A stretch of DNA of 64,000 bases from Nitrosopumilaceae archaeon (lineage in GTDB: Archaea; Thermoproteota; Nitrososphaeria; Nitrososphaerales; Nitrosopumilaceae): the NCBI GenBank assembly GCA_030041535.1, contig JASHNR010000058.1, positions 1 through 64,000 of the forward strand. Direction: 5' to 3'. The notes beneath the pieces were generated by a model. That model saw only the letters and a list, made by a program, of their open reading frames with translations, had not been told where the DNA came from and did no database searches. A program made the position numbers and the translations under genes. The number at the start of each line of letters is the position of its first letter. The stretch's first letter is position 1. Below are positions 1-64,000 of this stretch, one piece after another.

Positions 1-6
1 CCGAAC

Positions 7-14
7 TTTTTTAT
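7..14 (+). promoter_or_regulatory. TATA-like box for the coiled-coil gene at 39
   Basis: A TTTTTTAT run is centred about 29 nt before the GTG start at 39. That spacing fits an archaeal TATA box driving a leaderless message. It is inferred from sequence and spacing only. Confidence 0.4.
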
Positions 15-38
15 CGGCTATGGTTATTGTAATTTAAA

Positions 39-1373
39 GTGAAGCAAGTAAAAAAAACTGAGAACAACAAGGGATCAACCAAAGATAATACAGCCGATGT
101 TCTCAAGAAGATGAGCTCAATTTCTGAGGCAACCAAGGTTTTGGCGTCAGAAGTGAAGACAATGTCTAAAATTTTCACTGAGAATCAGAAAATACTAATT
201 TCATTAAAAAGTATGATAGATGGAGTTAATTCTTCACTAGATCAGATTCAAAAAAGTTCAAGACAGATAACCATCATTGAAGAAGATACACAGAGACTCT
301 TCCATGGAATGAATCAGGTAAAAGCACATTCAAACCTTATAGAGAAAATCAATGATCAGATAAATCGCCTTCAGGATCAGGTTAACAAAATTCATCAAAA
401 ACAAGAGAGCATTCCTGATACCGGTAAGCTCATGCAGAATTTAGCAGACAATCTAGACTCTATTAGAAATAATACCAAGATGATAATGCATGTATCAGAA
501 AAGACAGAGAAGATACGTGAAGAAATAAAGAATGTGACAAGCAGGGCAGAGTCATTATCAAACATTGGTTCTGAAATTGAGGAGGTAAAAAAGAGCACAA
601 AGGAAATCTCCGAAAAAACTGGAAAAATGGCACACCTTGAAGAGAGCATATCAAATATCAAAACTGAAATTAATAGAATTGTCACAAAGACAGAGCCAAT
701 CTTTGGTCTTGATTCTCAGATTAGAAATGTTAGTACAGAGATTAACTCATTGATAAAAAAAACGGATTCTCTGGATATGCTAGGTAATGACATTAGAAAC
801 GTAAACGCCGAATTTAGTAATTTCAAGGACAATGTACTAGGCAAAACAAAGGATCTGGAAGAGAAAATGTCAGACTTTGCAGAACTGCTCAATAGAAACT
901 CATCGTCCATATCAGAATTCAATAAAAAGACATACGAGATTTCTCAGCAATTAAATGAGATTAGAGATGTAACCCACAAGACCTCGCAGAGCGCCTCAAG
1001 CGAAGTTATGGGATTGCTACGCCTTTCTGAGTTTCAGTCCAATATACGCATGAGATCAGAATCAAAATATGGCACGTTAGAGGACATACAAAAAATGGTA
1101 TCTCAAACTGTAGACATGGTAAATCTATTTGACAGGCTCTCTATTGAGGTTGAATCAAAGATGTCACTTCCTCTTGAAGTAAAACAATGGAGCATATCGA
1201 AGATCATGGATTGTTCTGACAGGTGGGAAATTAGATTCACGGATGTCTTTAGACTTTTGATAAGTGAGCTAGGAGCTGATCTGGTCAAGGAGTCAATTAG
1301 AATGGAACAAATTCGCGATCTATTTGGAATTAGAGCAGTTGATGAAGTAAGACACGAGCTAAATATTTCCTAG
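39..1373 (+). CDS. Long coiled-coil protein of unknown function
   Basis: I do not recognise this 444-aa protein. Residues about 20-330 are almost entirely heptad-like coiled coil, rich in Lys, Glu, Ser, Asn and Ile and almost without Pro. Between about 150 and 275 there is an imperfect repeat of roughly 28-30 residues (IGSEIEEVKKSTKEI, LDSQIRNVSTEINSL, LGNDIRNVNAEFSNF). The last 115 residues look globular and contain Trp residues (KQWSIS, DRWEIRF). No signal peptide or membrane segment is visible, so it is probably cytoplasmic. The start is GTG with a TATA-like box 29 nt upstream. Its stop overlaps by 4 nt the stop of the convergent glycosyltransferase. The shape resembles structural or SMC-like proteins, but no ATPase motif is present. 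Confidence 0.75.
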   Translation: MKQVKKTENNKGSTKDNTADVLKKMSSISEATKVLASEVKTMSKIFTENQKILISLKSMIDGVNSSLDQIQKSSRQITIIEEDTQRLFHGMNQVKAHSNLIEKINDQINRLQDQVNKIHQKQESIPDTGKLMQNLADNLDSIRNNTKMIMHVSEKTEKIREEIKNVTSRAESLSNIGSEIEEVKKSTKEISEKTGKMAHLEESISNIKTEINRIVTKTEPIFGLDSQIRNVSTEINSLIKKTDSLDMLGNDIRNVNAEFSNFKDNVLGKTKDLEEKMSDFAELLNRNSSSISEFNKKTYEISQQLNEIRDVTHKTSQSASSEVMGLLRLSEFQSNIRMRSESKYGTLEDIQKMVSQTVDMVNLFDRLSIEVESKMSLPLEVKQWSISKIMDCSDRWEIRFTDVFRLLISELGADLVKESIRMEQIRDLFGIRAVDEVRHELNIS

Positions 1374-3397
1374 GCCTCTTCCAAGTCGTAGGTTCGTAAA
1401 CGTTCTCTTTTTCTCTTCAACATTGCAAATATTCCAATTATCACAGCTACCCATATGCAACCAAACAAAATATTGGATATACTCACATACATGTATGGTG
1501 TGGCATCAAGTAGGTTGAATGTAATTGTCGTGGCCTGTGCATGAATGTTTAGCATTCCGGCATGAAATGCGGCACTATCAGGAGATGTGCTTCCAACCTT
1601 ATCTACTGTTCCTAACATAGTCTGCAGATCTCCTTGCATTAATCCAAAGTCTGTGTCTTCGGTAGGAAATATCCATACAGGATTTCCTGATTTTGGTAGA
1701 AGCATCATTACGTTTTTCAGCTCATTGTGGATGGTTTGTGGATCGGATGTAGCCTGAACTCTTGATAAAAGCCCTCTAGCTTGGTCAAGTGGGTATATTG
1801 TGGTACTATACTCCTCAAAAGCCATGATTACGCCTAAGGCTATGAGTCCCATAATTCCGCTCATTGCAAGCTTGTAGTATGTATTTGCCATCCTTTGAGT
1901 ACCTGATGTAACAGGTATATTTCTTGATTTGCCTTTTTTAAATGTTGAATGCGATATGCTAAGATATGCAATGTAAAAGAACCCTACAACTTGAACTCCT
2001 AGTATTGGAGCAAAAATTGGATTGTTTGAAAAGATGGCAACAAATATTCCTATGATTCCATATACGCCAAAGAATATCTCAAGCAGTGTAGTTTTTGTAA
2101 AAGGTAGCGCATAGGCTTTGTCCCTCCAATCATCATTCTTATTTACTATTCCAAACTTTGGAGTACGCAAAAATTCATTCTTCTTTCCAAATAATGCGTC
2201 AAAGACAGCTACAGTATTATTCACTGCCATACCAGAAGAATAAAAGATCGCATAGAAATAGGATAGTACTTTTGACTTCCAACTTGCATGATACAGATCG
2301 CGAATTATCATGACGTACGCAAGCGGGCCCGTAGCAAGATATATCATTATTGTAATAGTTGGTAGTCCACTTACTAGGTATAGATTGATTTTTGAGGCTA
2401 GCAATACTGGAAGAATTAAGAATTGTATCAGCATTAATGGAAATGATATATGCCTTGTAAGTTGAACAAAGGCTTGGATTTTTGTCTCAATTGGAATTCT
2501 CTTTATTACAACATCGCCCAGTAATTTTATGGCACATTGAATTGACCCCTTTGCCCATCTAAATTGTTGTCTCTTTGCTGCATTCATCTGCACAGGGAGC
2601 TCCGCATCTACTACAATATCAGGTATGAATACACATTTCCAGCCTTTCATCTGAGCTCGATAACTAAGATCTAGATCTTCTACTAGTGTTGCAGTATGCC
2701 ACCCCCCAGAGTCTTCAATGCATTCTCTTCTCCACACACCAGCCGTACCATTGAAATTCATAAATAGATGTGAATTGCTTTTTGCCTTTTGTTCTATGAG
2801 AAAATGAAAATCCAAGCTTAGCGCCTGAGCCATAGTTAAAGCAGAATAGTTTTCATTAACATGACCCCACCTACATTGCACCAGACCTATCTCTGGCTTG
2901 CAAAAATACGAGAGTGCTTTTTTTAGAAACCATGAAGGCGGAATAAAATCAGCATCAAAGATAGCAACAAAGTCTCCCGTTGTAAAGCTCATTGCGTGAC
3001 GGAGTGCTCCTGCCTTGTACCCTTTTCGATTTCCTCTCCTTACATGAGTTATATCGAATCCTTTCTTTTTGTAATCATCCACTAGATCTTCTAGAATATC
3101 AAATGTGTCATCATCAGAATCATCCAGCACCTGAATACACAGCTTCTCTTTTGGGTAATCTTGTTCACAGACGGCATTTACTAGTCTAGCTGCAACATAT
3201 TTTTCATTATAAATCGGAAGCTGGATTGTAACGGTGGGGGTTTCTTTTAGCTCAATAGATTTTATTTTCTTTTTTTGTCTTGCCAAGAAAACTAAGTAAT
3301 AAAAATTACAGGTGTATAGAGTTATTACAAGAGCTATTCCGACGAACAGATTCCATAGGAATTGTGTTAAAGGAGTTGGCAGAGTATGTATCAGCAT
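1370..3397 (-). CDS. Membrane glycosyltransferase family 2 (cellulose-synthase-like)
   Basis: This processive-type family 2 glycosyltransferase would transfer sugars from a nucleotide donor to a growing polysaccharide or lipid at the cytoplasmic membrane. In 675 aa it has an N-terminal membrane segment (about 12-38) and a GT-A catalytic domain with the D92-D93 pair, the DxD motif DAD at 148-150, the acidic TLVEDLDLS at about 238-246 and the QQFRW signature at 277-281. About six further membrane helices follow, plus an external loop near 540-640. The QxxRW motif is typical of cellulose/hyaluronan/glucan synthases and related mannosyltransferases; product and donor cannot be told. It stands alone, with a TATA-like box about 28 nt before its ATG. 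A role in surface glycan is inference. Confidence 0.85.
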   Translation of the reverse strand: MLIHTLPTPLTQFLWNLFVGIALVITLYTCNFYYLVFLARQKKKIKSIELKETPTVTIQLPIYNEKYVAARLVNAVCEQDYPKEKLCIQVLDDSDDDTFDILEDLVDDYKKKGFDITHVRRGNRKGYKAGALRHAMSFTTGDFVAIFDADFIPPSWFLKKALSYFCKPEIGLVQCRWGHVNENYSALTMAQALSLDFHFLIEQKAKSNSHLFMNFNGTAGVWRRECIEDSGGWHTATLVEDLDLSYRAQMKGWKCVFIPDIVVDAELPVQMNAAKRQQFRWAKGSIQCAIKLLGDVVIKRIPIETKIQAFVQLTRHISFPLMLIQFLILPVLLASKINLYLVSGLPTITIMIYLATGPLAYVMIIRDLYHASWKSKVLSYFYAIFYSSGMAVNNTVAVFDALFGKKNEFLRTPKFGIVNKNDDWRDKAYALPFTKTTLLEIFFGVYGIIGIFVAIFSNNPIFAPILGVQVVGFFYIAYLSISHSTFKKGKSRNIPVTSGTQRMANTYYKLAMSGIMGLIALGVIMAFEEYSTTIYPLDQARGLLSRVQATSDPQTIHNELKNVMMLLPKSGNPVWIFPTEDTDFGLMQGDLQTMLGTVDKVGSTSPDSAAFHAGMLNIHAQATTITFNLLDATPYMYVSISNILFGCIWVAVIIGIFAMLKRKRERLRTYDLEEA

Positions 3398-3421
3398 TTG
3401 GAGTCTTTCAACTCACAAGTC

Positions 3422-3429
3422 CTTATAGC
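3422..3429 (-). promoter_or_regulatory. TATA-like box for the glycosyltransferase
   Basis: On the minus strand, CTATAAGG sits about 28 nt before the ATG at 3397, as expected for a leaderless archaeal promoter. Confidence 0.45.
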
Positions 3430-3444
3430 CTTACCGTTGTTTCA

Positions 3445-4398
3445 CTAGCCCTTCTTTGAGATCTTGATTGCTTGAACAGGACAAACATTCTCGCATGCTA
3501 GGCAGAATATGCAATCTGGTTCTCTTGCCATAAGGGGTTTCTTTTCAGATGAGATGTTCCCTGGGAAATCAGCCCATTCGTAGACCTTGACAGGACAAGC
3601 ATCAATACACGCACCGTCCCCTATACAGACGTCAAAATCTACTGAGACAAACTCACCCCATATACCTAACACTTCGTTTCCTTTTCGGGGCCCGAAGATC
3701 TTGATCTTATTGCTGCTGGATGGAGCAGTAAACGTTTCAGTTACTTTGAGCTTTGACTTGAATTCAACATCTATTGGGCCCTGTTTTACTCCAGATGGAG
3801 TTTCGACTTCAGCTGGTTTGGCCTCTTGTCCAGGCGGAGGTGCAGCTGGTTTTGGTTTTGGCTTGGCATTTGGAACTATCTGTGCCAGCGGTGTCATTTC
3901 TTCCAGTTCTTTTATAGCAATCTCCGGCTCTACTTGTTTAGTTTTCACAATATGTTCAACCATCCTGTCAGCAAGAATGCTATTACGCAATATGGTATCA
4001 ATCATCATCTTGGCATTTGTATCAGCCTTTCTTCGATAATCTTTGACCCATAGGCCGTCACCGTATTTCTCAATTGGATATATTTGGTATATCATATCAA
4101 CTACCTCTCCGGTTATAACTTCAACTTGAACTTCAAGCTCGATCTGTTTGTAGCCTCGCTCATCCGGATCTGGCATATTCTCCTCTTTCCAGCGATATGT
4201 CGCATAAATTCTGTCAGCGAATTGATCCATGACAAAAATTTTCTTAAAACCGCTAACAATAGAATCTATTTCATACTTGTCTTCCAATTTTACAGGCAGA
4301 CGATAAAGGCCCAGTTTATAGCTGTGTAGTGGATAAATCCCTCTCTTTGTAGTGGCAGACTGAACCGAATATACCTTATCTTTTAGAAGAAGAGACAC
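3445..4398 (-). CDS. 7Fe-type ferredoxin domain fused to an unknown N-terminal domain
   Basis: This 317-aa protein has three parts. Residues 1 to about 175 form a soluble domain I do not recognise. About 176-215 is a Pro/Lys/Ala-rich linker. Residues about 240-317 are a dicluster ferredoxin closely resembling the Sulfolobus 7Fe/zinc ferredoxin. Cluster I has C258, C264 and C268, with Asp261 where the second Cys of CxxCxxCxxxCP would be; in Sulfolobus ferredoxins this arrangement holds a [3Fe-4S] centre. Cluster II has C296, C299, C302 and C306 and should hold [4Fe-4S]. The His residues that bind zinc in the Sulfolobus protein are not evident here (SSSNK and GIWG at the matching places, compared from memory). 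The start is GTG. It lies 36 nt downstream of an unknown 110-aa gene and a rhodanese, so all three are probably one operon. A redox role is likely; the partner is unknown. Confidence 0.8.
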   Translation of the reverse strand: MSLLLKDKVYSVQSATTKRGIYPLHSYKLGLYRLPVKLEDKYEIDSIVSGFKKIFVMDQFADRIYATYRWKEENMPDPDERGYKQIELEVQVEVITGEVVDMIYQIYPIEKYGDGLWVKDYRRKADTNAKMMIDTILRNSILADRMVEHIVKTKQVEPEIAIKELEEMTPLAQIVPNAKPKPKPAAPPPGQEAKPAEVETPSGVKQGPIDVEFKSKLKVTETFTAPSSSNKIKIFGPRKGNEVLGIWGEFVSVDFDVCIGDGACIDACPVKVYEWADFPGNISSEKKPLMAREPDCIFCLACENVCPVQAIKISKKG

Positions 4399-4434
4399 GT
4401 CATTATTATTAGAAAAAGTCCTTAAAAACTCTTC

Positions 4435-4767
4435 TCAGTAGTCTGGACAGGTTTCTTCACGGATCTTTCTGTATCTTTCTTCCATCTCTTTGGCATGCTC
4501 TAATACCTCCTCAAGAGTATATTTGTCCTTAGGAAAGAACCACCGTATGCCCACTTTGTGTCCGATGCCATCCATATCATAGATCATCCCTTTTTCTGAA
4601 ATTACATTGTATTTTTCATCTATTGATTGTTCTTGCACTGTAAGACCTCGCTTGGTTTTGTCTTCCATGATGAGATCAGTAGAACCATTCCTTATGGCAT
4701 AGAATATTCCTTTGTTTAATACAGGGAGTTCCTGATCTGACTCATTATTTTTCAATTGGGTTTCCAA
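4435..4767 (-). CDS. Conserved-looking hypothetical protein between rhodanese and ferredoxin
   Basis: I do not recognise this 110-aa soluble protein. It has no membrane segment, no cysteine cluster (a single Cys near the C-terminus, TCPDY) and a predicted C-terminal helix rich in Glu, Lys and Arg (EVLEHAKEMEERYRKIREE). Its ATG lies inside the end of the rhodanese gene (23-nt overlap), so the two are probably translationally coupled. The ferredoxin fusion follows 36 nt later. A shared role with those two proteins is inference from operon structure. Confidence 0.7.
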   Translation of the reverse strand: METQLKNNESDQELPVLNKGIFYAIRNGSTDLIMEDKTKRGLTVQEQSIDEKYNVISEKGMIYDMDGIGHKVGIRWFFPKDKYTLEEVLEHAKEMEERYRKIREETCPDY

Positions 4768-5590
4768 TCATATTACCCCATTCAGTCCAAGAGCCATCAT
4801 AGTTCCTAACTTGCGGGTATCCCAATAGATACTTTAGGACAAACCATGAATGAGATGATCTCTCCCCTATTCTACAGTAGCAAATCACATCTTTATCTGG
4901 TGTAACTCCTTTAGGTTCATAATTCTTCTTTAATTCATCAACAGCTTTGAAAGTACCATCAGTATCATTTACAGCAGTAGCCCACGGAATATTGTGTGCA
5001 CTTGGAATGTGACCTCCCCTCTGAGCATGTTCCATCGGATATTCTGGAGGAGCTGTAATCTCTCCTGAGAATTCTTTTGGAGAGCGTACGTCAACAAGAA
5101 CGGTGTCTGTTTTGTCAAGGGCTCGTCTCACATCAAACAAATAAGCTCTCATTCCTTCATTAGGTGGTTTTGATACATATTTTGTTTTTTGAATCTGCGG
5201 TTCTTCTTTTGTATATGACCTCTTCTCCATTTCCCATTTTTTCCTGCCGCCATTCATGATCTTTATTTTTTCGTGCCCATAATACTTGAATATCCAAAAA
5301 ACAAAAGCTGCAAACCAGTTGTTGAAATCACCATAGAGAATCACTTCTGAATCAGATGTGATTCCATTTCTTGACATTAATTCTTCGAATTGTGATTTGT
5401 TAACTATGTCTCGCGTAACAGGATCGTTGATGTCTCTTTTCCACCAAATTAAACTGGCATTTTGAATGTGTCCCTGCCTGTAGGCATTTTCTGGATCATA
5501 GTCAACTTCAACAATCTTAATTGAGTTATTACCTAGATTTTTTGCCACTGTCTCAGTATCTGTTAAAACCTCAGGATGTGCATAACTCAT
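4745..5590 (-). CDS. Two-domain rhodanese-type sulfurtransferase
   Basis: This is a thiosulfate/3-mercaptopyruvate sulfurtransferase of 281 aa, the normal length for a tandem rhodanese. It moves sulfane sulfur from a donor onto an active-site Cys as persulfide. The N-terminal domain (about 8-125, with ILYGDFNNWFAAFVFW) is non-catalytic. The C-terminal domain (about 145-275) carries LVDVRSPKEFSGE and the loop CYCRIGERSSHSW, with C239 as the likely nucleophile and C237 beside it. The CxxGxR-type loop suits thiosulfate more than mercaptopyruvate. It is first in a probable operon with the 110-aa unknown and the 7Fe-ferredoxin fusion. A TATA-like TATAAAATATT lies about 38 nt upstream, back to back with the NAD kinase promoter. 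Confidence 0.88.
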   Translation of the reverse strand: MSYAHPEVLTDTETVAKNLGNNSIKIVEVDYDPENAYRQGHIQNASLIWWKRDINDPVTRDIVNKSQFEELMSRNGITSDSEVILYGDFNNWFAAFVFWIFKYYGHEKIKIMNGGRKKWEMEKRSYTKEEPQIQKTKYVSKPPNEGMRAYLFDVRRALDKTDTVLVDVRSPKEFSGEITAPPEYPMEHAQRGGHIPSAHNIPWATAVNDTDGTFKAVDELKKNYEPKGVTPDKDVICYCRIGERSSHSWFVLKYLLGYPQVRNYDGSWTEWGNMIGNPIEK

Positions 5591-5648
5591 AGTATCTTTC
5601 TAATCAAGTTACAGACGAGGGCCTTAATATTTTATACTCATCATATGC

Positions 5649-5656
5649 TTTTTAAG
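5649..5656 (+). promoter_or_regulatory. TATA-like box for NAD kinase
   Basis: TTTTTAAG is centred about 28 nt before the TTG start at 5680. It supports that non-ATG start and a leaderless message for the NAD kinase-Nob1 pair. Confidence 0.45.
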
Positions 5657-5679
5657 CAAAATTAGAATAGTATTCTTGA

Positions 5680-6495
5680 TTGGATCTCAATAATGTAGCC
5701 GTTGTCAGTAAAGTCGGTTCAAAGGAAGCAGAAGATGCGGCAAAGAAAGTAGTTAAGAAATTACTTGGAAGAAAAATCAGAGTACATACCGTTTCTCCAG
5801 TTCAAGTTGAGGGAGCTAAGAAAGTAGATGAATTAGAAGACCTCAAAACGGCAAAGCTTGATCTTACAATTACACTTGGCGGTGATGGTACCACCCTACG
5901 CACCTTTAGATACTTAGAAAATGAGACTCCAAATTTGGCCATCAATGTTGGAGGCAATAGAGGAATTTTATCAGAAATAACTATGCCAGAAATTGATACT
6001 GCAATAGAGCAGATAATATCTGGCAATATACTTCTTGATAAAAGAATTCGAGTCGTTGCCTCTTGTGCAGGCCAAGAATTTCCTCCTGCACTAAATGAGA
6101 TATACATTAACAGACAAAATCTAACCAAGACCTCACTTTTTGAGATAAGATTCCAAAATGATACTGTCACACAAAAAATGGACGGTGTGATAATTGCTAC
6201 TCCAAGTGGTTCAACTGGACATTCATATTCTTTAGGAGGCCCAATTCTGCATGAAAGTTTGGGCGTTCTGATAATAACTCCAGTGGCACCAGTCAACAAA
6301 TTGCCATCCATAGTAGTACCTGATGAAAAAATTGAGATAATAAGCAGTCATGATTCTAACATAATCATGGATGCTCAGGTAATCAAGACTGCAAGATTTG
6401 ATGAAGTCATCACAGTTAGAAAATACAAAAAACATGCAGTATTTGTAAGACTCAAGAAAAGAGGTCTAAGACAGATGAGCAAGCTTGGCTTTTAG
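5680..6495 (+). CDS. nadK: NAD kinase
   Basis: This ATP/polyphosphate-dependent NAD kinase makes NADP+ from NAD+ in the cytoplasm. In 271 aa it shows the family motifs in order: LGGDGTTLRTFRY near 66-77 (the GGDGT catalytic and ATP-binding motif), NVGGNRGILSE at about 89-99, and TPSGSTGHSYSLGGP at about 167-181 in the NAD-binding region. The start is TTG, supported by a TATA-like box 28 nt upstream; there is no better in-frame ATG. The last 11 nt overlap the start of the Nob1 gene, so the two are co-transcribed and probably translationally coupled. Confidence 0.92.
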   Translation: MDLNNVAVVSKVGSKEAEDAAKKVVKKLLGRKIRVHTVSPVQVEGAKKVDELEDLKTAKLDLTITLGGDGTTLRTFRYLENETPNLAINVGGNRGILSEITMPEIDTAIEQIISGNILLDKRIRVVASCAGQEFPPALNEIYINRQNLTKTSLFEIRFQNDTVTQKMDGVIIATPSGSTGHSYSLGGPILHESLGVLIITPVAPVNKLPSIVVPDEKIEIISSHDSNIIMDAQVIKTARFDEVITVRKYKKHAVFVRLKKRGLRQMSKLGF

Positions 6496-6961
6496 GGTTT
6501 TAGATGCTACCTCTTTTTATGCAGGTATACCATTTGCATCACAAAATATCAGCTATACCACACCGCTAGTTTTTGAAGAAGTCAAGCATATCAAAAAGAA
6601 TCAGGGTGCAATAACAGTTCTAATCGAATCAAACAGACTAAAAATTGTTGAACCCGAAAGAGAATTTACCGAAATGGTACTCAGAAAGGCAGAAGAAACT
6701 GGCGATCATCAGCATCTTTCCAAAGAAGATGTTTCCGTTATTGCATTATGTTTGCAGCTGGAAGGAGAATTGATTACAGATGATTTTGCTGTTTCAAATG
6801 TAGCAAAGCATATGAATTTGAAAGTTGTACCAATTATGACAAAAGGTGCAGACAGGATAAGTTGGGTTTATTTTTGTCCTGGTTGCAAATCAAGTTTTTC
6901 TAAAGCTTCTATTTGTCCAATATGCGGAAGCAAGACAAGACGCAAGTCATCCAAGCGGTAG
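6485..6961 (+). CDS. nob1: PIN-domain endoribonuclease Nob1 with zinc ribbon
   Basis: Nob1 is the endonuclease that trims the 3' end of 16S rRNA during small-subunit maturation. The 158-aa protein has an N-terminal PIN domain (about 1-120) with the acidic residues D7 (VLDATSF), E in VFEEVKH, D near KEDVSVIA and D in ITDDF. A C-terminal zinc ribbon follows with CPGC and CPIC pairs (about 129-148), and then a basic tail. The start is TTG, overlapping NAD kinase by 11 nt. Its 3' end overlaps by 15 nt the end of the convergent second rhodanese gene. A generic PIN toxin is less likely because of the zinc ribbon and the lack of an antitoxin gene. Confidence 0.88.
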   Translation: MAFRVLDATSFYAGIPFASQNISYTTPLVFEEVKHIKKNQGAITVLIESNRLKIVEPEREFTEMVLRKAEETGDHQHLSKEDVSVIALCLQLEGELITDDFAVSNVAKHMNLKVVPIMTKGADRISWVYFCPGCKSSFSKASICPICGSKTRRKSSKR

Positions 6962-7705
6962 TCTTCGTCCTATCCAGTCAGCTAGTGAACCATCGTACAG
7001 CCTGACGTTTTCATAACCGGCAATCTTAAGCTGGGTGAATACATTTGCCGCCCTATGACCAAGTGCACAATAACACACAAGTTCTTTGTCTTTTGGAATT
7101 TTTTGCGCCTCGAATATCTTTACGAGTTCGTCTTTCTCCTTGAAAAGAGAGCCCTTTTCTCCCACTCCGTCTGTAAAAGGAAAAAGAACAGAGTTTGGTA
7201 TCTTGCCTCCCATATACTCTTGTGGGGATCTAGCATCAATGATAAAAGCCGAATCGATTCTTTTTTGAAGCTCTTCTGCCCCTATTCTAATAGCAGAATT
7301 TACTTTTGGCACGAAAATAGCAGGATTTGGTTTATAGACCTCCTTTGTGATTGCAAGCCCTTTTTGGTACCAACTTCTAATTCCAATGTCAAGGATCTTT
7401 GTTTTTTCATGTCCATAGTATAACAAAGTCCAAGATATCCTAGCTGCAGACGGGTCCATGTAATCGCCATATATTATTACGGTCTTTGTCTCATCAATTC
7501 CAAGAGAACTAAACAGGCTTGCAGCGTTTTCAGGCTCTAGAACAAGATTTGCGCCAGAATCAGTGGCCTTGATTACTTTATCCACTCCAAGAGGTTGCGA
7601 CCGCGGTATGTGTCCATATGAATAGGCAACACTCCCTCTAGAATCTAGTATGATAAGATCTGGGTCATTGTAATGCTCGGCCAGCCAAGAATGAGAAACT
7701 ATCAT
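6947..7705 (-). CDS. Two-domain rhodanese-type sulfurtransferase, second copy
   Basis: This 252-aa tandem rhodanese is a distant paralogue of the one at 4745-5590. The N-terminal domain (about 1-115, VIIYGDYMDPSAARISW) is the inactive one. The C-terminal domain (about 135-250) has FIIDARSPQEYMGGK and the active loop CYCALGHRAANVF, with C213 as the likely persulfide-carrying residue. The CYC pair before the loop is shared with the first copy. It is a single gene with ATG start, convergent with Nob1 and overlapping it by 15 nt. The physiological sulfur acceptor is unknown; tRNA thiolation and Fe-S assembly are options. Confidence 0.86.
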   Translation of the reverse strand: MIVSHSWLAEHYNDPDLIILDSRGSVAYSYGHIPRSQPLGVDKVIKATDSGANLVLEPENAASLFSSLGIDETKTVIIYGDYMDPSAARISWTLLYYGHEKTKILDIGIRSWYQKGLAITKEVYKPNPAIFVPKVNSAIRIGAEELQKRIDSAFIIDARSPQEYMGGKIPNSVLFPFTDGVGEKGSLFKEKDELVKIFEAQKIPKDKELVCYCALGHRAANVFTQLKIAGYENVRLYDGSLADWIGRRLPLG

Positions 7706-7743
7706 TTAGTTGTTAAAGTCAAGCGACAGTATTTTATTGTATG

Positions 7744-8430
7744 TCAAATATCATGTAAAGTTTTCTGACCAATTTTTTTGTCATTTTTTATTTCTGCATC
7801 AAGTAGATTTCGTATCTTTCGTGCACGTGATTCACCCATTCCTTCTATTTTTGAAAGTTCTGCAATGGATGCGCTAAAGGAGTTACTTGGAGACCCAAAT
7901 CTTTCCAACATTCTTGATGCAAGCTTTTCACCTACACCCGGTAAGCTGCATAAAACAGACAATTGCTGATGATGCATGTTTCCTGACTTTCTTATCTTCT
8001 TAAGGAATGGACCTTTTGTCTTGTCTTGTCTTGCACACATTGCAACTAACAATTTGGCAGTATTTGACGCATTTGGCGTTGGCAAAACTGGTATCTTGAA
8101 ATCTAATGCTACAGAGGAAATTGCACCATAGAAGACTAGTGGGTTTTCGGCAATTTGGTTTATTTCGTCAATGTCGCCCTCTATAATGATTGCAGGATGC
8201 TCAAAATGTTCCTTTAGCCTGTTACATTGGTCAAACAATCTTCCATCAAAAACAGACGAAATAAAATCATGAATGCTTTTTCTTTCAACCACTGTTTCAG
8301 AGGCAACAATGTAATCGCCTATTGGAAGATTTTTCATCTCAACCTTTACTCCAATTTCTTTTAAAAGATCAGGAATGCCGCTCTTTTTTTCTCGTTCATC
8401 AATTACCATTCGCATATCTTCTATCTTCAT
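7744..8430 (-). CDS. XPF/ERCC4-type structure-specific nuclease (helicase-less form)
   Basis: This is an XPF-family endonuclease that cuts 3'-flap, fork or nicked branched DNA in repair and recombination, normally as a dimer. In 228 aa it has the ERCC4 nuclease domain (about 5-140) with D11 (VIDEREK), D39 in IGDY and the signature VERKSIHDF at about 48-56. A C-terminal tandem helix-hairpin-helix domain (about 155-218: LPGVGEKLASRML and IEGMGESRARKI) binds DNA. It has no Hef-type helicase domain, like the short crenarchaeal XPF that works with PCNA. No clear C-terminal PCNA-binding motif is seen. It lies 26 nt downstream of the prefoldin beta gene, so it may be the last gene of that operon. 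Confidence 0.88.
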   Translation of the reverse strand: MKIEDMRMVIDEREKKSGIPDLLKEIGVKVEMKNLPIGDYIVASETVVERKSIHDFISSVFDGRLFDQCNRLKEHFEHPAIIIEGDIDEINQIAENPLVFYGAISSVALDFKIPVLPTPNASNTAKLLVAMCARQDKTKGPFLKKIRKSGNMHHQQLSVLCSLPGVGEKLASRMLERFGSPSNSFSASIAELSKIEGMGESRARKIRNLLDAEIKNDKKIGQKTLHDI

Positions 8431-8456
8431 TGAACCGCTGAAATTCAGTTAGTATT

Positions 8457-8846
8457 TTATTTAGGAGTATCTGTCTTTGGTCCAGTCTGAGCTGCAGGTC
8501 CATGCAACATTTCTCGGATTTTTGTTTCCGATTCTTTGAGATTTTCCTTAAGTCTGGCTTCTTGCTTTGTCAGTACAGTTATACGAGTATTTGCAAGTTC
8601 TTTTTTTTCCTCAAGTTCTGAAATTAGAAGTGGTTTTGTTGATTTTACAAGAATCGAACCTGCTGCCTTGTACACGGCGTCATTATCGCCTGTTTTCTTC
8701 AATGTCTCAAGAGCTCTTTCCGTTTCATGTTGTTCTGCCTCAAGATGTTGCTTTTGGGCCATGATTGATTGAAGGTTTTGTTGTAACTGTTGTAATCTGC
8801 CTACTTGTTCCTGTAACCAAGGTGGAATTTGTTCTCCTGAGGACAT
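8457..8846 (-). CDS. pfdB: Prefoldin subunit beta
   Basis: The beta subunit of hexameric prefoldin (two alpha, four beta) holds unfolded proteins and hands them to the thermosome. The 129-aa protein has two long helices (about 8-52 and 82-118) flanking the short beta-hairpin AAGSILVKSTKPLLI, the class signature. The C-terminal tail is Pro/Thr-rich. It follows the Pcc1 gene, as in many archaea (L37Ae-Pcc1-prefoldin). The alpha subunit is encoded in this window at 36444. Confidence 0.9.
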   Translation of the reverse strand: MSSGEQIPPWLQEQVGRLQQLQQNLQSIMAQKQHLEAEQHETERALETLKKTGDNDAVYKAAGSILVKSTKPLLISELEEKKELANTRITVLTKQEARLKENLKESETKIREMLHGPAAQTGPKTDTPK

Positions 8847-8869
8847 GTTTGTTCCAGTAGTTGTTTTGC

Positions 8870-9115
8870 TTATATTTTTACCGATTCTATTGCGTCGTTA
8901 CTTGTTTGAACCAGACGTAATGTGGAATTCAAGTTAGCGCGAAGATGTGCAAGTTCCGGAGTATCAATTAGAATTGTTATTTCCTTGTCAAGTAACATCT
9001 TTGTCTGAGTAGGGTTCTCATCATAAAACTTGTTATCAGTTTCTAAAGACTTGAAAATTGCCTTGTTTTTTTTACCAGCAAAAATTTGGATTTTAGCACT
9101 AAAGTTTGACGTCAT
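8870..9115 (-). CDS. pcc1: KEOPS complex subunit Pcc1
   Basis: Pcc1 is the small dimerisation subunit of KEOPS, which with Kae1, Bud32 and Cgi121 makes the t6A37 modification of ANN-decoding tRNAs. The 81-aa protein is the usual size and ends in the typical helix (LAHLRANLNSTLRLVQTSNDAI) with the conserved ALRAxLNS-like core. Sequence similarity is moderate; the main support is its position between L37Ae and prefoldin beta, where archaea commonly have Pcc1. Its start overlaps the L37Ae stop by 17 nt. Confidence 0.78.
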   Translation of the reverse strand: MTSNFSAKIQIFAGKKNKAIFKSLETDNKFYDENPTQTKMLLDKEITILIDTPELAHLRANLNSTLRLVQTSNDAIESVKI

Positions 9116-9314
9116 AGGCCATGCCTGCTATTTTGAACCCGCATTTCTTGCATACCCATATACCAACTGCCTCTCTACCAAATTGAATTGAACCGCAGTC
9201 TGGACATCTTCTCTTAGACTTGAGGAGTCGATGTACTGCAGTAAACTTTTTGCGGGGTTTTAATCCATATTTTTGACCAAGGCCTTTTAACGAAGCTCCT
9301 TTACCTTTTGCCAT
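9099..9314 (-). CDS. rpl37ae: Large ribosomal subunit protein L37Ae
   Basis: L37Ae is an archaeal/eukaryal zinc-ribbon protein of the large subunit. In 71 aa it has a basic N-terminus, then the zinc ribbon RRCPDCGSIQFGRE...IWVCKKCGFK with two CxxC pairs. It starts one base after the Rrp42 stop and overlaps Pcc1. In many archaea the small RNA polymerase subunit Rpo12 (rpoP) follows L37Ae; here no room is left for it. Confidence 0.93.
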   Translation of the reverse strand: MAKGKGASLKGLGQKYGLKPRKKFTAVHRLLKSKRRCPDCGSIQFGREAVGIWVCKKCGFKIAGMAYDVKL

Positions 9315-9315
9315 A

Positions 9316-10119
9316 CTACATCAACTGCTCTAGCTTCTTCCTTATTTTTGTTCCCACAGATAGTGCCATTTCTGAGCACTTGATAAGCTGATCAACTGAG
9401 AATCCATCTCCCCCACCCTTTTGTAGCGCACAAATGTTACCTGCAGAGTTTGTGGTTATAGTAATTCTTGCGTCCATGCATGTTTCTTCATCCTTGGTAG
9501 GATCCACAATCACGTAATCCCCTATTCTTGCCATAGTAACTGAAACTGGCAATGTCTTCACTGGAGGCTTGGATGTTACTCCTTCAACTAAGACTGGTGC
9601 TTCATCTTTAATTTCATATTTTGGAATAGTTGAGGAAAGGACTGCAGATGCTGAAGCATATGAACAGGCATCAAAAAGATTTCCATCCGCGTCAATAACA
9701 CTACTATCAATGAATATTCCTACAACAGACTTGTTCTCAATTAAAACAAGTTGGTGCAGATCAATCATTTCAGTCTCTCGTATACCACGGTCTACAACTC
9801 TGGCAAGTTCAATTACTTCTTCATTTGGAGGTCCAGGCTCTACATGGGGATCCGCAAGTGGAAGAATTTCAGCAGTACAGATAAGAATTCCTTTGTCTCC
9901 TAGATCAGGAAACGGTTTGTCAGGTTGGACTTTAACTCCTGTAATGACTTCGGTATTTCCTAGTTTTACTCTAGCAGAACCATTTGCTTTTGGAATAATT
10001 CCTGTTTCTATGGTTAAAGGACGTTGTTCGTCAAGTGCTCTGCCATCCAATCTTTTTCCCTGCTTGAGCAAGTCCAAGATTTTATCTCGTTTTAATTGAT
10101 CAATTATTACCGATTCCAA
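9316..10119 (-). CDS. rrp42: Exosome core subunit Rrp42
   Basis: Rrp42 is the non-catalytic RNase PH-like subunit that alternates with Rrp41 in the hexameric ring of the archaeal exosome, a 3'-5' RNA-degrading and tailing machine. The 267-aa protein has the RNase PH fold with GSARVKLGNTEVITGVK at about 47-63 and the second domain near 190-260 (ITTNSAGNICALQKGGGDG). It is encoded 2 nt after Rrp41, in the order SBDS-Rrp4-Rrp41-Rrp42-L37Ae typical of archaea. Confidence 0.94.
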   Translation of the reverse strand: MESVIIDQLKRDKILDLLKQGKRLDGRALDEQRPLTIETGIIPKANGSARVKLGNTEVITGVKVQPDKPFPDLGDKGILICTAEILPLADPHVEPGPPNEEVIELARVVDRGIRETEMIDLHQLVLIENKSVVGIFIDSSVIDADGNLFDACSYASASAVLSSTIPKYEIKDEAPVLVEGVTSKPPVKTLPVSVTMARIGDYVIVDPTKDEETCMDARITITTNSAGNICALQKGGGDGFSVDQLIKCSEMALSVGTKIRKKLEQLM

Positions 10120-10121
10120 TT

Positions 10122-10847
10122 TTATTGCACTCCACTTTCAAAGTATCTTTCAATAAGAGCTCTTCTTTGAACCTCATAGACCTGCCTGCAACCACCTATA
10201 GCTGTTTGCAAACATGTTTTGTATTCTTCAGATGTCAAGATTCCATCAAGTTGCATTAAAGTAACTTTCCCAGAATTTGGCATTATTGCAACAGGCATGT
10301 CTGCTTGTCCTTCTTGATCTTCTTCGTTGTTTACATCCAGAACTATTCTGTCAGCTACTTTACCTGCAGCACATGCAGATACCAAGTCCCTCATTGGTAT
10401 ACCTGTGTCTGCCAATGCAACTGCTGCAGCATCAAGAGCAGCACATCGAGAACCACCATCAGCTTGGAGAACCTCCACAAAGACATCGGTAACAGTCCTT
10501 GGAAAATCTTTCAAGATTAAGGCTGGTTGAAGTGCTTCCTTTAGTACTTTAGATATCTCAATTTCTCTTCGTGATGGAGCTGGATTTTTCCTCTCAGTTA
10601 CAGAGAAAGGCGACATGTGATACCTACAACGCAAAATTCCAGTATCTTGATTAGCCATATGTTTTGGATGTACATCTCTTGGTCCAAAGACACCTGCGAG
10701 AATCTTATTTTTACCAAATTCAATATATGCAGATCCATCAGCATTCTTTAGAACACCAACTTTGATCGAAATATTTCTTAGTTGGTCTACTCTTCTCCCA
10801 TCACATCTAATTCCATCTTCACTCATTAATTGTGTCATTATTTTCAT
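10122..10847 (-). CDS. rrp41: Exosome catalytic subunit Rrp41
   Basis: Rrp41 is the phosphorolytic catalytic subunit of the exosome ring. The 241-aa protein shows DGRRVDQLRNI at the N-terminus, the phosphate-binding ADGGSRCAALDAA loop near 130-142 and the acidic EGQADMPVAIMPN segment near 178-190, where the catalytic Asp residues lie in the family. The start at 10847 overlaps Rrp4 by 29 nt; the internal ATG at 10826 (MSEDGIRCDGRR) gives a shorter overlap and is a real alternative. Confidence 0.94.
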   Translation of the reverse strand: MKIMTQLMSEDGIRCDGRRVDQLRNISIKVGVLKNADGSAYIEFGKNKILAGVFGPRDVHPKHMANQDTGILRCRYHMSPFSVTERKNPAPSRREIEISKVLKEALQPALILKDFPRTVTDVFVEVLQADGGSRCAALDAAAVALADTGIPMRDLVSACAAGKVADRIVLDVNNEEDQEGQADMPVAIMPNSGKVTLMQLDGILTSEEYKTCLQTAIGGCRQVYEVQRRALIERYFESGVQ

Positions 10848-11523
10848 CCTCTGGTATTCCTAGCATAGATTTGACTCTTTCAGTCAAGTTAGGCGTATGC
10901 GCTAGAGCATCCACCATTTTTACCGCCTCAATTGCCTTTAATAATCCCTCTGGATCCTCACATGATACCACGATCCATCCATTTTGACCTATTGTTATAA
11001 TTGCCTTTGTTGCCATTTCTATAGATTGGATCATTGAGCCTCTCTTACCTATCAATCGAGGTACTTTACTTGGAGCTATCTCAATTAGTTCACCAGAATC
11101 AATTTTACCTAGATCTCTGTCTTGAACTGTCAAAAGTGGATCTCGTGATCTGTCAAAATTTGCTACTCTTGCAGCTACCAAGTCTCCAATGTTTAATCTT
11201 TGTTTTAATTCATCCTTGGTTGGAGAGTAGTCTCTGCCAAAAACATCCTGAGCTGGTAAAAAGCCTATAAAACAAGAATTAATGTCAAACTCCCAAGACA
11301 GTGGAGAAGTTCCAACTACTTTTCCTATTACCAAATCATTTGTTTTTGGCACATATACACCCGTTAGTGGAATTACTCTTACAGCATTCTCGAAAATTTC
11401 AGATATTCCTACACAAGTTGAAATTATTCTGTCACCCTCTTGGTATACATTTTGCTCCGGTCTTAATGGTCCTGTTACAATGACATCGCCTGGTATGACA
11501 TATCTTCTTTTTATGTCCATCAT
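10819..11523 (-). CDS. rrp4: Exosome RNA-binding cap subunit Rrp4
   Basis: Rrp4 forms the cap of the exosome and guides RNA into the ring. Its 234 aa contain an N-terminal domain (VIPGDVIV), an S1 domain (about 60-135) and a KH domain (about 145-210) with the GKRG loop in RLIGKRGSMIQSIE. The ATG overlaps the SBDS stop as ATGA, a typical coupled start. A Csl4 homologue is not encoded here. Confidence 0.93.
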   Translation of the reverse strand: MMDIKRRYVIPGDVIVTGPLRPEQNVYQEGDRIISTCVGISEIFENAVRVIPLTGVYVPKTNDLVIGKVVGTSPLSWEFDINSCFIGFLPAQDVFGRDYSPTKDELKQRLNIGDLVAARVANFDRSRDPLLTVQDRDLGKIDSGELIEIAPSKVPRLIGKRGSMIQSIEMATKAIITIGQNGWIVVSCEDPEGLLKAIEAVKMVDALAHTPNLTERVKSMLGIPEDENNDTINE

Positions 11524-12206
11524 TTCGCAACCTCAACAGAAGCAGTACCTTTGGTTACAGAACCCAGTCTATCAATCACGTTTGCTCTTGCCGCAGCCGG
11601 TATATCTAGTATTACTTTGAGAGATCCATTTGATTGCCATTCTTCCTTCCTCAAAGAACCAAATGACTTTAACACTGAATAAGATTGGGCCGCAAATTGT
11701 GCAGGTACAACAACTTCAAGCAACATATTTTCCGACTTGAGTGGAATAATTGATCGGAGTTGTTCAACGATTTCTTTGATTTGTTCATCTGTGCTTCTAA
11801 ACGGATCAACTGAGACTCGAGCATCATCCATTGCTTGTTCTATTCTAAGTGGCGGGTGTGGAAGATGGGATCGTGGATCTACAAAGCTTTTTGCGATAGA
11901 ATCTACAATTTGTTTACGTTTTTCTGTGACCATCTTTCGTCTCTGATCGGTAGTAAGATTAAGGTCACCTTTTTGCATTATAATTGTTGCAATAGAATTG
12001 GAGTCTGTAGTTTTGAATGCTTTCATCAACTTCTCCTCAGATGCCCTTGTTCCTTTGTTTGAATCCGAATATACTTCATCAGATACTAGAACGCCTGAAA
12101 CTTCCTTTCTTTTGCCAAGTTTAAACTCAAGGGCCGGATCTGGTTTGACTATAATTTCGAACTTTTCGCCCTCTACAGACAACCTGACAACAGTGACTTT
12201 ATCCAT
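11520..12206 (-). CDS. sdo1: SBDS-family ribosome maturation protein
   Basis: This archaeal Shwachman-Bodian-Diamond syndrome protein homologue acts in late large-subunit maturation; in eukaryotes SBDS with EFL1 releases eIF6. Domain I (about 1-90) contains RLSVEGEKFEIIVKPD, followed by the helical domain II (DQRRKMVTEKRKQIVDSIA) and the ferredoxin-like domain III (about 155-225). I chose the ATG at 12206 over the in-frame ATG at 12221: the shorter form matches the family N-terminus, and a TATA-like box lies 28 nt before 12206 but only about 13 nt before 12221. It is first in the exosome operon. Confidence 0.92.
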   Translation of the reverse strand: MDKVTVVRLSVEGEKFEIIVKPDPALEFKLGKRKEVSGVLVSDEVYSDSNKGTRASEEKLMKAFKTTDSNSIATIIMQKGDLNLTTDQRRKMVTEKRKQIVDSIAKSFVDPRSHLPHPPLRIEQAMDDARVSVDPFRSTDEQIKEIVEQLRSIIPLKSENMLLEVVVPAQFAAQSYSVLKSFGSLRKEEWQSNGSLKVILDIPAAARANVIDRLGSVTKGTASVEVAK

Positions 12207-12228
12207 GACTGAGGTATCCATTCTCGGT

Positions 12229-12239
12229 ATTTATCTATA
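12229..12239 (-). promoter_or_regulatory. TATA-like box for the SBDS-exosome operon
   Basis: On the minus strand TATAGATAAATA is centred about 28 nt before the ATG at 12206. It is back to back with the box for Rpo3, making a compact divergent promoter region. Confidence 0.45.
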
Positions 12240-12255
12240 CAGAAAAACTCGCTAG

Positions 12256-12265
12256 ATTTTTATTT
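12256..12265 (+). promoter_or_regulatory. TATA-like box for the Rpo3-L18e operon
   Basis: ATTTTTATTT is centred about 31 nt before the TTG start of Rpo3 at 12292. The inference rests on spacing and composition. Confidence 0.4.
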
Positions 12266-12291
12266 GGAATTTCAGTCCCCATCCACAAGGT

Positions 12292-12927
12292 TTGACTTCT
12301 TTAGAGATAATTGAAGAAAATGAAAATAGAATTATTGTTAAATTAAAGGGAATACCTCTTCAATATGCCAATGCGCTCAGGAGGATTTGCCTTTCCGGCG
12401 TGCCTACCTTTGCAATTGATGATGTTGTAATGATTGAAAATTCATCAGTTCTGGCAGATGAAGGTGTATCTCACAGACTTGCCATGCTTCCATTAAAGAC
12501 AGATCTTTCTAGATTCGTAGAGCCTTCTGCCTGCGACTGCCATAGTGAGATAGGCTGTAGTCGTTGTAGAGTTTTATTAATGCTAGATTCTGGCAATTCT
12601 GACACAACTCGCACCGTTACATCACAAGATCTTAGTTCCGAAGATGAGGTTGTAAAGCCAGTAAATCCCAACATACCCATAGTGGCTTTGGCACCAGGTC
12701 AAAAGTTGAAGATTGAGGCTTATGCAAGGCTTGGACGAGGTAGCGAACATGCAAAATGGAACTCTGCAACCGTCTCAGTTCTAACTCAAGGTAGCAACGC
12801 TGACGAACATATTTTGATGGTGGAGACCGTAGGAAACCTCACTCCAGGTGAAGTAGTAAAAGCAGCAGTTGAAGAATTAGAAAAGAGACTAGGCGAATTT
12901 CAACAGACACTTGCAGCACTTGGCTGA
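12292..12927 (+). CDS. rpo3: DNA-directed RNA polymerase subunit D (Rpo3)
   Basis: Rpo3 is the archaeal counterpart of Rpb3/alpha and nucleates polymerase assembly with Rpo11, Rpo10 and Rpo12. The 211-aa protein shows the alpha-motif LQYANALRRICLSGVPTFAID (about 23-43) and the C-terminal dimerisation half. Residues 81-92 read CDCHSEIGCSRC, a CxCx5CxxC zinc-type loop resembling that of eukaryotic Rpb3. There is no second Cys-rich ferredoxin-like insertion of the kind that holds a [4Fe-4S] cluster in Sulfolobus Rpo3. The start is TTG. It leads the operon Rpo3-L18e-L13-S9. Confidence 0.94.
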   Translation: MTSLEIIEENENRIIVKLKGIPLQYANALRRICLSGVPTFAIDDVVMIENSSVLADEGVSHRLAMLPLKTDLSRFVEPSACDCHSEIGCSRCRVLLMLDSGNSDTTRTVTSQDLSSEDEVVKPVNPNIPIVALAPGQKLKIEAYARLGRGSEHAKWNSATVSVLTQGSNADEHILMVETVGNLTPGEVVKAAVEELEKRLGEFQQTLAALG

Positions 12928-12966
12928 GCATATATTATATTTGGGTAAAAATTGGCATAAGTACAC

Positions 12967-13314
12967 ATGACTAATCAAGTTGTCATACGAATGGCAAAAG
13001 AACTCAAGGTGGCCTCAAAGAAGAATAAAGCTCCTATCTGGTTAAGACTTTCAGAGATGGCATTAAAACCAACCAGAACAAGAAGAGTACTCAATTTAGG
13101 TCAAATTGACAGGTCTGTAAATGATAATGACACAGTGATAGTGCCAGGAAAGGTTCTAGGTACTGGAAATATTTCACACAAGATAACATTATGTTCTTTC
13201 TCAATTTCTACAACAGGAGCAAAGAAAGTAACGCAGTCGGGCGGGAAGATCATAGACTTTGCACAGCTAATTAAGAACAACCCAACAGGTAAAGGAGTGA
13301 AAATACTTGGCTAA
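12967..13314 (+). CDS. rpl18e: Large ribosomal subunit protein L18e
   Basis: L18e is the archaeal/eukaryal relative of bacterial L15. The 115-aa protein contains PIWLRLSEMALKPTRTRR and VVPGKVLGTG-type (VIVPGKVLGTGNI) motifs and ends in GKGVKILG. The order Rpo3-L18e-L13-S9 is the conserved archaeal one. Its last 8 nt overlap the L13 start. Confidence 0.94.
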   Translation: MTNQVVIRMAKELKVASKKNKAPIWLRLSEMALKPTRTRRVLNLGQIDRSVNDNDTVIVPGKVLGTGNISHKITLCSFSISTTGAKKVTQSGGKIIDFAQLIKNNPTGKGVKILG

Positions 13315-13786
13315 ACAAGAACAAACACAGGCAAAAGCAGAATCTAAAAAGCAGTCTCAGGACATAATAGTAGACGGCACAAACCAAATTGCCGGAAGAT
13401 TGTGTTCGCATGTGGCAAAGTTATTGATAAATGGTACAAGAGTTTCAATTGTAAATTCTGAAAACATCATGCTTAGTGGAGACAGATATATGATAATTGG
13501 TGAATATAGAAAGTTTCTTGAGGTGGCAAGCATCAATAATCCAAAATTTGGTCCATTCCATCCTCGTCGACCTGATACGATGATCACAAAGATGGTGAGA
13601 GGTATGCTTCCAAAGAACAAGCCTTCGGGGCAGACAGCCTTAAAGAGATTGAGGGCATATTTGGGCGTTCCAAATGAATTAAAATCAAAAAAGACTACTC
13701 AGTTTGAAGATGCAAAAATAAAAAGGCCTGCTGCATATTACACAACTTTTGGGGAGCTAGGCAGAACTGTAGGGTGGCACGAATAA
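13307..13786 (+). CDS. rpl13: Large ribosomal subunit protein L13
   Basis: The L13 core begins at about residue 21 (IIVDGTNQIAGRLCSHVAKLL) and includes FHPRRPDTMITKMVRGMLPKN. A Gln/Lys-rich extension of about 20 residues precedes it. The start is TTG, overlapping L18e by 8 nt; a later start close to the core cannot be excluded. The gene overlaps S9 at a TAATG junction. Confidence 0.94.
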   Translation: MAKQEQTQAKAESKKQSQDIIVDGTNQIAGRLCSHVAKLLINGTRVSIVNSENIMLSGDRYMIIGEYRKFLEVASINNPKFGPFHPRRPDTMITKMVRGMLPKNKPSGQTALKRLRAYLGVPNELKSKKTTQFEDAKIKRPAAYYTTFGELGRTVGWHE

Positions 13787-14229
13787 TGACAAAACTTGAA
13801 GGTTATTTTGCATCAAGAAAGACTGCACGTGCGCATGCCTTTATCACAAAGGGGGCAGGTAAAGTTAGAATCAACAATGTTCCAGTAGAGATGATTCAAC
13901 AAGAGATAGCAAGAGAAGTAATTCTTGCTCCACTTGAAATCACGGGAGATCTTAGAAACAAAATTGATCTTTCAGTTAGAGTACGTGGCGGTGGCTTTAT
14001 GGGACAATCATATGCAAGTGCTGTTGCAATATCAAGAGCTTTGACAGGTTGGACAAAGACAAGAAAAGAACCAAAAGAGCATCCGTTTACAAGAACAGTT
14101 CGCGAAGATCTAAAAAAGAGAATTTCAGAATACGATAAACATTTGCTTAGTGGCGACGACAGGAGAAAAGAACCAAAGAAGTTTGGCGGCCCTAGCGCTA
14201 GAAGAAGAAAACAGAAATCATATAGATAG
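13786..14229 (+). CDS. rps9: Small ribosomal subunit protein S9
   Basis: S9 reaches the decoding centre with its C-terminal tail. The protein shows SRKTARAHAFITKGAGKVRINN at the start, RVRGGGFMGQSYAS in the middle and the basic end GPSARRRKQKSYR that contacts P-site tRNA. I chose the ATG at 13786, which overlaps the L13 stop as TAATG, over the in-frame GTG at 13774. In many archaea the genes for Rpo10 and Rpo6 follow S9; here they do not. Confidence 0.94.
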   Translation: MTKLEGYFASRKTARAHAFITKGAGKVRINNVPVEMIQQEIAREVILAPLEITGDLRNKIDLSVRVRGGGFMGQSYASAVAISRALTGWTKTRKEPKEHPFTRTVREDLKKRISEYDKHLLSGDDRRKEPKKFGGPSARRRKQKSYR

Positions 14230-14231
14230 CT

Positions 14232-14960
14232 TTGAAAGCTGTAATTCTGGCCGGCGGACGTGGAACACGTGGAAGGCCTTTTACAGACTATATGCCAAAG
14301 GCTATGATACCAGTTCAGGGAAAGCCACTAATTGCTCATATCGTAGAATATCTGTCATCATTTAAGATCATAGGCGAAATAATCATTCTTGCAGATTTTG
14401 ACGGCTTGGGCAAACAAATAGAAAAGTATTTTGAAAATTATAAAAGAACAACAAAGCCACTTAGATTCATTCAAGACACACAGAGTGGAACTGGCGGAGA
14501 TTTGGTACATTTAGAGAAGACTCTAGAAAAAAATTCAGAGTTTCTGTTATGGTTTGTGGATAATTTGACACCTCTTGATATCAAAAACATGTATCAATTC
14601 CATAGAGAAAAAAACACCTTAGCTACAATAGCTACCAGAAGATATAGAAAAGAAGAAACGGGTTATGCCATAGTAGAAAATGGAGTTGTCGTGGAATTTA
14701 GAGAAAAGCCAACGATAAAACTCGAGATGGCCGAATGTCTTGGCATCTATATACTAAATTCAAAAATTCTGAAGATCATCAAATCAAAAAAAGTTAAAAG
14801 AAAAGAGATGAATCTCTCATATGATATTCTCCAACCGCTATCAAAAGAAGGAAAGATTAATGCTTATGACATAGGAAAGAGTCCATGGATTGATGTTGAC
14901 TCCCCAAGCCGTGTCGAAAGAGAAAAAGAACTAGTAAATACAATAATTAAGAAACTCTAA
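14232..14960 (+). CDS. Sugar-phosphate nucleotidyltransferase (GlmU/RmlA-like)
   Basis: This enzyme activates a sugar 1-phosphate with NTP to give an NDP-sugar. The 242-aa protein has the nucleotide-binding signature ILAGGRGTRGRPFTDYMPKAM (about 5-25), FIQDTQSGTGGDLVHLE near 80-96, FVDNLTPLD near 107-115 and EFREKPTIK near 156-164. It has no C-terminal left-handed beta-helix, so it is not a bifunctional acetyl- and nucleotidyltransferase. Sugar specificity (Glc, Man, dTDP or UDP) cannot be told. TTG start, 2 nt after the S9 stop, so it probably rides on the ribosomal operon. Its end overlaps the end of the convergent LeuD gene by 14 nt. Confidence 0.85.
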   Translation: MKAVILAGGRGTRGRPFTDYMPKAMIPVQGKPLIAHIVEYLSSFKIIGEIIILADFDGLGKQIEKYFENYKRTTKPLRFIQDTQSGTGGDLVHLEKTLEKNSEFLLWFVDNLTPLDIKNMYQFHREKNTLATIATRRYRKEETGYAIVENGVVVEFREKPTIKLEMAECLGIYILNSKILKIIKSKKVKRKEMNLSYDILQPLSKEGKINAYDIGKSPWIDVDSPSRVEREKELVNTIIKKL

Positions 14961-15537
14961 GACTAGAGTTTCTTTGTGCATTTTCATATTTTGAGATTTC
15001 ATTGTTATGTCGTAGTGTCACTGCAATGTCATCGAGGCCTTCAAGAAGAATTTTTTTCCAATGAGGTTCAATATCAAAAGATATAGTGATATCATCATTG
15101 GTTATGGTTTGTTTTTCCAGATCTATTTCAATCTCAGATCTGCTTTCAAATAATTTCTGCAATACTTGCTCACTTACCTTTATTGGCAGTATTCCATTTT
15201 TGAAACAGTTGTTGTAAAAAATATCAGCAAACGAGGTAGACAATATTGCTCTAAATCCAAAATCTAAAAGCGCCCAGGCAGCATGTTCTCTACTTGACCC
15301 ACATCCAAAATTGTTTCTTGTTAATAATATCTTTGAATCTTGATATCTTGGTTCATTTAAAACAAAGTCTTTTTTTACAGTTCCATCTTTTTCATACCTC
15401 CAGTCATAAAACAAATACTGACCAAACCCAGTTTTTTGAACTAGTTTTAAGAATTGTTTTGGAATTATCTGATCAGTATCAACATTGACCTTGTCAAGCG
15501 GAATCGCAATACTTTTGATTTTTATGAAAGGCTCCAT
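14947..15537 (-). CDS. leuD: 3-isopropylmalate dehydratase small subunit, bacterial type
   Basis: LeuD supplies the swivel domain of isopropylmalate isomerase, which converts 2- to 3-isopropylmalate in leucine synthesis. At 196 aa it is the bacterial length, with VDTDQIIPKQFLKLVQKTGFG near the N-terminus and NNFGCGSSREHAAWAL at about 83-98. It lies one base downstream of LeuC. Length and N-terminus mark it as the bacterial type, unlike the shorter archaeal-type subunit at 17020. Confidence 0.93.
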   Translation of the reverse strand: MEPFIKIKSIAIPLDKVNVDTDQIIPKQFLKLVQKTGFGQYLFYDWRYEKDGTVKKDFVLNEPRYQDSKILLTRNNFGCGSSREHAAWALLDFGFRAILSTSFADIFYNNCFKNGILPIKVSEQVLQKLFESRSEIEIDLEKQTITNDDITISFDIEPHWKKILLEGLDDIAVTLRHNNEISKYENAQRNSSLRVS

Positions 15538-15538
15538 C

Positions 15539-16951
15539 TCAGTTCAAGTCCAATTCGCGCACGTCAACAAAATGGCCCTGAATTGATGCAGCAGCAGCCA
15601 TTACAGGACTAACAAGATGCGTCATACCACCAGAACCTTGCCTGCCTTCAAAGTTTCTATTAGAAGTACTAGCACATCTCTCACCAGCGGATAGAATATC
15701 TGGATTCATTCCAAGACACATACTGCATCCTGATTCTCGCCATTCATAACCTGCATCTTTGAAGATCCTGTCAAGACCTAGTTCTTCTGCTTGTTTCTTC
15801 ACATGTTGTGATCCCGGTACAATCATCGCCCTGACTTTTGGTGAGATTTTATTTCCTTTTACTATTTTTGCAGCCTCGATCAAATCTTCTAATCTAGAAT
15901 TTGTACAAGAACCAATGAAAACTCTGTCTAGCTCTATGTCGGTAATCAAAGTTCCTGGTTTGAGTCCCATGTATTGTAGGGCTTTGGTTGCAGCTTTTTC
16001 TTCCTCAGGGTTTCCTTTTGCATATTCTTCAGGAAATGGAACCGTGCCTGTAACATCAACAGTCATTGCAGGATTTGTTCCCCAGCTTACCTGAGGTGCA
16101 ATTGTATCTGCATGTAACGTGAAACTTTTGTCAAATCTTGCGTTACTATCAGTCTTCAAGTTTTCTCTCCAGTATTCTACCAATTTGTCGTAATTTTTGG
16201 GGATGTATCTTCTTCCTTTCAAATAATTAAACGTCTTTTCATCTGGAGCTACAAGGCCTGCTCTTGCACCTCCTTCAATTGACATATTGCATATGGTCAT
16301 CCTTTGTTCCATACTAAGTTCTGAGATTGCTTCCCCTCTATACTCAAAGATGGTACCTGTACCGCCAGCAGTACCAATCTGCCGTATTATTGAAAGTATA
16401 ATGTCTTTAGCAGTTATTGCACAAGGATTCTTTCGTTTTCCCTCCACCCTAATTTCAAATGTCTTTGGTTTTTCCATCCATATACATTGAGTCGCCAATA
16501 CATGTTCTACGTCACTTGTTCCAATTCCAAAGGCAAGCGCACCAAAAGCTCCATGAGTCGAAGTGTGGCTATCACCACAAACTATTGTTGTTCCAGGCAA
16601 TGTGATTCCAAGTTCAGGACCTATGACATGAACTATGCCCTGATTTGGACTGTTAATGTCGAAAAGCTCAATTCCAAACTCTTTGCAATTTCTTTCAAGT
16701 GTCTTCATCTGCATTGCAGAAGTTTGGTCTAATATGGGCAATGACCTATTGCTTGTTGGCACATTATGATCCATCGTTGCAAAAGTAAGATCTGTTCTTC
16801 GTACATTTCTCTTGTTCATACGTAATCCATCGAAAGCCTGGGGAGATGTAACCTCATGCACTAGGTGTCGGTCAACGTACAATAGAGAACGACCGTTTCC
16901 CTCTTCTACTACATGCGAATCCCAGATCTTTTCAAATAAGGTCTTTGCCAT
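15539..16951 (-). CDS. leuC: 3-isopropylmalate dehydratase large subunit, bacterial type
   Basis: LeuC holds the [4Fe-4S] cluster of isopropylmalate isomerase. The 470-aa protein has [12 protein letters not shown] at the N-terminus, [19 protein letters not shown], the first cluster Cys in [13 protein letters not shown] and the CxxC pair in [12 protein letters not shown]. The full-length bacterial form contrasts with the 420-aa archaeal form encoded just upstream (17499-18770). It forms a two-gene operon with LeuD. Confidence 0.94.
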
Positions 16952-17019
16952 CTAAATCATTCACATTCAAATCGGAGATATAATGGTATAACGAACAATT
17001 TGTTACAGGATGATATCAA

Positions 17020-17502
17020 CTATGGTTTGTAGTTGAACAGTCCGCCTGCTGCAATTATTTTTCCTATCAATTCTGGAAATGGCTTTATTTTGTAGGTCGT
17101 ATTTTTAGTTATATTCCTTATTTCATTTTTAGATGTTTCAATCTCGAGTTGATCTCCTTCAGATATGTCCTTGTAGGTGTCTTCTTCTATCTCAATAGGT
17201 AGCAAGAATGCACCATCTACTGCATTTCTATAGAATATTCTTGCAAAGGATAATGCAAGAACTGCTTTGACTCCAGAGTATGAAAGTGCTATTGGCGCAT
17301 GTTCCCTTGAGGATCCACAGCCAAAGTTTTTACCTGCAACTATGAAATCTCCAGGTTTTACTTTTTTATGAAAATCTTTGTCAATTCCCTCCATGGCATG
17401 CTTTGCAAGCTCATTGTAATCATGAATTTTTAGGTACGGTCCTGGTAAGATTACGTCGGTATCAATGTTGTCTCTTTCATATTTTATTACTGAGCCTTTC
17501 AT
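17020..17502 (-). CDS. Aconitase-superfamily small subunit, archaeal LeuD/HacB type
   Basis: This is the 160-aa swivel-domain subunit of an archaeal isopropylmalate dehydratase or homoaconitase. It shows YERDNIDTDVILPGPYLKI and the KNFGCGSSREHAPIALSYSG motif. The substrate loop reads YLKI; in Methanocaldococcus, YLRT marks isopropylmalate and YLVT homoaconitate enzymes, so this loop decides neither. It overlaps its large subunit by 4 nt. Since a complete bacterial LeuCD lies next door, homoaconitase (lysine by the aminoadipate route) is a reasonable alternative, but this is inference. Confidence 0.85.
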   Translation of the reverse strand: MKGSVIKYERDNIDTDVILPGPYLKIHDYNELAKHAMEGIDKDFHKKVKPGDFIVAGKNFGCGSSREHAPIALSYSGVKAVLALSFARIFYRNAVDGAFLLPIEIEEDTYKDISEGDQLEIETSKNEIRNITKNTTYKIKPFPELIGKIIAAGGLFNYKP

Positions 17503-18770
17503 TTAATGTCCCTCGGGTCTGTGATTTTTCCTGCGATTGCCGATGCGGCTGCAACAAGTGGAGAAGCAAGATATGTCTTTGATTCAACATGTCCCATTCT
17601 TCCTGGGAAATTTCTATTTGTGGTGCTGATGCATACCTCATCTTTTGCCAAGACCCCCATATGCGCACCACAGCAAGCACCACATGTTGGAGGACCCACC
17701 ATTGCTCCTGCATCCATGAAAATCTTTACAAGTCCTTCATCCATTGCCTTTCTGAAGATGGATATCGCTGCAGGAAGTATTTCAGTTCTAATCTTTACTG
17801 TTCTTCCTTTGAAGATTTTTGCAACAGCTCTCAAGTCCTCAAGTTTTGCGCCAGTGCATGATCCAATGTATGCCTTGTCAAGTGATACAGATGATAATTC
17901 TCGTGCAATTGTAATATTTTCTGGTGAGAACGGTTTGGCTACGATTGGATCAAGTTCAGATGCCTCATATTCGTGGATTTTTTCATATTGAGCATCAGGA
18001 TCTCCGTGAACCTCACTGTAATTTGTAGCTCCTCGCTGTGCAAGATAGTCACGTAGCTTTTGATCTGGTTCAATTATTCCACTTTTTGCTCCAGCTTCTG
18101 TAGTCATGTTAGTTAGGGTCAACCTTTCCTCAACAGACATTTCAGATACCCCCGATCCTCCAAATTGCATTGTCTTGTATGCACCACCATCGGTACCAAT
18201 GTCCCCAATTATTTTCAATATCAAGTCCTTTGCCATTACATAGTCAGGCAATTTTCCATTTATCTTAAAGTATATTGTCTCTGGAACCTTAAACCAGATC
18301 TTTCCATTCAATAGAACATATGCTACATCAGTATGTCCTAGCCCTGCTGCAAATGCACCTAACGCTCCAGTGGTATTTGTATGTGAATCACCTCCAACAT
18401 AGACTTCGCCTGGTAAAACCATTGCCTCTTCATGAGAAAGCGTATGACAGATCCCATACTGACCCATGCCATATTTGAAATGCTTTTCTACACCATATTC
18501 TTTTGTAAATTGCGTCAGCAATACCACGTTTTGAGCAGATATTTTGTCAGCTGCAGGTACAAAATGGTCCTCTGCAACCCATACTTTTTCTGGGTTCCAT
18601 AATTTTTCAATCTTCATTCCAGTCTTCTTTAATTTCTCAAATACAGCTATTACTCCTGGTCCTGATACATCGTGCATCATTACTTTGTCTACATTAGCAA
18701 ATATAACATCATCAGGCGAGACTTTGGTTTTTCCTGATGCTCTAGCCAGAATCTTTTCAGTAATATTCAA
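17499..18770 (-). CDS. Aconitase-superfamily large subunit, archaeal LeuC/HacA type
   Basis: This is the Fe-S subunit partner of the protein above, about 423 aa. It shows GDSHTNTTGALGAFAAGLGHTD, the cluster ligand in YIGSCTGAKLEDL and the pair in GPPTCGACCGAHMG. It belongs to the archaeal isopropylmalate/homoaconitate group. I chose the TTG at 18770 (NITEKILARASGK) because the family begins with that sequence; a GTG at 18782 extends it by four residues. Substrate is open between isopropylmalate and homoaconitate. Confidence 0.87.
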   Translation of the reverse strand: MNITEKILARASGKTKVSPDDVIFANVDKVMMHDVSGPGVIAVFEKLKKTGMKIEKLWNPEKVWVAEDHFVPAADKISAQNVVLLTQFTKEYGVEKHFKYGMGQYGICHTLSHEEAMVLPGEVYVGGDSHTNTTGALGAFAAGLGHTDVAYVLLNGKIWFKVPETIYFKINGKLPDYVMAKDLILKIIGDIGTDGGAYKTMQFGGSGVSEMSVEERLTLTNMTTEAGAKSGIIEPDQKLRDYLAQRGATNYSEVHGDPDAQYEKIHEYEASELDPIVAKPFSPENITIARELSSVSLDKAYIGSCTGAKLEDLRAVAKIFKGRTVKIRTEILPAAISIFRKAMDEGLVKIFMDAGAMVGPPTCGACCGAHMGVLAKDEVCISTTNRNFPGRMGHVESKTYLASPLVAAASAIAGKITDPRDIK

Positions 18771-18860
18771 CAAAAGAAACACCCTTTTTAGAAATTAAAA
18801 TGTTTGCAGAAAAGAGTAGTCTCCAAAGATTTACATCCCTTGAAAATCATCTAAAAAAGA

Positions 18861-19490
18861 TTGGTTTCGAAACTTTTGAAATTATCAGCTTTTTTTATAC
18901 TTGTATCACTATTCCAGCATGCGGTTTATGCACAGGAAGAATCTGCACCACAGACCAGATTATCAAGCAAAGGATTAGCATTCGTTAATCTCTCAACCTC
19001 TCCGGCAAATCCTGTTACAGGTCAACTCACCGTTATGCTCATCCAGTTTATAGATCCACAGAGTAAAGTTCTACGTGGAGACATTTACTACAAGTTTATC
19101 ATAAAAAATGGAACAAGCCAATTTCTCATATTGCCAGGAGGGTCAACAATTACAGGAAAGGCTGGAATACCATACCAGTTTGAGAAACCGGGAAGTTATC
19201 AAGTAGAAATTGACCTAAATGATACTGCTTTCTCGACAGACAATTCGACATCACTTGATGAGGTTACATTCCCAATTTATGTATCTCAAGGAGAACTGCA
19301 ACCAACAAACCAGACCGTTTTCAACACAACGTCTGAGAGCAGTCCTAAGATCAATATTGACACTACCAACAATGACAATAGCCAACTCTTGGTCTATGGC
19401 GCACTTGCCGCTATTGCCATAGGTCTAGCTGTGTTCATATTGAGAAGAAAGACCATCCCAAAGCGCAAAAAATCAAGCATGTCGGAATAA
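18861..19490 (+). CDS. Secreted, membrane-anchored protein of unknown function
   Basis: This 209-aa protein has a signal peptide (about 1-24, ending VYAQ), a beta-rich extracellular domain (about 40-140) with Asn-Gly and Asn-Ser/Thr sites, a Ser/Thr/Asn-rich stalk (about 145-180) and a C-terminal membrane helix (LVYGALAAIAIGLAVFIL) followed by basic residues. The topology is an outward-facing type I anchor. I do not recognise the extracellular domain; it resembles the small Ig-like domains common on the thaumarchaeal cell surface. The start is TTG. It is followed 51 nt later by CofE, with no evident functional link. Confidence 0.72.
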   Translation: MVSKLLKLSAFFILVSLFQHAVYAQEESAPQTRLSSKGLAFVNLSTSPANPVTGQLTVMLIQFIDPQSKVLRGDIYYKFIIKNGTSQFLILPGGSTITGKAGIPYQFEKPGSYQVEIDLNDTAFSTDNSTSLDEVTFPIYVSQGELQPTNQTVFNTTSESSPKINIDTTNNDNSQLLVYGALAAIAIGLAVFILRRKTIPKRKKSSMSE

Positions 19491-19541
19491 TAATTCCACA
19501 TTTGCAGAACGCTAAATAGTAAATTCAGTTATGAGATATCC

Positions 19542-20312
19542 ATGTCGCTTTCAGTATTTTCAATAAAATCCTTGCCAAAGACTGATAGATTTGATCTGTT
19601 CGAGAGTCTAAAATCAGATCTTGAAGTCGAGGGATTAAAACCTCAAAATGGAGATGTTGTTGTAATATCAAGCAAATATGTTGCAAATTCCCAAGGAAGA
19701 GTAATAAAGTATGATAAAGTGTTTCCGTCTTTGGAGGCTGGCACTATTGCATCAAAGTTCCACATTAAACCAAAAATAGCCGAGATAATTCTAAGAGAAT
19801 CAGATGTGATTTTTGGCGGCATTCCAGGATTTGTCATAACATCGTCAGATTACATCATGGCGCCAAATGCAGGCATAGACAAATCCAATGCAAAAAAGGG
19901 AGATGTTGTATTATACCCAATTGATCCTTATGTCGTGTCAGAACAGCTAAGGCGCAAATTTCTACTAACATATCACGTTCATGTCGGAATAATCATAATA
20001 GACAGTAGATTGATGCCGGCTAGGGCAGGAACTGTAGGCGTTGCAATTGCGTGTTCCGGAATAGAACCATTATCAGATCTTAGAGGTCAAAAAGACTTGT
20101 ATGGAAATCCACTCAAAGTTACATTTCAAGCTGTAGCCGATGACCTAGCATCTATTGCAAATCTCAAGATGGGAGAAGGGGCAGAAGCTATTCCTGCCGC
20201 ACTCATCAGAGAATCTGGTGCCACACTCACAGATAGAAGAATCCAAGAGAATGAAATGGCCATCTCATATGATCAGTGTGTGTATGTTCGTGGACTAGGA
20301 ACAAGAATCTGA
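19542..20312 (+). CDS. cofE: Coenzyme F420-0:L-glutamate ligase
   Basis: CofE adds gamma-linked glutamates to F420-0 using GTP, the last step of coenzyme F420 synthesis. The 256-aa protein shows NGDVVVISSKYVANSQGR near 36-53, GIIIIDSRLMPARAGTVGVAIACSG near 150-174 and QKDLYGNPLKVTFQAVADDLAS near 184-205, all characteristic. Its presence implies F420-dependent redox enzymes elsewhere in the genome. It is the archaeal stand-alone form without the bacterial FMN-reductase-like C-terminal domain. Confidence 0.92.
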   Translation: MSLSVFSIKSLPKTDRFDLFESLKSDLEVEGLKPQNGDVVVISSKYVANSQGRVIKYDKVFPSLEAGTIASKFHIKPKIAEIILRESDVIFGGIPGFVITSSDYIMAPNAGIDKSNAKKGDVVLYPIDPYVVSEQLRRKFLLTYHVHVGIIIIDSRLMPARAGTVGVAIACSGIEPLSDLRGQKDLYGNPLKVTFQAVADDLASIANLKMGEGAEAIPAALIRESGATLTDRRIQENEMAISYDQCVYVRGLGTRI

Positions 20313-20353
20313 TGCAACCATAGTTTTAATAGAGCTAGATTTGACGGCAGCAT

Positions 20354-20905
20354 ATGGTGGAATTCTTCACCCGGTATCCAAAGACAGTATCGCTCCTAAA
20401 TGGAATGAGCGAGATGGTAAAAGTGGATAAAAACGGAGTAGAGCAGCTCACCATTGTTGTAAGGAAAAGCGTTGATGATCTGCTAAAGATCTTTGCTCAC
20501 GAGGGTTTCACTCATGTCAAGTTTGAGCACAAGCAGACACTGCAGATAGGTCACGGCCTTTCACTGAAGCTGAAAAAACCCTGGGAGATGCATGTCAGGT
20601 TGCTGGAAATGAAAAAAGGCCTGGTGGCAATCCAGGCTGAAGTCGAGGTTTCACGGGACTATTTGCAGCACCTCTTTTGCCAGCGGACGCCGGTCTTGTA
20701 CGAGATAGAGTCTCTTCTCAAGAAGCATCAAATTGAATACAAAATATGGAATGAGAGAATAAGAAAGTACGTCAAAGCAATTGTTGACAATTACAAGGTT
20801 CAGCTTAAGACCCCAAGCTTTCCAGTTTTGGCTTGGAAGCCAATGGTATTTTTCATAGGAGCGACAGGCGTCCTATACCTCTTCAAATACCTCCTGACAA
20901 TCTAG
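20354..20905 (+). CDS. Hypothetical protein with C-terminal membrane helix
   Basis: I do not recognise this 183-aa protein. Residues 1-155 look soluble and mixed alpha/beta with many Lys, Val and Leu. The last 20 residues or so (MVFFIGATGVLYLFKYLLTI) form one hydrophobic helix ending at the C-terminus, as in tail-anchored proteins. The middle of the gene is unusually GC-rich: positions 20581-20700 are 64 of 120 G+C by my count, while 20701-20760 is 20 of 60. It starts 41 nt after CofE and is followed by two more unknown genes on the same strand. Confidence 0.65.
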   Translation: MVEFFTRYPKTVSLLNGMSEMVKVDKNGVEQLTIVVRKSVDDLLKIFAHEGFTHVKFEHKQTLQIGHGLSLKLKKPWEMHVRLLEMKKGLVAIQAEVEVSRDYLQHLFCQRTPVLYEIESLLKKHQIEYKIWNERIRKYVKAIVDNYKVQLKTPSFPVLAWKPMVFFIGATGVLYLFKYLLTI

Positions 20906-20975
20906 AGTTCCCCATAAAATAGGATAATTATCTCACAGGTTCAAATCTTAAATCAATCCTCTACCTAGATAATAC

Positions 20976-21431
20976 ATGGCAATGTCATGGTATGACAGCA
21001 GCCATCGACTAGATACACATGATCTAGAATACCTGAAAAAAGTCGAGTATCTATGGAATCATCTCTCCCAGCCACAAAAACTTGCCATATCATCATCGGT
21101 AACCAGCGATACACTAAGACAAGAAAACAGTAAACATTGCTTTATTGGAGAAGCGATCGGAGTAAAAAAGAGAAATATGGCTCCACATGACAATCCATTC
21201 GTATGCAAGGTTCTAGAATTTACCAAGATGGTATTTTTTGATGGTCCAAGTTACGACAATCTACTTGACAGAAAGATAACAAGAGAAGAAAAGGAGATTC
21301 TAAACGATATCTATTATGCAAAAATAGGAGATAGAGAACATCAATATGGAAGGGCAAACGAATTAATCAGATTCCATATCATCAATTATTCTCTCACCAT
21401 TAGAAATCTGCCAATTATGGGGCAAATTTAG
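20976..21431 (+). CDS. Hypothetical protein
   Basis: I do not recognise this 151-aa soluble protein. It is mostly helical, with several Tyr, His and Trp residues (MSWYDSSHRLDTHDLEYL, DREHQYGRANELIRFH). No metal-binding Cys cluster, signal peptide or membrane segment is visible. The ATG start is clear and the reading frame uses codons like its neighbours. It lies in a run of four unknown genes between CofE and the 2-oxoacid oxidoreductase. Confidence 0.6.
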   Translation: MAMSWYDSSHRLDTHDLEYLKKVEYLWNHLSQPQKLAISSSVTSDTLRQENSKHCFIGEAIGVKKRNMAPHDNPFVCKVLEFTKMVFFDGPSYDNLLDRKITREEKEILNDIYYAKIGDREHQYGRANELIRFHIINYSLTIRNLPIMGQI

Positions 21432-21508
21432 ACCAAATGAGTAGAAAATAGGATCTATTCCTAAAATGAGATTGAAACTTTAATTAGAATTTTTTAGAAT
21501 TACATGTA

Positions 21509-22042
21509 ATGAGCACATCCAAGCCTCCGCTTTCATTAAAATTCTATGGTGTATCCCCCTGGGAATTAGAAGTACTGTACAGCCTTCTTCACGGCTTGTT
21601 TCAAGTAGAAGAAGATTCACAAGAACAACCAGACGAAGATTTTACGACAATGATCGACATCATTTTTCCTCTTGCGTTCAATGATGCCTTCTTCAAATGG
21701 TTTGGAAATGCAAGATGGGACAAATTCAAGTCCATTCTAAAGGAGTTTAAAAGACGTAGGGGAGGAGGAAAAGCGCTGCGAGTTTACATAAAATTTGTTG
21801 GCAAGCCAAGCATAAAATTCATACTAGATCTAGACGATAAAAGTTTGTTTGATTCTGCCATGGAGAAGACAAACTTTGTTTTAGAGCTTCTTCCTTATCA
21901 TCTTGACCCACGCAAGATACCTGCTAATATCACAGAAATTGTATACAAGTTTGATGACAGAAAAAGTAGATGGAATATTGATTCAGCTGTATCAGAAAAT
22001 GAAACTTACACGTTTTCACAAAACGAATGGAAAATTACTTGA
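21509..22042 (+). CDS. Hypothetical protein
   Basis: I do not recognise this 177-aa soluble acidic/basic protein. It has a helical N-terminal part with aromatic residues (SPWELEVLYSLLHGLF, NDAFFKWFGNARWDKF), a Lys/Arg stretch (KEFKRRRGGGKALRVYIKFVGKP) and a beta-rich C-terminal part with FILDLDDKSLF. Its end overlaps by 8 nt the end of the convergent unknown gene at 22035. No family or catalytic motif can be named. Confidence 0.6.
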   Translation: MSTSKPPLSLKFYGVSPWELEVLYSLLHGLFQVEEDSQEQPDEDFTTMIDIIFPLAFNDAFFKWFGNARWDKFKSILKEFKRRRGGGKALRVYIKFVGKPSIKFILDLDDKSLFDSAMEKTNFVLELLPYHLDPRKIPANITEIVYKFDDRKSRWNIDSAVSENETYTFSQNEWKIT

Positions 22043-22469
22043 TTTCTTTTTCTAAAGGCTCGAGTAAAGAATTCAATTCACGATATTTTTTTTCTATAAA
22101 ATCTAGAGACTCTTCAAGCTTCTTTGATTTACCATATTTGTATCTGATAAGTTCTCTGTGTCTCCAGAAATTTTTTCCTTCACCAACTGATATGGTACTA
22201 AAATAATCTGGACTTTTCAGGTTATCAGGAAGTTTGATATTGTAAGGAAAGAGAAATTCTGCCATAAACCACTCATCACCATCAGGATAATCAGAACCTG
22301 TCTCAATATCAAAGAAGAGATGAAGAAAATTTGTTTGCATGAGGCCATCATCTCTCATGGTGGGATGTTTTATACTTGATTTTTTAAAATCCAGGTTCAG
22401 AAGGCTAGGCTCGAAGTATCCCTTGATAATTGATTTGCGGAATATCTTGTTAACTTCCTCTAAATTCAA
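22035..22469 (-). CDS. Hypothetical protein
   Basis: I do not recognise this 144-aa soluble protein. The middle is rich in aromatic and acidic residues (FFDIETGSDYPDGDEWFMAEFLFPYNI), and the C-terminal 45 residues form a long charged helix (KKLEESLDFIEKKYRELNSLLEPLEKEIK). It has an ATG start and is convergent with the gene at 21509, overlapping it by 8 nt. About 120 nt of AT-rich sequence separate it from the downstream-lying oxidoreductase genes. Confidence 0.6.
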   Translation of the reverse strand: MNLEEVNKIFRKSIIKGYFEPSLLNLDFKKSSIKHPTMRDDGLMQTNFLHLFFDIETGSDYPDGDEWFMAEFLFPYNIKLPDNLKSPDYFSTISVGEGKNFWRHRELIRYKYGKSKKLEESLDFIEKKYRELNSLLEPLEKEIK

Positions 22470-22589
22470 TGTAGAACTACTCTTCTGTTCATCATGCTAA
22501 TAACTTATATCATTGTCGTTAATGGGATTTAACAATAGGTCATTAGTGTCAAGAATATGCTGATTATTATTTACAGGAAAAAACTTGCC

Positions 22590-23555
22590 TTAGATTTGAA
22601 GTGAATCAAGAATTTTTGAAATATCTGTTATGGATTTGCCATTTGACGAAATTTCTTGATATGCAGGAGGGTTTTCAAGATAGTTCGGAATTCTATCCCC
22701 TATTCTTTCATCATATGGGGCAATCATCTCATTTTTGTAAAATATTCCAGTTGGAATTTTTGAGTCCCATTCATTTGATTTTATGAGAGCTTGTGTTAAC
22801 TTTTCATTTTCTTCTTCTGGTGAATCTATGTGCACAACTGGATCATACCCAGTATCCTCCAACTTGTAAATTCGTGGACGTGGTTTCTTTGTTATTTCGT
22901 CAAGATTATCCATTCCTGCAAACCAGTCTCTTGTGTTAATGTCATTATACGTAGGGCATGGTTGTAAGACATCAAGGAAAGAAAGTCCTCTGTGTTTTAT
23001 TGCTGCAACAATTAGATCTTTTAGCTGTCTAACATCGTACGCATATCCTCGTGCGACAAATGTAAAACCGCTTGCTATTGCCAATGCAATTGGATTTACA
23101 GATTGGTTTACATTTGGTTCTGGAAGTGATTTTGTTTTCAAGCCAAGCTTAAGAGTTGGAGAAGCTTGTCCTTTTGTCAAGCCATAGACTCCGTTATTGA
23201 ATATAATATAGGTCATGTCCACATTTCTTCTTCCTGCTGCCACAAAATGTCCAGCACCAATACCCAGTCCATCGCCATCACCACCTGCTGCAACTATTGT
23301 CATTTCTGGATTTGCAAGCTTGGCGCCCTGTGCAAAAGTCATTACTCTTCCGTGTAATGTGTGCACGCCATAGACATTCACGTAATGGGACGTCTTGCCA
23401 GAACATCCTACTCCTGAAAAGATCGCAGCCTTGTGACGCGGTATTGCCAATTCTGCAAGTGCCATTTGAATAGCACTAACAATTCCAAAATCACCACAGC
23501 CGGGGCACCAGTCATTGTGCACCTCTGTTTTGTAATCTGATAAATTAGACGCCAT
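22590..23555 (-). CDS. 2-oxoacid:ferredoxin oxidoreductase subunit beta
   Basis: The beta subunit binds thiamine diphosphate and a [4Fe-4S] cluster and, with the alpha chain, interconverts a 2-oxoacid and acyl-CoA using ferredoxin. It shows [12 protein letters not shown] near the N-terminus, the ThDP motif [14 protein letters not shown] and [16 protein letters not shown] chose the ATG at 23555 ([12 protein letters not shown]), which overlaps the alpha stop by 11 nt; the longer frame would add 11 unlikely residues. The substrate (2-oxoglutarate or pyruvate) cannot be decided from sequence; many archaeal two-subunit enzymes have broad specificity. Confidence 0.92.
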
Positions 23556-25455
23556 ATGATAACACCTGTCTTTTCTCAGCCTTTCCATCTATTATTTTTT
23601 TAATTGACTCATACAATTCAGTACATGTCATTGCTCTTCCAGTATACTTGAGTATATAATAATCAACTTTACGGTCCAAGTTTTCATTTAGTAGTGTTCC
23701 TAGTTGAGCAGAATAATTTGCTTCTACATCTATTATGGTTTTGACATCTTTTAGCAAAGATTTGACATAATCTTGTGGGAATGGATGTAGTAGCTTTACT
23801 TGCACAAACCCAACATTATAGTTGTCTTTTTTCAGCATTTCAATTGCATCAAGAATTGGCCCTTTGGTAGATCCCCAGCTTACAAGACAAAAGTCAGAAA
23901 TTCCATGATTTACTACTTGATCTTCCTTTGGAATTGTTTCCAAAGCAACCTCAATCTTCTTTGCTCTCTTATCCATCTTGTACATTCTATTCACTGGATC
24001 TTCTGAGATGTGGCCTTGTTCGTCGCTTTCGTCTCCTGTATTCCAAAATATACCATTTTCAAGTCCTAGTTTAGATCGTGGGGATATCCCATCTTCAGAG
24101 GGGGTAAAGCGCTTGTAATTATCATCGTTAATTTTTTCTAAGAGTTTACCTCGTTCAATAGTGATCTTTGTTGGATCAAATCTTTTTACAGTTGCAACAG
24201 TACTTGCAATGAATTTATCCATCATGTGAATTACAGGCATTTGAAATGTTTCTGCAAAATTGAAACATTCTGCTGCATCATAAAATCCCTCTTCAATGTC
24301 ACCTGATGCATAAACAATCCTAGGAAAATCACCATGACCTGCATATATTGCAAAGAGTAAATCGTCTTGCCCATGTCTTGTAGGAAGTCCTGTTGAAGGA
24401 CCACTTCTTTGGTACAGTGTAACTACAATTGGTACTTCGTTTATTCCAGCCCAACCAAGCGCTTCTGCCATGAGAGAAAACCCAGGACCTGATGTGCTAG
24501 TTGCAGCCCTTGCACCTGTCAGTGCGGCCCCAATTAGCATACCTATTGCTGAAATCTCATCTTCTGTCTGTACTATTATAGTAGAACCAGGCCTATTATT
24601 TTCAACATCAAATGTTTCATTTGATTCCAAAAATACGCTCTCATCTGACGCCGGTGTAATTGGATAGTATGATTGAAACCTGCATCCTGCTGCCAATTTT
24701 CCAAGACCTGTAGATTGGAAACCTTGTACTAGAATAACATCGGAATTGCTTTGAATTGGAGATAGATGATATTTGAATTTCTGATATTTGGCTGTTGCAT
24801 AATTATATGCATAATTTGCGGCATGTTTATTCATCTCTGCAATCTTTGGCTTACTTGAAAAGATCTTTTCCACAGATCGTAACAAAGTGTCAGGTGGCAA
24901 ACCCAACAATCCGATGGATACAGATACTGATAACACATTTAGCATTCGAAACATTCCTCGAATAGTAGGATTATTCATCTCTTCTGCAAGAGTAGAAAGT
25001 ATTGTCTTAAAGGATATAGGATACAGAGTTACTCCCCTTTCTTTTGCTACCTCTAGTGCTCCCTGAATAGTCAATGGTTTATTCTTTGATGAAAGATGTT
25101 TCTCTAATCTTTCTTTGAATGGTTTGTCAAGGGTTGGTATTTCATCAGTCTTAACCTGCTCAAGATCAGACTCGTAGACAATAGCACCGTCGTCATGTAC
25201 ATCATCTACATGTCTAAACAGAGTTTCTGCGTCAAATGCAGCAAGCATTGTAATTCCAATAACATTAGAACGGATCTCTTTATCAGAGACTCTTACCCCA
25301 AAATAGCTATGCTCTCCCTTGATATTAGAATAATATTCTCTTTTTCCAAAAATTTTCAGACCACATCCAGCACATGCACCAGCAAAGATATTAGCTGCAG
25401 ATTCAACCCCGCCTCCCTGCGGGCCGCCTATGACCCATGTTAAATCTAAAGCCAC
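23545..25455 (-). CDS. 2-oxoacid:ferredoxin oxidoreductase subunit alpha (gamma-alpha fusion)
   Basis: This 636-aa chain fuses the gamma domain (about 1-190: [19 protein letters not shown]) to the alpha domain (about 210-636) with [17 protein letters not shown], the conserved YPITP motif that contacts substrate in this family. The two-subunit architecture with no separate delta ferredoxin subunit matches the crenarchaeal (Sulfolobus-type) enzymes. It is the first gene of the pair. In autotrophic ammonia-oxidising archaea it would link the TCA branch to acetyl- or succinyl-CoA; that role is inferred. Confidence 0.93.
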
Positions 25456-25510
25456 GCCGAGTCTAAACGGCCATCAAATATTAATAATGCTATAATTCCT
25501 ATTTTCCGAC

Positions 25511-25645
25511 CTAACCGCCAGTAGCAGCATCAAACAAGGCACATTCACATTTATCGCGTTCACCACAAAATGGGCAAACACAAACACATTTTTCAATTGG
25601 ATTACTACATTGAACACAAACCGCAAACTCTTCTTTGTGTTTCAA
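25511..25645 (-). CDS. Small Cys-rich zinc-ribbon-like protein (44 aa)
   Basis: This short frame on the minus strand starts with TTG at 25643-25645 and ends with TAG at 25511-25513. It encodes 44 residues with eight cysteines: C10 and C13 (CVQC), then C20, C22, C24, C27 (CVCVCPFC), then C33 and C35 (CEC). Two CxxC pairs spaced by 10 residues look like a zinc ribbon; the CxC pairs add further ligands. The frame stays open upstream of the TTG but has no ATG or GTG there that I can see. I know of no named family; the Cys spacing is the main evidence that it is coded. Confidence 0.55.
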   Translation of the reverse strand: MKHKEEFAVCVQCSNPIEKCVCVCPFCGERDKCECALFDAATGG

Positions 25646-25709
25646 TTCAATATTATTACACAGACTTGTTATAAATGAGTTTTTATATGATCTTTTGAGT
25701 GCGTTTTCA

Positions 25710-26696
25710 ATGAAAATTTTGCTTACTCGTAGCCTGCATGATTTTGCAGTAAAAGAGCTAAAGAAGAGATACCAAGTTGAGATCTACACGGGCAAGGTTC
25801 CAATATCGAAGGATTTGCTCATCTCTAAAATAAAGGACAAAGATGGTTTAATTTGTTATCCATATGACAAAATTGATTCAGATGTGATAAATGCAGGAGC
25901 CAAACTCAAGGCAATCTCTACTTTTAGTGTAGGTTACAATCACATTGATGTTAATACTGCGTTAGAAAGAGGAATTATTGTAAGTTATACCCCAGAGGTA
26001 CTTACAAGGGCTACAGCAGATCTTGCCATGACACTCATGCTATCTCTATTTCGGAGAGTCAGTGAGGGAGACGCATTGATTCGTAAAAAGGCATGGAGAA
26101 CCATATTTGGACCATATGAATTCCTCGGTACAGATCTGTATGGAAAAACCTTAGGTATATTCGGAATGGGAAGAATAGGCAAAGCAGTTGCAAAAAGAGC
26201 GCTCGGTTTTGAGATGAAATTGTTATACCACAACAGAAAACGACTTTCTTCTCAAGAAGAAAAGAGTTTGAATGCAAGATATGTTTCACTTGATGAGTTG
26301 TTCAGAAGAAGTGATGTGATAAGTATCCATGCTCCATACACATCACAGACGCATGAGATAGTGAATCTAAAATTGCTCAAGAGTATGAAGAAAGCCTCTT
26401 TTCTGATAAACACGGCCCGAGGCAAGATAATAAATGAAAAGGATCTTGTTGCTGCATTAAAGAAAAAGATTATCGCAGGCGCTGCCTTGGATGTATTTCA
26501 AAACGAACCCATAAGTGCTTCAAATCCTTTAATAGGATTAAAGAATGTGCTAATGACTCCTCATATTGGAAGTGCAACCATAGAAACTAGAAAAAAGATG
26601 GCAGAAATAACAGTAAAAAACTTGGTTCTTTCACTTGCTAGGAAAAAACCAATCTATCAAGTTAAAGTTGAATCAGGTCATTTGGATCAATTTTAA
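25710..26696 (+). CDS. D-isomer-specific 2-hydroxyacid dehydrogenase
   Basis: This NAD(P)-dependent D-2-hydroxyacid dehydrogenase of 328 aa belongs to the glyoxylate/hydroxypyruvate reductase and phosphoglycerate dehydrogenase family. It has GIFGMGRIGKAVAKRA in the Rossmann domain (about 150-165) and the catalytic Arg in INTARGKIINE, Glu in FQNEP and His in MTPHIGSAT. There is no C-terminal ACT domain, so it resembles glyoxylate reductase more than SerA. I chose the ATG at 25710 (MKILLTRSL); the upstream extension of 25 residues is not family-like. Its end overlaps the convergent gene by 35 nt. Confidence 0.87.
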   Translation: MKILLTRSLHDFAVKELKKRYQVEIYTGKVPISKDLLISKIKDKDGLICYPYDKIDSDVINAGAKLKAISTFSVGYNHIDVNTALERGIIVSYTPEVLTRATADLAMTLMLSLFRRVSEGDALIRKKAWRTIFGPYEFLGTDLYGKTLGIFGMGRIGKAVAKRALGFEMKLLYHNRKRLSSQEEKSLNARYVSLDELFRRSDVISIHAPYTSQTHEIVNLKLLKSMKKASFLINTARGKIINEKDLVAALKKKIIAGAALDVFQNEPISASNPLIGLKNVLMTPHIGSATIETRKKMAEITVKNLVLSLARKKPIYQVKVESGHLDQF

Positions 26697-26922
26697 TGCA
26701 ACTTGTTCCCACTGGCTTTAGATCTGAAAAGTGAATCGATCCCTGCGGAATTTTGCCTTCTTTCTGTAAAGAACCCAATTTATCAACAAATATCTTCTTG
26801 TGGTTGTCACATGTAACTCCAACCATGTATTCATCATCCTTGGATTTTACTGAGATCACAAACTCTGGAGGCATTGGACAATCTTGTCCATCTTTCCTAA
26901 TAGAGCAATGTTCTGGAAACAC
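26662..26922 (-). CDS. Small hypothetical protein
   Basis: I do not recognise this 86-aa protein. It has four cysteines, three near the N-terminus (EHCSIRKDGQDCPMPPEF and GVTCDNHKK), one later (TSCIKID), plus His residues, so metal binding is possible. The start is GTG. Its 3' end overlaps the hydroxyacid dehydrogenase by 35 nt on the opposite strand. The long convergent overlap lowers confidence, but the composition is protein-like. Confidence 0.55.
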   Translation of the reverse strand: MFPEHCSIRKDGQDCPMPPEFVISVKSKDDEYMVGVTCDNHKKIFVDKLGSLQKEGKIPQGSIHFSDLKPVGTSCIKIDPNDLIQL

Positions 26923-27115
26923 AGTTCCTTTTCGTTATTTAATAATATTAAGTTTGGTCAAATATACGCAAGGCCATGATCATTCTCCTCATACGGATAT
27001 TACATTCATGTAAATTCTGATGGAAAAAATGTGATTACAAAGAATTTAACACTATAGTTCAAATTTTTTCAAATTCTAAAAAATTAGATTCAGAAGATGA
27101 ATAGGAAAATTAAGG

Positions 27116-27212
27116 CGCCGGGAGAGAGATTTGAACTCTCGGACCCTTGCGAGTACGCGCTTTATGGTTTTCATTTCCAGGCGCGCGCCCTACCAGGCTA
27201 GGCGACCCCGGC
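27116..27212 (-). tRNA. tRNA-Ser (anticodon GGA) with a 13-nt intron
   Basis: On the minus strand the sequence folds as a class II tRNA. The acceptor stem is GCCGGGG/TCCCGGC, the D stem GCCT/GGGC and the T arm GAGAG-TTCAAAT-CTCTC; the variable arm pairs ACTC with GGGT around GCAA, and the discriminator is G, as expected for tRNA-Ser. The anticodon stem CGCGC/GCGCG encloses 20 nt, which is a 7-nt loop CTGGAAA plus 13 extra nt at the usual 37/38 position. Anticodon GGA reads UCU and UCC. TGG in the loop can pair with CCA in the intron, giving a bulge-helix-bulge-like splice site. The mature length would be 84 nt. CCA is not encoded. Confidence 0.9.
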
Positions 27213-27291
27213 ATTAATTCGCCAAGTCAACTTCGTTGTAAAAATCGACCATATATTACGTTAATTAATACATAATGCAAATTCAGTAGTA

Positions 27292-27741
27292 TTACTGAAA
27301 GATGTTTATTGTAACTGATTTTTTCAACGCATTGTCTGTGTCTGGCGATGTGTTAGACTCGATTTCATACCTGCCTTCAATAACTTTACTTCCATCGGTT
27401 TTTGTTTGATTCCAGACAAATATTTTCTCTTCATGAGGATTCAGTGTAGAAAGCGTTTGTGTAGATACTGGTGAATATATGATAGTACCATCCAAACCCC
27501 TAATCTTTAATCCAAATGAAGAATCAGAAAACGTCAGAGGCACTGTGCCTGAATTAATTATCCTTATGTGAACTGGCTCATCTAGGTGATAGTTTATTTT
27601 TTCCGGAATTATGGAAAGCGACGGTCCATTTTGGTAAACTAGAGAAGGGGTCTGATTGGAGATTTGAAACAAGTAAGCTCCTAGTATTCCTGCGCCTATT
27701 GCTCCTACAACAAAACAAATCGTAGCTCCTTTTGGGATCAA
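27292..27741 (-). CDS. Membrane-anchored Ig-like protein of unknown function
   Basis: This 149-aa protein has an N-terminal membrane helix (about 8-27: CFVVGAIGAGILGAYLF), which could be an uncleaved anchor or signal. It is followed by a beta-sandwich-like extracellular domain with EPVHIRIINSGTVPLTFSDSSFGLKI and NPHEEKIFVWNQT. This layout resembles BsuPI/Ig-like domains seen in many thaumarchaeal surface proteins. It lies 27 nt upstream of nothing co-directional except the tRNA, and just downstream of Cbf5. Function unknown. Confidence 0.68.
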   Translation of the reverse strand: MIPKGATICFVVGAIGAGILGAYLFQISNQTPSLVYQNGPSLSIIPEKINYHLDEPVHIRIINSGTVPLTFSDSSFGLKIRGLDGTIIYSPVSTQTLSTLNPHEEKIFVWNQTKTDGSKVIEGRYEIESNTSPDTDNALKKSVTINIFQ

Positions 27742-27768
27742 CTTTCAAAAGGTAATTTTGATTCCTTT

Positions 27769-28767
27769 TTAATTGTTAACTACTGCCCTTGAACGCCAGC
27801 TTTTGGGATAAGTGTTAGGAGCCATGATGATTCTTTTTATCTGAAATGCAAACCCTTTGGTATTTTCAACTATTTCATCTTCTGGCATTATGGCCTCTGC
27901 AAGAGCCACGATCTCTCCTTTTTGCGTATAGACGCCAACCAAGTCTCCTTTTTTAAGCCCATTTGAGATTTCAAGGATTCCAGGTATTGCCAATTGAGCA
28001 CCGTGACACAGTGCATCTACTGCAGAGTCCCTTATTACCACTGATTTTATCTCACTTAGACAATACTCAATTGGCATGAGTATTCTTCTTATCTTTGATT
28101 CGTCATTCTTTTCTTTCCATAATGCATATGCATCTACAAGGTCATGCATTTTCACAAGATTTGAATCTTCATTAAATTGTCCCACCCGTGTTCTCCTTAA
28201 CTCTATCATTGTAGCTCCGGGTCCCAAAATTTCTCCCATATCATAGAAAATTTTTCGGATATACGTTCCTGCTTCACACAATATACGTAAAAGTAAGAGT
28301 CGTTCCTTTTCTTCTACAACTTCGATTTCATACACATTTCTTATTCTGGTCTGCCTTGATACAGCTGATCGTTGTGGGGGTTTTTGGTAAATCTTTCCTG
28401 TCAATAATTTCAGCACTTGGCCCAATTTTTCTTTAGAAGGTAGCGAGTGAAGTCTGCCTAAAGCATGATATTCCTTTGGTCCAAGCAAAAGAACTATCAA
28501 TGCTTTGGTTGCTTCACCAAAACCAATTGGCAAAAGTCCCGAGACTTGCGGATCCAAAGTACCGCTATGCCCCGCCTTTGACACATTCAATATTTTCTTT
28601 ACCCACGAAACAGTCTCATGGCTTGTGGGACCATTTGGTTTATCCAGCAATATGAAACCATAATTGAGAAGTTGTTCTATCGATCTTTTATCATAATAAG
28701 TACCATATGAGTCATTTGTTATGTCCTGATCTATGACTCTAAGATTTTCTACTTGTTTGAGTGTCAT
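27769..28767 (-). CDS. cbf5: tRNA/rRNA pseudouridine synthase Cbf5 (TruB family)
   Basis: Cbf5 is the catalytic subunit of archaeal H/ACA ribonucleoproteins and also makes Psi55 in tRNA. The 332-aa protein contains GFILLDKPNGPTSHETVSWV (about 37-56), the catalytic motif AGHSGTLDPQVSGLLPI with the nucleophile Asp (about 70-86), and YIRKIFYDMGE. A C-terminal PUA domain (about 240-320) begins near IKSVVIRDSAVDALCHGAQL. The order Cbf5-Cmk-DUF106-Adk-SecY matches the common archaeal secY neighbourhood. Its start overlaps Cmk by 29 nt. Confidence 0.93.
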   Translation of the reverse strand: MTLKQVENLRVIDQDITNDSYGTYYDKRSIEQLLNYGFILLDKPNGPTSHETVSWVKKILNVSKAGHSGTLDPQVSGLLPIGFGEATKALIVLLLGPKEYHALGRLHSLPSKEKLGQVLKLLTGKIYQKPPQRSAVSRQTRIRNVYEIEVVEEKERLLLLRILCEAGTYIRKIFYDMGEILGPGATMIELRRTRVGQFNEDSNLVKMHDLVDAYALWKEKNDESKIRRILMPIEYCLSEIKSVVIRDSAVDALCHGAQLAIPGILEISNGLKKGDLVGVYTQKGEIVALAEAIMPEDEIVENTKGFAFQIKRIIMAPNTYPKSWRSRAVVNN

Positions 28768-29323
28768 AATGATTTTTCACTGCCTTCTTTGCAAGTTCAA
28801 GCACTTGAACTGGACCTAGACCGTCTGTATTTATTATTTGGTCAAACACAGATAGATCATCTCCAAAATTAAAATCATATAGTTTCTTGTATATCATTTT
28901 ATTTTCTTCGTATCTTTTTTTCACAATTCCAAGTGCATGTTCATACGATATATGATCTCTTGTTGTCATCCTTTTTGCACTAATTTCTTGTGAGCCGTCA
29001 AGCCAGATTTTAATTCCGTCCTTAACCAGCCAAGGAAGAGTATAGCTAGTTATGACTACATCCTCTGTTAGAAACATTTTCTTTAGTTTCTCATCAACTA
29101 TTTTGTCAAATTCTGAATTACCTTTCCTCATGTTCAGAAATTTCATTCCTGCTTCAGTATCCCAGAAATCATTCTTCTCAGTCTGAAATCCTTCTTCTTT
29201 TGCCATCTCTTTGAGTACGTCGCCTCCACTAATGTATTTCAGGTCAAATTCTTTTGCAAGACCCTTTGCGATTGTAGTTTTTCCAATGGCTGGAGAACCC
29301 GATATTATTACTGATTTAAGCAA
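28739..29323 (-). CDS. cmk: Cytidylate kinase, archaeal type
   Basis: This kinase phosphorylates CMP/dCMP with ATP. The 194-aa protein has the P-loop SGSPAIGKTTIAKGLA (about 8-23), GGDVLKEMA in the NMP-binding part and KRMTTRDHISYEHA near the lid. It has the reduced archaeal length. TTG start (LLKSVIIS), 1 nt after the DUF106 gene. It is part of the Cbf5-to-L18 gene run. Confidence 0.88.
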   Translation of the reverse strand: MLKSVIISGSPAIGKTTIAKGLAKEFDLKYISGGDVLKEMAKEEGFQTEKNDFWDTEAGMKFLNMRKGNSEFDKIVDEKLKKMFLTEDVVITSYTLPWLVKDGIKIWLDGSQEISAKRMTTRDHISYEHALGIVKKRYEENKMIYKKLYDFNFGDDLSVFDQIINTDGLGPVQVLELAKKAVKNHYDTQTSRKS

Positions 29324-29324
29324 T

Positions 29325-29942
29325 TCAACTTGTGTCCATGGTAGTCTTGGTAAGTCGCATGATTATGCCGCTAAAGGAAGCAGATGACAAGAAATACCAT
29401 GCCCAGAAATATAGATCGTTTACGTGTTTACATATACCAGGTGTAGATGCAACCTTCTCTGCTGTGCATGTGAGTTGGAAAAAGTTACCAGGAATGAAAT
29501 TTAGTGGTATTGGTGATACCGCAACCGTATAAGAAAAAAGGGGAGGCAGTACAAAATAAAATACCAGAATAAGAGGCAAGAATGTAATCATCATGGGTCT
29601 CATGTTCAATTGCATTAATTCCATATTCATCTTGTTCATGTAAGCAGATTTCTTGTTTAATTCATCTATCTTTTCTTGGTCTTTTGCTTTAAAGGCAGCA
29701 ATACGTTCTTTTTGCCAAGCTCTAGTGTCCTTGAGCAATTTCTTTACCTTATTTTGATCTACCATCTTACGTTTTATCATTGCATTGAAAAGATTGAGTC
29801 CAATTGCAATTAGCATAATGCCGATAACAGATGGAACCATTCCCTTTACTATCGGGTTGGTGCTTCCAAGAGGTCCTCGTGAAAGGCCTGGAATCTGCAA
29901 TGATATCATATTTAAGAAATCAAAGATTATGCTATGTTCCAT
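29325..29942 (-). CDS. DUF106 membrane protein (Oxa1/YidC/EMC3 superfamily)
   Basis: Archaeal DUF106 proteins are membrane insertases of the Oxa1/YidC/Get1/EMC3 superfamily, helping short hydrophobic proteins into the membrane. Here the protein has membrane helices near 38-55 (MVPSVIGIMLIAIGLNLF), about 120-140 (MITFLPLILVFYFVLPPLF) and about 175-195. A cytoplasmic coiled coil lies between the first two (KKLLKDTRAWQKERIAAFKAKDQEKIDELNKKSAYMNK), rich in Lys as in the family. I chose the ATG at 29942 (11-nt overlap with Adk); a GTG at 29960 is possible. Its position behind SecY and Adk is conserved in archaea. Confidence 0.85.
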   Translation of the reverse strand: MEHSIIFDFLNMISLQIPGLSRGPLGSTNPIVKGMVPSVIGIMLIAIGLNLFNAMIKRKMVDQNKVKKLLKDTRAWQKERIAAFKAKDQEKIDELNKKSAYMNKMNMELMQLNMRPMMITFLPLILVFYFVLPPLFSYTVAVSPIPLNFIPGNFFQLTCTAEKVASTPGICKHVNDLYFWAWYFLSSASFSGIIMRLTKTTMDTS

Positions 29943-30525
29943 GGTTAAATCCCATTGCACTTACGATCCCTCTTGCGGCCTCATCAATCTTGCCTTCAGT
30001 GTTAAGAACCATCTTTATTGGCGAGCCGCATAGTATAGAACAAGTTGAAAGCATTGCACTTGTAACATCAAGTTCTTTCTTTATTGCATCAATTGATACA
30101 ATATCACGGTTTCTTGTGTTATCTTTCATTCGCCTGTTGTAGATTTCCTCAGGTCGGGCAGTAATCATGATAAAGCTATCAGGCATTAGAATTTCTAAAA
30201 CATTATGAGGCAAGCCCGGATAGAACCCTTCCTTTGTCGAGATAAATGCATGAGTATCTACAATTACAGCCTCGTCTGTTATCGAAGCTATTTTTTCTGC
30301 AGCCATGGACTGGAGATCTTTTTGTTCTCGTACCGAAAGTTTACGAAGATCATCTCTGCTTTGAATTCCTTTGGTCTTTTTTGCCTCGTCAAACATCACA
30401 GTGCCAAATATAAAGACACTAACACTGATCTTTTTTTCTTTTAAGATATCAACAACCTTGGAAACGATGGTAGTTTTTCCAACCCCTGGAATTCCGACAA
30501 TTATTACTCTTTTACTTTCTACCAA
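29932..30525 (-). CDS. adkA: Adenylate kinase, archaeal type
   Basis: This enzyme interconverts ATP+AMP and 2 ADP. The protein starts VESKRVIIVGIPGVGKTTIVSK with the P-loop, then FGTVMFDEAKK and a long LSVREQKDLQSMAAEKI helix. It lacks the large lid of bacterial Adk, as in Sulfolobus and Methanococcus enzymes. I chose the TTG at 30525, which matches the family N-terminus; a GTG at 30534 would add three residues. It overlaps the end of SecY. Confidence 0.9.
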   Translation of the reverse strand: MVESKRVIIVGIPGVGKTTIVSKVVDILKEKKISVSVFIFGTVMFDEAKKTKGIQSRDDLRKLSVREQKDLQSMAAEKIASITDEAVIVDTHAFISTKEGFYPGLPHNVLEILMPDSFIMITARPEEIYNRRMKDNTRNRDIVSIDAIKKELDVTSAMLSTCSILCGSPIKMVLNTEGKIDEAARGIVSAMGFNHGT

Positions 30526-31945
30526 GCAACGCACCCAAGGCAGGCATTACTTCTTCTACTCTTTCTCTTACCAGTAGATTGTAATAGTTAATCAAGATGT
30601 CAACTGTAAGCAACATTCCTGTCCCTGAGCCAAAGGTTCCCAATACATTTGAAATACCAGCTAATAGTCCAAGAATAATAGAACCAATTATTGTAACAGA
30701 TGGGATGTATTTCTGTAGCAAGTCCTCTACAGGTTGATTAGAACGCCTAAAACCTGGTATTTGTACGTCTGCGTCTAACAAGTTCTTTGCAGCACTTTTA
30801 GCAGACAATCCTCCAAGTTCAATCCAAAGTCTGCCAAAGAGAACAACTATACCCACCATGAATAAAATGTACAGAACAGCTCGCATAGGATCCAGCGCGA
30901 CAGTATCAAGACCAAGAGGAGCTGTTACATAGTAAAGTATACCTCCCGTTGGAGTAGATGGCGAAGTTGGATCGAACATACCTAAGAAATTCAGAACCGG
31001 ATTTGCATTTCTAGGATTAAAGTTAGCCCAGAGTATTTGACCAATAAATACAGCATTAGCGGTGAGCGCGGAGGCCAAGATAACAGGAATGTTTGAAACA
31101 TACATCAACTTGATTGGATATACAGCGGAGAATCCTCGATATTTGGTTGATACGATAGGAATTTCCACCTTAATTCCTTGTGTATATACAAGAATTAGTA
31201 ACACACCAGCCGTAATGAGTAAACTAAAAATGCTAGGCAGTTGGTTTACTCGAAATAGAAGATTACTAAAGTTGCTGTGTATAATCGCATAAATGATATT
31301 TGCAAAAACTCCGACTGGCCCTCCATCACCCGCAGGAATTGGACTTATGAGTGACCAAATTATCTGTTGAGCTACACCTGCTGCAATGAATAAGCTAATT
31401 CCGCTTCCTATTCCCCAACCTTTCTGAACCAATTCATCCAACAACATGATTATTACCGATGCGCCGATGAGTTGTCCAATTAAAATAAAGGCAACCTCAT
31501 GGTTAGGAAGCCTTGGCCCATATACAGCCATTCCATATAGCGAAGACTCGGCAATGATTACAATATACGTTACAATTTTTGTTGCTGTTTGATAGAGCTC
31601 TCTATCCTCTGGCTTTTTGAAATCCAAATGAAATATTTCAGAACCCTTTAAGAGCTGCATCAAAAGTCCTGCTGTCACTATAGGCCCAATTCCCAACTCT
31701 ACTAAGGTTCCTTGCTGGGATGCAAAAATTACTCTTGCAAAGGCAAGAAAGTCAAATGCAGGGGTTGATGCTCCGTATAGTGGAGTCTGCCCCATAATCA
31801 TGTAAACGAATAGAGCTATTCCACACCATATCAAACGTATGTGTAAAGGAATTTTTTTCTTGGGTTTTGGTACCTGTGGAATGTAGGTCTCGGCTTTTGA
31901 AATTATGGTTCTAAGAAAACCCTTTGGTGCCTCTTCTTCACTCAT
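30512..31945 (-). CDS. secY: Protein translocase subunit SecY
   Basis: SecY is the channel of the Sec translocon in the cytoplasmic membrane. The 477-aa protein has ten membrane helices: YMIMGQTPLYGAS and the plug region near 50-75, LVELGIGPIVTAGLLMQLL, GSGISLFIAAGVAQQI, and SAKSAAKNLLDADVQIPGFRR, the cytoplasmic loop before the last helices. It overlaps L15 by 4 nt, the classical spc-operon arrangement. SecE is encoded separately at 43378. Confidence 0.96.
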   Translation of the reverse strand: MSEEEAPKGFLRTIISKAETYIPQVPKPKKKIPLHIRLIWCGIALFVYMIMGQTPLYGASTPAFDFLAFARVIFASQQGTLVELGIGPIVTAGLLMQLLKGSEIFHLDFKKPEDRELYQTATKIVTYIVIIAESSLYGMAVYGPRLPNHEVAFILIGQLIGASVIIMLLDELVQKGWGIGSGISLFIAAGVAQQIIWSLISPIPAGDGGPVGVFANIIYAIIHSNFSNLLFRVNQLPSIFSLLITAGVLLILVYTQGIKVEIPIVSTKYRGFSAVYPIKLMYVSNIPVILASALTANAVFIGQILWANFNPRNANPVLNFLGMFDPTSPSTPTGGILYYVTAPLGLDTVALDPMRAVLYILFMVGIVVLFGRLWIELGGLSAKSAAKNLLDADVQIPGFRRSNQPVEDLLQKYIPSVTIIGSIILGLLAGISNVLGTFGSGTGMLLTVDILINYYNLLVRERVEEVMPALGALLGRK

Positions 31946-32364
31946 ACTGCAGCAAGCACCTCACCACCAGACTTTTTGATTTTTTCTTCTGCAGCAGCAG
32001 AGAATCGCCCTACTTTTATGACGTAAGCGTTCTTTGTTTGTCCTCCTCCTAACAACTTGTCATAGCCAAGTTCTGAGAGATCTATTACCTTCTTTCCGCC
32101 TTCTTGTTTTCCATGTTTTGCGTAGATATCATCTAGATCTCTTACACTTGCCCATTTCCTAACTAGGTTTGGATGTGGCGGGTGAGTAGAATCATGACCA
32201 AAATGTTTTGGATCTGTTAAAAGCATCCTGATAAAGTGATGTTTGTGCATACCAGATTGTCCAAGACCTCCCTTGTGACCGCTGGCCCTATGTTGTCCTA
32301 TCTGTCCCCATCCATGATTTCGTCCTCCTCGGAATTTCCTTGTCTTTCGTAGTCTTGTTGCCAT
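31942..32364 (-). CDS. rpl15: Large ribosomal subunit protein L15 (uL15)
   Basis: The 140-aa protein begins with the basic KTRKFRGGRNHGWGQIGQHR stretch and ends with DKLLGGGQTKNAYVIKVGRFS...EKIKKSGGEVL, typical of archaeal L15. It overlaps SecY by 4 nt and follows L30 by one base. Confidence 0.95.
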   Translation of the reverse strand: MATRLRKTRKFRGGRNHGWGQIGQHRASGHKGGLGQSGMHKHHFIRMLLTDPKHFGHDSTHPPHPNLVRKWASVRDLDDIYAKHGKQEGGKKVIDLSELGYDKLLGGGQTKNAYVIKVGRFSAAAEEKIKKSGGEVLAAV

Positions 32365-32365
32365 C

Positions 32366-32833
32366 TTAAATCATCATTTTTACTTGTGTAAGAAGTTCCT
32401 TATGATTTCCCAATATTCCTCCTTCACCATACATCTTCTTGGTGCTTCTCTTGAATCCATGTCTTGGAGGAGACAGAGCAAACCATGGTTTAAGCGGTTT
32501 TAATTTTGATAATGCAACAGCACCGTCTACTAATGATTTTGCCAGTTCATCAGTGTTTTTGAATCCAAGTTTTTCTATATCTTCAGAGGTAAGTTTTCGG
32601 TAGCCTTCTTTTCTGGCTCTTTTTTCTAAAAGTTCCTTTGTGGTGGTAATATCGATTACCTGCCAAGATACATAGTGCTTAATCTTGTCCAACATTCCTT
32701 TTGTATTATCTCGTTCTGGGACTATTGTGGCTCTAAATCTCTTGTCTAAGTGAAGTAGATCTAGAGTAGTGTTTGCCCAGTGTGGAACATTAATTGTTCC
32801 TTTCATTCTGATTACTAAGAAAGCTTTTCCCAT
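32366..32833 (-). CDS. rpl30: Large ribosomal subunit protein L30 (uL30)
   Basis: The 155-aa archaeal/eukaryal L30 is longer than bacterial L30. It has AFLVIRMKGTINVPHWANTTLDLLHL at the start and the archaeal C-terminal extension with PWFALSPPRHGFKRSTKKMYGEGG. It lies between S5 and L15 in the conserved order. Confidence 0.95.
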   Translation of the reverse strand: MGKAFLVIRMKGTINVPHWANTTLDLLHLDKRFRATIVPERDNTKGMLDKIKHYVSWQVIDITTTKELLEKRARKEGYRKLTSEDIEKLGFKNTDELAKSLVDGAVALSKLKPLKPWFALSPPRHGFKRSTKKMYGEGGILGNHKELLTQVKMMI

Positions 32834-32839
32834 CTATAC

Positions 32840-33469
32840 TCAACCTTGACTAAATGTTTGTCTCAAGCAATTCAAAACTGCCCGTGATGTAGAGGTCATT
32901 GTATTCGTGGATCCTTTGCTTTTTGTCCACGCATCTTTCAGACCTGCAAGTTTTAACAGATTTTTAATATTGCCACCTGCGACTAACCCAAGACCTCTAG
33001 GTCCTGGAATAATTTCAACTGTTACACTTCCGCCTCTACCTCTGACTTTGAAAGGTACAGAATGTTTCTGATCACACCTACACTCCCAGCTTCCACAGCC
33101 CAGTTTCACCGGACTTACGTTAAGATAAGCTTGACTGGTGGCTTTCTCAATAGCAATTCTCATTTGTTTTGATTTTCCTTGTCCTATACCAAGCCATCCA
33201 TTTTCATCACCTGCTGCCACGAGTGCCTTGAATCTTGTATATTCTCCGTTGGTAGTCTGCTTTTGGACTATGCCTACATCTATGACCTCCGTTTTGATAC
33301 CTGGTAATAATTTCTTGATAATTCCTGATTCTTGAATTCTATAACCATTTTCATAGATTTCTTTCATGGAAGTAATCTTGTTAGTAGCAACTAGCTTTCC
33401 CAATGTAGTTCTTGGTACCCATTCGACTTCAGGTTCTCTAGATCTTTGTCTTGTCTCTGATCTGCTCAT
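32840..33469 (-). CDS. rps5: Small ribosomal subunit protein S5 (uS5)
   Basis: The 209-aa protein has the S5 N-terminal RNA-binding domain (FKALVAAGDENGWLGIGQGK, about 83-102) and the C-terminal domain with GRGGSVTVEIIPGPRGLGLVAGG. It includes the archaeal four-residue cluster CGSWECRCDQKH. Its start overlaps L18 by 4 nt. Confidence 0.95.
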   Translation of the reverse strand: MSRSETRQRSREPEVEWVPRTTLGKLVATNKITSMKEIYENGYRIQESGIIKKLLPGIKTEVIDVGIVQKQTTNGEYTRFKALVAAGDENGWLGIGQGKSKQMRIAIEKATSQAYLNVSPVKLGCGSWECRCDQKHSVPFKVRGRGGSVTVEIIPGPRGLGLVAGGNIKNLLKLAGLKDAWTKSKGSTNTMTSTSRAVLNCLRQTFSQG

Positions 33470-33954
33470 TTAGTCTTTACCTCATTATCTATTGCAGATT
33501 TTACCTTATCAATCTCATTTGCAACTTTGAGATATTTTCCAGTAAGCCTATCTGCAGAAGGAAACGTTTCCTCATCTGCAGGTACCTCAAGTCCAGCATC
33601 TATTATTCCTTTCAATGCTGCGGATATTCTCTGAGTGTACCGTCTAGTACCAACATAAAGAACTGCACTGTTGACACCGTGAGCCAGTGCTTTTTTACCT
33701 GCAAGATAACCTGTCAAATATGCGGCCGGTATACTTTTTCTCGAACCCTTCCAGCCTTTTTTCAAAAGATATCTAGAATGAGCTGACGACAGAACTTTAT
33801 CTCCTAATAGTTCCGGCTTGTGAATCTGTACAAGCGTATTTTGATTTGATATCTGAACTGTGATAAAGTCTCTCCTACCCATGAGAAGATTTCTTCTTCT
33901 TCCATAGTTTGTTTTCTCTTCACGAGACCTGCGCAATATTTGTGAATATCTCAT
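33466..33954 (-). CDS. rpl18: Large ribosomal subunit protein L18 (uL18)
   Basis: L18 binds 5S rRNA. The 162-aa protein shows YGRRRNLLMGRRDFITVQIS and HGVNSAVLYVGTRRYTQRISAALKGI. It is the first gene of L18-S5-L30-L15-SecY. In most archaea L19e and L32e stand directly upstream; here they are at 41432-42266. A TATA-like box at 33991 suggests a promoter of its own inside the end of the argF gene. Confidence 0.94.
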   Translation of the reverse strand: MRYSQILRRSREEKTNYGRRRNLLMGRRDFITVQISNQNTLVQIHKPELLGDKVLSSAHSRYLLKKGWKGSRKSIPAAYLTGYLAGKKALAHGVNSAVLYVGTRRYTQRISAALKGIIDAGLEVPADEETFPSADRLTGKYLKVANEIDKVKSAIDNEVKTK

Positions 33955-33990
33955 CTATACTACCTATTTACAAAAAATTTTGGTGAAGCT

Positions 33991-33999
33991 CTTATAAAC
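33991..33999 (-). promoter_or_regulatory. TATA-like box upstream of L18
   Basis: On the minus strand GTTTATAAG lies about 41 nt before the L18 ATG, touching the argF gene's stop. It would give a message with a short 5' leader of about 15 nt. The L18 operon may thus be transcribed apart from FtsY-OTCase. Confidence 0.35.
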
Positions 34000-34000
34000 G

Positions 34001-34915
34001 TTAGACTCGCAGCAGGGCTACCATAAGCGCTTTTTGAGCATGAAGTCTATTTTCAGCTTCGTCCCAGATTACTGACTGTGGTCCATCGATCACTTCACTT
34101 GTAACTTCCTGACCTCGTTTAGCAGGCAAACAATGCATGAAAATTGCTGATGGGCTGGCTTTTTTCATCAAAGATGAATTTACTTGGAAATGTGGAAGAA
34201 AATCATTTGTCCTGTCAGTAGTTTGATGATGTATCGATACAAAGGTGTCTGTTACTACAACATCTGCTCCCCGTACAGCAGTTTCTGGATGGTTTGATAA
34301 TTTCACATCAGTTAGTTTGCTAGATTCTTTTACGACGTTTGGATTAGGTTCATATCCTTTTGGAGTCGCTATACTAATCTCAATGCCAGTCTTTGCACAA
34401 CCATATATCATGGAATTACATACGTTATTGCCGTCACCTATCCATGCCAGCTTAAGACCAGCCAATTTTTTCTTCTTTTCTTGGATAGTCATAAGATCTG
34501 CAAGTGTTTGACATGGATGAAAAGAATCAGAAAGGCCATTCATTACAGGAATAGAAGAATTCTTTGCAAGTAATTCTATTTCATCATGAGAATAAACTCT
34601 AGCCAGTATCAAATCCACATATCTTGAAAGCGTTTTTGAGGTATCTTCTATGGTTTCTCCCCTTTTTAGTTGCAATTCATCTGCAGAGAGATTTAATGCG
34701 TGTCCCCCTAGTTGAAACATTCCAGTTTCAAAGCTTACTCGTGTCCGTGTAGATGGTTTTTGAAAGATCATTGCAAGTGTTTTATTTTTAAGAAGAGGTT
34801 TAGAAATTCCCTTCTTCAGGTCCTTCTTCATCTTTATTGCATTATCAATGATTTCAACAAGTTCAGCGTTACCAAGTTCATTTAATGTTAACAGATCTTT
34901 TGTTTTTAATTTCAT
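34001..34915 (-). CDS. argF: Ornithine carbamoyltransferase
   Basis: This enzyme makes citrulline from ornithine and carbamoyl phosphate in arginine synthesis. The protein (304 aa with the chosen start) has the carbamoyl-phosphate loop KPSTRTRVSFETG, the FHPCQTLADL motif, the DVVVTDTFVSIH segment and the ornithine-binding MHCLPAKRGQEV. I chose the ATG at 34915, which overlaps the FtsY stop as ATGA, over an upstream TTG at 34927. Co-expression with FtsY is implied by the overlap, although the functions are unrelated. Confidence 0.94.
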   Translation of the reverse strand: MKLKTKDLLTLNELGNAELVEIIDNAIKMKKDLKKGISKPLLKNKTLAMIFQKPSTRTRVSFETGMFQLGGHALNLSADELQLKRGETIEDTSKTLSRYVDLILARVYSHDEIELLAKNSSIPVMNGLSDSFHPCQTLADLMTIQEKKKKLAGLKLAWIGDGNNVCNSMIYGCAKTGIEISIATPKGYEPNPNVVKESSKLTDVKLSNHPETAVRGADVVVTDTFVSIHHQTTDRTNDFLPHFQVNSSLMKKASPSAIFMHCLPAKRGQEVTSEVIDGPQSVIWDEAENRLHAQKALMVALLRV

Positions 34916-36432
34916 TTCTTCATCCAACCAAACATAGAACGCTTCTTCTTTGACTTGTCATCTTTAGATATTTCATCTTCTTTTTCACTGGTTTTCTCTT
35001 CAATAACATCCTTATCTTTTGTAGGTTTTGGCCTACCATCAGAGATCCATTTTCGTATTTTAGAGGCGAGTTTTCTTGCTTCGTCGTCATTCTCAGGTGG
35101 AGGAACATCAAATAGTGCGGAATATTTTTCAATATCTTTTGTTTCTACCCCTGCAAAAGGATCTTGATCTTCACTTGAAATCTTGTCTGTTGGTTTCATC
35201 TCTACTTCTTTCTTTATTTCTTGTTTGATTTGTGGTTCAGGTTTTGATTCTACTTTTGGTTCAGGTTTTGGACCTTCAGAGAGTTTAAACAATTTTTTGG
35301 ATGAATCTTGTTCAGGTGTGATTTCTTTTTCAACACGGACTTGGATTTTTTCCACAGATGATTCCGATTTGGCTTGTACAATTTCTGGTTTTATCTCTTT
35401 AATCTCAACTTTGGGTTCTTGTTGTTTGTCTACCGCATTTACTTTTTCTTCAACAATAATTTCTTTTTGTTCTGTTTGTTGTTGAGATTTTTCTTTCTGC
35501 TGGGTTTGCACCACAGACAACGATTCTTGTGGTCCAAACAAGGATTCCAAAAATGAATCCTTGTTAAATGGTTTCAAGTCTTTGTATTCTTGACCTACTC
35601 CCAAGTAGAGAATTGGGCTTGATGTAACTTTAACTATAGATATAGCAGCACCGCCACGTGCATCTGCGTCGCTTTTGGTGAGAATCGCGCCGTCGAATTT
35701 GGTGTAATTATGAAATTCTCTTGCTTGGCTAACTGTATCATTTCCTGCCAATGAATCACCAACGAATAATTTCAGATCAGGATTTACTACTTTGTTGATT
35801 TTTGATATTTGATCCATTAAGTTCTTGCTTGTTTGCATCCTTCCTGCAGTATCAATTAATACGCAATCTACCTTATGAGATTTGGCATATAGTACAGCGT
35901 CACGCGAAACTGCTGCAGGATCAGAGCCATAATTCTGTGCGATAACCTTTATGTTTAATCGCTTACCATGTTCACTTATCTGTTCAATTGCACCAGCTCT
36001 GTATGTATCTGCTGCTGCAATTACAGATGAAAATTTATTTTCGCGTAAAAGATTGGCAAATTTTGCTATAGTAGTAGTTTTTCCCGTTCCATTTATTCCC
36101 ATGAACGAAATAATGTATGGTTCTCCCTTTTCCTTCTTCGTTTGTATGTTAGACAAGATGTCAATTTTTCCTGCGGCATCAAACATGTTTGAAATACTTT
36201 GCCTAAGATTTTGTTTCACAAATTCTGCTATTGTATCTTTTTGTACTGTGGTACCAATTAGCTGTTTTTTCAAATCAGATTTTAGTAAATCTATTACTTC
36301 TGTTGCCACATCAGATTCTAACAAAGCCAGCTCAAGTTCAAACAGAACTTCATCGACATCTTTTTCTTTTAGCTCTTTTTCTCCAAAGCTTTTGACTGCC
36401 GAAGAAAACGCATTTCGTAGTTTATCAAACAT
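34912..36432 (-). CDS. ftsY: Signal recognition particle receptor FtsY with long C-terminal charged extension
   Basis: FtsY is the SRP receptor GTPase that delivers ribosome-nascent-chain complexes to SecY. The NG domain fills residues 1 to about 300: G1 loop GINGTGKTTT at 112-121, DTYRAGA at about 142-148, DTAGR at 194-198, TKSD at 252-255, and the end ...DLKPFNKDSFLESLFG. The usual acidic A domain before the N domain is missing. Instead about 206 residues follow the G domain: a long Gln/Glu/Lys/Pro region, a short motif-like stretch (DDEARKLASKIRKWISDG) and a basic tail ending KKKRSMFGWMKK. This reversed layout is unusual for FtsY. It follows prefoldin alpha by 11 nt and overlaps argF by 4. 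Confidence 0.93.
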   Translation of the reverse strand: MFDKLRNAFSSAVKSFGEKELKEKDVDEVLFELELALLESDVATEVIDLLKSDLKKQLIGTTVQKDTIAEFVKQNLRQSISNMFDAAGKIDILSNIQTKKEKGEPYIISFMGINGTGKTTTIAKFANLLRENKFSSVIAAADTYRAGAIEQISEHGKRLNIKVIAQNYGSDPAAVSRDAVLYAKSHKVDCVLIDTAGRMQTSKNLMDQISKINKVVNPDLKLFVGDSLAGNDTVSQAREFHNYTKFDGAILTKSDADARGGAAISIVKVTSSPILYLGVGQEYKDLKPFNKDSFLESLFGPQESLSVVQTQQKEKSQQQTEQKEIIVEEKVNAVDKQQEPKVEIKEIKPEIVQAKSESSVEKIQVRVEKEITPEQDSSKKLFKLSEGPKPEPKVESKPEPQIKQEIKKEVEMKPTDKISSEDQDPFAGVETKDIEKYSALFDVPPPENDDEARKLASKIRKWISDGRPKPTKDKDVIEEKTSEKEDEISKDDKSKKKRSMFGWMKK

Positions 36433-36443
36433 GATAGATTGCC

Positions 36444-36866
36444 TTACTGCGTAGAACCGCGACTTGATTGTATAAGTTTGTTCATTTCCTGTTGACCTTG
36501 CTCAAGTCTAAGGGATACTTCTTGTCTCTGAGCTGCCAATTGTTGAAGTACAATTTCCAATTCCTTAATCCTAGATTCCATATAGTTAATTGCTGAATCC
36601 TTGTCTTGTTCAATTGAAGCTCCTGCTCCTATATTGACAATTATTTTTTGGTTCGGTTCTATTGTCGCTTTTACAAAAGCCCCCATACCTACAGGCACGA
36701 GGGCTTCATGGGATGTATCAACATCTATTGTTTTCATTGATTCTATAGCGCTTACCGCTTCTTGTAAAAGTCTCATTACAGATTCTTCTTTCTGCATCAA
36801 ATCTGCCAAGTATCCTTCAAGCGCTTGTAGTTGTTGTAACAGAGCTTGAGCTTGCTCTTCACTCAT
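36444..36866 (-). CDS. pfdA: Prefoldin subunit alpha
   Basis: The alpha subunit occupies the centre of the prefoldin hexamer. The 140-aa protein has two long helices (about 4-45 and 95-135) joined by a beta-rich segment with ALVPVGMGAFVKATIEPNQKIIVNIGAGASIEQ, the alpha-type signature with a G-rich hairpin. Prefoldin alpha next to FtsY is a conserved archaeal pair. A TATA-like box is 28 nt upstream. Confidence 0.92.
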   Translation of the reverse strand: MSEEQAQALLQQLQALEGYLADLMQKEESVMRLLQEAVSAIESMKTIDVDTSHEALVPVGMGAFVKATIEPNQKIIVNIGAGASIEQDKDSAINYMESRIKELEIVLQQLAAQRQEVSLRLEQGQQEMNKLIQSSRGSTQ

Positions 36867-36890
36867 TTACAAAAAATTCTCTTATCCACC

Positions 36891-36898
36891 TATAAATG
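36891..36898 (-). promoter_or_regulatory. TATA-like box for prefoldin alpha-FtsY-OTCase
   Basis: On the minus strand CATTTATAGG is centred about 28 nt before the ATG at 36866, fitting a leaderless promoter. Confidence 0.45.
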
Positions 36899-36985
36899 CA
36901 TTCTGAAACTTACAGAAAAATTCTTGATATATCTAACAACCTAAGAGATTGAAAAATAATGCATAGAAACAAAAAGAAGAAGGAA

Positions 36986-37609
36986 TTATGCTTTTGCCTT
37001 TGATAGTCTCTTGTCTACTTCATCCCAGTTTACGACGTTCCACCATGCACTAACGTAATCGGCCCTGCGATTTTGGTATTTTAGATAGTATGCATGTTCC
37101 CAAACATCCAATCCCAATAATGGAATCAGGCCCTTGGTTCTAGGACTAGTCTGATTTGGCATCGTAGTGAATTCGACTTTTTTACTTTGTTTGTTGTATG
37201 CTAACCAGCCCCAACCGCTTCCTTGAATAGCGATTGTGTCTTTTGTGAATTTCTCTTTAAAGGTATCAAAGCTACCAAATGCTGCGTTAATTGCGTCATC
37301 CAAGCTTCCACCAGGTTTTCCACCACCATTTGATTTCATATGGTTCCAGAACAATGAGTGATTTTCATATCCTCCTCCATGAAAATTCACGGCACTTCTT
37401 GTGTTTTCTGGAACTTTGTCCAGGCTTGCAAGTAAATTGGATAACTCCATGTTTTGTAGTTCAGAACTTAGAGTCTCCAAAGCTTTGTTCAAGCCGTCAG
37501 TATATGCTTGATGATGTTTCGAATGATGAATTTCCATTGTTTTTGCATCAATGTGTGGCTCTAATGCATCGTACGCGTATGATAACTTTGGAAGTTCGTA
37601 TTTTGCCAT
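36986..37609 (-). CDS. sod: Superoxide dismutase (Fe/Mn)
   Basis: The Fe/Mn-type SOD removes superoxide. The protein (207 aa) begins AKYELPKLSYAYDALEPHIDAKTMEIHHSKHHQAY, with metal ligands His in EPHI-MEIHHSKHH and in NHSLFWNHM, and Asp/His in GLDVWEHAYYLKY. I chose the ATG at 37609; the longer frame adds eight residues not seen in the family. Fe versus Mn cannot be decided here. It is a single gene, divergent from the subtilase. Confidence 0.94.
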   Translation of the reverse strand: MAKYELPKLSYAYDALEPHIDAKTMEIHHSKHHQAYTDGLNKALETLSSELQNMELSNLLASLDKVPENTRSAVNFHGGGYENHSLFWNHMKSNGGGKPGGSLDDAINAAFGSFDTFKEKFTKDTIAIQGSGWGWLAYNKQSKKVEFTTMPNQTSPRTKGLIPLLGLDVWEHAYYLKYQNRRADYVSAWWNVVNWDEVDKRLSKAKA

Positions 37610-37684
37610 GATACCCCACCTAGTTCTTGCCATTTATGGCTTTGGTTGCAAATGCATTTTATCTAGTCAAATTTGAGATAATTT

Positions 37685-39724
37685 GTGATTAGCCGATTGC
37701 TGATTTTTTCAGTCCTTTTAATTTGTTGCATATTTCTGTTTTTATCAGAATCAAATGAGCAGGAAATTTCAAACAATTTACAAAAAAGTATGGAGCTTGT
37801 AGGTGTCAAAGCAGCTAGGTTAGACGGTCTGGATGGCCAAGGAATTAAGATTGGAATTATAGATACCGGAATAGACTATAATCATCCTGATCTTTTAGGT
37901 TATGGCCCATCTGGAAAAGTGATTGGAGGATACGATTATGTTGACCCAAACGAAAATCCCATAGATACTAACGGTCATGGAACAGAAGTAGCAGGCATTA
38001 TTGCAGCCGATGGCAATTTTACCGGAATTGTGCCCAAGTCAAAACTATTTTCATATAAGGTCTCATCAACTGGTGAAGCAGTATCATCAGACTACATAGT
38101 CGAAGCTATTCAACAGGCGATGCAAGATGGGGTCAATGTCGTAAACATCAGTTTGGGAATCAACAGAACAAATGATCAAATCGATAACGCAATTGATGAG
38201 GCCGTAAAGAAAGGAATTGTCATAGTCGTAGCTGCAGGAAATAACGGTCCACAAGAAGATACCATTGGCAGTCCCGGTAAAGATATCAATGCAATTACAG
38301 TTGGTGCATCATATAACAACCTGACATCTAGTTTAGTAGCAACTTTTGAGGTAGGCAAAAAACAATATCAAGTTCTTCCAATGGTAGGAGTACAAGATAT
38401 GTCAAGCCCCATTGAAGGCAAGATAGTTTATGGTGGATATGGAAGACTCCAAGATCTTCAAAATCTAGATGTCAAAGGAACCATACTTCTTGAAGAAAGA
38501 GGAAGCGATGTGAAAGGACAGAAAGTCTATTTTTCTGAAAAGGAGAAAAATGCTGCAGATTTTGGTGCGAAAGCATTGGTGGTATTTAACAATGAGACGG
38601 GAATATTTTTTGGTGAACTTGTAGGGCCAAATAAAACTGCAGGGTACACGCCAAGAATACCTGTAATCTCACTGTCGCAGGAAGATGGAGTTGCACTCAA
38701 GTCCATGTTGACTTCTAATACAACTGGAAGTTTGGATATGTTTTATCATCCAGATTTCATTGCTCCTTTTAGCTCCCAAGGGCCAGTATCACCTTTCTAC
38801 ATCAAACCAGATCTTGTTGCACCCGGCGTCTTTGTGAATTCTACAACTCTTGGAGGAAAGTACAATCTAACAAGTGGTACAAGTTTTGCCGCTCCTCATG
38901 TTGCGGGAGCTGCTGCAATCATCTTACAGAAATATCCCGGATTGTCTCCTTCAGACGTTGCATCACTCCTTGTTACTACAACGGATCCAGTTACTGATGC
39001 ATATGGCAATCTTTTTCCCATTTCTGCAGTTGGCAGTGGAAGGCTAAACATCACTAGAGCACTAGACTCAAATTTAATAATATCACCACATAGTCTAGTT
39101 TTCAATCTATCTTTTGGTAATCAATCTCAAACAAAAATTCTACATCTGAGAACCCTTGATGGTTCTATCGTACCTCAGCTGGATGCAAATTTCTCATCCA
39201 ATGAAACTAATTTGGGCTGGGATTATTCTCAATCTAATGATACTCTGAATGTCAAAATTTCTGATACCATTAAAAGTGAAGGAGATTACGATGGATTTGT
39301 CATTCTAAAAGATACCAAGACAAGTTACCGTATTCCTGTTGTGATTCACATGACAAAGGGAACACTCCTAGTAGACCAAAGCAATGGAACTCTCCATTTT
39401 TCAATTGATTATCCCGGCCAGTGGTCTTATGCAAAAATTTCCTTGATAAAGGCAGGTACAGATGAAATCACCAACACTTCAGTCACGCCTCAAGAAACAA
39501 ATTCTCTTCCTGTTTATGAAAAAGGTCAATATTGGGTCTTGGCCCAGATTAAGAGTTCAAATGAAACAGATGAGGCATATCAAACCATACTTGTCAATGA
39601 AGTTGCGCAAAAGAACATCCTCGACATGCAGTATATCATAGGAATTCCTGCAAAACAAGTGGCAATAATTTCAGGAATTATAATGATAATTGCTATAATA
39701 GGTTTGGTCTCTAGACGTAGATAA
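37685..39724 (+). CDS. Secreted, membrane-anchored subtilisin-like serine protease
   Basis: This 679-aa S8-family protease is exported and held at the outer face of the membrane. It has a signal peptide (about 1-20) and a very short pro-region. The catalytic triad is D60 (GIIDTGIDYNHPDL), H98 (NGHGTEVAG) and S400 (TSGTSFAAPHVAG). A PA-type insertion between H and S (about 230-350) carries GTILLEERGSDVKGQKV and AKALVVFNNETG. A beta-rich domain follows (about 465-640), and the chain ends in a C-terminal membrane helix (IISGIIMIIAIIGLV) and basic tail. Many Asn-X-Ser/Thr sites suggest glycosylation. The GTG start lies 75 nt from the divergent SOD gene. Confidence 0.92.
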   Translation: MISRLLIFSVLLICCIFLFLSESNEQEISNNLQKSMELVGVKAARLDGLDGQGIKIGIIDTGIDYNHPDLLGYGPSGKVIGGYDYVDPNENPIDTNGHGTEVAGIIAADGNFTGIVPKSKLFSYKVSSTGEAVSSDYIVEAIQQAMQDGVNVVNISLGINRTNDQIDNAIDEAVKKGIVIVVAAGNNGPQEDTIGSPGKDINAITVGASYNNLTSSLVATFEVGKKQYQVLPMVGVQDMSSPIEGKIVYGGYGRLQDLQNLDVKGTILLEERGSDVKGQKVYFSEKEKNAADFGAKALVVFNNETGIFFGELVGPNKTAGYTPRIPVISLSQEDGVALKSMLTSNTTGSLDMFYHPDFIAPFSSQGPVSPFYIKPDLVAPGVFVNSTTLGGKYNLTSGTSFAAPHVAGAAAIILQKYPGLSPSDVASLLVTTTDPVTDAYGNLFPISAVGSGRLNITRALDSNLIISPHSLVFNLSFGNQSQTKILHLRTLDGSIVPQLDANFSSNETNLGWDYSQSNDTLNVKISDTIKSEGDYDGFVILKDTKTSYRIPVVIHMTKGTLLVDQSNGTLHFSIDYPGQWSYAKISLIKAGTDEITNTSVTPQETNSLPVYEKGQYWVLAQIKSSNETDEAYQTILVNEVAQKNILDMQYIIGIPAKQVAIISGIIMIIAIIGLVSRRR

Positions 39725-39726
39725 AA

Positions 39727-41331
39727 TTAGATTCTGGGTCCTGCATTCACTATTTCCTTTGAAATATTTCCAAATTTTCTAAAGTTTTCTACAAACATTT
39801 GGGCTAGTTTCTTTGCAGAGACATCATATGCATCCTTCTCAGACCAAGTGTTACGAGGATTCAATACCTCTGACGGTACGCCGGGACATTCAGTAGGTAT
39901 GTCTAGGTTGAATACATCGTCATGCCTATACTTTACAGCATCAAGTTCACCTGTCAACGCGGCAGTAACCATTCTTCTTGTGTGGTTGATGTTCATTCTC
40001 TTTCCTATACCATAGGGACCGCCTGACCATCCTGTGTTTACAAGATATACGACAGTCTTGTGTTCAGTAATCTTCTCTCCTAGAAGCTTTGCGTAAACAG
40101 ATGCATGTCGTGACATGAATGGTGCACCAAAACATTCTGAAAATGTGGCTTTGGGTTCTGTGATTCCTCTTTCAGTGCCAGCAAGTTTACTTGTATAACC
40201 TGACATAAAATGATACATTGCTCCTTCTTTTGTCAATCTTGCAATTGGGGACATCACTCCAAATGCGTCAGCGGTAAGAAAGATGATGACCTTTGGATTC
40301 CCACCTAAGCTTGGAATTACTGCACCTGGGATATAGTCAAGAGGATATGCGGCTCGTGTGTTTTCTGTCAAGCTGCTATCATTGAAGTTTGGCATCATAG
40401 TTTTCTTGTCAATTACTACATTTTCCAATACAGTTCCAGATCTTATTGCATCCCAGATTTGTGGTTCAGCTTCCCTATTGAGATTAATGCACTTGGCATA
40501 ACAACCACCTTCAAAATTGAACACTCCCTTGTCAGACCAACCATGTTCGTCATCTCCTATTAACATCCTATTGGAATCGGCAGACAGTGTTGTCTTTCCA
40601 GTGCCAGAAAGTCCAAAGAACAAGGCAGTATCACTATTCTTTCCTATGTTAGCAGAGCAGTGCATTGGAAAGACTCCTTTTTGTGGAAGAGCATAATTCA
40701 TAACAGAGAACATTGCTTTCTTTATCTCTCCTGCATATGAGGTACCGCCAATGAGTACGATTTTTTTTGTATAATTGAGTATAATGAAGACGTCTGTCCT
40801 AGTACCATCAACTTCAGGAATAGATTTGAAGTCATTTATTGAGAGAAGGACATATTCTGGTTTATGAGATTCAAGTTCTGCTGCCGACGGTCTTATGAAT
40901 AATTGTCTTACAAACAAGTTTTGCCAGGCGTGATCGGTAATAATTCTAATTGGTAATCTGTGTTCTGGATCCGCCCCTACAAATCCATCAAAAACAAATA
41001 TCTCCTTATCTTCTAGATGTTTTTTCATCTTCTCTAAAAGTTTGTCAAATTTATCTTCTGGAAATGAGTGGTTTATCTTTCCCCAGTCTACCGTATTGTG
41101 AGTTTGTTCGTCATCGACAATAAATCTGTCATCGGGAGATCGTCCAGTATATTTGCCAGTTTTAACAGATATTGCATTATTTGCAGTCAAAAGTCCTTCA
41201 TTTTTTTCCGCAATAAGATCCACTAGATTCTTGACTTGTAAGTTTCTGTGTATCTTTCCTGGTTTGATACCAATTTGTTCCAACTGAGATACTAGTAGAC
41301 GAGTAATGGCCGGCTCCAAATCCTCAATCAT
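39727..41331 (-). CDS. pckA: Phosphoenolpyruvate carboxykinase (ATP)
   Basis: PckA converts oxaloacetate and ATP to PEP, CO2 and ADP, the entry to gluconeogenesis. At 534 aa it is the ATP-type length and shows KTGKYTGRSPDDRFIVDD near 56-73, the P-loop GLSGTGKTTLSAD, the metal-binding DDEHGWSDKGVFNFEGGCYAK and the adenine-region NTGWSGGPYG. Most Euryarchaeota and Crenarchaeota carry the GTP-type enzyme, so this is a bacterial-like trait. Divergent from L32e. A TATA-like GATAATAAGG lies about 30 nt upstream. Confidence 0.95.
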   Translation of the reverse strand: MIEDLEPAITRLLVSQLEQIGIKPGKIHRNLQVKNLVDLIAEKNEGLLTANNAISVKTGKYTGRSPDDRFIVDDEQTHNTVDWGKINHSFPEDKFDKLLEKMKKHLEDKEIFVFDGFVGADPEHRLPIRIITDHAWQNLFVRQLFIRPSAAELESHKPEYVLLSINDFKSIPEVDGTRTDVFIILNYTKKIVLIGGTSYAGEIKKAMFSVMNYALPQKGVFPMHCSANIGKNSDTALFFGLSGTGKTTLSADSNRMLIGDDEHGWSDKGVFNFEGGCYAKCINLNREAEPQIWDAIRSGTVLENVVIDKKTMMPNFNDSSLTENTRAAYPLDYIPGAVIPSLGGNPKVIIFLTADAFGVMSPIARLTKEGAMYHFMSGYTSKLAGTERGITEPKATFSECFGAPFMSRHASVYAKLLGEKITEHKTVVYLVNTGWSGGPYGIGKRMNINHTRRMVTAALTGELDAVKYRHDDVFNLDIPTECPGVPSEVLNPRNTWSEKDAYDVSAKKLAQMFVENFRKFGNISKEIVNAGPRI

Positions 41332-41398
41332 TGGATAAACCGGTTCGTTGGAATTTCCTTATTATCTCTTCGGATCATGTATATCCCATCAAGAAACG

Positions 41399-41406
41399 TA
41401 TTTATT
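41399..41406 (+). promoter_or_regulatory. TATA-like box for L32e-L19e
   Basis: TATTTATT is centred about 30 nt before the L32e ATG at 41432. It supports an independent promoter for the two-gene ribosomal unit. Confidence 0.45.
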
Positions 41407-41431
41407 GTAAAATTCAAGCAGAGATCTTTAC

Positions 41432-41833
41432 ATGCCGATCAATAAAGAAGCTTTAGAACTTAGGAAAAAAGTAACACAGAATAAGCCTAGCTTTGTCAGA
41501 CAGGAAAGTTGGAGATATGCAAGGCTTGCTGTTTCATGGAGAAAGCCAAAGGGAATGGATAATCACCAACGAAAACAAAAGAAAGGCTGGCCATCACTAG
41601 TAAAGATAGGTTATGGTGGACCTAGGATCGCAAGAGGACTTCATCCATCCGGTTATACTGATAATTTAGTTCACAACTTGAAAGATCTAGAAAAACTTGA
41701 TCCTAAAACTGACGGTATAAGATTTGCCCATGGTGTAGGGCAAAAGAAGAGACTTGAGATCATCGTCAAGGCAAAAGAGATGAACTTCAAGGTTTTCAAC
41801 GCGAGAGTGTCAACAAGTGGTAGTAAATCTTAG
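41432..41833 (+). CDS. rpl32e: Large ribosomal subunit protein L32e (eL32)
   Basis: The 133-aa protein begins with a helix (KEALELRKKVTQNKPSFVRQE) and has SWRKPKGMDNHQRKQKKGWP and GGPRIARGLHPSGY, the L32e signatures. Together with L19e it forms a two-gene unit cut off from L6 and L18, its usual neighbours in archaea. Confidence 0.94.
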   Translation: MPINKEALELRKKVTQNKPSFVRQESWRYARLAVSWRKPKGMDNHQRKQKKGWPSLVKIGYGGPRIARGLHPSGYTDNLVHNLKDLEKLDPKTDGIRFAHGVGQKKRLEIIVKAKEMNFKVFNARVSTSGSKS

Positions 41834-42266
41834 AACAAAGAGACAGCTAGTCTCCAGAATCCTTGGGGTGGGTGTCGATAGAGTAAAGTTTGATCCAACT
41901 TATTTAGATGATGTTGCTGATGCTATCACCCGCGATAACATACGAAGTTTGATTACTGCAAATGTTATAGAGATAAGGCCGATCAAGGGTACTTCTAAAG
42001 GAAGAGCTCACTTTAAAAAAGCTCAACGAAAGAAGCGTGGTACCAAACATGGATCAAGAAAAGGCAGTAGAGGTGCAAGAGTTGGAAAGAAGGAAGTATA
42101 CGTCAAGAGGGTCAGAGCAATGCGCCACCAGCTAAAAGTATCAAAGGCAAGAAAGGAAATCGCAAATGAGTCTTACTGGAAATTATATAAACAGGTAAAT
42201 GGAAATCAGGTAAGAAACCTTGCTCACCTGAGAAGTTTGATAGAAGAAGTTCGTTCTAAGAAATAA
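41817..42266 (+). CDS. rpl19e: Large ribosomal subunit protein L19e (eL19)
   Basis: L19e takes part in an inter-subunit bridge. The 149-aa protein starts VVNLRTKRQLVSRILGVGVDRVKF and has the basic AQRKKRGTKHGSRKGSRGAR region. Its GTG start overlaps L32e by 17 nt. In other archaea the order L32e-L19e-L18 is uninterrupted. Confidence 0.94.
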   Translation: MVVNLRTKRQLVSRILGVGVDRVKFDPTYLDDVADAITRDNIRSLITANVIEIRPIKGTSKGRAHFKKAQRKKRGTKHGSRKGSRGARVGKKEVYVKRVRAMRHQLKVSKARKEIANESYWKLYKQVNGNQVRNLAHLRSLIEEVRSKK

Positions 42267-42268
42267 GA

Positions 42269-42565
42269 TTAAAACCTGTGAATTATTTTAGGATCACCAA
42301 TTTTGCCATCCTTGATTTTTATCCCTTCCTTTACAAGCATGTTAGTCTTAATTTTCTCACCCCACGCATATCCACCTACTTTTCCGCTTGACATGATAAC
42401 CCTATGACATGGAACTATCACAGGATATGGATTCTTGTTCATGATTCTTCCAATTAGCCTTTGCCCATTTTTTAGTCCAACAGCCTTTGCAAGTTCACCA
42501 TATGTTGTAACTTGACCTTTTGGAACTTCCATTAATTTCTTGTAGACTTTTTGTTCCAGATTCAA
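42269..42565 (-). CDS. ogt: Methylated-DNA-protein cysteine S-methyltransferase (MGMT-like)
   Basis: This suicide repair protein removes alkyl groups from O6 of guanine. The 98-aa protein consists only of the C-terminal DNA-binding and active-site domain, with PKGQVTTYGELAKAVG, the Arg finger region GQRLIGRIMNKNPYP and the active-site IVPCHRVI; the Cys is present, so it is not an alkyltransferase-like (ATL) protein with Trp there. It lacks the N-terminal domain of classical MGMTs. TTG start, overlapping the end of DtdA by 4 nt. Confidence 0.86.
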   Translation of the reverse strand: MNLEQKVYKKLMEVPKGQVTTYGELAKAVGLKNGQRLIGRIMNKNPYPVIVPCHRVIMSSGKVGGYAWGEKIKTNMLVKEGIKIKDGKIGDPKIIHRF

Positions 42566-43338
42566 ATTTTTATCATCTCTAGATCAGTGGTTTGTATAAG
42601 ACTAACTACCTTTTGTTTATTTTTGCCAAGGCCTCTCCAATCCACAAGTGCATACTTGGCTTCTTTATTTCGGTCTAATATATGAGAAAAAAGGGTGCTA
42701 TCCAAATTATCTAATGCATGCTTTGGTACAACAGTACCAAGAGCAAATTCACCTTCAATCAATTCTTTGTTGAATTTCTTTGGATAGTGTGTACCACCAA
42801 AACATACTGCAACTTTGTGTTTTTCTGGTTCTTTGCAAACTTCTTCCACTATTATTTTGGACACGCTTTCACAGAGATTCTTGTCGTTCCACTCCTTTTG
42901 TGTTGTGCCAATTTCAATGAATAGAGTCGGCTTATTCAAAGCAGTTGGCCCGTGATGAGTAGCTTCAATAGTAATCTCAAATTTCGAGAAATTATTTCTT
43001 TTTGTCCACAAGTGTTTCATGTATGACTTTTGAAGATGTGGATGAGGTATTGCTATTTGTCGAGGAAAGCCACCAAACTGTGCCTCAGAAAAATTTCCTG
43101 TGCTATGACAAGTAAGTGCAAGAGTACCGCTTTCAGAGGCGTGCTTTGACAGAAATACATAACTGTCATATTGATATTTTTCTTCAATCCAATCAGCAGA
43201 TATTGCAGGTGTAGAAATTACAACGAGATCAAAATTTTTTCCGCAGTAGATGTCTCCTTGTTTTTGCATATCTTGTATCATGTAAGATGCCATGTTTGAG
43301 CCAGCAGGATCGGATTGGTATGCTACGAGTAACTGCAT
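42562..43338 (-). CDS. dtdA: D-aminoacyl-tRNA deacylase, archaeal DtdA/GEK1 type
   Basis: DtdA hydrolyses D-amino acids wrongly attached to tRNA. The 258-aa protein shows the family markers: FLSKHASESGTLALTCHSTGN near 82-102, TIEATHHGPTALNKPTLFIEIG near 122-143 and VCFGGTHYPKKFN near 178-190, with conserved His residues thought to bind zinc. It is the archaeal/plant type, unrelated to bacterial Dtd. The stop overlaps the MGMT start by 4 nt. Confidence 0.92.
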   Translation of the reverse strand: MQLLVAYQSDPAGSNMASYMIQDMQKQGDIYCGKNFDLVVISTPAISADWIEEKYQYDSYVFLSKHASESGTLALTCHSTGNFSEAQFGGFPRQIAIPHPHLQKSYMKHLWTKRNNFSKFEITIEATHHGPTALNKPTLFIEIGTTQKEWNDKNLCESVSKIIVEEVCKEPEKHKVAVCFGGTHYPKKFNKELIEGEFALGTVVPKHALDNLDSTLFSHILDRNKEAKYALVDWRGLGKNKQKVVSLIQTTDLEMIKI

Positions 43339-43377
43339 AAAATAAGAATTATAAGGACACTTTATTAACTTCCTTTA

Positions 43378-43557
43378 TTGGTCAATGCAAAACAAATGTT
43401 GAAGGACATGGCAAACACCATTAAGCTTGCCAGAAAATCAGATAAAGATGACTATATGCAACATTTACGATTAGTACTTCTAGGTATAGCTGGTATTGGC
43501 GGTATTGGTTTTGTAATACAGTTTACATTTGCAGTAATCAATTTAGGACACAAATAA
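43378..43557 (+). CDS. secE: Protein translocase subunit SecE (Sec61 gamma)
   Basis: SecE clamps SecY in the translocon. This 59-aa frame starts with TTG at 43378 and ends with TAA at 43555-43557. It has an amphipathic N-terminal helix (MLKDMANTIKLARKSDKDDY) and one membrane helix (LVLLGIAGIGGIGFVIQFTF). The order SecE-Spt5-L11 is conserved in archaea and confirms the assignment. An internal ATG at 43396 is possible but would cut the amphipathic helix. Confidence 0.9.
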   Translation: MVNAKQMLKDMANTIKLARKSDKDDYMQHLRLVLLGIAGIGGIGFVIQFTFAVINLGHK

Positions 43558-43560
43558 GAA

Positions 43561-44016
43561 TTGACTCAAGAAATAAAATCTCACTTTTTTGCAGTCAGGA
43601 CCACAGGGGGTCAGGAAAAGGTAGTACTTGGTCTCTTAGATAATCGAATCAAACTAAAAAAGCTAAATATACAATCTGTTTTGTTATTAGAGAATCTAAA
43701 GGGATATGTTGTACTAGAAGCAATTGATGCAAACGCTGCATTTGATGCGTTGCAAGGAATGAGACACATAAGAGGTCAGCTTAGAGGAGAACTACAATTC
43801 AAGGATATTGAAGGATACCTCGTTAAAAAGTCCACAGTGTCAGAACTTTCAGTTGATCAAATAGTTGAGATAATTGGTGGTCCTTTCAAAGGTATGAAAG
43901 CCACAGTAACCAGAATTGATCACGACAAGGAGGAGGCAACAGTCATTTTGCTTGATGCACCTTATCAGCTACCAGTAACTGTAGATGCAAACTATCTAAA
44001 ACCATCATCACAGTAG
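43561..44016 (+). CDS. spt5: Transcription elongation factor Spt5 (NusG family)
   Basis: Spt5 binds the RNA polymerase clamp and raises processivity. The 151-aa protein has the NGN domain (about 5-88: FFAVRTTGGQEKVVLGLL) and a C-terminal KOW domain (about 95-148: DQIVEIIGGPFKGMKATVTRI). TTG start 3 nt after the SecE stop. Its partner Spt4 is not encoded in this window. Confidence 0.94.
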   Translation: MTQEIKSHFFAVRTTGGQEKVVLGLLDNRIKLKKLNIQSVLLLENLKGYVVLEAIDANAAFDALQGMRHIRGQLRGELQFKDIEGYLVKKSTVSELSVDQIVEIIGGPFKGMKATVTRIDHDKEEATVILLDAPYQLPVTVDANYLKPSSQ

Positions 44017-44053
44017 CAAGGATTAAATTTACAGTAAAGAGGGAAAAGAAATC

Positions 44054-44536
44054 ATGGCAGAGATTCAAACTGTTTCTGCACTTGTAACAGGCGGCCAAGC
44101 AAGCGCCGGCCCTCCACTTGGACCTACTTTAGGACCACTAGGGGTAAACATTTTACAGATAGTTACTGCAATCAACGAAAAAACAAAGGATTTTGAAGGA
44201 ATGAAGGTTCCAGTTACTGTCACTGTAGATAAAAAGAGCAAACAATGGTCAGTCGAGGTAGGAATTCCTTCTGCATCTGCTCTAATTTTAAAAGAAGCTG
44301 GCCTTCAAAAAGGATCAGGAACATCTGGCGCCACATGGGTTGGAGATATTACTATAGATTCTGCCGTAAAGGTTGCAAAATTAAAAATTGATTCCTCTTA
44401 CGCTATAGACTTCAAAGCTGCTGCAAAAGAAGTCATAGGAACATGCTTATCACTTGGAATAAAGGTAGATGGAAAGAACCCCAAAGAAGTAACTGCAGAA
44501 ATTGATGCAGGCAAGTGGGAAGAGAAATTCAAGTAA
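44054..44536 (+). CDS. rpl11: Large ribosomal subunit protein L11 (uL11)
   Basis: L11 forms the base of the ribosomal stalk with L10. The 160-aa protein has GGQASAGPPLGPTLGPLGVN near 12-31 and the C-terminal rRNA-binding domain (GTCLSLGIKVDGKNPKEVTAEI). It ends one base before the end of the convergent Lrp gene. L1 and L10 follow only after that gene, so the stalk cluster is broken here. Confidence 0.95.
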   Translation: MAEIQTVSALVTGGQASAGPPLGPTLGPLGVNILQIVTAINEKTKDFEGMKVPVTVTVDKKSKQWSVEVGIPSASALILKEAGLQKGSGTSGATWVGDITIDSAVKVAKLKIDSSYAIDFKAAAKEVIGTCLSLGIKVDGKNPKEVTAEIDAGKWEEKFK

Positions 44537-44537
44537 A

Positions 44538-44996
44538 CTATTCAGTCATGGAATATACAGAATCTTTGTCTGTCCTCTGAAGCTCTACAAAAGTTTCGGT
44601 ATTTTGTATTCCTTCTATCTTTCCAATTTTTTCAATTGCCACAGTATGCAATTCCTCTAAGTTTGTTGCCCTTAGAGTAATCAGAATATCGAACCTGCCT
44701 GTAACTTCGGATATTTCTATAACTTCGGGCGTTTTCATTAGGGATTTGTGAATCTGATCCTTTAATTTTGGATCTCTGTTGATTCCCATTGTAGCTCTTA
44801 CGCCAATCCCTATGAGAGATTCATCTACCACTATTGTAAACTTCTTTATCAGTTTCTTTTTGATGAGCCTTTTGATTCTACTATACAATACAGATGTGTT
44901 TATTCCTAATTTTTTTGAAAGGTTTGGTACAGAAATATTACCGTCTCTAGCAAGTTCGGTAATTATTTTCATGTCTAGTTCATCAAATTTGTGCAA
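44538..44996 (-). CDS. Lrp/AsnC-family transcriptional regulator
   Basis: This 152-aa protein has an N-terminal winged helix-turn-helix (about 4-55: DELDMKIITELARDGNISVPNLSKKLGI...YSRIKRL) and a C-terminal RAM/AsnC effector domain (about 65-145: VIEISEVTGRFDILITLRATNLEEL). Such proteins form octamers and respond to amino acids or other small ligands. It sits between L11 and L1 on the opposite strand. Its targets are unknown. Confidence 0.9.
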   Translation of the reverse strand: MHKFDELDMKIITELARDGNISVPNLSKKLGINTSVLYSRIKRLIKKKLIKKFTIVVDESLIGIGVRATMGINRDPKLKDQIHKSLMKTPEVIEISEVTGRFDILITLRATNLEELHTVAIEKIGKIEGIQNTETFVELQRTDKDSVYSMTE

Positions 44997-45130
44997 GTTT
45001 GCGACTACTTTTTGTTACTATTTAATAAATGTAAGTTCTATTGTCGAAACCTGATGTTCTTACAACTTAAATTCCATAAAATGAAATTTTTAGACACAAG
45101 CCATTCCCGAAGAACTCTGTCACTAAACGA

Positions 45131-45138
45131 TTTTAAAT
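45131..45138 (+). promoter_or_regulatory. TATA-like box for L1-L10
   Basis: TTTTAAAT is centred about 29 nt before the L1 ATG at 45163, which fits a leaderless promoter. L1 and L10 therefore appear to be transcribed apart from SecE-Spt5-L11. Confidence 0.45.
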
Positions 45139-45162
45139 AGGCATTCAGAAAGGCTTTTCGTA

Positions 45163-45810
45163 ATGATCAACGAATCCCAGATAACGCAGATGATAGTTGA
45201 AGCTAAAAAGAACCAGAAGGAGAGAAAATTCAAGCAATCGCTAGAACTAATCATGGTTTTCAAAGATATCGATGTTAAGAAGGGATTTGCCATTAATGAG
45301 ACAGTCCAGTTACCCAAAAAATTAAACCAGCCAGCATCTGTATGTGTGATTGCTTCAGGCGACCTTGGACTAAAGGCTAAAAATGCAGATAAGGTTGTAG
45401 ATGGAACACAACTGACACAAATTGGCGCGAACAAGAGAGAATCACGCAAGCTGATTAATGGCTATGATTTCTTTCTTGCCGATACTCAACTCATGGCTAA
45501 TGTAGGTAAGACATTAGGTCAATTCATGGGTCCAAGAGGAAAAATGCCTACTCCGGTTCCATTCAATGCACCCATAGATGCAATATTGGAAAGATTCAGA
45601 TCTTCAATTAGAGTAAGACTGAGAAATTCTCTGTCACTAGCATGTAAGATAGGTGATGAATCCATGGCAGATGACGATTTAGCTGCTAATGCAAATGCAG
45701 TAATTAGCACCATTGAGAAAAAACTCCCAAGCGGCGATAGAAACATCAAAAAAGTGATGGTGAAAACCACAATGGGCAAAACAATCAAACCACCGGCGGG
45801 AACAAAGTAA
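45163..45810 (+). CDS. rpl1: Large ribosomal subunit protein L1 (uL1)
   Basis: L1 forms the mobile L1 stalk at the E site. The 215-aa protein shows FAINETVQLPKKLNQPASVCV, FMGPRGKMPTPVPFNAPID (the GPRGKMP signature) and VMVKTTMGKTIKPP at the end. In methanogens L1 represses its own operon by binding a leader in the mRNA; no leader is seen here because the TATA-like box is only about 29 nt from the ATG. Confidence 0.95.
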   Translation: MINESQITQMIVEAKKNQKERKFKQSLELIMVFKDIDVKKGFAINETVQLPKKLNQPASVCVIASGDLGLKAKNADKVVDGTQLTQIGANKRESRKLINGYDFFLADTQLMANVGKTLGQFMGPRGKMPTPVPFNAPIDAILERFRSSIRVRLRNSLSLACKIGDESMADDDLAANANAVISTIEKKLPSGDRNIKKVMVKTTMGKTIKPPAGTK

Positions 45811-45811
45811 G

Positions 45812-46678
45812 ATGCACCAAAACAGAACAAAATATCCTCAAAAGAAAACACAGATGTATCAACAGATCCAAGAACTCCCAAAGAAATACAAAGTGATTGC
45901 ACTGGTACGAATGGAAAAGGTTAGATCTTCCCAGTTATTACCATTAAGAAAGAAATTCAAAAATGACGTTGAGATTATTAGTATTAAAGACAAGGTAGCG
46001 CAGAAAGCACTTGCTGTGCTGAAGATGCCTTCAATTGAAAAGCTAGCTGACAAACTAGTTGGCCAATGTGTCTTAATGTTCACAAACATGAGTCCACACA
46101 AACTAAACATTTTACTTGGAAAAAACAAGATAATGCTAGCAGCTAGAGGCGGAGACAAAGCAAGCATAGATGTAGTAATAAAGGCAGGTAATACAGGAAT
46201 AACCCCAGGCCCAATTCTTACTGATTTTAAGGAGGCGGGGGTCACTACAAAGATTGATCAAGGAACAGTTTGGATAACTAAAGACTCTACTGCTGCAAAG
46301 AAAGGTGATGTGATTTCTACAAAACTTGCAACCCTCCTTAGCAAGCTTGATGTCAAACCTGTCGAGGCAGGAATAATTCTAAACGCAGCAATGGAAGAAA
46401 ATACAGTATACAACCAAGAGGAGCTATTAATTGACGTAGAAAAATACAGGGAAGCATTTGCAAAAGCACACCAAGAAGCAATGTCATTATCCATTGAGAT
46501 AGGTTACGTTACAAAGGAAAATGTCAATGCAATTCTTGCAAGGGCTGCACAGCATGCCAGGTCGCTTGCTATAGAATCAGGTTATCTGACTAAGGAAACA
46601 AAGAATCAGACAATTCAAAAAGCTCATGCCCAAGCAGTCGCACTGACAGGCAAGTTAAAGAATTATACCTCACAGTAA
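45812..46678 (+). CDS. rpl10: Large ribosomal subunit protein L10 (uL10/P0)
   Basis: L10 anchors the L12 dimers of the stalk. The 288-aa archaeal/eukaryal P0-type protein has KVIALVRMEKVRSSQLLPLRKKF near 26-48, GGDKASIDVVIKAGNTGITPGP (the insertion domain) and a long C-terminal helix region with two related segments (EIGYVTKENVNAILARAAQHA and ESGYLTKETKNQTIQKAHAQA) that bind L12 dimers. The Ala-rich hinge and acidic tail of other archaeal P0 proteins are not seen. It starts 1 nt after L1. Confidence 0.94.
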   Translation: MHQNRTKYPQKKTQMYQQIQELPKKYKVIALVRMEKVRSSQLLPLRKKFKNDVEIISIKDKVAQKALAVLKMPSIEKLADKLVGQCVLMFTNMSPHKLNILLGKNKIMLAARGGDKASIDVVIKAGNTGITPGPILTDFKEAGVTTKIDQGTVWITKDSTAAKKGDVISTKLATLLSKLDVKPVEAGIILNAAMEENTVYNQEELLIDVEKYREAFAKAHQEAMSLSIEIGYVTKENVNAILARAAQHARSLAIESGYLTKETKNQTIQKAHAQAVALTGKLKNYTSQ

Positions 46679-46687
46679 AGAAAAAAT

Positions 46688-47323
46688 TTACTTTTCACGC
46701 GCCTTTGGTAAGTTCCAGTTGTATTTCATGGCTACAAGCCTAGGCACAGTTGTAACCACGATAGAGGCTATTGTTGCAATCTCTAGATTGGAATCAATAC
46801 TGAGTGAAATATAGAAGATCAACACTCCCAGGAAACTTGCAGAGGCATAGAGTTCTTTTACAAATACCATAGGCACCTCATTTACGAACATATCTCGCAA
46901 GATTCCTCCTCCTACAGCGGTAACCATACCTGCCATAGCAATAGCAAGGAAATTCATACCATAGACTTCGTATGCAAATGTTGCACCAATAGCAGTAAAA
47001 ACACCGAGTCCTATTGCATCGAATTTTAAAAACAGATTCCAGTGTTTTTGCATTTTTGGATATAGAAAGAATATTACAAAACCAGTTGTTACTGTTATGA
47101 TCACGTAATAAGGATCAGATATAGAATGCGGTGGAAAATGTCCCATTATTATATCTCTTAGAGTTCCCCCCGCTACACCGGTTATTGTTGCAAGAATAAT
47201 TATACCAACAATGTCAGCTTTGTGTTCAATTGCCTTGAATGCACCAGTAACAGCAAAAGCCATTGTTCCAAAAAGATCCAAGGCAAGAAGGGTAGCTTGA
47301 ACAGGTAATGATAGATCTGTCAA
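46688..47323 (-). CDS. TRIC-type/UPF0126 membrane channel protein
   Basis: This 211-aa protein belongs to the UPF0126 (YicG/TRIC) family of trimeric cation channels. It has two related halves of three membrane helices each plus one extra helix. The glycine-rich turns TGVAGGTLRDIIMG (about 48-61) and TAVGGGILRDMFVNEVP (about 137-153) mark each half; the GGG-LRD motifs are the family signature. It begins with TTG and lies between L10 and L12 on the minus strand. The transported ion in archaea is thought to be K+. Confidence 0.9.
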   Translation of the reverse strand: MTDLSLPVQATLLALDLFGTMAFAVTGAFKAIEHKADIVGIIILATITGVAGGTLRDIIMGHFPPHSISDPYYVIITVTTGFVIFFLYPKMQKHWNLFLKFDAIGLGVFTAIGATFAYEVYGMNFLAIAMAGMVTAVGGGILRDMFVNEVPMVFVKELYASASFLGVLIFYISLSIDSNLEIATIASIVVTTVPRLVAMKYNWNLPKAREK

Positions 47324-47394
47324 ATTACAATGTGTTAGATAAGATAGTAAATAATCTTTAGAAAATTACAAAAAAGGAAATAGAGATAACAGAT

Positions 47395-47694
47395 TTAACC
47401 GAACAGTGCTGAAAGGCCTTCCATTGCCTGCTCTTCAGTCTTTGCAGAAGGCACCTCTGCCTCTTTCTTGTCTTCTTTTGCACCACCTGCTGGTGCTGCA
47501 GCTGGTGCTGCTACTGCAACTGGTGCAGCTTTGATTGCCTCTTCAATGTTCACATCAGCGAGTGCTGCTATGAGTGCTTTTACTTGAGCTTCGTTTACTG
47601 TGGCTCCTGAGGCCTTGATTATACTAGATATATTTGCCTCATTAATTTCCTTCTTTTCCTTGTGCAAAAGCAATGCAGCGTACACGTATTCCAT
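47395..47694 (-). CDS. rpl12: Large ribosomal subunit protein L12 (archaeal P1)
   Basis: L12 is the flexible stalk protein that recruits translation factors. The protein of 99 aa shows [23 protein letters not shown] at the start, an Ala/Pro hinge and the C-terminal acidic end [13 protein letters not shown], the factor-binding tail shared with eukaryotic P proteins. I chose the ATG at 47694: it matches the family, and a TATA-like box lies about 29 nt upstream; the longer frame starts inside that promoter. L12 is here inverted relative to L10. Confidence 0.94.
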
Positions 47695-47718
47695 TGTAAA
47701 CGAAATTTGCAAGAGCCA

Positions 47719-47728
47719 TAATATAAAA
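47719..47728 (-). promoter_or_regulatory. TATA-like box for L12
   Basis: On the minus strand GTTTTATATT is centred about 29 nt before the ATG at 47694 and rules out the longer reading frame as the translated form. Confidence 0.5.
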
Positions 47729-47773
47729 CTATGGAGATTCTCGATTGCAAAAAACATGCGATGCGCTGATTAT

Positions 47774-48286
47774 CTAATTGAGGATCTTAAGACTTCTGCA
47801 AATAGAATACATGTATCTCTTGAGTTCTTTATCATATAATGTATCCATTCTTTGCTTCAAAACTCTTTTTGCCTGATCCTTATCTGGTCCATCAGATAAA
47901 GAAAGCACATTGTTTATCAACTCCGGAACAGATTCTCTGACCCATCCAGTGATAATACCGTAAATGTTTTTGTGTAGTTTTTCCACATAGTCAATACTTA
48001 CATCAAAAATTCCTGTAAAGTTATCATATTCGACTCTGTAAATTAAGGCAAAGACGATCTCTTTCGATGTGGGATCTTTCAATATTTGTTCTGATTGCGG
48101 ACCTGCCTTTCCTTGAGAAACCTTGTTCTTCAGGCCGACGGGATTTATAATAATACCATTTACTCCTATTTTGGAATTTTCTATTCCTGTTACTATGCCT
48201 ACTACAACATCTTTGTAATCGCCATTTTGCTTGGAAGCGAAAACATAGTCTCCCTCTTTCCAGCCCTTCTTTTCAAATATGAACAT
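47774..48286 (-). CDS. Hypothetical protein
   Basis: I do not recognise this 170-aa soluble protein. The first 60 residues are beta-rich and begin FEKKGWKEGDYVFASKQNGDYKDVVVGIVTGI, which could be an SH3- or KOW-like barrel. The rest is helical (VESVPEL-like RESVPELINNVLSL, DKDQAKRVLKQRMDTLYDKELKRYMYSI). It is divergent from AlaS and upstream of L12, with a TATA-like box of its own about 26 nt before the ATG. Confidence 0.65.
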   Translation of the reverse strand: MFIFEKKGWKEGDYVFASKQNGDYKDVVVGIVTGIENSKIGVNGIIINPVGLKNKVSQGKAGPQSEQILKDPTSKEIVFALIYRVEYDNFTGIFDVSIDYVEKLHKNIYGIITGWVRESVPELINNVLSLSDGPDKDQAKRVLKQRMDTLYDKELKRYMYSICRSLKILN

Positions 48287-48306
48287 AAGAAATTCTCAAA
48301 AAAGAT

Positions 48307-48316
48307 CATATTTAAT
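48307..48316 (-). promoter_or_regulatory. TATA-like box for the hypothetical gene at 47774
   Basis: On the minus strand ATTAAATATG is centred about 26 nt before the ATG at 48286. Confidence 0.35.
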
Positions 48317-48330
48317 GTGTTGCTTCAGAA

Positions 48331-48340
48331 TACTTAATAT
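48331..48340 (+). promoter_or_regulatory. TATA-like box for AlaS-LeuS
   Basis: TACTTAATAT is centred about 28 nt before the AlaS ATG at 48364. Confidence 0.4.
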
Positions 48341-48363
48341 CCATCAGGACAAAAACTTGTGAA

Positions 48364-51069
48364 ATGGACAAGGGTCAGATTCTTGCCAAGTTTTCATCAG
48401 ACCCTAATAGGTATTACAAGGTATCTCTTTTTGAACAAGAAGGATTCAAGAGAAAATCTTGTTCTAAGTGTGGTCGGTATTTCTGGGTGTTAGATTATGG
48501 ACAGAACCTTTGTCCTGAGCATACAGAAAATAGTTATTCCTTCATAGGAGATCCTCCAACTAGAAAAAGATTCGATTACACACAGGCTTGGAAGGAGGTA
48601 GAGTCTTTTTTTGTAAATAATGGGCACAAGTCAGTGAATAGATATCCAGTAGTATGTAGGTGGAGGGATGATCTTTATTTCACAATTGCTTCAATAGTTG
48701 ATTTTCAGAGGGTAATGGGTTCCAAAGTAGTCTTTGAATTTCCAGCAAATCCTTTGGTTGTACCACAAACATGTCTTAGATTCAAAGACATAGAAAACGT
48801 TGGAGTGACGGGTAGACATTTTTCAAGTTTTTGCATGATTGGTCAACATAGCATACCAAACTCACAAGGTTATTGGAAGGACAAATGTGTTGAACTTGAT
48901 TTTAGATTACTCACTGATAAATTTGGAATTAACAAAGAAGAGATAGTTTTTGTCGAAGATGTATGGTCAGGAGGAGGCTCTTTTGGATCATCATTAGAAT
49001 ATTTTGTACGAGGATTAGAACTAGGTAATGCAGTATTTACCGAATTCCAAGGGGATTTGGAAAACTATTCTGTGTTGGACCAAAAAATCATAGACATGGG
49101 AGCAGGCCTTGAACGATTTGCGTGGATTACAATGGGAACTCCAACTGCCTATGATTGTTGTTTTGGACCCATAACAAAATACATGATCGAAAAGATAGGC
49201 ATGGATGCTGATTCTGATATCATATCGAAATATTTCAGAGCTATTGCCAAAACATTATCCGAGTCTACGGATATATCAATAGCAAGAAAAAGTGCTGCCT
49301 CAGCTGCAGGGATTGACAATGTAAAGATGGACAAAATTATCTCCCCACTAGAGGGAATCTACCTCATTGCAGACCATCTAAGAACTCTAATATTTGCAAT
49401 CTCAGACGGTGCATTACCAAGTAATGTTGGTGGAGGATACAATCTGAGAATGTTATTGAGGCGCACTCTGGCAACAATAGATAGATTTGGTTGGAATTTC
49501 GATCTTGATGATCTAATCGACCTTCACGTAGATTATCTAAAATCTACATATCGTGAACTTGAGGAAACTAGGAGTGATGTCAAAACAATCATCAGGATTG
49601 AAAAGGATCGTTACAAAGAATCACGAGTTAGAATGACAAACATTGCAAACATGTTAAAATCACAAAAAAAGAAATTAGATGTAAATGACTTGATTCGCCT
49701 GTATGAATCCGATGGTATAACACCTGATTTTCTAAAAGAAACACAGATCATTTCAGAGATTCCATCTACATTTTATGAAAAATTATCTGATTTGCATCAA
49801 TCAGAGAAGACTGAAAAAACGGTACAATTGGATTTGGATAGGATTCCAGACACAGATTTACTATATTACAAGGAGGAACCACACGAATTTGAAGCCAGAG
49901 TGCTCAAAGTCTTGGATGGAAAGCATGTCATACTTGATCAAACATTATTTTATCCAAGAGGTGGAGGTCAAGAACCAGATCATGGCAGGATTGGAAATTA
50001 TGCTGTTGTCGATGTGAACAAACATGGCAATATTGTAATTCATGAAACAAAGGGAGGAGCCCCACTGGAGGGAGAGATTATAAAATGTGAAATAGATTCT
50101 GTCAGGCGTTACGGTATAACACGACATCATACAAGTACTCACGTTCTTAACGCATCTGCAAGAAACACTTTGGGTTCTTGGATTTGGCAACATTCAGCGT
50201 TTAAGGAACAAGATTATGCCAGACTTGACATTACTCACCATTCAAACCTCACAGAAGAGGAGATAATGAAAATAGAAGACCTTGCAAATTTTACAATTCG
50301 AAAAGATATACCAATTCGTATCAAGGAATTTGAACGAGGGGAAGCAGAGCAGAAATATGGATTTAGGATATATCAAGGCGGAGTTGTGCCGGTAAAATTA
50401 GTCCGAATTGTAAACATCGAGGGCCTTGACGTTGAAGCATGCGGTGGAACCCATGTCAATAAAACAGGCGAATTGGGTCTAATCAAAATTACAAAAGCAG
50501 AAAGGATTCAAGATGGAGTGGTCAGATTGGAATTTGTTTCCGGAGAGGCAGCGCTCAAGTATACGCAGAATCAAGATAAGAAAATATCGCAGATTGTAAA
50601 ATCTCTTGGCTCAAGCAAGGAAAAAATTCTAGAATCATTTGAACACGTTGTCAAAGATGGAGAGGATGCAAAAAAAAAGGTCAAACAAATAGTGAAAAGA
50701 ACCGCGGAGTCTTCTGCAAAAGCTGCAATTGCTCAAGCAAAAGTTCTTGGAAAAGTCAAGTTATTTATCACAGTTGAAGAAGAGCTTGACGACGAATATC
50801 ACATAGCAGTAGGCGAACAAGCAGCGGATCTTGATAAATCTCTCGTTTATTGCGCCTTGATCATAAAAAATGGCTCAATTCGCATAGTTGCATTTTCTGG
50901 TGCTGATGCCGTAAATACTAAGAAAGCAGGAGATTTAGTCAAAGAGGTGGCCAAAGTACTAGGCGGTTCAGGCGGAGGAAAAGATACGTTTGGCCAGGGC
51001 GGAGGAAAAGACATGCTCAAGATAAAAGACGCCCTTCTTGCTGCTGAGCAATCCATTCTTGGAAAGTGA
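48364..51069 (+). CDS. alaS: Alanyl-tRNA synthetase, archaeal type
   Basis: AlaS charges tRNA-Ala, recognising the G3-U70 pair. The 901-aa protein has the archaeal N-terminal zinc-binding addition (CSKCGRYFWVLDYGQNLCPEH, about 35-55) and the class II core with the motif 2 region (FSSFCMIGQHSIP). The editing domain has the HxxxH zinc motif (ITRHHTSTHVLN) and VEACGGTHVNKTGELG, and a C-Ala domain ends in GGSGGGKDTFGQGGGK. Seven nt separate it from LeuS. Confidence 0.95.
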   Translation: MDKGQILAKFSSDPNRYYKVSLFEQEGFKRKSCSKCGRYFWVLDYGQNLCPEHTENSYSFIGDPPTRKRFDYTQAWKEVESFFVNNGHKSVNRYPVVCRWRDDLYFTIASIVDFQRVMGSKVVFEFPANPLVVPQTCLRFKDIENVGVTGRHFSSFCMIGQHSIPNSQGYWKDKCVELDFRLLTDKFGINKEEIVFVEDVWSGGGSFGSSLEYFVRGLELGNAVFTEFQGDLENYSVLDQKIIDMGAGLERFAWITMGTPTAYDCCFGPITKYMIEKIGMDADSDIISKYFRAIAKTLSESTDISIARKSAASAAGIDNVKMDKIISPLEGIYLIADHLRTLIFAISDGALPSNVGGGYNLRMLLRRTLATIDRFGWNFDLDDLIDLHVDYLKSTYRELEETRSDVKTIIRIEKDRYKESRVRMTNIANMLKSQKKKLDVNDLIRLYESDGITPDFLKETQIISEIPSTFYEKLSDLHQSEKTEKTVQLDLDRIPDTDLLYYKEEPHEFEARVLKVLDGKHVILDQTLFYPRGGGQEPDHGRIGNYAVVDVNKHGNIVIHETKGGAPLEGEIIKCEIDSVRRYGITRHHTSTHVLNASARNTLGSWIWQHSAFKEQDYARLDITHHSNLTEEEIMKIEDLANFTIRKDIPIRIKEFERGEAEQKYGFRIYQGGVVPVKLVRIVNIEGLDVEACGGTHVNKTGELGLIKITKAERIQDGVVRLEFVSGEAALKYTQNQDKKISQIVKSLGSSKEKILESFEHVVKDGEDAKKKVKQIVKRTAESSAKAAIAQAKVLGKVKLFITVEEELDDEYHIAVGEQAADLDKSLVYCALIIKNGSIRIVAFSGADAVNTKKAGDLVKEVAKVLGGSGGGKDTFGQGGGKDMLKIKDALLAAEQSILGK

Positions 51070-51076
51070 CAAGACA

Positions 51077-53947
51077 ATGGATTGGGTATCGATTGAAGAG
51101 AAATGGAGACAAAAATGGTATGCAGAAAAACAATTTGAAAGTGATCCTGATACAAGAAGGAAATTTTTTGTAACAGTAGCATATCCTTATCCTAATTCAC
51201 CACAGCATATAGGACATGGTAGAACATACACGTTGGCTGATGTCCACGCAAGATTCATGCGAATGTCAGGATATAACGTACTATTTCCAATGGGTTTCCA
51301 TTACACTGGGACTCCAATTCTTGGCATGTCCAGAAGAGTACAAGAAAACGATATGGAGCTTATTGAGGCGTTTCGAACATTATACAAAGTTCCTGACGAA
51401 AAAATAAGAGAATTTTCAGAGCCTGTGAAAATTGCAGATTATTTCCATCAAGAGATCAAAGAAGGCATGATAGAGATGGGATATTCAATAGATTGGAGGC
51501 GTGAATTCACTACTATAGATCCCTGTTACAATAAATTCATAGAATGGCAGTTTAAAAAATTAAAAGAATACGGTCTTGTGATTCAAGGAACGCATCCAGT
51601 AGGGTGGTGTCCAAAAGATCAAAATCCTGTTTCTCAGCATGATACTTTAGGCGATGTTGAACCAAGCTTTACTGAGTATACCATTATCAAATTCAGATAT
51701 GATGATTACATTTTACCGACTGCCACTCTACGTCCAGAGACAATATTTGGTGTAACTAATCTTTGGGTAAACCCAGATACCAATTATGAAATTGCAAAAG
51801 TCGACAATGAAGAGTGGATAATTAGTTCAGAATGTGCAACAAAGTTAGGATTTCTAAACAAAAAGGTAACGAAAACTGGAAACATAACGGGAACTGAACT
51901 GGTAGGAAAAAAAGTTAAGATTCCAGAAAGAAATGATAAGATCTTCATATTACCTGCGACGTTTGTAGAGAACGATAATGGCACAGGTCTTGTAATGTCA
52001 GTACCTGCTCACGCACCATTTGATTATCAGGCATTAGAAGATCTGAAAAAAAATACAGGAAAATATGCTAACTTGCCCTCCCTTTCAGAAATCAAACCTC
52101 TTTCCATAATTGAGACAGAAGGATATGGGGATATTCCAGCAAGAGACATGATTGAAAAATTTGGCATAGACAGTCAGGATAATCCAAAGTTGGAAGATGC
52201 TACAAAGGAACTTTACGCAAAAGAATTCTACGGTGGAAAACTCAAACAAAATACTGGCAAATTCGCGCAGAAAACAGTTACTGATGCAAAAGAAGATGTC
52301 AAGAGGTGGGTTCTCGAGAGTGGTAATGCAGACATTCTGTATGAACTCAATGAGAGTCCTGTAAGATGTAGATGCGGTGCTGAATGCGTGGTCAAGCTTT
52401 TGGATAATCAGTGGTTTCTCAATTATTCAAACCCAGAGTGGAAAGAAAAGGTTCATTCTTGGATAAATGAGATGAAGATACTTCCAGAAGAGATTAGAAA
52501 TGAATTCAATCATGTTGTAGATTGGCTAAGAGAAAGAGCTTGCGCTAGGCAACATGGGCTTGGAACCAAATTACCGTGGGATAAAAATTGGATAATAGAA
52601 AGTTTGTCAGATTCTGTCATTTACATGGCCTACTACATCATAGCAAAATATGTCAATGCAGGCCAGATAAATGCAGAATACATATCAGATTCATTTTTTG
52701 ATTATGTATTTTTTGATAAAGGTGATCTGAAAAAAATCGCATCAGATTCTAAAATAACTCCGGAAAGATTAGAAAGTATTAAAAAAGAATTTCAATATTA
52801 CTATCCAGTTAACGCAAGACATTCAGGTAGAGATCTTGTGCCAAACCATCTAACTTTTTTCATTTTTAATCACTTGGCAATATTTCCAAAAAAGTATTGG
52901 CCAGAAGAAATAGTGGTTAATGGTTCAGTCTTAATGGACGGTAAAAAGATGTCAAAGTCAATGGGAAATATAATACCACTCAGAGACGCAATCAAAATAC
53001 ACGGTGCAGACGCTATTAGACTTGCAATCTTAATTTCTGCAGAACTATTACAAGATGCAGATTTTAACCAAGAAGCAGTGCGAGGCATCAAAAACAAGCT
53101 AGAAAATATGCTTGACGAATGCACAAAATACAAGACTGCAAAGCATATTGTCTTGACACAAGAAGATAGATGGATTCAAAGTCGTTTACAGCAATTAATT
53201 TCTAAAGCAACTTCCTCGATTCAAAAAATGAGATTAAGGGAAGCCCTTCATCATATTTTATATGAATTTGACGCGGATTTGCAATGGTATCTTAGACGGG
53301 TTGAGGCAAAAAATAGAACAGACTGTTCCGGAATTCTGCACGAAATATTTTCTGCAAGGGTTGCAATGATGTCACCCTTTGCTCCATATATGTCAGAAGA
53401 GATGTGGTCCAGACTTGGGAATTCAGATTTGGTATCAAAATCTTCCTGGCCAATTCCAGATGAGGTAAAAATTGATTTGCTTTCCGTACAATCTGAGACT
53501 CTTCTCAATACAACATTGAATGATATCAAAAATATAATCAAGGTAACAAAAATGAGTCCAAAGAAGATTACCATATACACAGCTGCTCCATGGAAAGCAA
53601 AAGCTTACCAGAAAATTCTAGAAAGAGTAGTAGGTGGAGATATCAACATTGGAAATTTGATAAAATTACTCATAGCAGATAAAGAAACAGAAGAGATAAA
53701 AAAAGATCCTGATTTTGTCAAAAAGACAGTCAATGACATTTTATCCAATCCTCAAGACGAAAGAGATTCTAAAAATAAAGTTGGTCTTGTTGATGAAATA
53801 AAGGTATTATCTGAATTAGAATCGTTGATAAAAAATGAATACAGTATAGGTCTACAGGTTTTTTCAGAATCTGATCAAAACAAATATGATCCAAAAAACA
53901 AGTCTAGGACTGCAAGACCATACAAGCCTGCCATACTAATAGAATAA
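51077..53947 (+). CDS. leuS: Leucyl-tRNA synthetase, archaeal/eukaryal type
   Basis: LeuS charges tRNA-Leu. The protein of about 956 aa begins DWVSIEEKWRQKWYAEKQF and has the class I HIGH motif in SPQHIGHGRTYTLAD, the CP1 editing domain with TLRPETIFGVTNLW, the KMSKS motif in DGKKMSKSMGN and an archaeal-type C-terminal domain. I chose the ATG at 51077, 7 nt after the AlaS stop; the longer frame would run into AlaS. Two synthetases in one operon suggest coordinated expression. Confidence 0.95.
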   Translation: MDWVSIEEKWRQKWYAEKQFESDPDTRRKFFVTVAYPYPNSPQHIGHGRTYTLADVHARFMRMSGYNVLFPMGFHYTGTPILGMSRRVQENDMELIEAFRTLYKVPDEKIREFSEPVKIADYFHQEIKEGMIEMGYSIDWRREFTTIDPCYNKFIEWQFKKLKEYGLVIQGTHPVGWCPKDQNPVSQHDTLGDVEPSFTEYTIIKFRYDDYILPTATLRPETIFGVTNLWVNPDTNYEIAKVDNEEWIISSECATKLGFLNKKVTKTGNITGTELVGKKVKIPERNDKIFILPATFVENDNGTGLVMSVPAHAPFDYQALEDLKKNTGKYANLPSLSEIKPLSIIETEGYGDIPARDMIEKFGIDSQDNPKLEDATKELYAKEFYGGKLKQNTGKFAQKTVTDAKEDVKRWVLESGNADILYELNESPVRCRCGAECVVKLLDNQWFLNYSNPEWKEKVHSWINEMKILPEEIRNEFNHVVDWLRERACARQHGLGTKLPWDKNWIIESLSDSVIYMAYYIIAKYVNAGQINAEYISDSFFDYVFFDKGDLKKIASDSKITPERLESIKKEFQYYYPVNARHSGRDLVPNHLTFFIFNHLAIFPKKYWPEEIVVNGSVLMDGKKMSKSMGNIIPLRDAIKIHGADAIRLAILISAELLQDADFNQEAVRGIKNKLENMLDECTKYKTAKHIVLTQEDRWIQSRLQQLISKATSSIQKMRLREALHHILYEFDADLQWYLRRVEAKNRTDCSGILHEIFSARVAMMSPFAPYMSEEMWSRLGNSDLVSKSSWPIPDEVKIDLLSVQSETLLNTTLNDIKNIIKVTKMSPKKITIYTAAPWKAKAYQKILERVVGGDINIGNLIKLLIADKETEEIKKDPDFVKKTVNDILSNPQDERDSKNKVGLVDEIKVLSELESLIKNEYSIGLQVFSESDQNKYDPKNKSRTARPYKPAILIE

Positions 53948-54000
53948 CCGATTTTGTGCAGCCACATCTTTTTATTAGGTAATTTTAGGTATAAGCTCGT

Positions 54001-55011
54001 TTGAAAATAGCTGTTGTTGGCATAGGGGTTGCTGGTGCCTATCTTCTTGCAAGATTGAAGAATCAACACGAAGTGGTAGGTTTTGAAAGATCTACAGAGG
54101 AAAACCACGATTCCATATGCGCGTGGGGCACTACGAAAGGTCCAATGGAAGAGTTTGCAAAAAAATGTGATCTTGACTTTAATGATTATCTCATACACGA
54201 TGGAAAAAAGATGTACATCAACATGAACAACTCTGAACGATTTACCATCAAATTGATGGGATTATGTACTTACAACAAAATTGGTTTGATAAAAGATATG
54301 TCAAAAGGTTGTAAGATTCATTATGGAAGTGCACCAAAAATTTCAGACTTGGAATCAGAGTTTGACATAATCATAGATTCTACAGGTTTTCACAGATCTT
54401 ATCTGCCAAGGCTTTCTCAGGATTTCCATTTACCAACTTTTCAATACAAGGTCCAGTATGAGAATGGGGTTCCTTTCGATGACTTTTATCTCAAGCCTTT
54501 TACATCCATGAGCGGCTATTTCTGGTACTTTCCATTGGGAAAAGATATTGCACACATAGGTGCTGGTGACAAAAATAGAAACCATGTTGAGGAAACTAAT
54601 GCCTTCTTGAAGAAATATGGTGGCAAAGTTATAAAGACGGTGGGAAGACCGATTCGACTTGCCACACCAGACATGTGTGAGCCATTTTATCATGGCAAAG
54701 TAGTAGGAGTTGGAGAGTCTATAGGTACCGTTTATCCTCTACTTGGCGAGGGTATTATACCCAGCATGACGTGTGCTGACATATTTGTTGAGAACATTGG
54801 AAATAATGAAAAGTATCGTCAGAAGGTGTTAGAAAAATTTGCAATATATTCCAGAGTATTGTCTTTTGTCAGAAGCAAGATGGATAGTAAGTTTGGTATG
54901 CTAAAGAATTTTTCAGATCTCATATCAATCTACAGGTACATGAAGAAAAATGAATGGAGATTTGGAATGGAGATTCGAATGGCAGACATGATGAAGGTAG
55001 CGCGAGCCTAA
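54001..55011 (+). CDS. Geranylgeranyl-reductase-like FAD-dependent oxidoreductase
   Basis: This 336-aa flavoprotein has an N-terminal FAD-binding motif KIAVVGIGVAGAYLLARL (about 2-19), EFDIIIDSTGFHRSYLP near 120-136 and VVGVGESIGTVYPLLGEGI near 236-254, the second FAD motif of the geranylgeranyl reductase/PHBH-like group. Family members saturate isoprenoid chains of membrane lipids or quinones. It is somewhat short and the substrate is unknown. TTG start, 53 nt after LeuS. Its end overlaps by 4 nt the convergent YkgJ-like gene. Confidence 0.8.
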   Translation: MKIAVVGIGVAGAYLLARLKNQHEVVGFERSTEENHDSICAWGTTKGPMEEFAKKCDLDFNDYLIHDGKKMYINMNNSERFTIKLMGLCTYNKIGLIKDMSKGCKIHYGSAPKISDLESEFDIIIDSTGFHRSYLPRLSQDFHLPTFQYKVQYENGVPFDDFYLKPFTSMSGYFWYFPLGKDIAHIGAGDKNRNHVEETNAFLKKYGGKVIKTVGRPIRLATPDMCEPFYHGKVVGVGESIGTVYPLLGEGIIPSMTCADIFVENIGNNEKYRQKVLEKFAIYSRVLSFVRSKMDSKFGMLKNFSDLISIYRYMKKNEWRFGMEIRMADMMKVARA

Positions 55012-55712
55012 AAGCCCATACTTACACAACCAAGATTCTCACGAGTAGTTCGGTTTGAGCTCATCGTATAATCATAGATGGTCTTTGAATATTCTGTAAG
55101 AATATCCCTCATTTCATCAATTGATTTTGCAAAGTAAAATCCTGGGCAATCTCCCGTAAATTGAAATGTTGCATGTACTCTTGCTCTGCCTTTTTCATTT
55201 TCAAGCCATGATGAGAATGGATAAAGATAACATACACCGGGTCTTGATGGATGCAATCCACAGTGGCCTTTTTGATCTAGGAACCTGCACTTGATATGAG
55301 TACCGTCTTCTGCCTCTGTTTCATCATTTTTTCGTTTAAGATTAATCATGGTCATAATGACTGAATTACCAGTAGGACTTTGTTCCTTCCATGTGTTTAC
55401 ATTGGTTTCATTTTTTACAAAATCTGAAACCCGGTTGTACTTCATGTTCTTGCTTATCATTATCAAGTCATTTGAGGTAAGGGGCAACCTTCCCTGCCTG
55501 TTACAACAATTATGACATTCAGGCCAGTAGCATTTCCAAAGTACATAACCGTTATCTGCGGACAAATATGGTATGTGAAATATCACATCGTTTACTTTTA
55601 TCTGAAAATCTGATGCATCAACTCTTTTACCCAAAATAAAGTCATGGATTATAGGTTCAATCTTCCAGTCTTTGGACAACATCTCTAGGGCTTCTTCGAT
55701 TTTAGGCTGCAT
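55008..55712 (-). CDS. YkgJ-family Cys-cluster (Zn/Fe chelating) protein
   Basis: This protein of 234 aa belongs to the YkgJ/UPF0153 group, whose conserved Cys residues are predicted to bind Zn or an Fe-S cluster. The cysteines are in CYWPECHNCCNRQG, CRFLDQKGHCGLHPSRPGVCYLYPF and GDCPGFYF. I chose the ATG at 55712 (MQPKIEEALEML); an upstream GTG/ATG would add 25 residues unlike the family. It is convergent with the reductase and divergent from the gene at 55751. Biochemical role unknown. Confidence 0.8.
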   Translation of the reverse strand: MQPKIEEALEMLSKDWKIEPIIHDFILGKRVDASDFQIKVNDVIFHIPYLSADNGYVLWKCYWPECHNCCNRQGRLPLTSNDLIMISKNMKYNRVSDFVKNETNVNTWKEQSPTGNSVIMTMINLKRKNDETEAEDGTHIKCRFLDQKGHCGLHPSRPGVCYLYPFSSWLENEKGRARVHATFQFTGDCPGFYFAKSIDEMRDILTEYSKTIYDYTMSSNRTTRENLGCVSMGF

Positions 55713-55750
55713 CAACCAATAAATTGAGAATAGACTTTTGAACGTTATTA

Positions 55751-56071
55751 ATGTTAAGCCAGAAGGGGAAATATGCTTCTGCAACACAAAACAGAAGATT
55801 GGTGTGGGAAAAAGTCATGTGGCCCCTAATTCTTGAAATAAATAATGTCAGTTTTACTTTAGAACAATACAAGGAAAAACGTGATAATGTCTGCAAGGAG
55901 CTAAATATTCCATCATCTCGCATAGCTGGCGGATTTGTCTCACTTTTGCTAAAAGGAATACTGTACAAGGAAAAAGATCTGTATTCCATTCATTACAGAC
56001 TCATTCCATACATGAGACTTAAAGCAGATTGCGATTATGCAATGGCTGTTCGTGAGGCTAGTACAAAATAG
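55751..56071 (+). CDS. Hypothetical protein
   Basis: I do not recognise this 106-aa protein. It is basic, with helices and the phrases EINNVSFTLEQYKEKRD, NIPSSRIAGGFVSLLLKG and YRLIPYMRLKADCDYAMAVRE. The start could be the ATG at 55751 or the internal ATG at 55817, which drops 22 residues. It is divergent from the YkgJ-like gene with 38 nt between the chosen starts. No membrane segment or metal site is visible. Confidence 0.55.
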   Translation: MLSQKGKYASATQNRRLVWEKVMWPLILEINNVSFTLEQYKEKRDNVCKELNIPSSRIAGGFVSLLLKGILYKEKDLYSIHYRLIPYMRLKADCDYAMAVREASTK

Positions 56072-56177
56072 GGTTAGCTGTAGATCTTAATTTTGGTTTT
56101 ATTGACTCATTTACAATCATAACAAATTATGTACAATGATCTTAGATTTGTTTGCACTCTGATTCTTGTTTGACGGT

Positions 56178-57191
56178 TTACCTATATTCATCACCGCAGT
56201 CTCCAATTCTTTCAAACAGATCGTTAGATCTTGATGTTATTGATTTTATCGCGTCGTTATCCTCTTTGTCTAGTTGCAATTCAAACACTCTCACATTATC
56301 TGATTTGTGCTCTGCGATACCCAATCTTGCTCCAATTATCACACCTGCTACTGTAGGTTTATCCAGTATGTATCTTGTAACAACATTTGCAATACTGACA
56401 CGATGTTTCTTTGATATATCATCAAGTACAACAAGTAGATTCTGAAATAGATTCCACCCACCCCATGCATGAATCATATTTTTGTATTTTTGCAAACTTG
56501 GCGTATCAAGCTGAGATCTGGTCGGTTCTGGTTTGCCTAGATATTTTTCAGATAAAAACCCACCAAGTAGAGTTCCATATGTCAATAGTTTGATTCCATG
56601 TTTTTGGCAAAATACAGTCATTTTGGCTTCAGGTCTCTGGTCTAGCACAGAATATTGTACTTGGTTTGATACTAGTTTGAATCCATTTTCTACCATGATC
56701 TCAATTCTTTCCGTATCAAAATTTGTCAATGCGAGATGTCTTATTTTTCCCTCATCGCGAATCTTTGAAAGATGATGTAATGCATCGATATATCTTGTAT
56801 CGTTATAGTCCCACCAATGAAATTGTACTACATCGATTGTCTTTACATTCATTCTACGAATTGACTTGTCTATGTAGTGCTCTACTATGGTTCTAGTCAT
56901 GGGTCCTGGATTTGGAACAAATTTTGTTAGTGCTTGCATGTTATCAAGTTCTGCCTCTCCTTTATTTTTTGCAAGTCTTTTTCTAAATTCACCAATGTAT
57001 TCTTCTGCAGGGCCGTAAATGTCTGCCATGTCCCAGGTCGTAAACCCAGAATTGTGATACAATAACATATCAGATATGACAGATTCTGAATTGACTTGGC
57101 CATGACTTCCTGCTACTTGCCACATACCGTTTAGAATACGACAAATTTGTAAGTTGGATGTTAATTGGAATGTTTTTTGACGCCCTGACAT
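56178..57191 (-). CDS. Aldo/keto reductase family protein
   Basis: This 337-aa TIM-barrel oxidoreductase reduces carbonyls with NAD(P)H. It has the catalytic set: Asp and Tyr in TTWDMADIYGPAEEYIG, Lys in ALTKFVPNPG and His in VVQFHWWDYNDTRYI. It also has the cofactor-binding end with VAGVIIGARLGIAEHKSDN. The N-terminus reads LQICRILNGMWQVAGSHG. Substrate unknown. It stands alone. Confidence 0.88.
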   Translation of the reverse strand: MSGRQKTFQLTSNLQICRILNGMWQVAGSHGQVNSESVISDMLLYHNSGFTTWDMADIYGPAEEYIGEFRKRLAKNKGEAELDNMQALTKFVPNPGPMTRTIVEHYIDKSIRRMNVKTIDVVQFHWWDYNDTRYIDALHHLSKIRDEGKIRHLALTNFDTERIEIMVENGFKLVSNQVQYSVLDQRPEAKMTVFCQKHGIKLLTYGTLLGGFLSEKYLGKPEPTRSQLDTPSLQKYKNMIHAWGGWNLFQNLLVVLDDISKKHRVSIANVVTRYILDKPTVAGVIIGARLGIAEHKSDNVRVFELQLDKEDNDAIKSITSRSNDLFERIGDCGDEYR

Positions 57192-57343
57192 GCTAAATAA
57201 TATTCAAACCCTCCTAATATTACATCATATTCTAGTTTCTGACATGACACCAATAAAATTTAATCAAAATAAAAAATTTACAGGCATCCTTTTTTCAAAT
57301 GTGTCTGCACAAAGGAATGTAATCATTTTGCTTGAGATCTGAT

Positions 57344-58243
57344 TTATGATATTTTCATTATTCCATTTGATACAAGATATTGTATTCCCTTGACAAAATC
57401 GCTATCAGATATCTGTCCATTGGCCCACCAACCAGCATTTGTTTTTACCCAAGACGGAATCTGTTGAGATGAAGAATTTGATGTTGATGTTGATAATGGT
57501 ATCTTCATGATTCCCTGCTGAACTAAATACTGCATACCTGAGACAAAATCAGAATCATCTAGCTGGCCTGTTGCCCAGTAACCGGCATTCTTCTTTACCC
57601 AGGACGGAATTACAATACTTTGAGATGAAGTTACAGTAGTGTTCTGAGATGCATTTGTAATCTGTAATGTCCCAAGCATGGTATCAAAGGTTGTAACTTG
57701 AGAATCAAAACCAGATGATGGGTTTGCCCTCAATCCGAACGTAATATAGGCCGAGTCTGTCTGGGTCATCTCATACTGGGATTTCATATCCACAGTTCCG
57801 TTACATTCTACAATTACTTCATTAAAGTTCAAGCTGCTAAAAGTCTGTGTTGATGTAGAATTAGTACATGTTTCGCCATCTTGCATATTGCGTGGCATAA
57901 AATGTGGAGTATATGGCGTAGAGCCTTTTGGTATCATGGATATAGATATGGTAACCGGTGGACGTTGCCCCCCTTGCGTTGACTGAAATCCTCCTGGTGC
58001 TAAAGTTACAGATGTAGCTCCCGTAGTTCGCTTTATCTCAAAGCCGCTCCATCCACTTGGAATTGCAACTTGGACTCCATAGTTAGCGTTTGTATATGTT
58101 GTTCCATTTACTGGAGTACGTGTTCCTTGGAATTGATGCTGACCTGACTGTGATGATTGATACTGTGCACTAGCATGAGTTGCAAATATCACACTTGCAA
58201 AAAAGATGATTGCTATGAACCCTAAAAATAGAATAGTTTTCAT
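57344..58243 (-). CDS. Secreted protein with PsbP-like domain and two C-terminal WVKxNAG repeats
   Basis: This 299-aa protein has a signal peptide (about 1-27, ending ASAQ) and a PsbP/DUF1795-like domain (about 45-200: NANYGVQVAIPSGWSGFEI) that also appears in other secreted archaeal proteins. Two tandem C-terminal repeats follow at 212-261 and 262-299, beginning IPSWVKKNAGYWATGQLDDS and IPSWVKTNAGWWANGQISDS. The repeat recurs in many proteins of ammonia-oxidising archaea. A Ser/Thr/Gln linker separates the units. No C-terminal membrane anchor is present, so it is probably released or held by the repeats. Confidence 0.78.
   Translation of the reverse strand: MKTILFLGFIAIIFFASVIFATHASAQYQSSQSGQHQFQGTRTPVNGTTYTNANYGVQVAIPSGWSGFEIKRTTGATSVTLAPGGFQSTQGGQRPPVTISISMIPKGSTPYTPHFMPRNMQDGETCTNSTSTQTFSSLNFNEVIVECNGTVDMKSQYEMTQTDSAYITFGLRANPSSGFDSQVTTFDTMLGTLQITNASQNTTVTSSQSIVIPSWVKKNAGYWATGQLDDSDFVSGMQYLVQQGIMKIPLSTSTSNSSSQQIPSWVKTNAGWWANGQISDSDFVKGIQYLVSNGIMKIS
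57354..57610 (-). repeat. Tandem repeat encoding the two WVKxNAGxWxxGQ units
   Basis: The two copies inside the secreted-protein gene lie about 150 nt apart. Each encodes a unit of about 38 residues ending in QYLVxxGIMKI. At amino-acid level about 26 of 38 positions match by eye. Confidence 0.7.
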
Positions 58244-58511
58244 TTACGTAAACTTGGTTTTAATGTATTTATGCATTGGTAAACATTGTTCATGACAAAG
58301 TTGTATTCTGTTAATAATTTGGCAATCAAATCTCAATCCACACAATGTTTGTACATACAACCTTCACCGTATACAATTATTGAAAAATGTAGAGTTTTCA
58401 TTTCTTTACGCAATATCTGGTGTAACATACGATTTGAAATATGGTTTTAGGTACATAATATTTGATTCAATGCTAATAATTATATTCTCAACTTATACCA
58501 CTCGTTTTGGT

Positions 58512-58615
58512 AGCCCGATAGTCTAGTGGCCAAACAATTTTTGGGCTAGGGATTCCAGGCTCTGGATCTTATGAGAGGACACCTGGAGACGGCAGTTCGA
58601 ATCTGCCTCGGGCTA
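58512..58615 (+). tRNA. tRNA-Gln (anticodon CUG) with two predicted introns
   Basis: The acceptor stem AGCCCGA/TCGGGCT, T arm GGCAG-TTCGAAT-CTGCC and discriminator A are clear. The anticodon stem CCAGG/CCTGG encloses 22 nt: a 7-nt loop CTCTGGA plus a 15-nt canonical intron (about 58566-58580) at 37/38. The D region is 16 nt too long. Removing 58534-58549 leaves D stem GTCT/GGAT with loop AGTGGCCAA and a 73-nt tRNA. The 16-nt stretch is flanked by a bulge-helix-bulge: GGCC pairs with GGCT, bulges AAA and AGG, inner hairpin CAA-TTT-TTG. A1-U72 fits archaeal tRNA-Gln. CCA is not encoded. Confidence 0.88.
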
Positions 58616-58635
58616 TCTTATTTTTTAAAACTCCT

Positions 58636-59235
58636 CTATCTAGAGGCCATTGCAATTCTTTCTAGCTCGTTCTTCTTTTTAACAGAAGGTGCGTTCATGT
58701 CATTTGCAGCGGCAAGTATCAAGTGCTCTGCAAGGTTTTCCTCTATTGCCTTTGGATTTGAAAATGTTGCATCCCTTACCCCTTCTGCTATGAACCTAAG
58801 AGCAAGATCAATTCTTCTAAGAGGAGCAACATCTACTGAAACATGGTATACGGTTCCACCATAAACTATTCTTGTTGTATCCTCGTTGGGAGCTGAGTGT
58901 TCTACGGCTCTTATCAAGACTTCAACAGGGTTCTTTCCTGTTTTGAGATGCATAATTTCAAATGCTGTTTTGACTGTATTTATAGCGTGAATCTTTTTTC
59001 CACCCATTCTGCCAGTGTTCTTTGCATATTTTTTTCCAAAATGAGATAGTTTGTTTACAAGTCTCTCAGTTATGTTGACCTCAGCTTTGTTAAATCGCTT
59101 CAGTGCGGAACGTCCAAAGGACATTGGAATTATTTCTTTTTTTAGCGAAATGACATTTTTCAGACCTGGATCTTTAATCTCAATTTTGGAGGTATCCCAC
59201 TTTCTAAAAAGTAAAAGATTCTGTGTTTCAGTCAT
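58636..59235 (-). CDS. rps7: Small ribosomal subunit protein S7 (uS7)
   Basis: S7 nucleates the head of the small subunit. The 199-aa archaeal form has NKLSHFGKKYAKNTGRMGGKK, VLIRAVEHSAPNEDTTRIVYGGTVYHVSVDVAPLRR and ends ERIAMASR. It has an N-terminal archaeal extension of about 40 residues. Last gene of the RpoA-L30e-NusA-S12-S7 operon. Confidence 0.95.
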   Translation of the reverse strand: MTETQNLLLFRKWDTSKIEIKDPGLKNVISLKKEIIPMSFGRSALKRFNKAEVNITERLVNKLSHFGKKYAKNTGRMGGKKIHAINTVKTAFEIMHLKTGKNPVEVLIRAVEHSAPNEDTTRIVYGGTVYHVSVDVAPLRRIDLALRFIAEGVRDATFSNPKAIEENLAEHLILAAANDMNAPSVKKKNELERIAMASR

Positions 59236-59237
59236 TT

Positions 59238-59675
59238 CTATCTTCTCGGTTTTTCTTTCTTACCATAAACTAGTTCTTTAAGTGAAGTGCCGTTTACCTT
59301 GAATACTTTCCATCTTACTCCAGGAATATCTCCCATTGCTCCGCCCATAGATGCACCCATTCCTTCTACATGCACCTCATCGTGCTCATCAACAAAATTT
59401 AGCGCACCGTCTTTTGGAAGAAACGCAGTTACAGTCTTGCCGTTCTTTATGAGTTGAACGCGGACACATTTTCTTACAGCAGAGTTGGGTTGTTTAGCTT
59501 CAATTCCTACTTTTTCCAGTACAATACCGCGGGCTTGAGGTGCTCCTCCAAGAGGACTTGCCTTTTTATCCAGTCCGAGTTGTCTTCTCTTGTAAGTTCC
59601 AATAGACCATCTTTGTCTCTTTCTTTTATCTCTAAGAACTCTTCCTGCAAATAGACCAAGGGGTGATTTTGCCAT
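59238..59675 (-). CDS. rps12: Small ribosomal subunit protein S12 (uS12)
   Basis: S12 lies at the decoding centre. The 145-aa protein has [33 protein letters not shown], with the conserved KQPNSA loop, and [20 protein letters not shown] near the end. It precedes S7 by 2 nt. Confidence 0.96.
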
Positions 59676-59681
59676 TATCCA

Positions 59682-60173
59682 TTACTCCATTATTTTTTCA
59701 GGGCTTTGTATTAATACACTTGAGATTTGAAAATATCTTTTTGCAAGCAATCTTGCCTTTTCAGCATTTCTACCTTCTCTGCCTACCACTATACCTTTCT
59801 TCTTTGCATCAACAAGAACAATTGCTTGAAGAGAGCCATCCAATCTTTTATTTAGCTTAACTTCGGATATTAATTTTGGATTTAACATATTTTTTAGAAA
59901 CTCTGCAGGGTCTTCAGAATATTCGACTAGTTCAACGTTTCTTTTTACTACATTTTGTAGGTTTCTTATTGTAGAACCCCCTTTTCCGATTGCAAGACCC
60001 ATCTTGCCTTGATTTACTACAAAAATTACTCTGTCTTGTTTTTCATCTTCGATGCAGTCCCTTGCTGTTGCACCAGTCACATTTTGAAAAAGTGACATTA
60101 GTTTTATTTGATCTGTTGTTAGTTTGATTGTCTCTGTCATACCTTTTTTAAACTCGATCTCTTTGGGGGACAT
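59682..60173 (-). CDS. nusA: Transcription factor NusA-like protein (archaeal NusA)
   Basis: Archaeal NusA consists only of two KH domains and probably binds RNA during transcription. The 163-aa protein shows the first KH loop in GLAIGKGGSTIRNLQ and the second in KGIVVGREGRNAEKARLLAKRYF. There is no N-terminal polymerase-binding domain or S1 domain. It lies between L30e and S12 as in most archaea. Confidence 0.92.
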   Translation of the reverse strand: MSPKEIEFKKGMTETIKLTTDQIKLMSLFQNVTGATARDCIEDEKQDRVIFVVNQGKMGLAIGKGGSTIRNLQNVVKRNVELVEYSEDPAEFLKNMLNPKLISEVKLNKRLDGSLQAIVLVDAKKKGIVVGREGRNAEKARLLAKRYFQISSVLIQSPEKIME

Positions 60174-60210
60174 TTAAATCTTGATAGACGGTTTGAGAAA
60201 AACAAGACAT

Positions 60211-60531
60211 TTATGCTTGCTTCTCTGTTTCTGCATCTTTTATAATAGCTTTGAGATTAGTATCACTTAGAGTTTTTAGCGATACTGCCGAAATTCGAAA
60301 CTGTGTACCACACAGTCTACCTAGTTCTACGGATGAACCATTATAATTTAGAGTTGGCACTTTGGCACTCTTTGCAGCTTCAACTATCTTTTGTGTCATC
60401 GATGGCGGAATCGAACGTGAAAGTACAATCAATTTGGAATTTTTAATAGAACTCAAAGCTTCTTTGGTTCCAAAGAAACATTTTCCATCATCTACTGCAT
60501 CCCTGATGGTTTTTTCTAAGAGTTTAACCAT
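60211..60531 (-). CDS. rpl30e: Large ribosomal subunit protein L30e (eL30)
   Basis: The 106-aa protein belongs to the L7Ae/L30e fold. It contains AVDDGKCFFGTKEALSSIKNSKLIVLSR and GSSVELGRLCGTQFRISAVS. Located between RpoA and NusA, which separates it from L7Ae paralogues. Its start overlaps RpoA by 8 nt. Confidence 0.93.
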   Translation of the reverse strand: MVKLLEKTIRDAVDDGKCFFGTKEALSSIKNSKLIVLSRSIPPSMTQKIVEAAKSAKVPTLNYNGSSVELGRLCGTQFRISAVSLKTLSDTNLKAIIKDAETEKQA

Positions 60532-63500
60532 CTTCCACTACCTTCATGTAAAGATCTACAGTACCAGTACCAATTGGAATGTTTGCTCCAACAATGACGT
60601 TTTCTGTGACTCCTTTGAGTTCTTCTACCTCTCCTGCCAATGCGGCTTCTGCAATAGTAGGAACAGTAATCTCAAATGCTGCTCTTGCCAACACGCTGGT
60701 CTTTGTACCTGCAATTCCATGTCTTCCAATTTGTTGTAGGTATCCTCTAGAGCACATCAAGTCTGCCACTAACATGATATATCTAACGTCAACTTCAAGA
60801 CCCTGATCTTCAAGAGTTGAGTTCAGTTCGTTTATCAATGAATTACGAGCAGCTTCTATACCAAGTGTGTTTGCTATCTCAAAGACATTGTTTGTTCTAA
60901 TGTTCTTCTTGTCAATACCATCAACTTCCATCACCTTAGCAATGTTTGATCCTGATGTTTGTATAACCCATTCATCTCCTTGCTGTACGATTGTTACACG
61001 TTCCACATCGGTTACACCCTTGACTGTAGCTGAAAGAACTTTATTTCTCATACCAAGTATTGTCTGAGCATCAGATTCTTCAGGAAGAGTAAGTGTAATG
61101 GAGTGTCCACTAGGCTCAATTTCAAATTTCTTCTTTGATGACTGCAATGCCATTACAACATCTTCTATAGTACAAGCTCTTTCTTTTAGTCTGTCTTGGT
61201 TTAGATTTAATTTTATTTTTGTAGAATAGTCAGTCTCTGTACTTGTAATTAATGCGCTTATCTTAGTATGCAAAATTTCTCGTGCTACCTTGATCGCCTT
61301 TTCTTTTGATTTTTTGTGATGTTCCTCCAAGTAAATGTCCATGGTTGGAGTGACTGGCTTCTTTCGTGCATCTACAAGTTCAATAAGTCTTGGAAGTCCC
61401 AGTGTAACGTTTCTCTCCCTGATACCTGCAAAGTGGAAAGTTCTAAGTGTCATCTGGGTACCAGGTTCACCTATTGATTGTGCTGTGACAACACCTACTG
61501 CTTGTCCGGGTTCAACCTTGGCGGTATCGTAAAGTTCTAATGCTTTCTTCAGTACCTTCTCTACTCCATCTCTGCTGAGCTTCGACTCTACCAGAGCATC
61601 ATGAACAGTTTGAGACAAACGTGGATTGAATGTTTTGGTGTATTTTTTTACAAGGTCTTCAGCATCTTCCTTGGTTGCTTTCTTTCCAGAATCAATGATA
61701 CTCTCAGATTCGATTAATCTAGAAATTCTAAATGCCTCACCATGATCACTTTTTGAAACATCAATTCCGTCTTCACCATACAGGAACTGTATGATGTGGC
61801 CATGTGGATCTCTTACTGTCTGATCATACTCTAGTTTGAGATGCTCTAGTGCATTTATCAATCTCCTTTGCATGTATCCACTTTGCTGAGTTCTTACTGC
61901 AGTGTCTACAAGACCCTCTCTTCCACCCATTGCGTGGAAGAAAAACTCTAGTGTTGATAGACCGTCTCTATAGTTTGATTTTACAAATCCTCTTGAATCA
62001 GGATTTGTATCATTTTCTTTGAAATGTGGTAATGCTCTGTTACTGTAACCTTTGTGAATTCTTCTACCTCGAATTGACTGCTGACCTAGCGCACCTGCCA
62101 TCTGACCAATATTCAGAGAAGAACCTCTAGCTCCAGTTGTTGCCATAATTCTACCAGCGTTTGTTTCATCAAATGACTTGTCAGCCATACTGCCTGCCCT
62201 ATCTCTTGCTTTTGATAGTTCGTTTACAATGTAAGCTTCAAGAGCTTCTTCTGCTGATAATCCCCTGCTAAGCTGTAATGTTCCCTTCTTTGCCTGTGAT
62301 ATGAAATCATAGACCTTGTCATAAGATTCTTGAATGTCTCCCAAGATAGAATCCTTGGTCTTCACTGACAGTTCCAAGTCAGCGTATCCATAGCTAAATC
62401 CATATCCTGTGATAAACTGCTTTAGCATGATTAGAATAGAATTGAGAAAATTCTTTGCTTCCTCGTAACCATAATCTTTAGCTATTCTATGTAGAACACT
62501 ATCAGGCTCTTCTGCGCCTATTGATGCCTTGTCTATTACACCACTTACAAGTTGACCATTTTTAATTACAACATCCTTTGCTGGTCCCTTGGTTCCTTTA
62601 GACCATTTTGATGTAATGACATAGTTGAAATCTTTTGGTAAGAATAGTGAGAATAGCTGTTTTCCTGTATATAGTGGACTGCCCTTTCCTTTGATCTGAG
62701 GTTCTGGGAATGTATCTGCATACCCGGCTAGCATTGCCAAATTTGCAAATTCTTGTGGAGTAAGGGTGGTATCGTCTTTTGTCAGCAAGTATGCTCCTGT
62801 GATAAAGTCACGTAATGCACCAATTATCGGCCCTCCGTATCTAGGCGAGATTATTTGATCTTGTACTCGCATTAGAAGAATGGCTTCAGCTCTTGCCTCC
62901 TCGCTTTGAGGTACATGAAGATTCATTTCGTCACCATCAAAATCTGCGTTGTAGGGAGGACATACTGAAGGATGCAATCTGAAAGTCTTGTTTGGCAAGA
63001 CCCTAACGTAGTGACCCATTATAGACATTTGATGCAATGATGGCTGTCTGTTGAACATCACAATGTCTCCATCAGATAGATGTCTTTCAACAAGATATCC
63101 TATCTCTATATTATTAGCAATTGTCTCCCTGTCCTCAACAAAGTCTAACCTTATCTTTACACCGTCTGGTCTTACAATGTAATTAGCTCCAGGATATTTG
63201 GTAGGACCATTGATGACAAGTTTCTTCAGTCTCTCAATATTCCATTCTGTTACAACTTCAGGAATTGTGAGCTTTGTTGCAACAGATTCTGGAACTCCAA
63301 CTTCAGATATTGCCAAGTTTGGATCTGGTGAGATTACAGTTCTGCTGGAAAAGTCTACTCTTTTTCCAGAAAGAGAGCCTCTGAATCTACCTTCCTTTCC
63401 TTTCAGTCTTTGTGTCAAAGTCTTGAGCGGTCTGCCAGATCTGTGATGAGCTTGTGGGATGCCAGATACTTCATTATCAAAATATGTTGTAACGTGATAT

Positions 63501-64000
63501 TGTAACAAATCGACAAGATCTTGCACAATGAGGGGTGGGGTACCAGCTTCCTTGCTTTCCTTTAGCCGTTGATTTACTCTGATGATATCAACAAGTTTGT
63601 GTGTCAAGTCATCTTCAGATCTAATTCCAGTTTCTAATATTATTGAGGGTCGTACTGTGACAGGTGGCACAGGTAAGACTTGGAGCACAAACCATTCGGG
63701 TCTAGCAGTTGTTGGATCATACCCAAGTAATTTCAGGTCATCATCTATCATATGGGAAAATCTTTCACGAATGGTAATTGGGAGTAATCTGTTTTCTCCT
63801 AGCTCTGTTCGTTCAATGAAAATTGTGGGTTTTGTAAATATCATTTCGTATTGCGATTTTCCACAATGAGGACATGTTTTCTCTTTCTTTGCCCTTTCAA
63901 TTATTTCATCAGGAATGTGTTTAATTGAGATTACGTTGTACGCGGCCTCTTTTTGGATTATCTTGTGATATTCTTCAAGTTCTTCTTGTGGTATCTTTAG
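60524..64000 (-). CDS. rpoA: DNA-directed RNA polymerase subunit A, unsplit A'-A'' (partial, 5' end outside window)
   Basis: This is the largest RNA polymerase subunit. The frame is open from the right edge (N-terminal part missing) to the stop at 60524, at least 1158 codons. It starts in the zinc region TCPHCGKSQYE near 63860 and continues with RFRGSLSGKRVDFSSRTVISPDPN, the catalytic NADFDGDEMN loop near 62930-62950, and LNIGQMAGALGQQSIRGRRI. The trigger-loop region TRGSSLN and the A''-type QAVGVVTAQSIGEPGTQMTLRTFHFAG near 61440-61510 follow without a break. In most archaea A' and A'' are separate genes; a fused gene is characteristic of Thaumarchaeota. Confidence 0.95.
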   Translation of the reverse strand, partial: LKIPQEELEEYHKIIQKEAAYNVISIKHIPDEIIERAKKEKTCPHCGKSQYEMIFTKPTIFIERTELGENRLLPITIRERFSHMIDDDLKLLGYDPTTARPEWFVLQVLPVPPVTVRPSIILETGIRSEDDLTHKLVDIIRVNQRLKESKEAGTPPLIVQDLVDLLQYHVTTYFDNEVSGIPQAHHRSGRPLKTLTQRLKGKEGRFRGSLSGKRVDFSSRTVISPDPNLAISEVGVPESVATKLTIPEVVTEWNIERLKKLVINGPTKYPGANYIVRPDGVKIRLDFVEDRETIANNIEIGYLVERHLSDGDIVMFNRQPSLHQMSIMGHYVRVLPNKTFRLHPSVCPPYNADFDGDEMNLHVPQSEEARAEAILLMRVQDQIISPRYGGPIIGALRDFITGAYLLTKDDTTLTPQEFANLAMLAGYADTFPEPQIKGKGSPLYTGKQLFSLFLPKDFNYVITSKWSKGTKGPAKDVVIKNGQLVSGVIDKASIGAEEPDSVLHRIAKDYGYEEAKNFLNSILIMLKQFITGYGFSYGYADLELSVKTKDSILGDIQESYDKVYDFISQAKKGTLQLSRGLSAEEALEAYIVNELSKARDRAGSMADKSFDETNAGRIMATTGARGSSLNIGQMAGALGQQSIRGRRIHKGYSNRALPHFKENDTNPDSRGFVKSNYRDGLSTLEFFFHAMGGREGLVDTAVRTQQSGYMQRRLINALEHLKLEYDQTVRDPHGHIIQFLYGEDGIDVSKSDHGEAFRISRLIESESIIDSGKKATKEDAEDLVKKYTKTFNPRLSQTVHDALVESKLSRDGVEKVLKKALELYDTAKVEPGQAVGVVTAQSIGEPGTQMTLRTFHFAGIRERNVTLGLPRLIELVDARKKPVTPTMDIYLEEHHKKSKEKAIKVAREILHTKISALITSTETDYSTKIKLNLNQDRLKERACTIEDVVMALQSSKKKFEIEPSGHSITLTLPEESDAQTILGMRNKVLSATVKGVTDVERVTIVQQGDEWVIQTSGSNIAKVMEVDGIDKKNIRTNNVFEIANTLGIEAARNSLINELNSTLEDQGLEVDVRYIMLVADLMCSRGYLQQIGRHGIAGTKTSVLARAAFEITVPTIAEAALAGEVEELKGVTENVIVGANIPIGTGTVDLYMKVVEDG

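Follow-up and report, generated by a model that had tools for sequence, protein, structure and literature searches.

The tRNA-Gln(CUG) locus

The window, by which we mean the whole 64,000-nt stretch of DNA analysed (contig C54), is part of a 1.83 Mb genome with a completeness of 99.86%, and its host is a member of Candidatus Nitrosotalea. Within the same genus (g1), the tRNA gene studied here has, in genome G035, letters identical to those of Candidatus Nitrosotalea devanaterra (LN890280.1). In the window, the gene spans a 104-nt precursor that the Rfam tRNA model scores alike in the local and the genome search, skipping 20 nt of the D loop and 18 nt of the anticodon loop. The features discussed below, including the predicted bulge-helix-bulge (BHB), are:

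58512..58615 (+): tRNA-Gln(CUG) gene, 104-nt precursor (Rfam RF00005, 43.8 bits; anticodon CTG read from the sequence)
58528..58531 (+): 5' strand of the central BHB helix, exon GGCC (G18 G19 C20 C20a), pairing with 58544-58547
58532..58534 (+): 5' bulge AAA, predicted cut after 58533 (exon end ...CAA in 22 of 22 insert-free genes)
58534..58549 (+): predicted D-loop intron, 16 nt, tRNA position 21/22 (BHB register, covariation, related genes that lack it exactly)
58535..58543 (+): inner hairpin CAA-TTT-TTG of the D-loop intron (inner 3 bp covary over 62 types)
58544..58547 (+): 3' strand of the central BHB helix, intron GGCT, pairing with GGCC at 58528-58531 with one G-U pair
58548..58550 (+): 3' bulge AGG, predicted cut after 58549 (A as the first base of the bulge in all 69 types)
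58566..58580 (+): second intron at the canonical position 37/38, 15 nt, ATCTTATGAGAGGAC (sequence; 73 nt once both introns are removed)

In the genome search the DNA of the gene matches one place only, and together with the Rfam search this makes it the sole tRNA-Gln(CUG) gene found in its own genome. A convergent cluster on the opposite strand starts 20 bases past the gene end and comprises S7 (58636-59235), S12, a NusA-like factor and a protein resembling L30e whose score falls under the curated cut-off. ARAGORN as run over the 64-kb window called zero tRNA genes, and the list from the whole-window Rfam scan lacks 58512-58615, giving only the other tRNA. At 27116-27212 on the minus strand, the window has a further tRNA gene, which reads as tRNA-Ser(GGA) interrupted by an intron close to its anticodon.

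The D-loop insert and its bulge-helix-bulge register

The initial annotation had proposed 16 extra nucleotides in the D region in addition to a 15-nt intron at 37/38; the former proved exact in sequence and coordinates, and the latter is borne out by the sequence. The insert at 58534-58549 reads ACAATTTTTGGGCTAG, and taking out both introns yields a 73-nt tRNA in which, as had been claimed, a 9-nt D loop and a 4-bp D stem (GTCT/GGAT, with two G-U pairs) are restored. This loop, AGTGGCCAA, is close to the AGCGGTCAA of the genome's own intronless tRNA-Gln(UUG). The proposed BHB is present letter for letter, with GGCC/GGCT as the helix, AAA and AGG as the bulges and CAA/TTG closing a TTT loop. 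By inspection, each cut site lies in a 3-nt bulge and a 4-bp helix separates the two bulges, the exon pairs just outside the bulges are weak and the D stem sits further out. The 37/38 intron has, also by inspection, the relaxed form of the motif, its 3' bulge GACA measuring 4 nt versus 3 in the strict form.

Among 200,000 shuffles of the 16-mer, the 4-bp helix alone arose in 1.5% and the full 4+3 bp in exact register in 0.15%; a chance match as the origin of the pattern is ruled out by these shuffles and, above all, by the related genes described below. Energy-based folding was dropped as a decisive test, since the minimum-free-energy fold of the single precursor picks a competing CCAAA/TTTGG hairpin instead of the BHB (at 37 C -3.1 kcal/mol versus -2.2 for the BHB core, at 25 C -4.4 versus -3.7) and folding the spliced tRNA by itself fails to recover the cloverleaf as well, so that single-sequence folds weigh little either way. 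The gap between the two structures is below 1 kcal/mol, the rival hairpin uses letters that by inspection are absent from many relatives, and the local fold of the precursor has a z of -0.51.

Pairing and covariation in related genes, and genes without the insert

The gene was matched in 88 of 101 genomes, the window's own included, and 79 of these 88 were fetched, from which 74 genes were extracted. From named records, a tRNA-Gln pattern (best 80 of 120 stretches) gave at least 74 genes, some of them UUG isoacceptors. The combined set of 148 genes holds 74 from sampled genomes and 74 from named records, with some genomes occurring in both. Of these, 141 could be parsed, and among the matches listed 119 carry an insert at 21/22 and 22 carry none; the 69 parsed genes from sampled genomes include only one that is insert-free (L100, genome G046).

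These genes bear on the alternative that an enlarged D loop is retained in the mature tRNA and no splicing occurs, a reading with which the folded precursor would agree insofar as it keeps the D stem with the hairpin inside the loop. In the parsed set, however, the insert varies in length from 11 to 50 nt, yet the helix to the exon persists. Long D loops without BHB potential in relatives would, according to the initial annotation, speak against an intron; instead, 116 of the 119 inserts at 21/22 form all four central helix pairs among the matches listed, the exceptions being two 11-nt inserts with three pairs (L138, L144) and a gene with an internal deletion (L072). In 69 of 69 distinct inserts of at least 13 nt (L072 left out), all four pairs are possible. 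Furthermore, every one of the 22 insert-free genes among the matches listed breaks exactly at the proposed splice sites, with a 9-nt loop AGYGGYCAA followed by GGAT, which agrees with the earlier prediction of cuts after the second nucleotide of each bulge.

Exon and intron bases also covary. Over the 69 types, the bases at exon position 20 and at the facing intron position are C-G 39 times, T-A 18 times and T-G 12 times, with C-A at 0 (Fisher p 5e-9, relatedness uncorrected). Genus g1 has T20 with GATC in L066-L068 and C20 with GGCT or GGTT in its other parsed genes, L072 apart. Of the cells for the inner three pairs, taken over 62 types, 87.6% show standard pairing (relatedness uncorrected), against 49.5-63.4% in four slid registers, a control that retains relatedness among types, and a mean of 53% with a maximum of 65.6% in 2000 reshufflings. 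Two unparsed genes (L106, L176) have the insert at 21/22 with four pairs. Taken together, we consider a retained loop very improbable.

A second alternative is that the gene is decaying and that tRNA-Gln(UUG) reads both Gln codons. The UUG isoacceptor is indeed present (L016), the relative G016 has a CUG gene without an anticodon, and G054, a 99% complete genome of the window's own family (f1, which we take to be GTDB's Nitrosopumilaceae), shows no match to the gene in either the 101-genome search or the phylum survey. The gene in the window, however, is the only CUG gene found in its genome, has all stems intact, recurs with 100% identity over 104 nt in G034 and G020 and belongs to a set with compensatory changes, which leaves decay extremely improbable. 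In the G016 gene (L072, G016 C61:7778-7866), which comes from the same genus, a deletion between GGATCT repeats took the anticodon, reflecting either a real loss or an assembly fault.

Because of this comparison with related genes, we read the insert as a BHB intron at 21/22; on the strength of the aligned sequences, 58534-58549 can be regarded as a genuine D-loop BHB intron. It is thus nearly certain that the sole tRNA-Gln(CUG) gene found in this Candidatus Nitrosotalea genome carries a noncanonical D-loop BHB intron.

The splicing endonuclease and a model for intron removal

The genome encodes two tRNA_int_endo proteins, of 179 aa (alpha) and 197 aa (beta). Residues 4-178 of alpha align with chain 3p1z_B (1e-44), presumably from Aeropyrum pernix; alpha keeps the His in GPGIDHAP and the aligned Tyr and Lys, the catalytic residues, and has a further Lys opposite residue 44 of that chain, counted by hand. 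Beta matches endonuclease chains and by inspection lacks the His. In the parts of the literature consulted, lysine K44 of a crenarchaea-specific loop is linked to broad specificity and the D-loop is among the named sites of archaeal BHB motifs (PMC6379350), and Thaumarchaeota are assigned an alpha2-beta2 endonuclease (PMC4090602; PMC3218864). The initial annotation had raised the question of whether the endonuclease is of the broad-specificity heteromeric type; with its two genes, the host enzyme is of the two-subunit type, and its alpha subunit carries the loop lysine tied to broad specificity.

In the precursor, exon G18 G19 C20 C20a would pair with intron GGCT, the two-subunit endonuclease would cut two bases into each 3-nt bulge, and tRNA ligase would join the exons, leaving a D arm whose loop measures 9 nt. 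The canonical 37/38 intron would be removed by the same endonuclease, and compensatory change keeps the D-loop intron in register. The sequence, the comparative boundaries, the covariation and the existence of both endonuclease genes are shown directly; that cutting and joining take place, and the order of the two splicing steps, we infer.

Thirty family genomes (the 28 of genus g11, G049 and G039) were searched for an alpha subunit, and in 29 of them one turned up that has the loop lysine and triad-like patterns, the search pattern itself including the His; G427 gave a weak, beta-like match only. Such alpha subunits occur in genomes both with and without the Gln intron, and by these residues the enzyme appears alike in the two groups.

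Distribution, loss and age of the intron

The phylum survey covered 398 genomes with a fixed-letter pattern allowing 0 to 30 nt at 21/22 and matched 200 of them; as its letters are fixed, a non-match does not equal absence. In family f1, 60 of the 63 genomes surveyed were matched, by eye 35 with the insert and 25 without, and the unmatched G037 and G050 contain the insert (L074, L101). The initial annotation called noncanonical introns rarer in Thaumarchaeota, which is too weak a description here: throughout the sampled family, g11 apart, this gene normally carries the intron, and the consulted part of PMC8450103 already counts 107 noncanonical tRNA introns in Thaumarchaeota among 673 in 217 archaeal genomes.

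This distribution, too, bears on whether the intron has a role of its own, for example in delaying tertiary folding by locking G18 and G19 until the endonuclease acts. Such a role would agree with G18 and G19 being part of the central helix in every one of the 69 types and with the presence of the intron in 32 of 32 matched f1 genomes outside g11. All 25 insert-free genomes, on the other hand, belong to the 28 genomes of g11, three of which keep the insert, and in these 25 the intron is exactly absent and therefore dispensable; its loop also differs among relatives. A role of its own is thus unlikely, and the intron would more plausibly lack a function.

An EndA-alpha gene tree of 29 genomes was built to count losses; its resolution is weak, 11 of its 26 inner branches being well supported. 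It demands three changes of intron state, two of them forced by supported branches, and we therefore infer several losses as likely, with intron gain as a possible alternative on this tree. Within the family the intron is old, and it was probably lost cleanly more than once.

Insert-free named records include Nitrosopumilus salaria BD31 (L172). Within the same order, the insert is likewise missing from G069 (family f10) and from records named Nitrososphaerota or Nitrososphaerales (L140, L160, L177), and five unparsed genes (L105, L108, L109, L110, L137) have a D-arm insert of 16-20 nt at 24/25 with a CAAG/CTTG helix, so that the position is unfixed within the order. Further afield, an insert at the same place is found in records named Caldarchaeum (L151, L176, L180), Calditenuaceae (L153, L166, L202), Brockarchaeota (L169) and Thermoproteus (L193), as well as in two named Bathyarchaeota (L164, L187; 3' ends not located by script), other Bathyarchaeota records having none (L154, L181, L199). 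Shared ancestry of the intron at that depth is possible, the intron letters among these distant lineages differing too much by eye to show it. In Thermoproteales, tRNA introns reportedly move, according to one earlier study cited in PMC3293823.

More speculatively, a single ancestral 21/22 intron might predate the split between Nitrososphaerales and the Caldarchaeum-like lineages, kept by exon-intron coevolution and serving as a maturation gate, in which the BHB helix would lock G18 G19 and the L-shape would form only after cutting. We regard this proposal as doubtful; if true, it would contradict the view that most noncanonical tRNA introns were gained recently.

Relation to known introns

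Introns of this kind are already known in archaea. As far as the consulted parts of the reports go, the archaeal noncanonical BHB introns (PMC8450103; PMC6379350) resemble the one described here in having a BHB outside 37/38, beside a canonical intron, and a two-subunit endonuclease; there is no difference in principle, and ours is one more case, documented family-wide. A CUG-anticodon tRNA of Caldiarchaeum subterraneum, printed as 'Glu[CUG]' in the portion consulted of PMC3293823, likewise has several introns. The D-loop inserts of the Caldarchaeum-named records lie at 21/22 like that of the window but differ from it in their letters and in a GGTCAGA loop motif. In Pyrobaculum and other Thermoproteales, too, a tRNA gene can hold up to three introns and the positions are many (PMC3218864; PMC8450103, sections consulted), but introns are far more numerous there, with 71 in 46 P. 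calidifontis genes, whereas few tRNAs are affected here, as far as seen. The parts of the literature consulted name no D-loop intron of Nitrosotalea tRNA-Gln, and we make no claim to a first report.

What is added is the family-wide series with its covariation, the variant at 24/25 and the genes from which the insert is missing precisely between the cut sites. The group has cultured members, and the states of intron present, intron at 24/25 and intron exactly absent form a natural series in which to study the retention and removal of noncanonical tRNA introns.

Further inserts and a recurrent loop motif

In the window's own genome, tRNA-Arg(CCU) (G000 C31:71966-72023 region, L118) reads with a 19-nt and tRNA-Asp(GUC) (G000 C40:19073-19139 region, L119) with a 32-nt D-loop insert, both near 15/16, and the tRNA-Gln case is therefore probably one of at least three in the genome. 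Removal of the D-loop insert leaves 75 nt in each, and both score under the Rfam cut-off (own genome only); together with the ARAGORN miss, these scores show how such intron-bearing genes escape detection. Another region under the cut-off (G000 C36:58362-58409, L121) can be read as a tRNA-Trp gene whose long intron contains C/D-box-like sequences.

Among the relatives, seven genes from related families (L079, L080, L081, L088, L098, L102, L105) show an additional insert around positions 9-11, which would bring the number of introns to three, and L085 shows a second D-loop insert in a tRNA-Gln gene. The D loop of L074 (G037), AGTCTGGCCAA, is 2 nt longer than those of its relatives, besides containing the D-loop intron.

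The Caldarchaeum-like tRNA-Gln D-loop introns have a common loop motif, TGGYCAGA, the rest of the intron being variable. Among the matches listed, the motif occurs in 10 of the 141 parsed rows (L126, L142, L149, L153, L166, L180, L190, L196, L201, L202), and it is also found in the unparsed L176 and in further rows of the phylum survey. The idea that it mimics a D loop is weakened by genome G115, where a similar CTGGTCAAGA lies in the anticodon introns of two other tRNAs (L329, and L339 by eye). The same scan also hit a normal D loop in a different tRNA (L318) and a site next to a tRNA (L313), which makes the motif unspecific.
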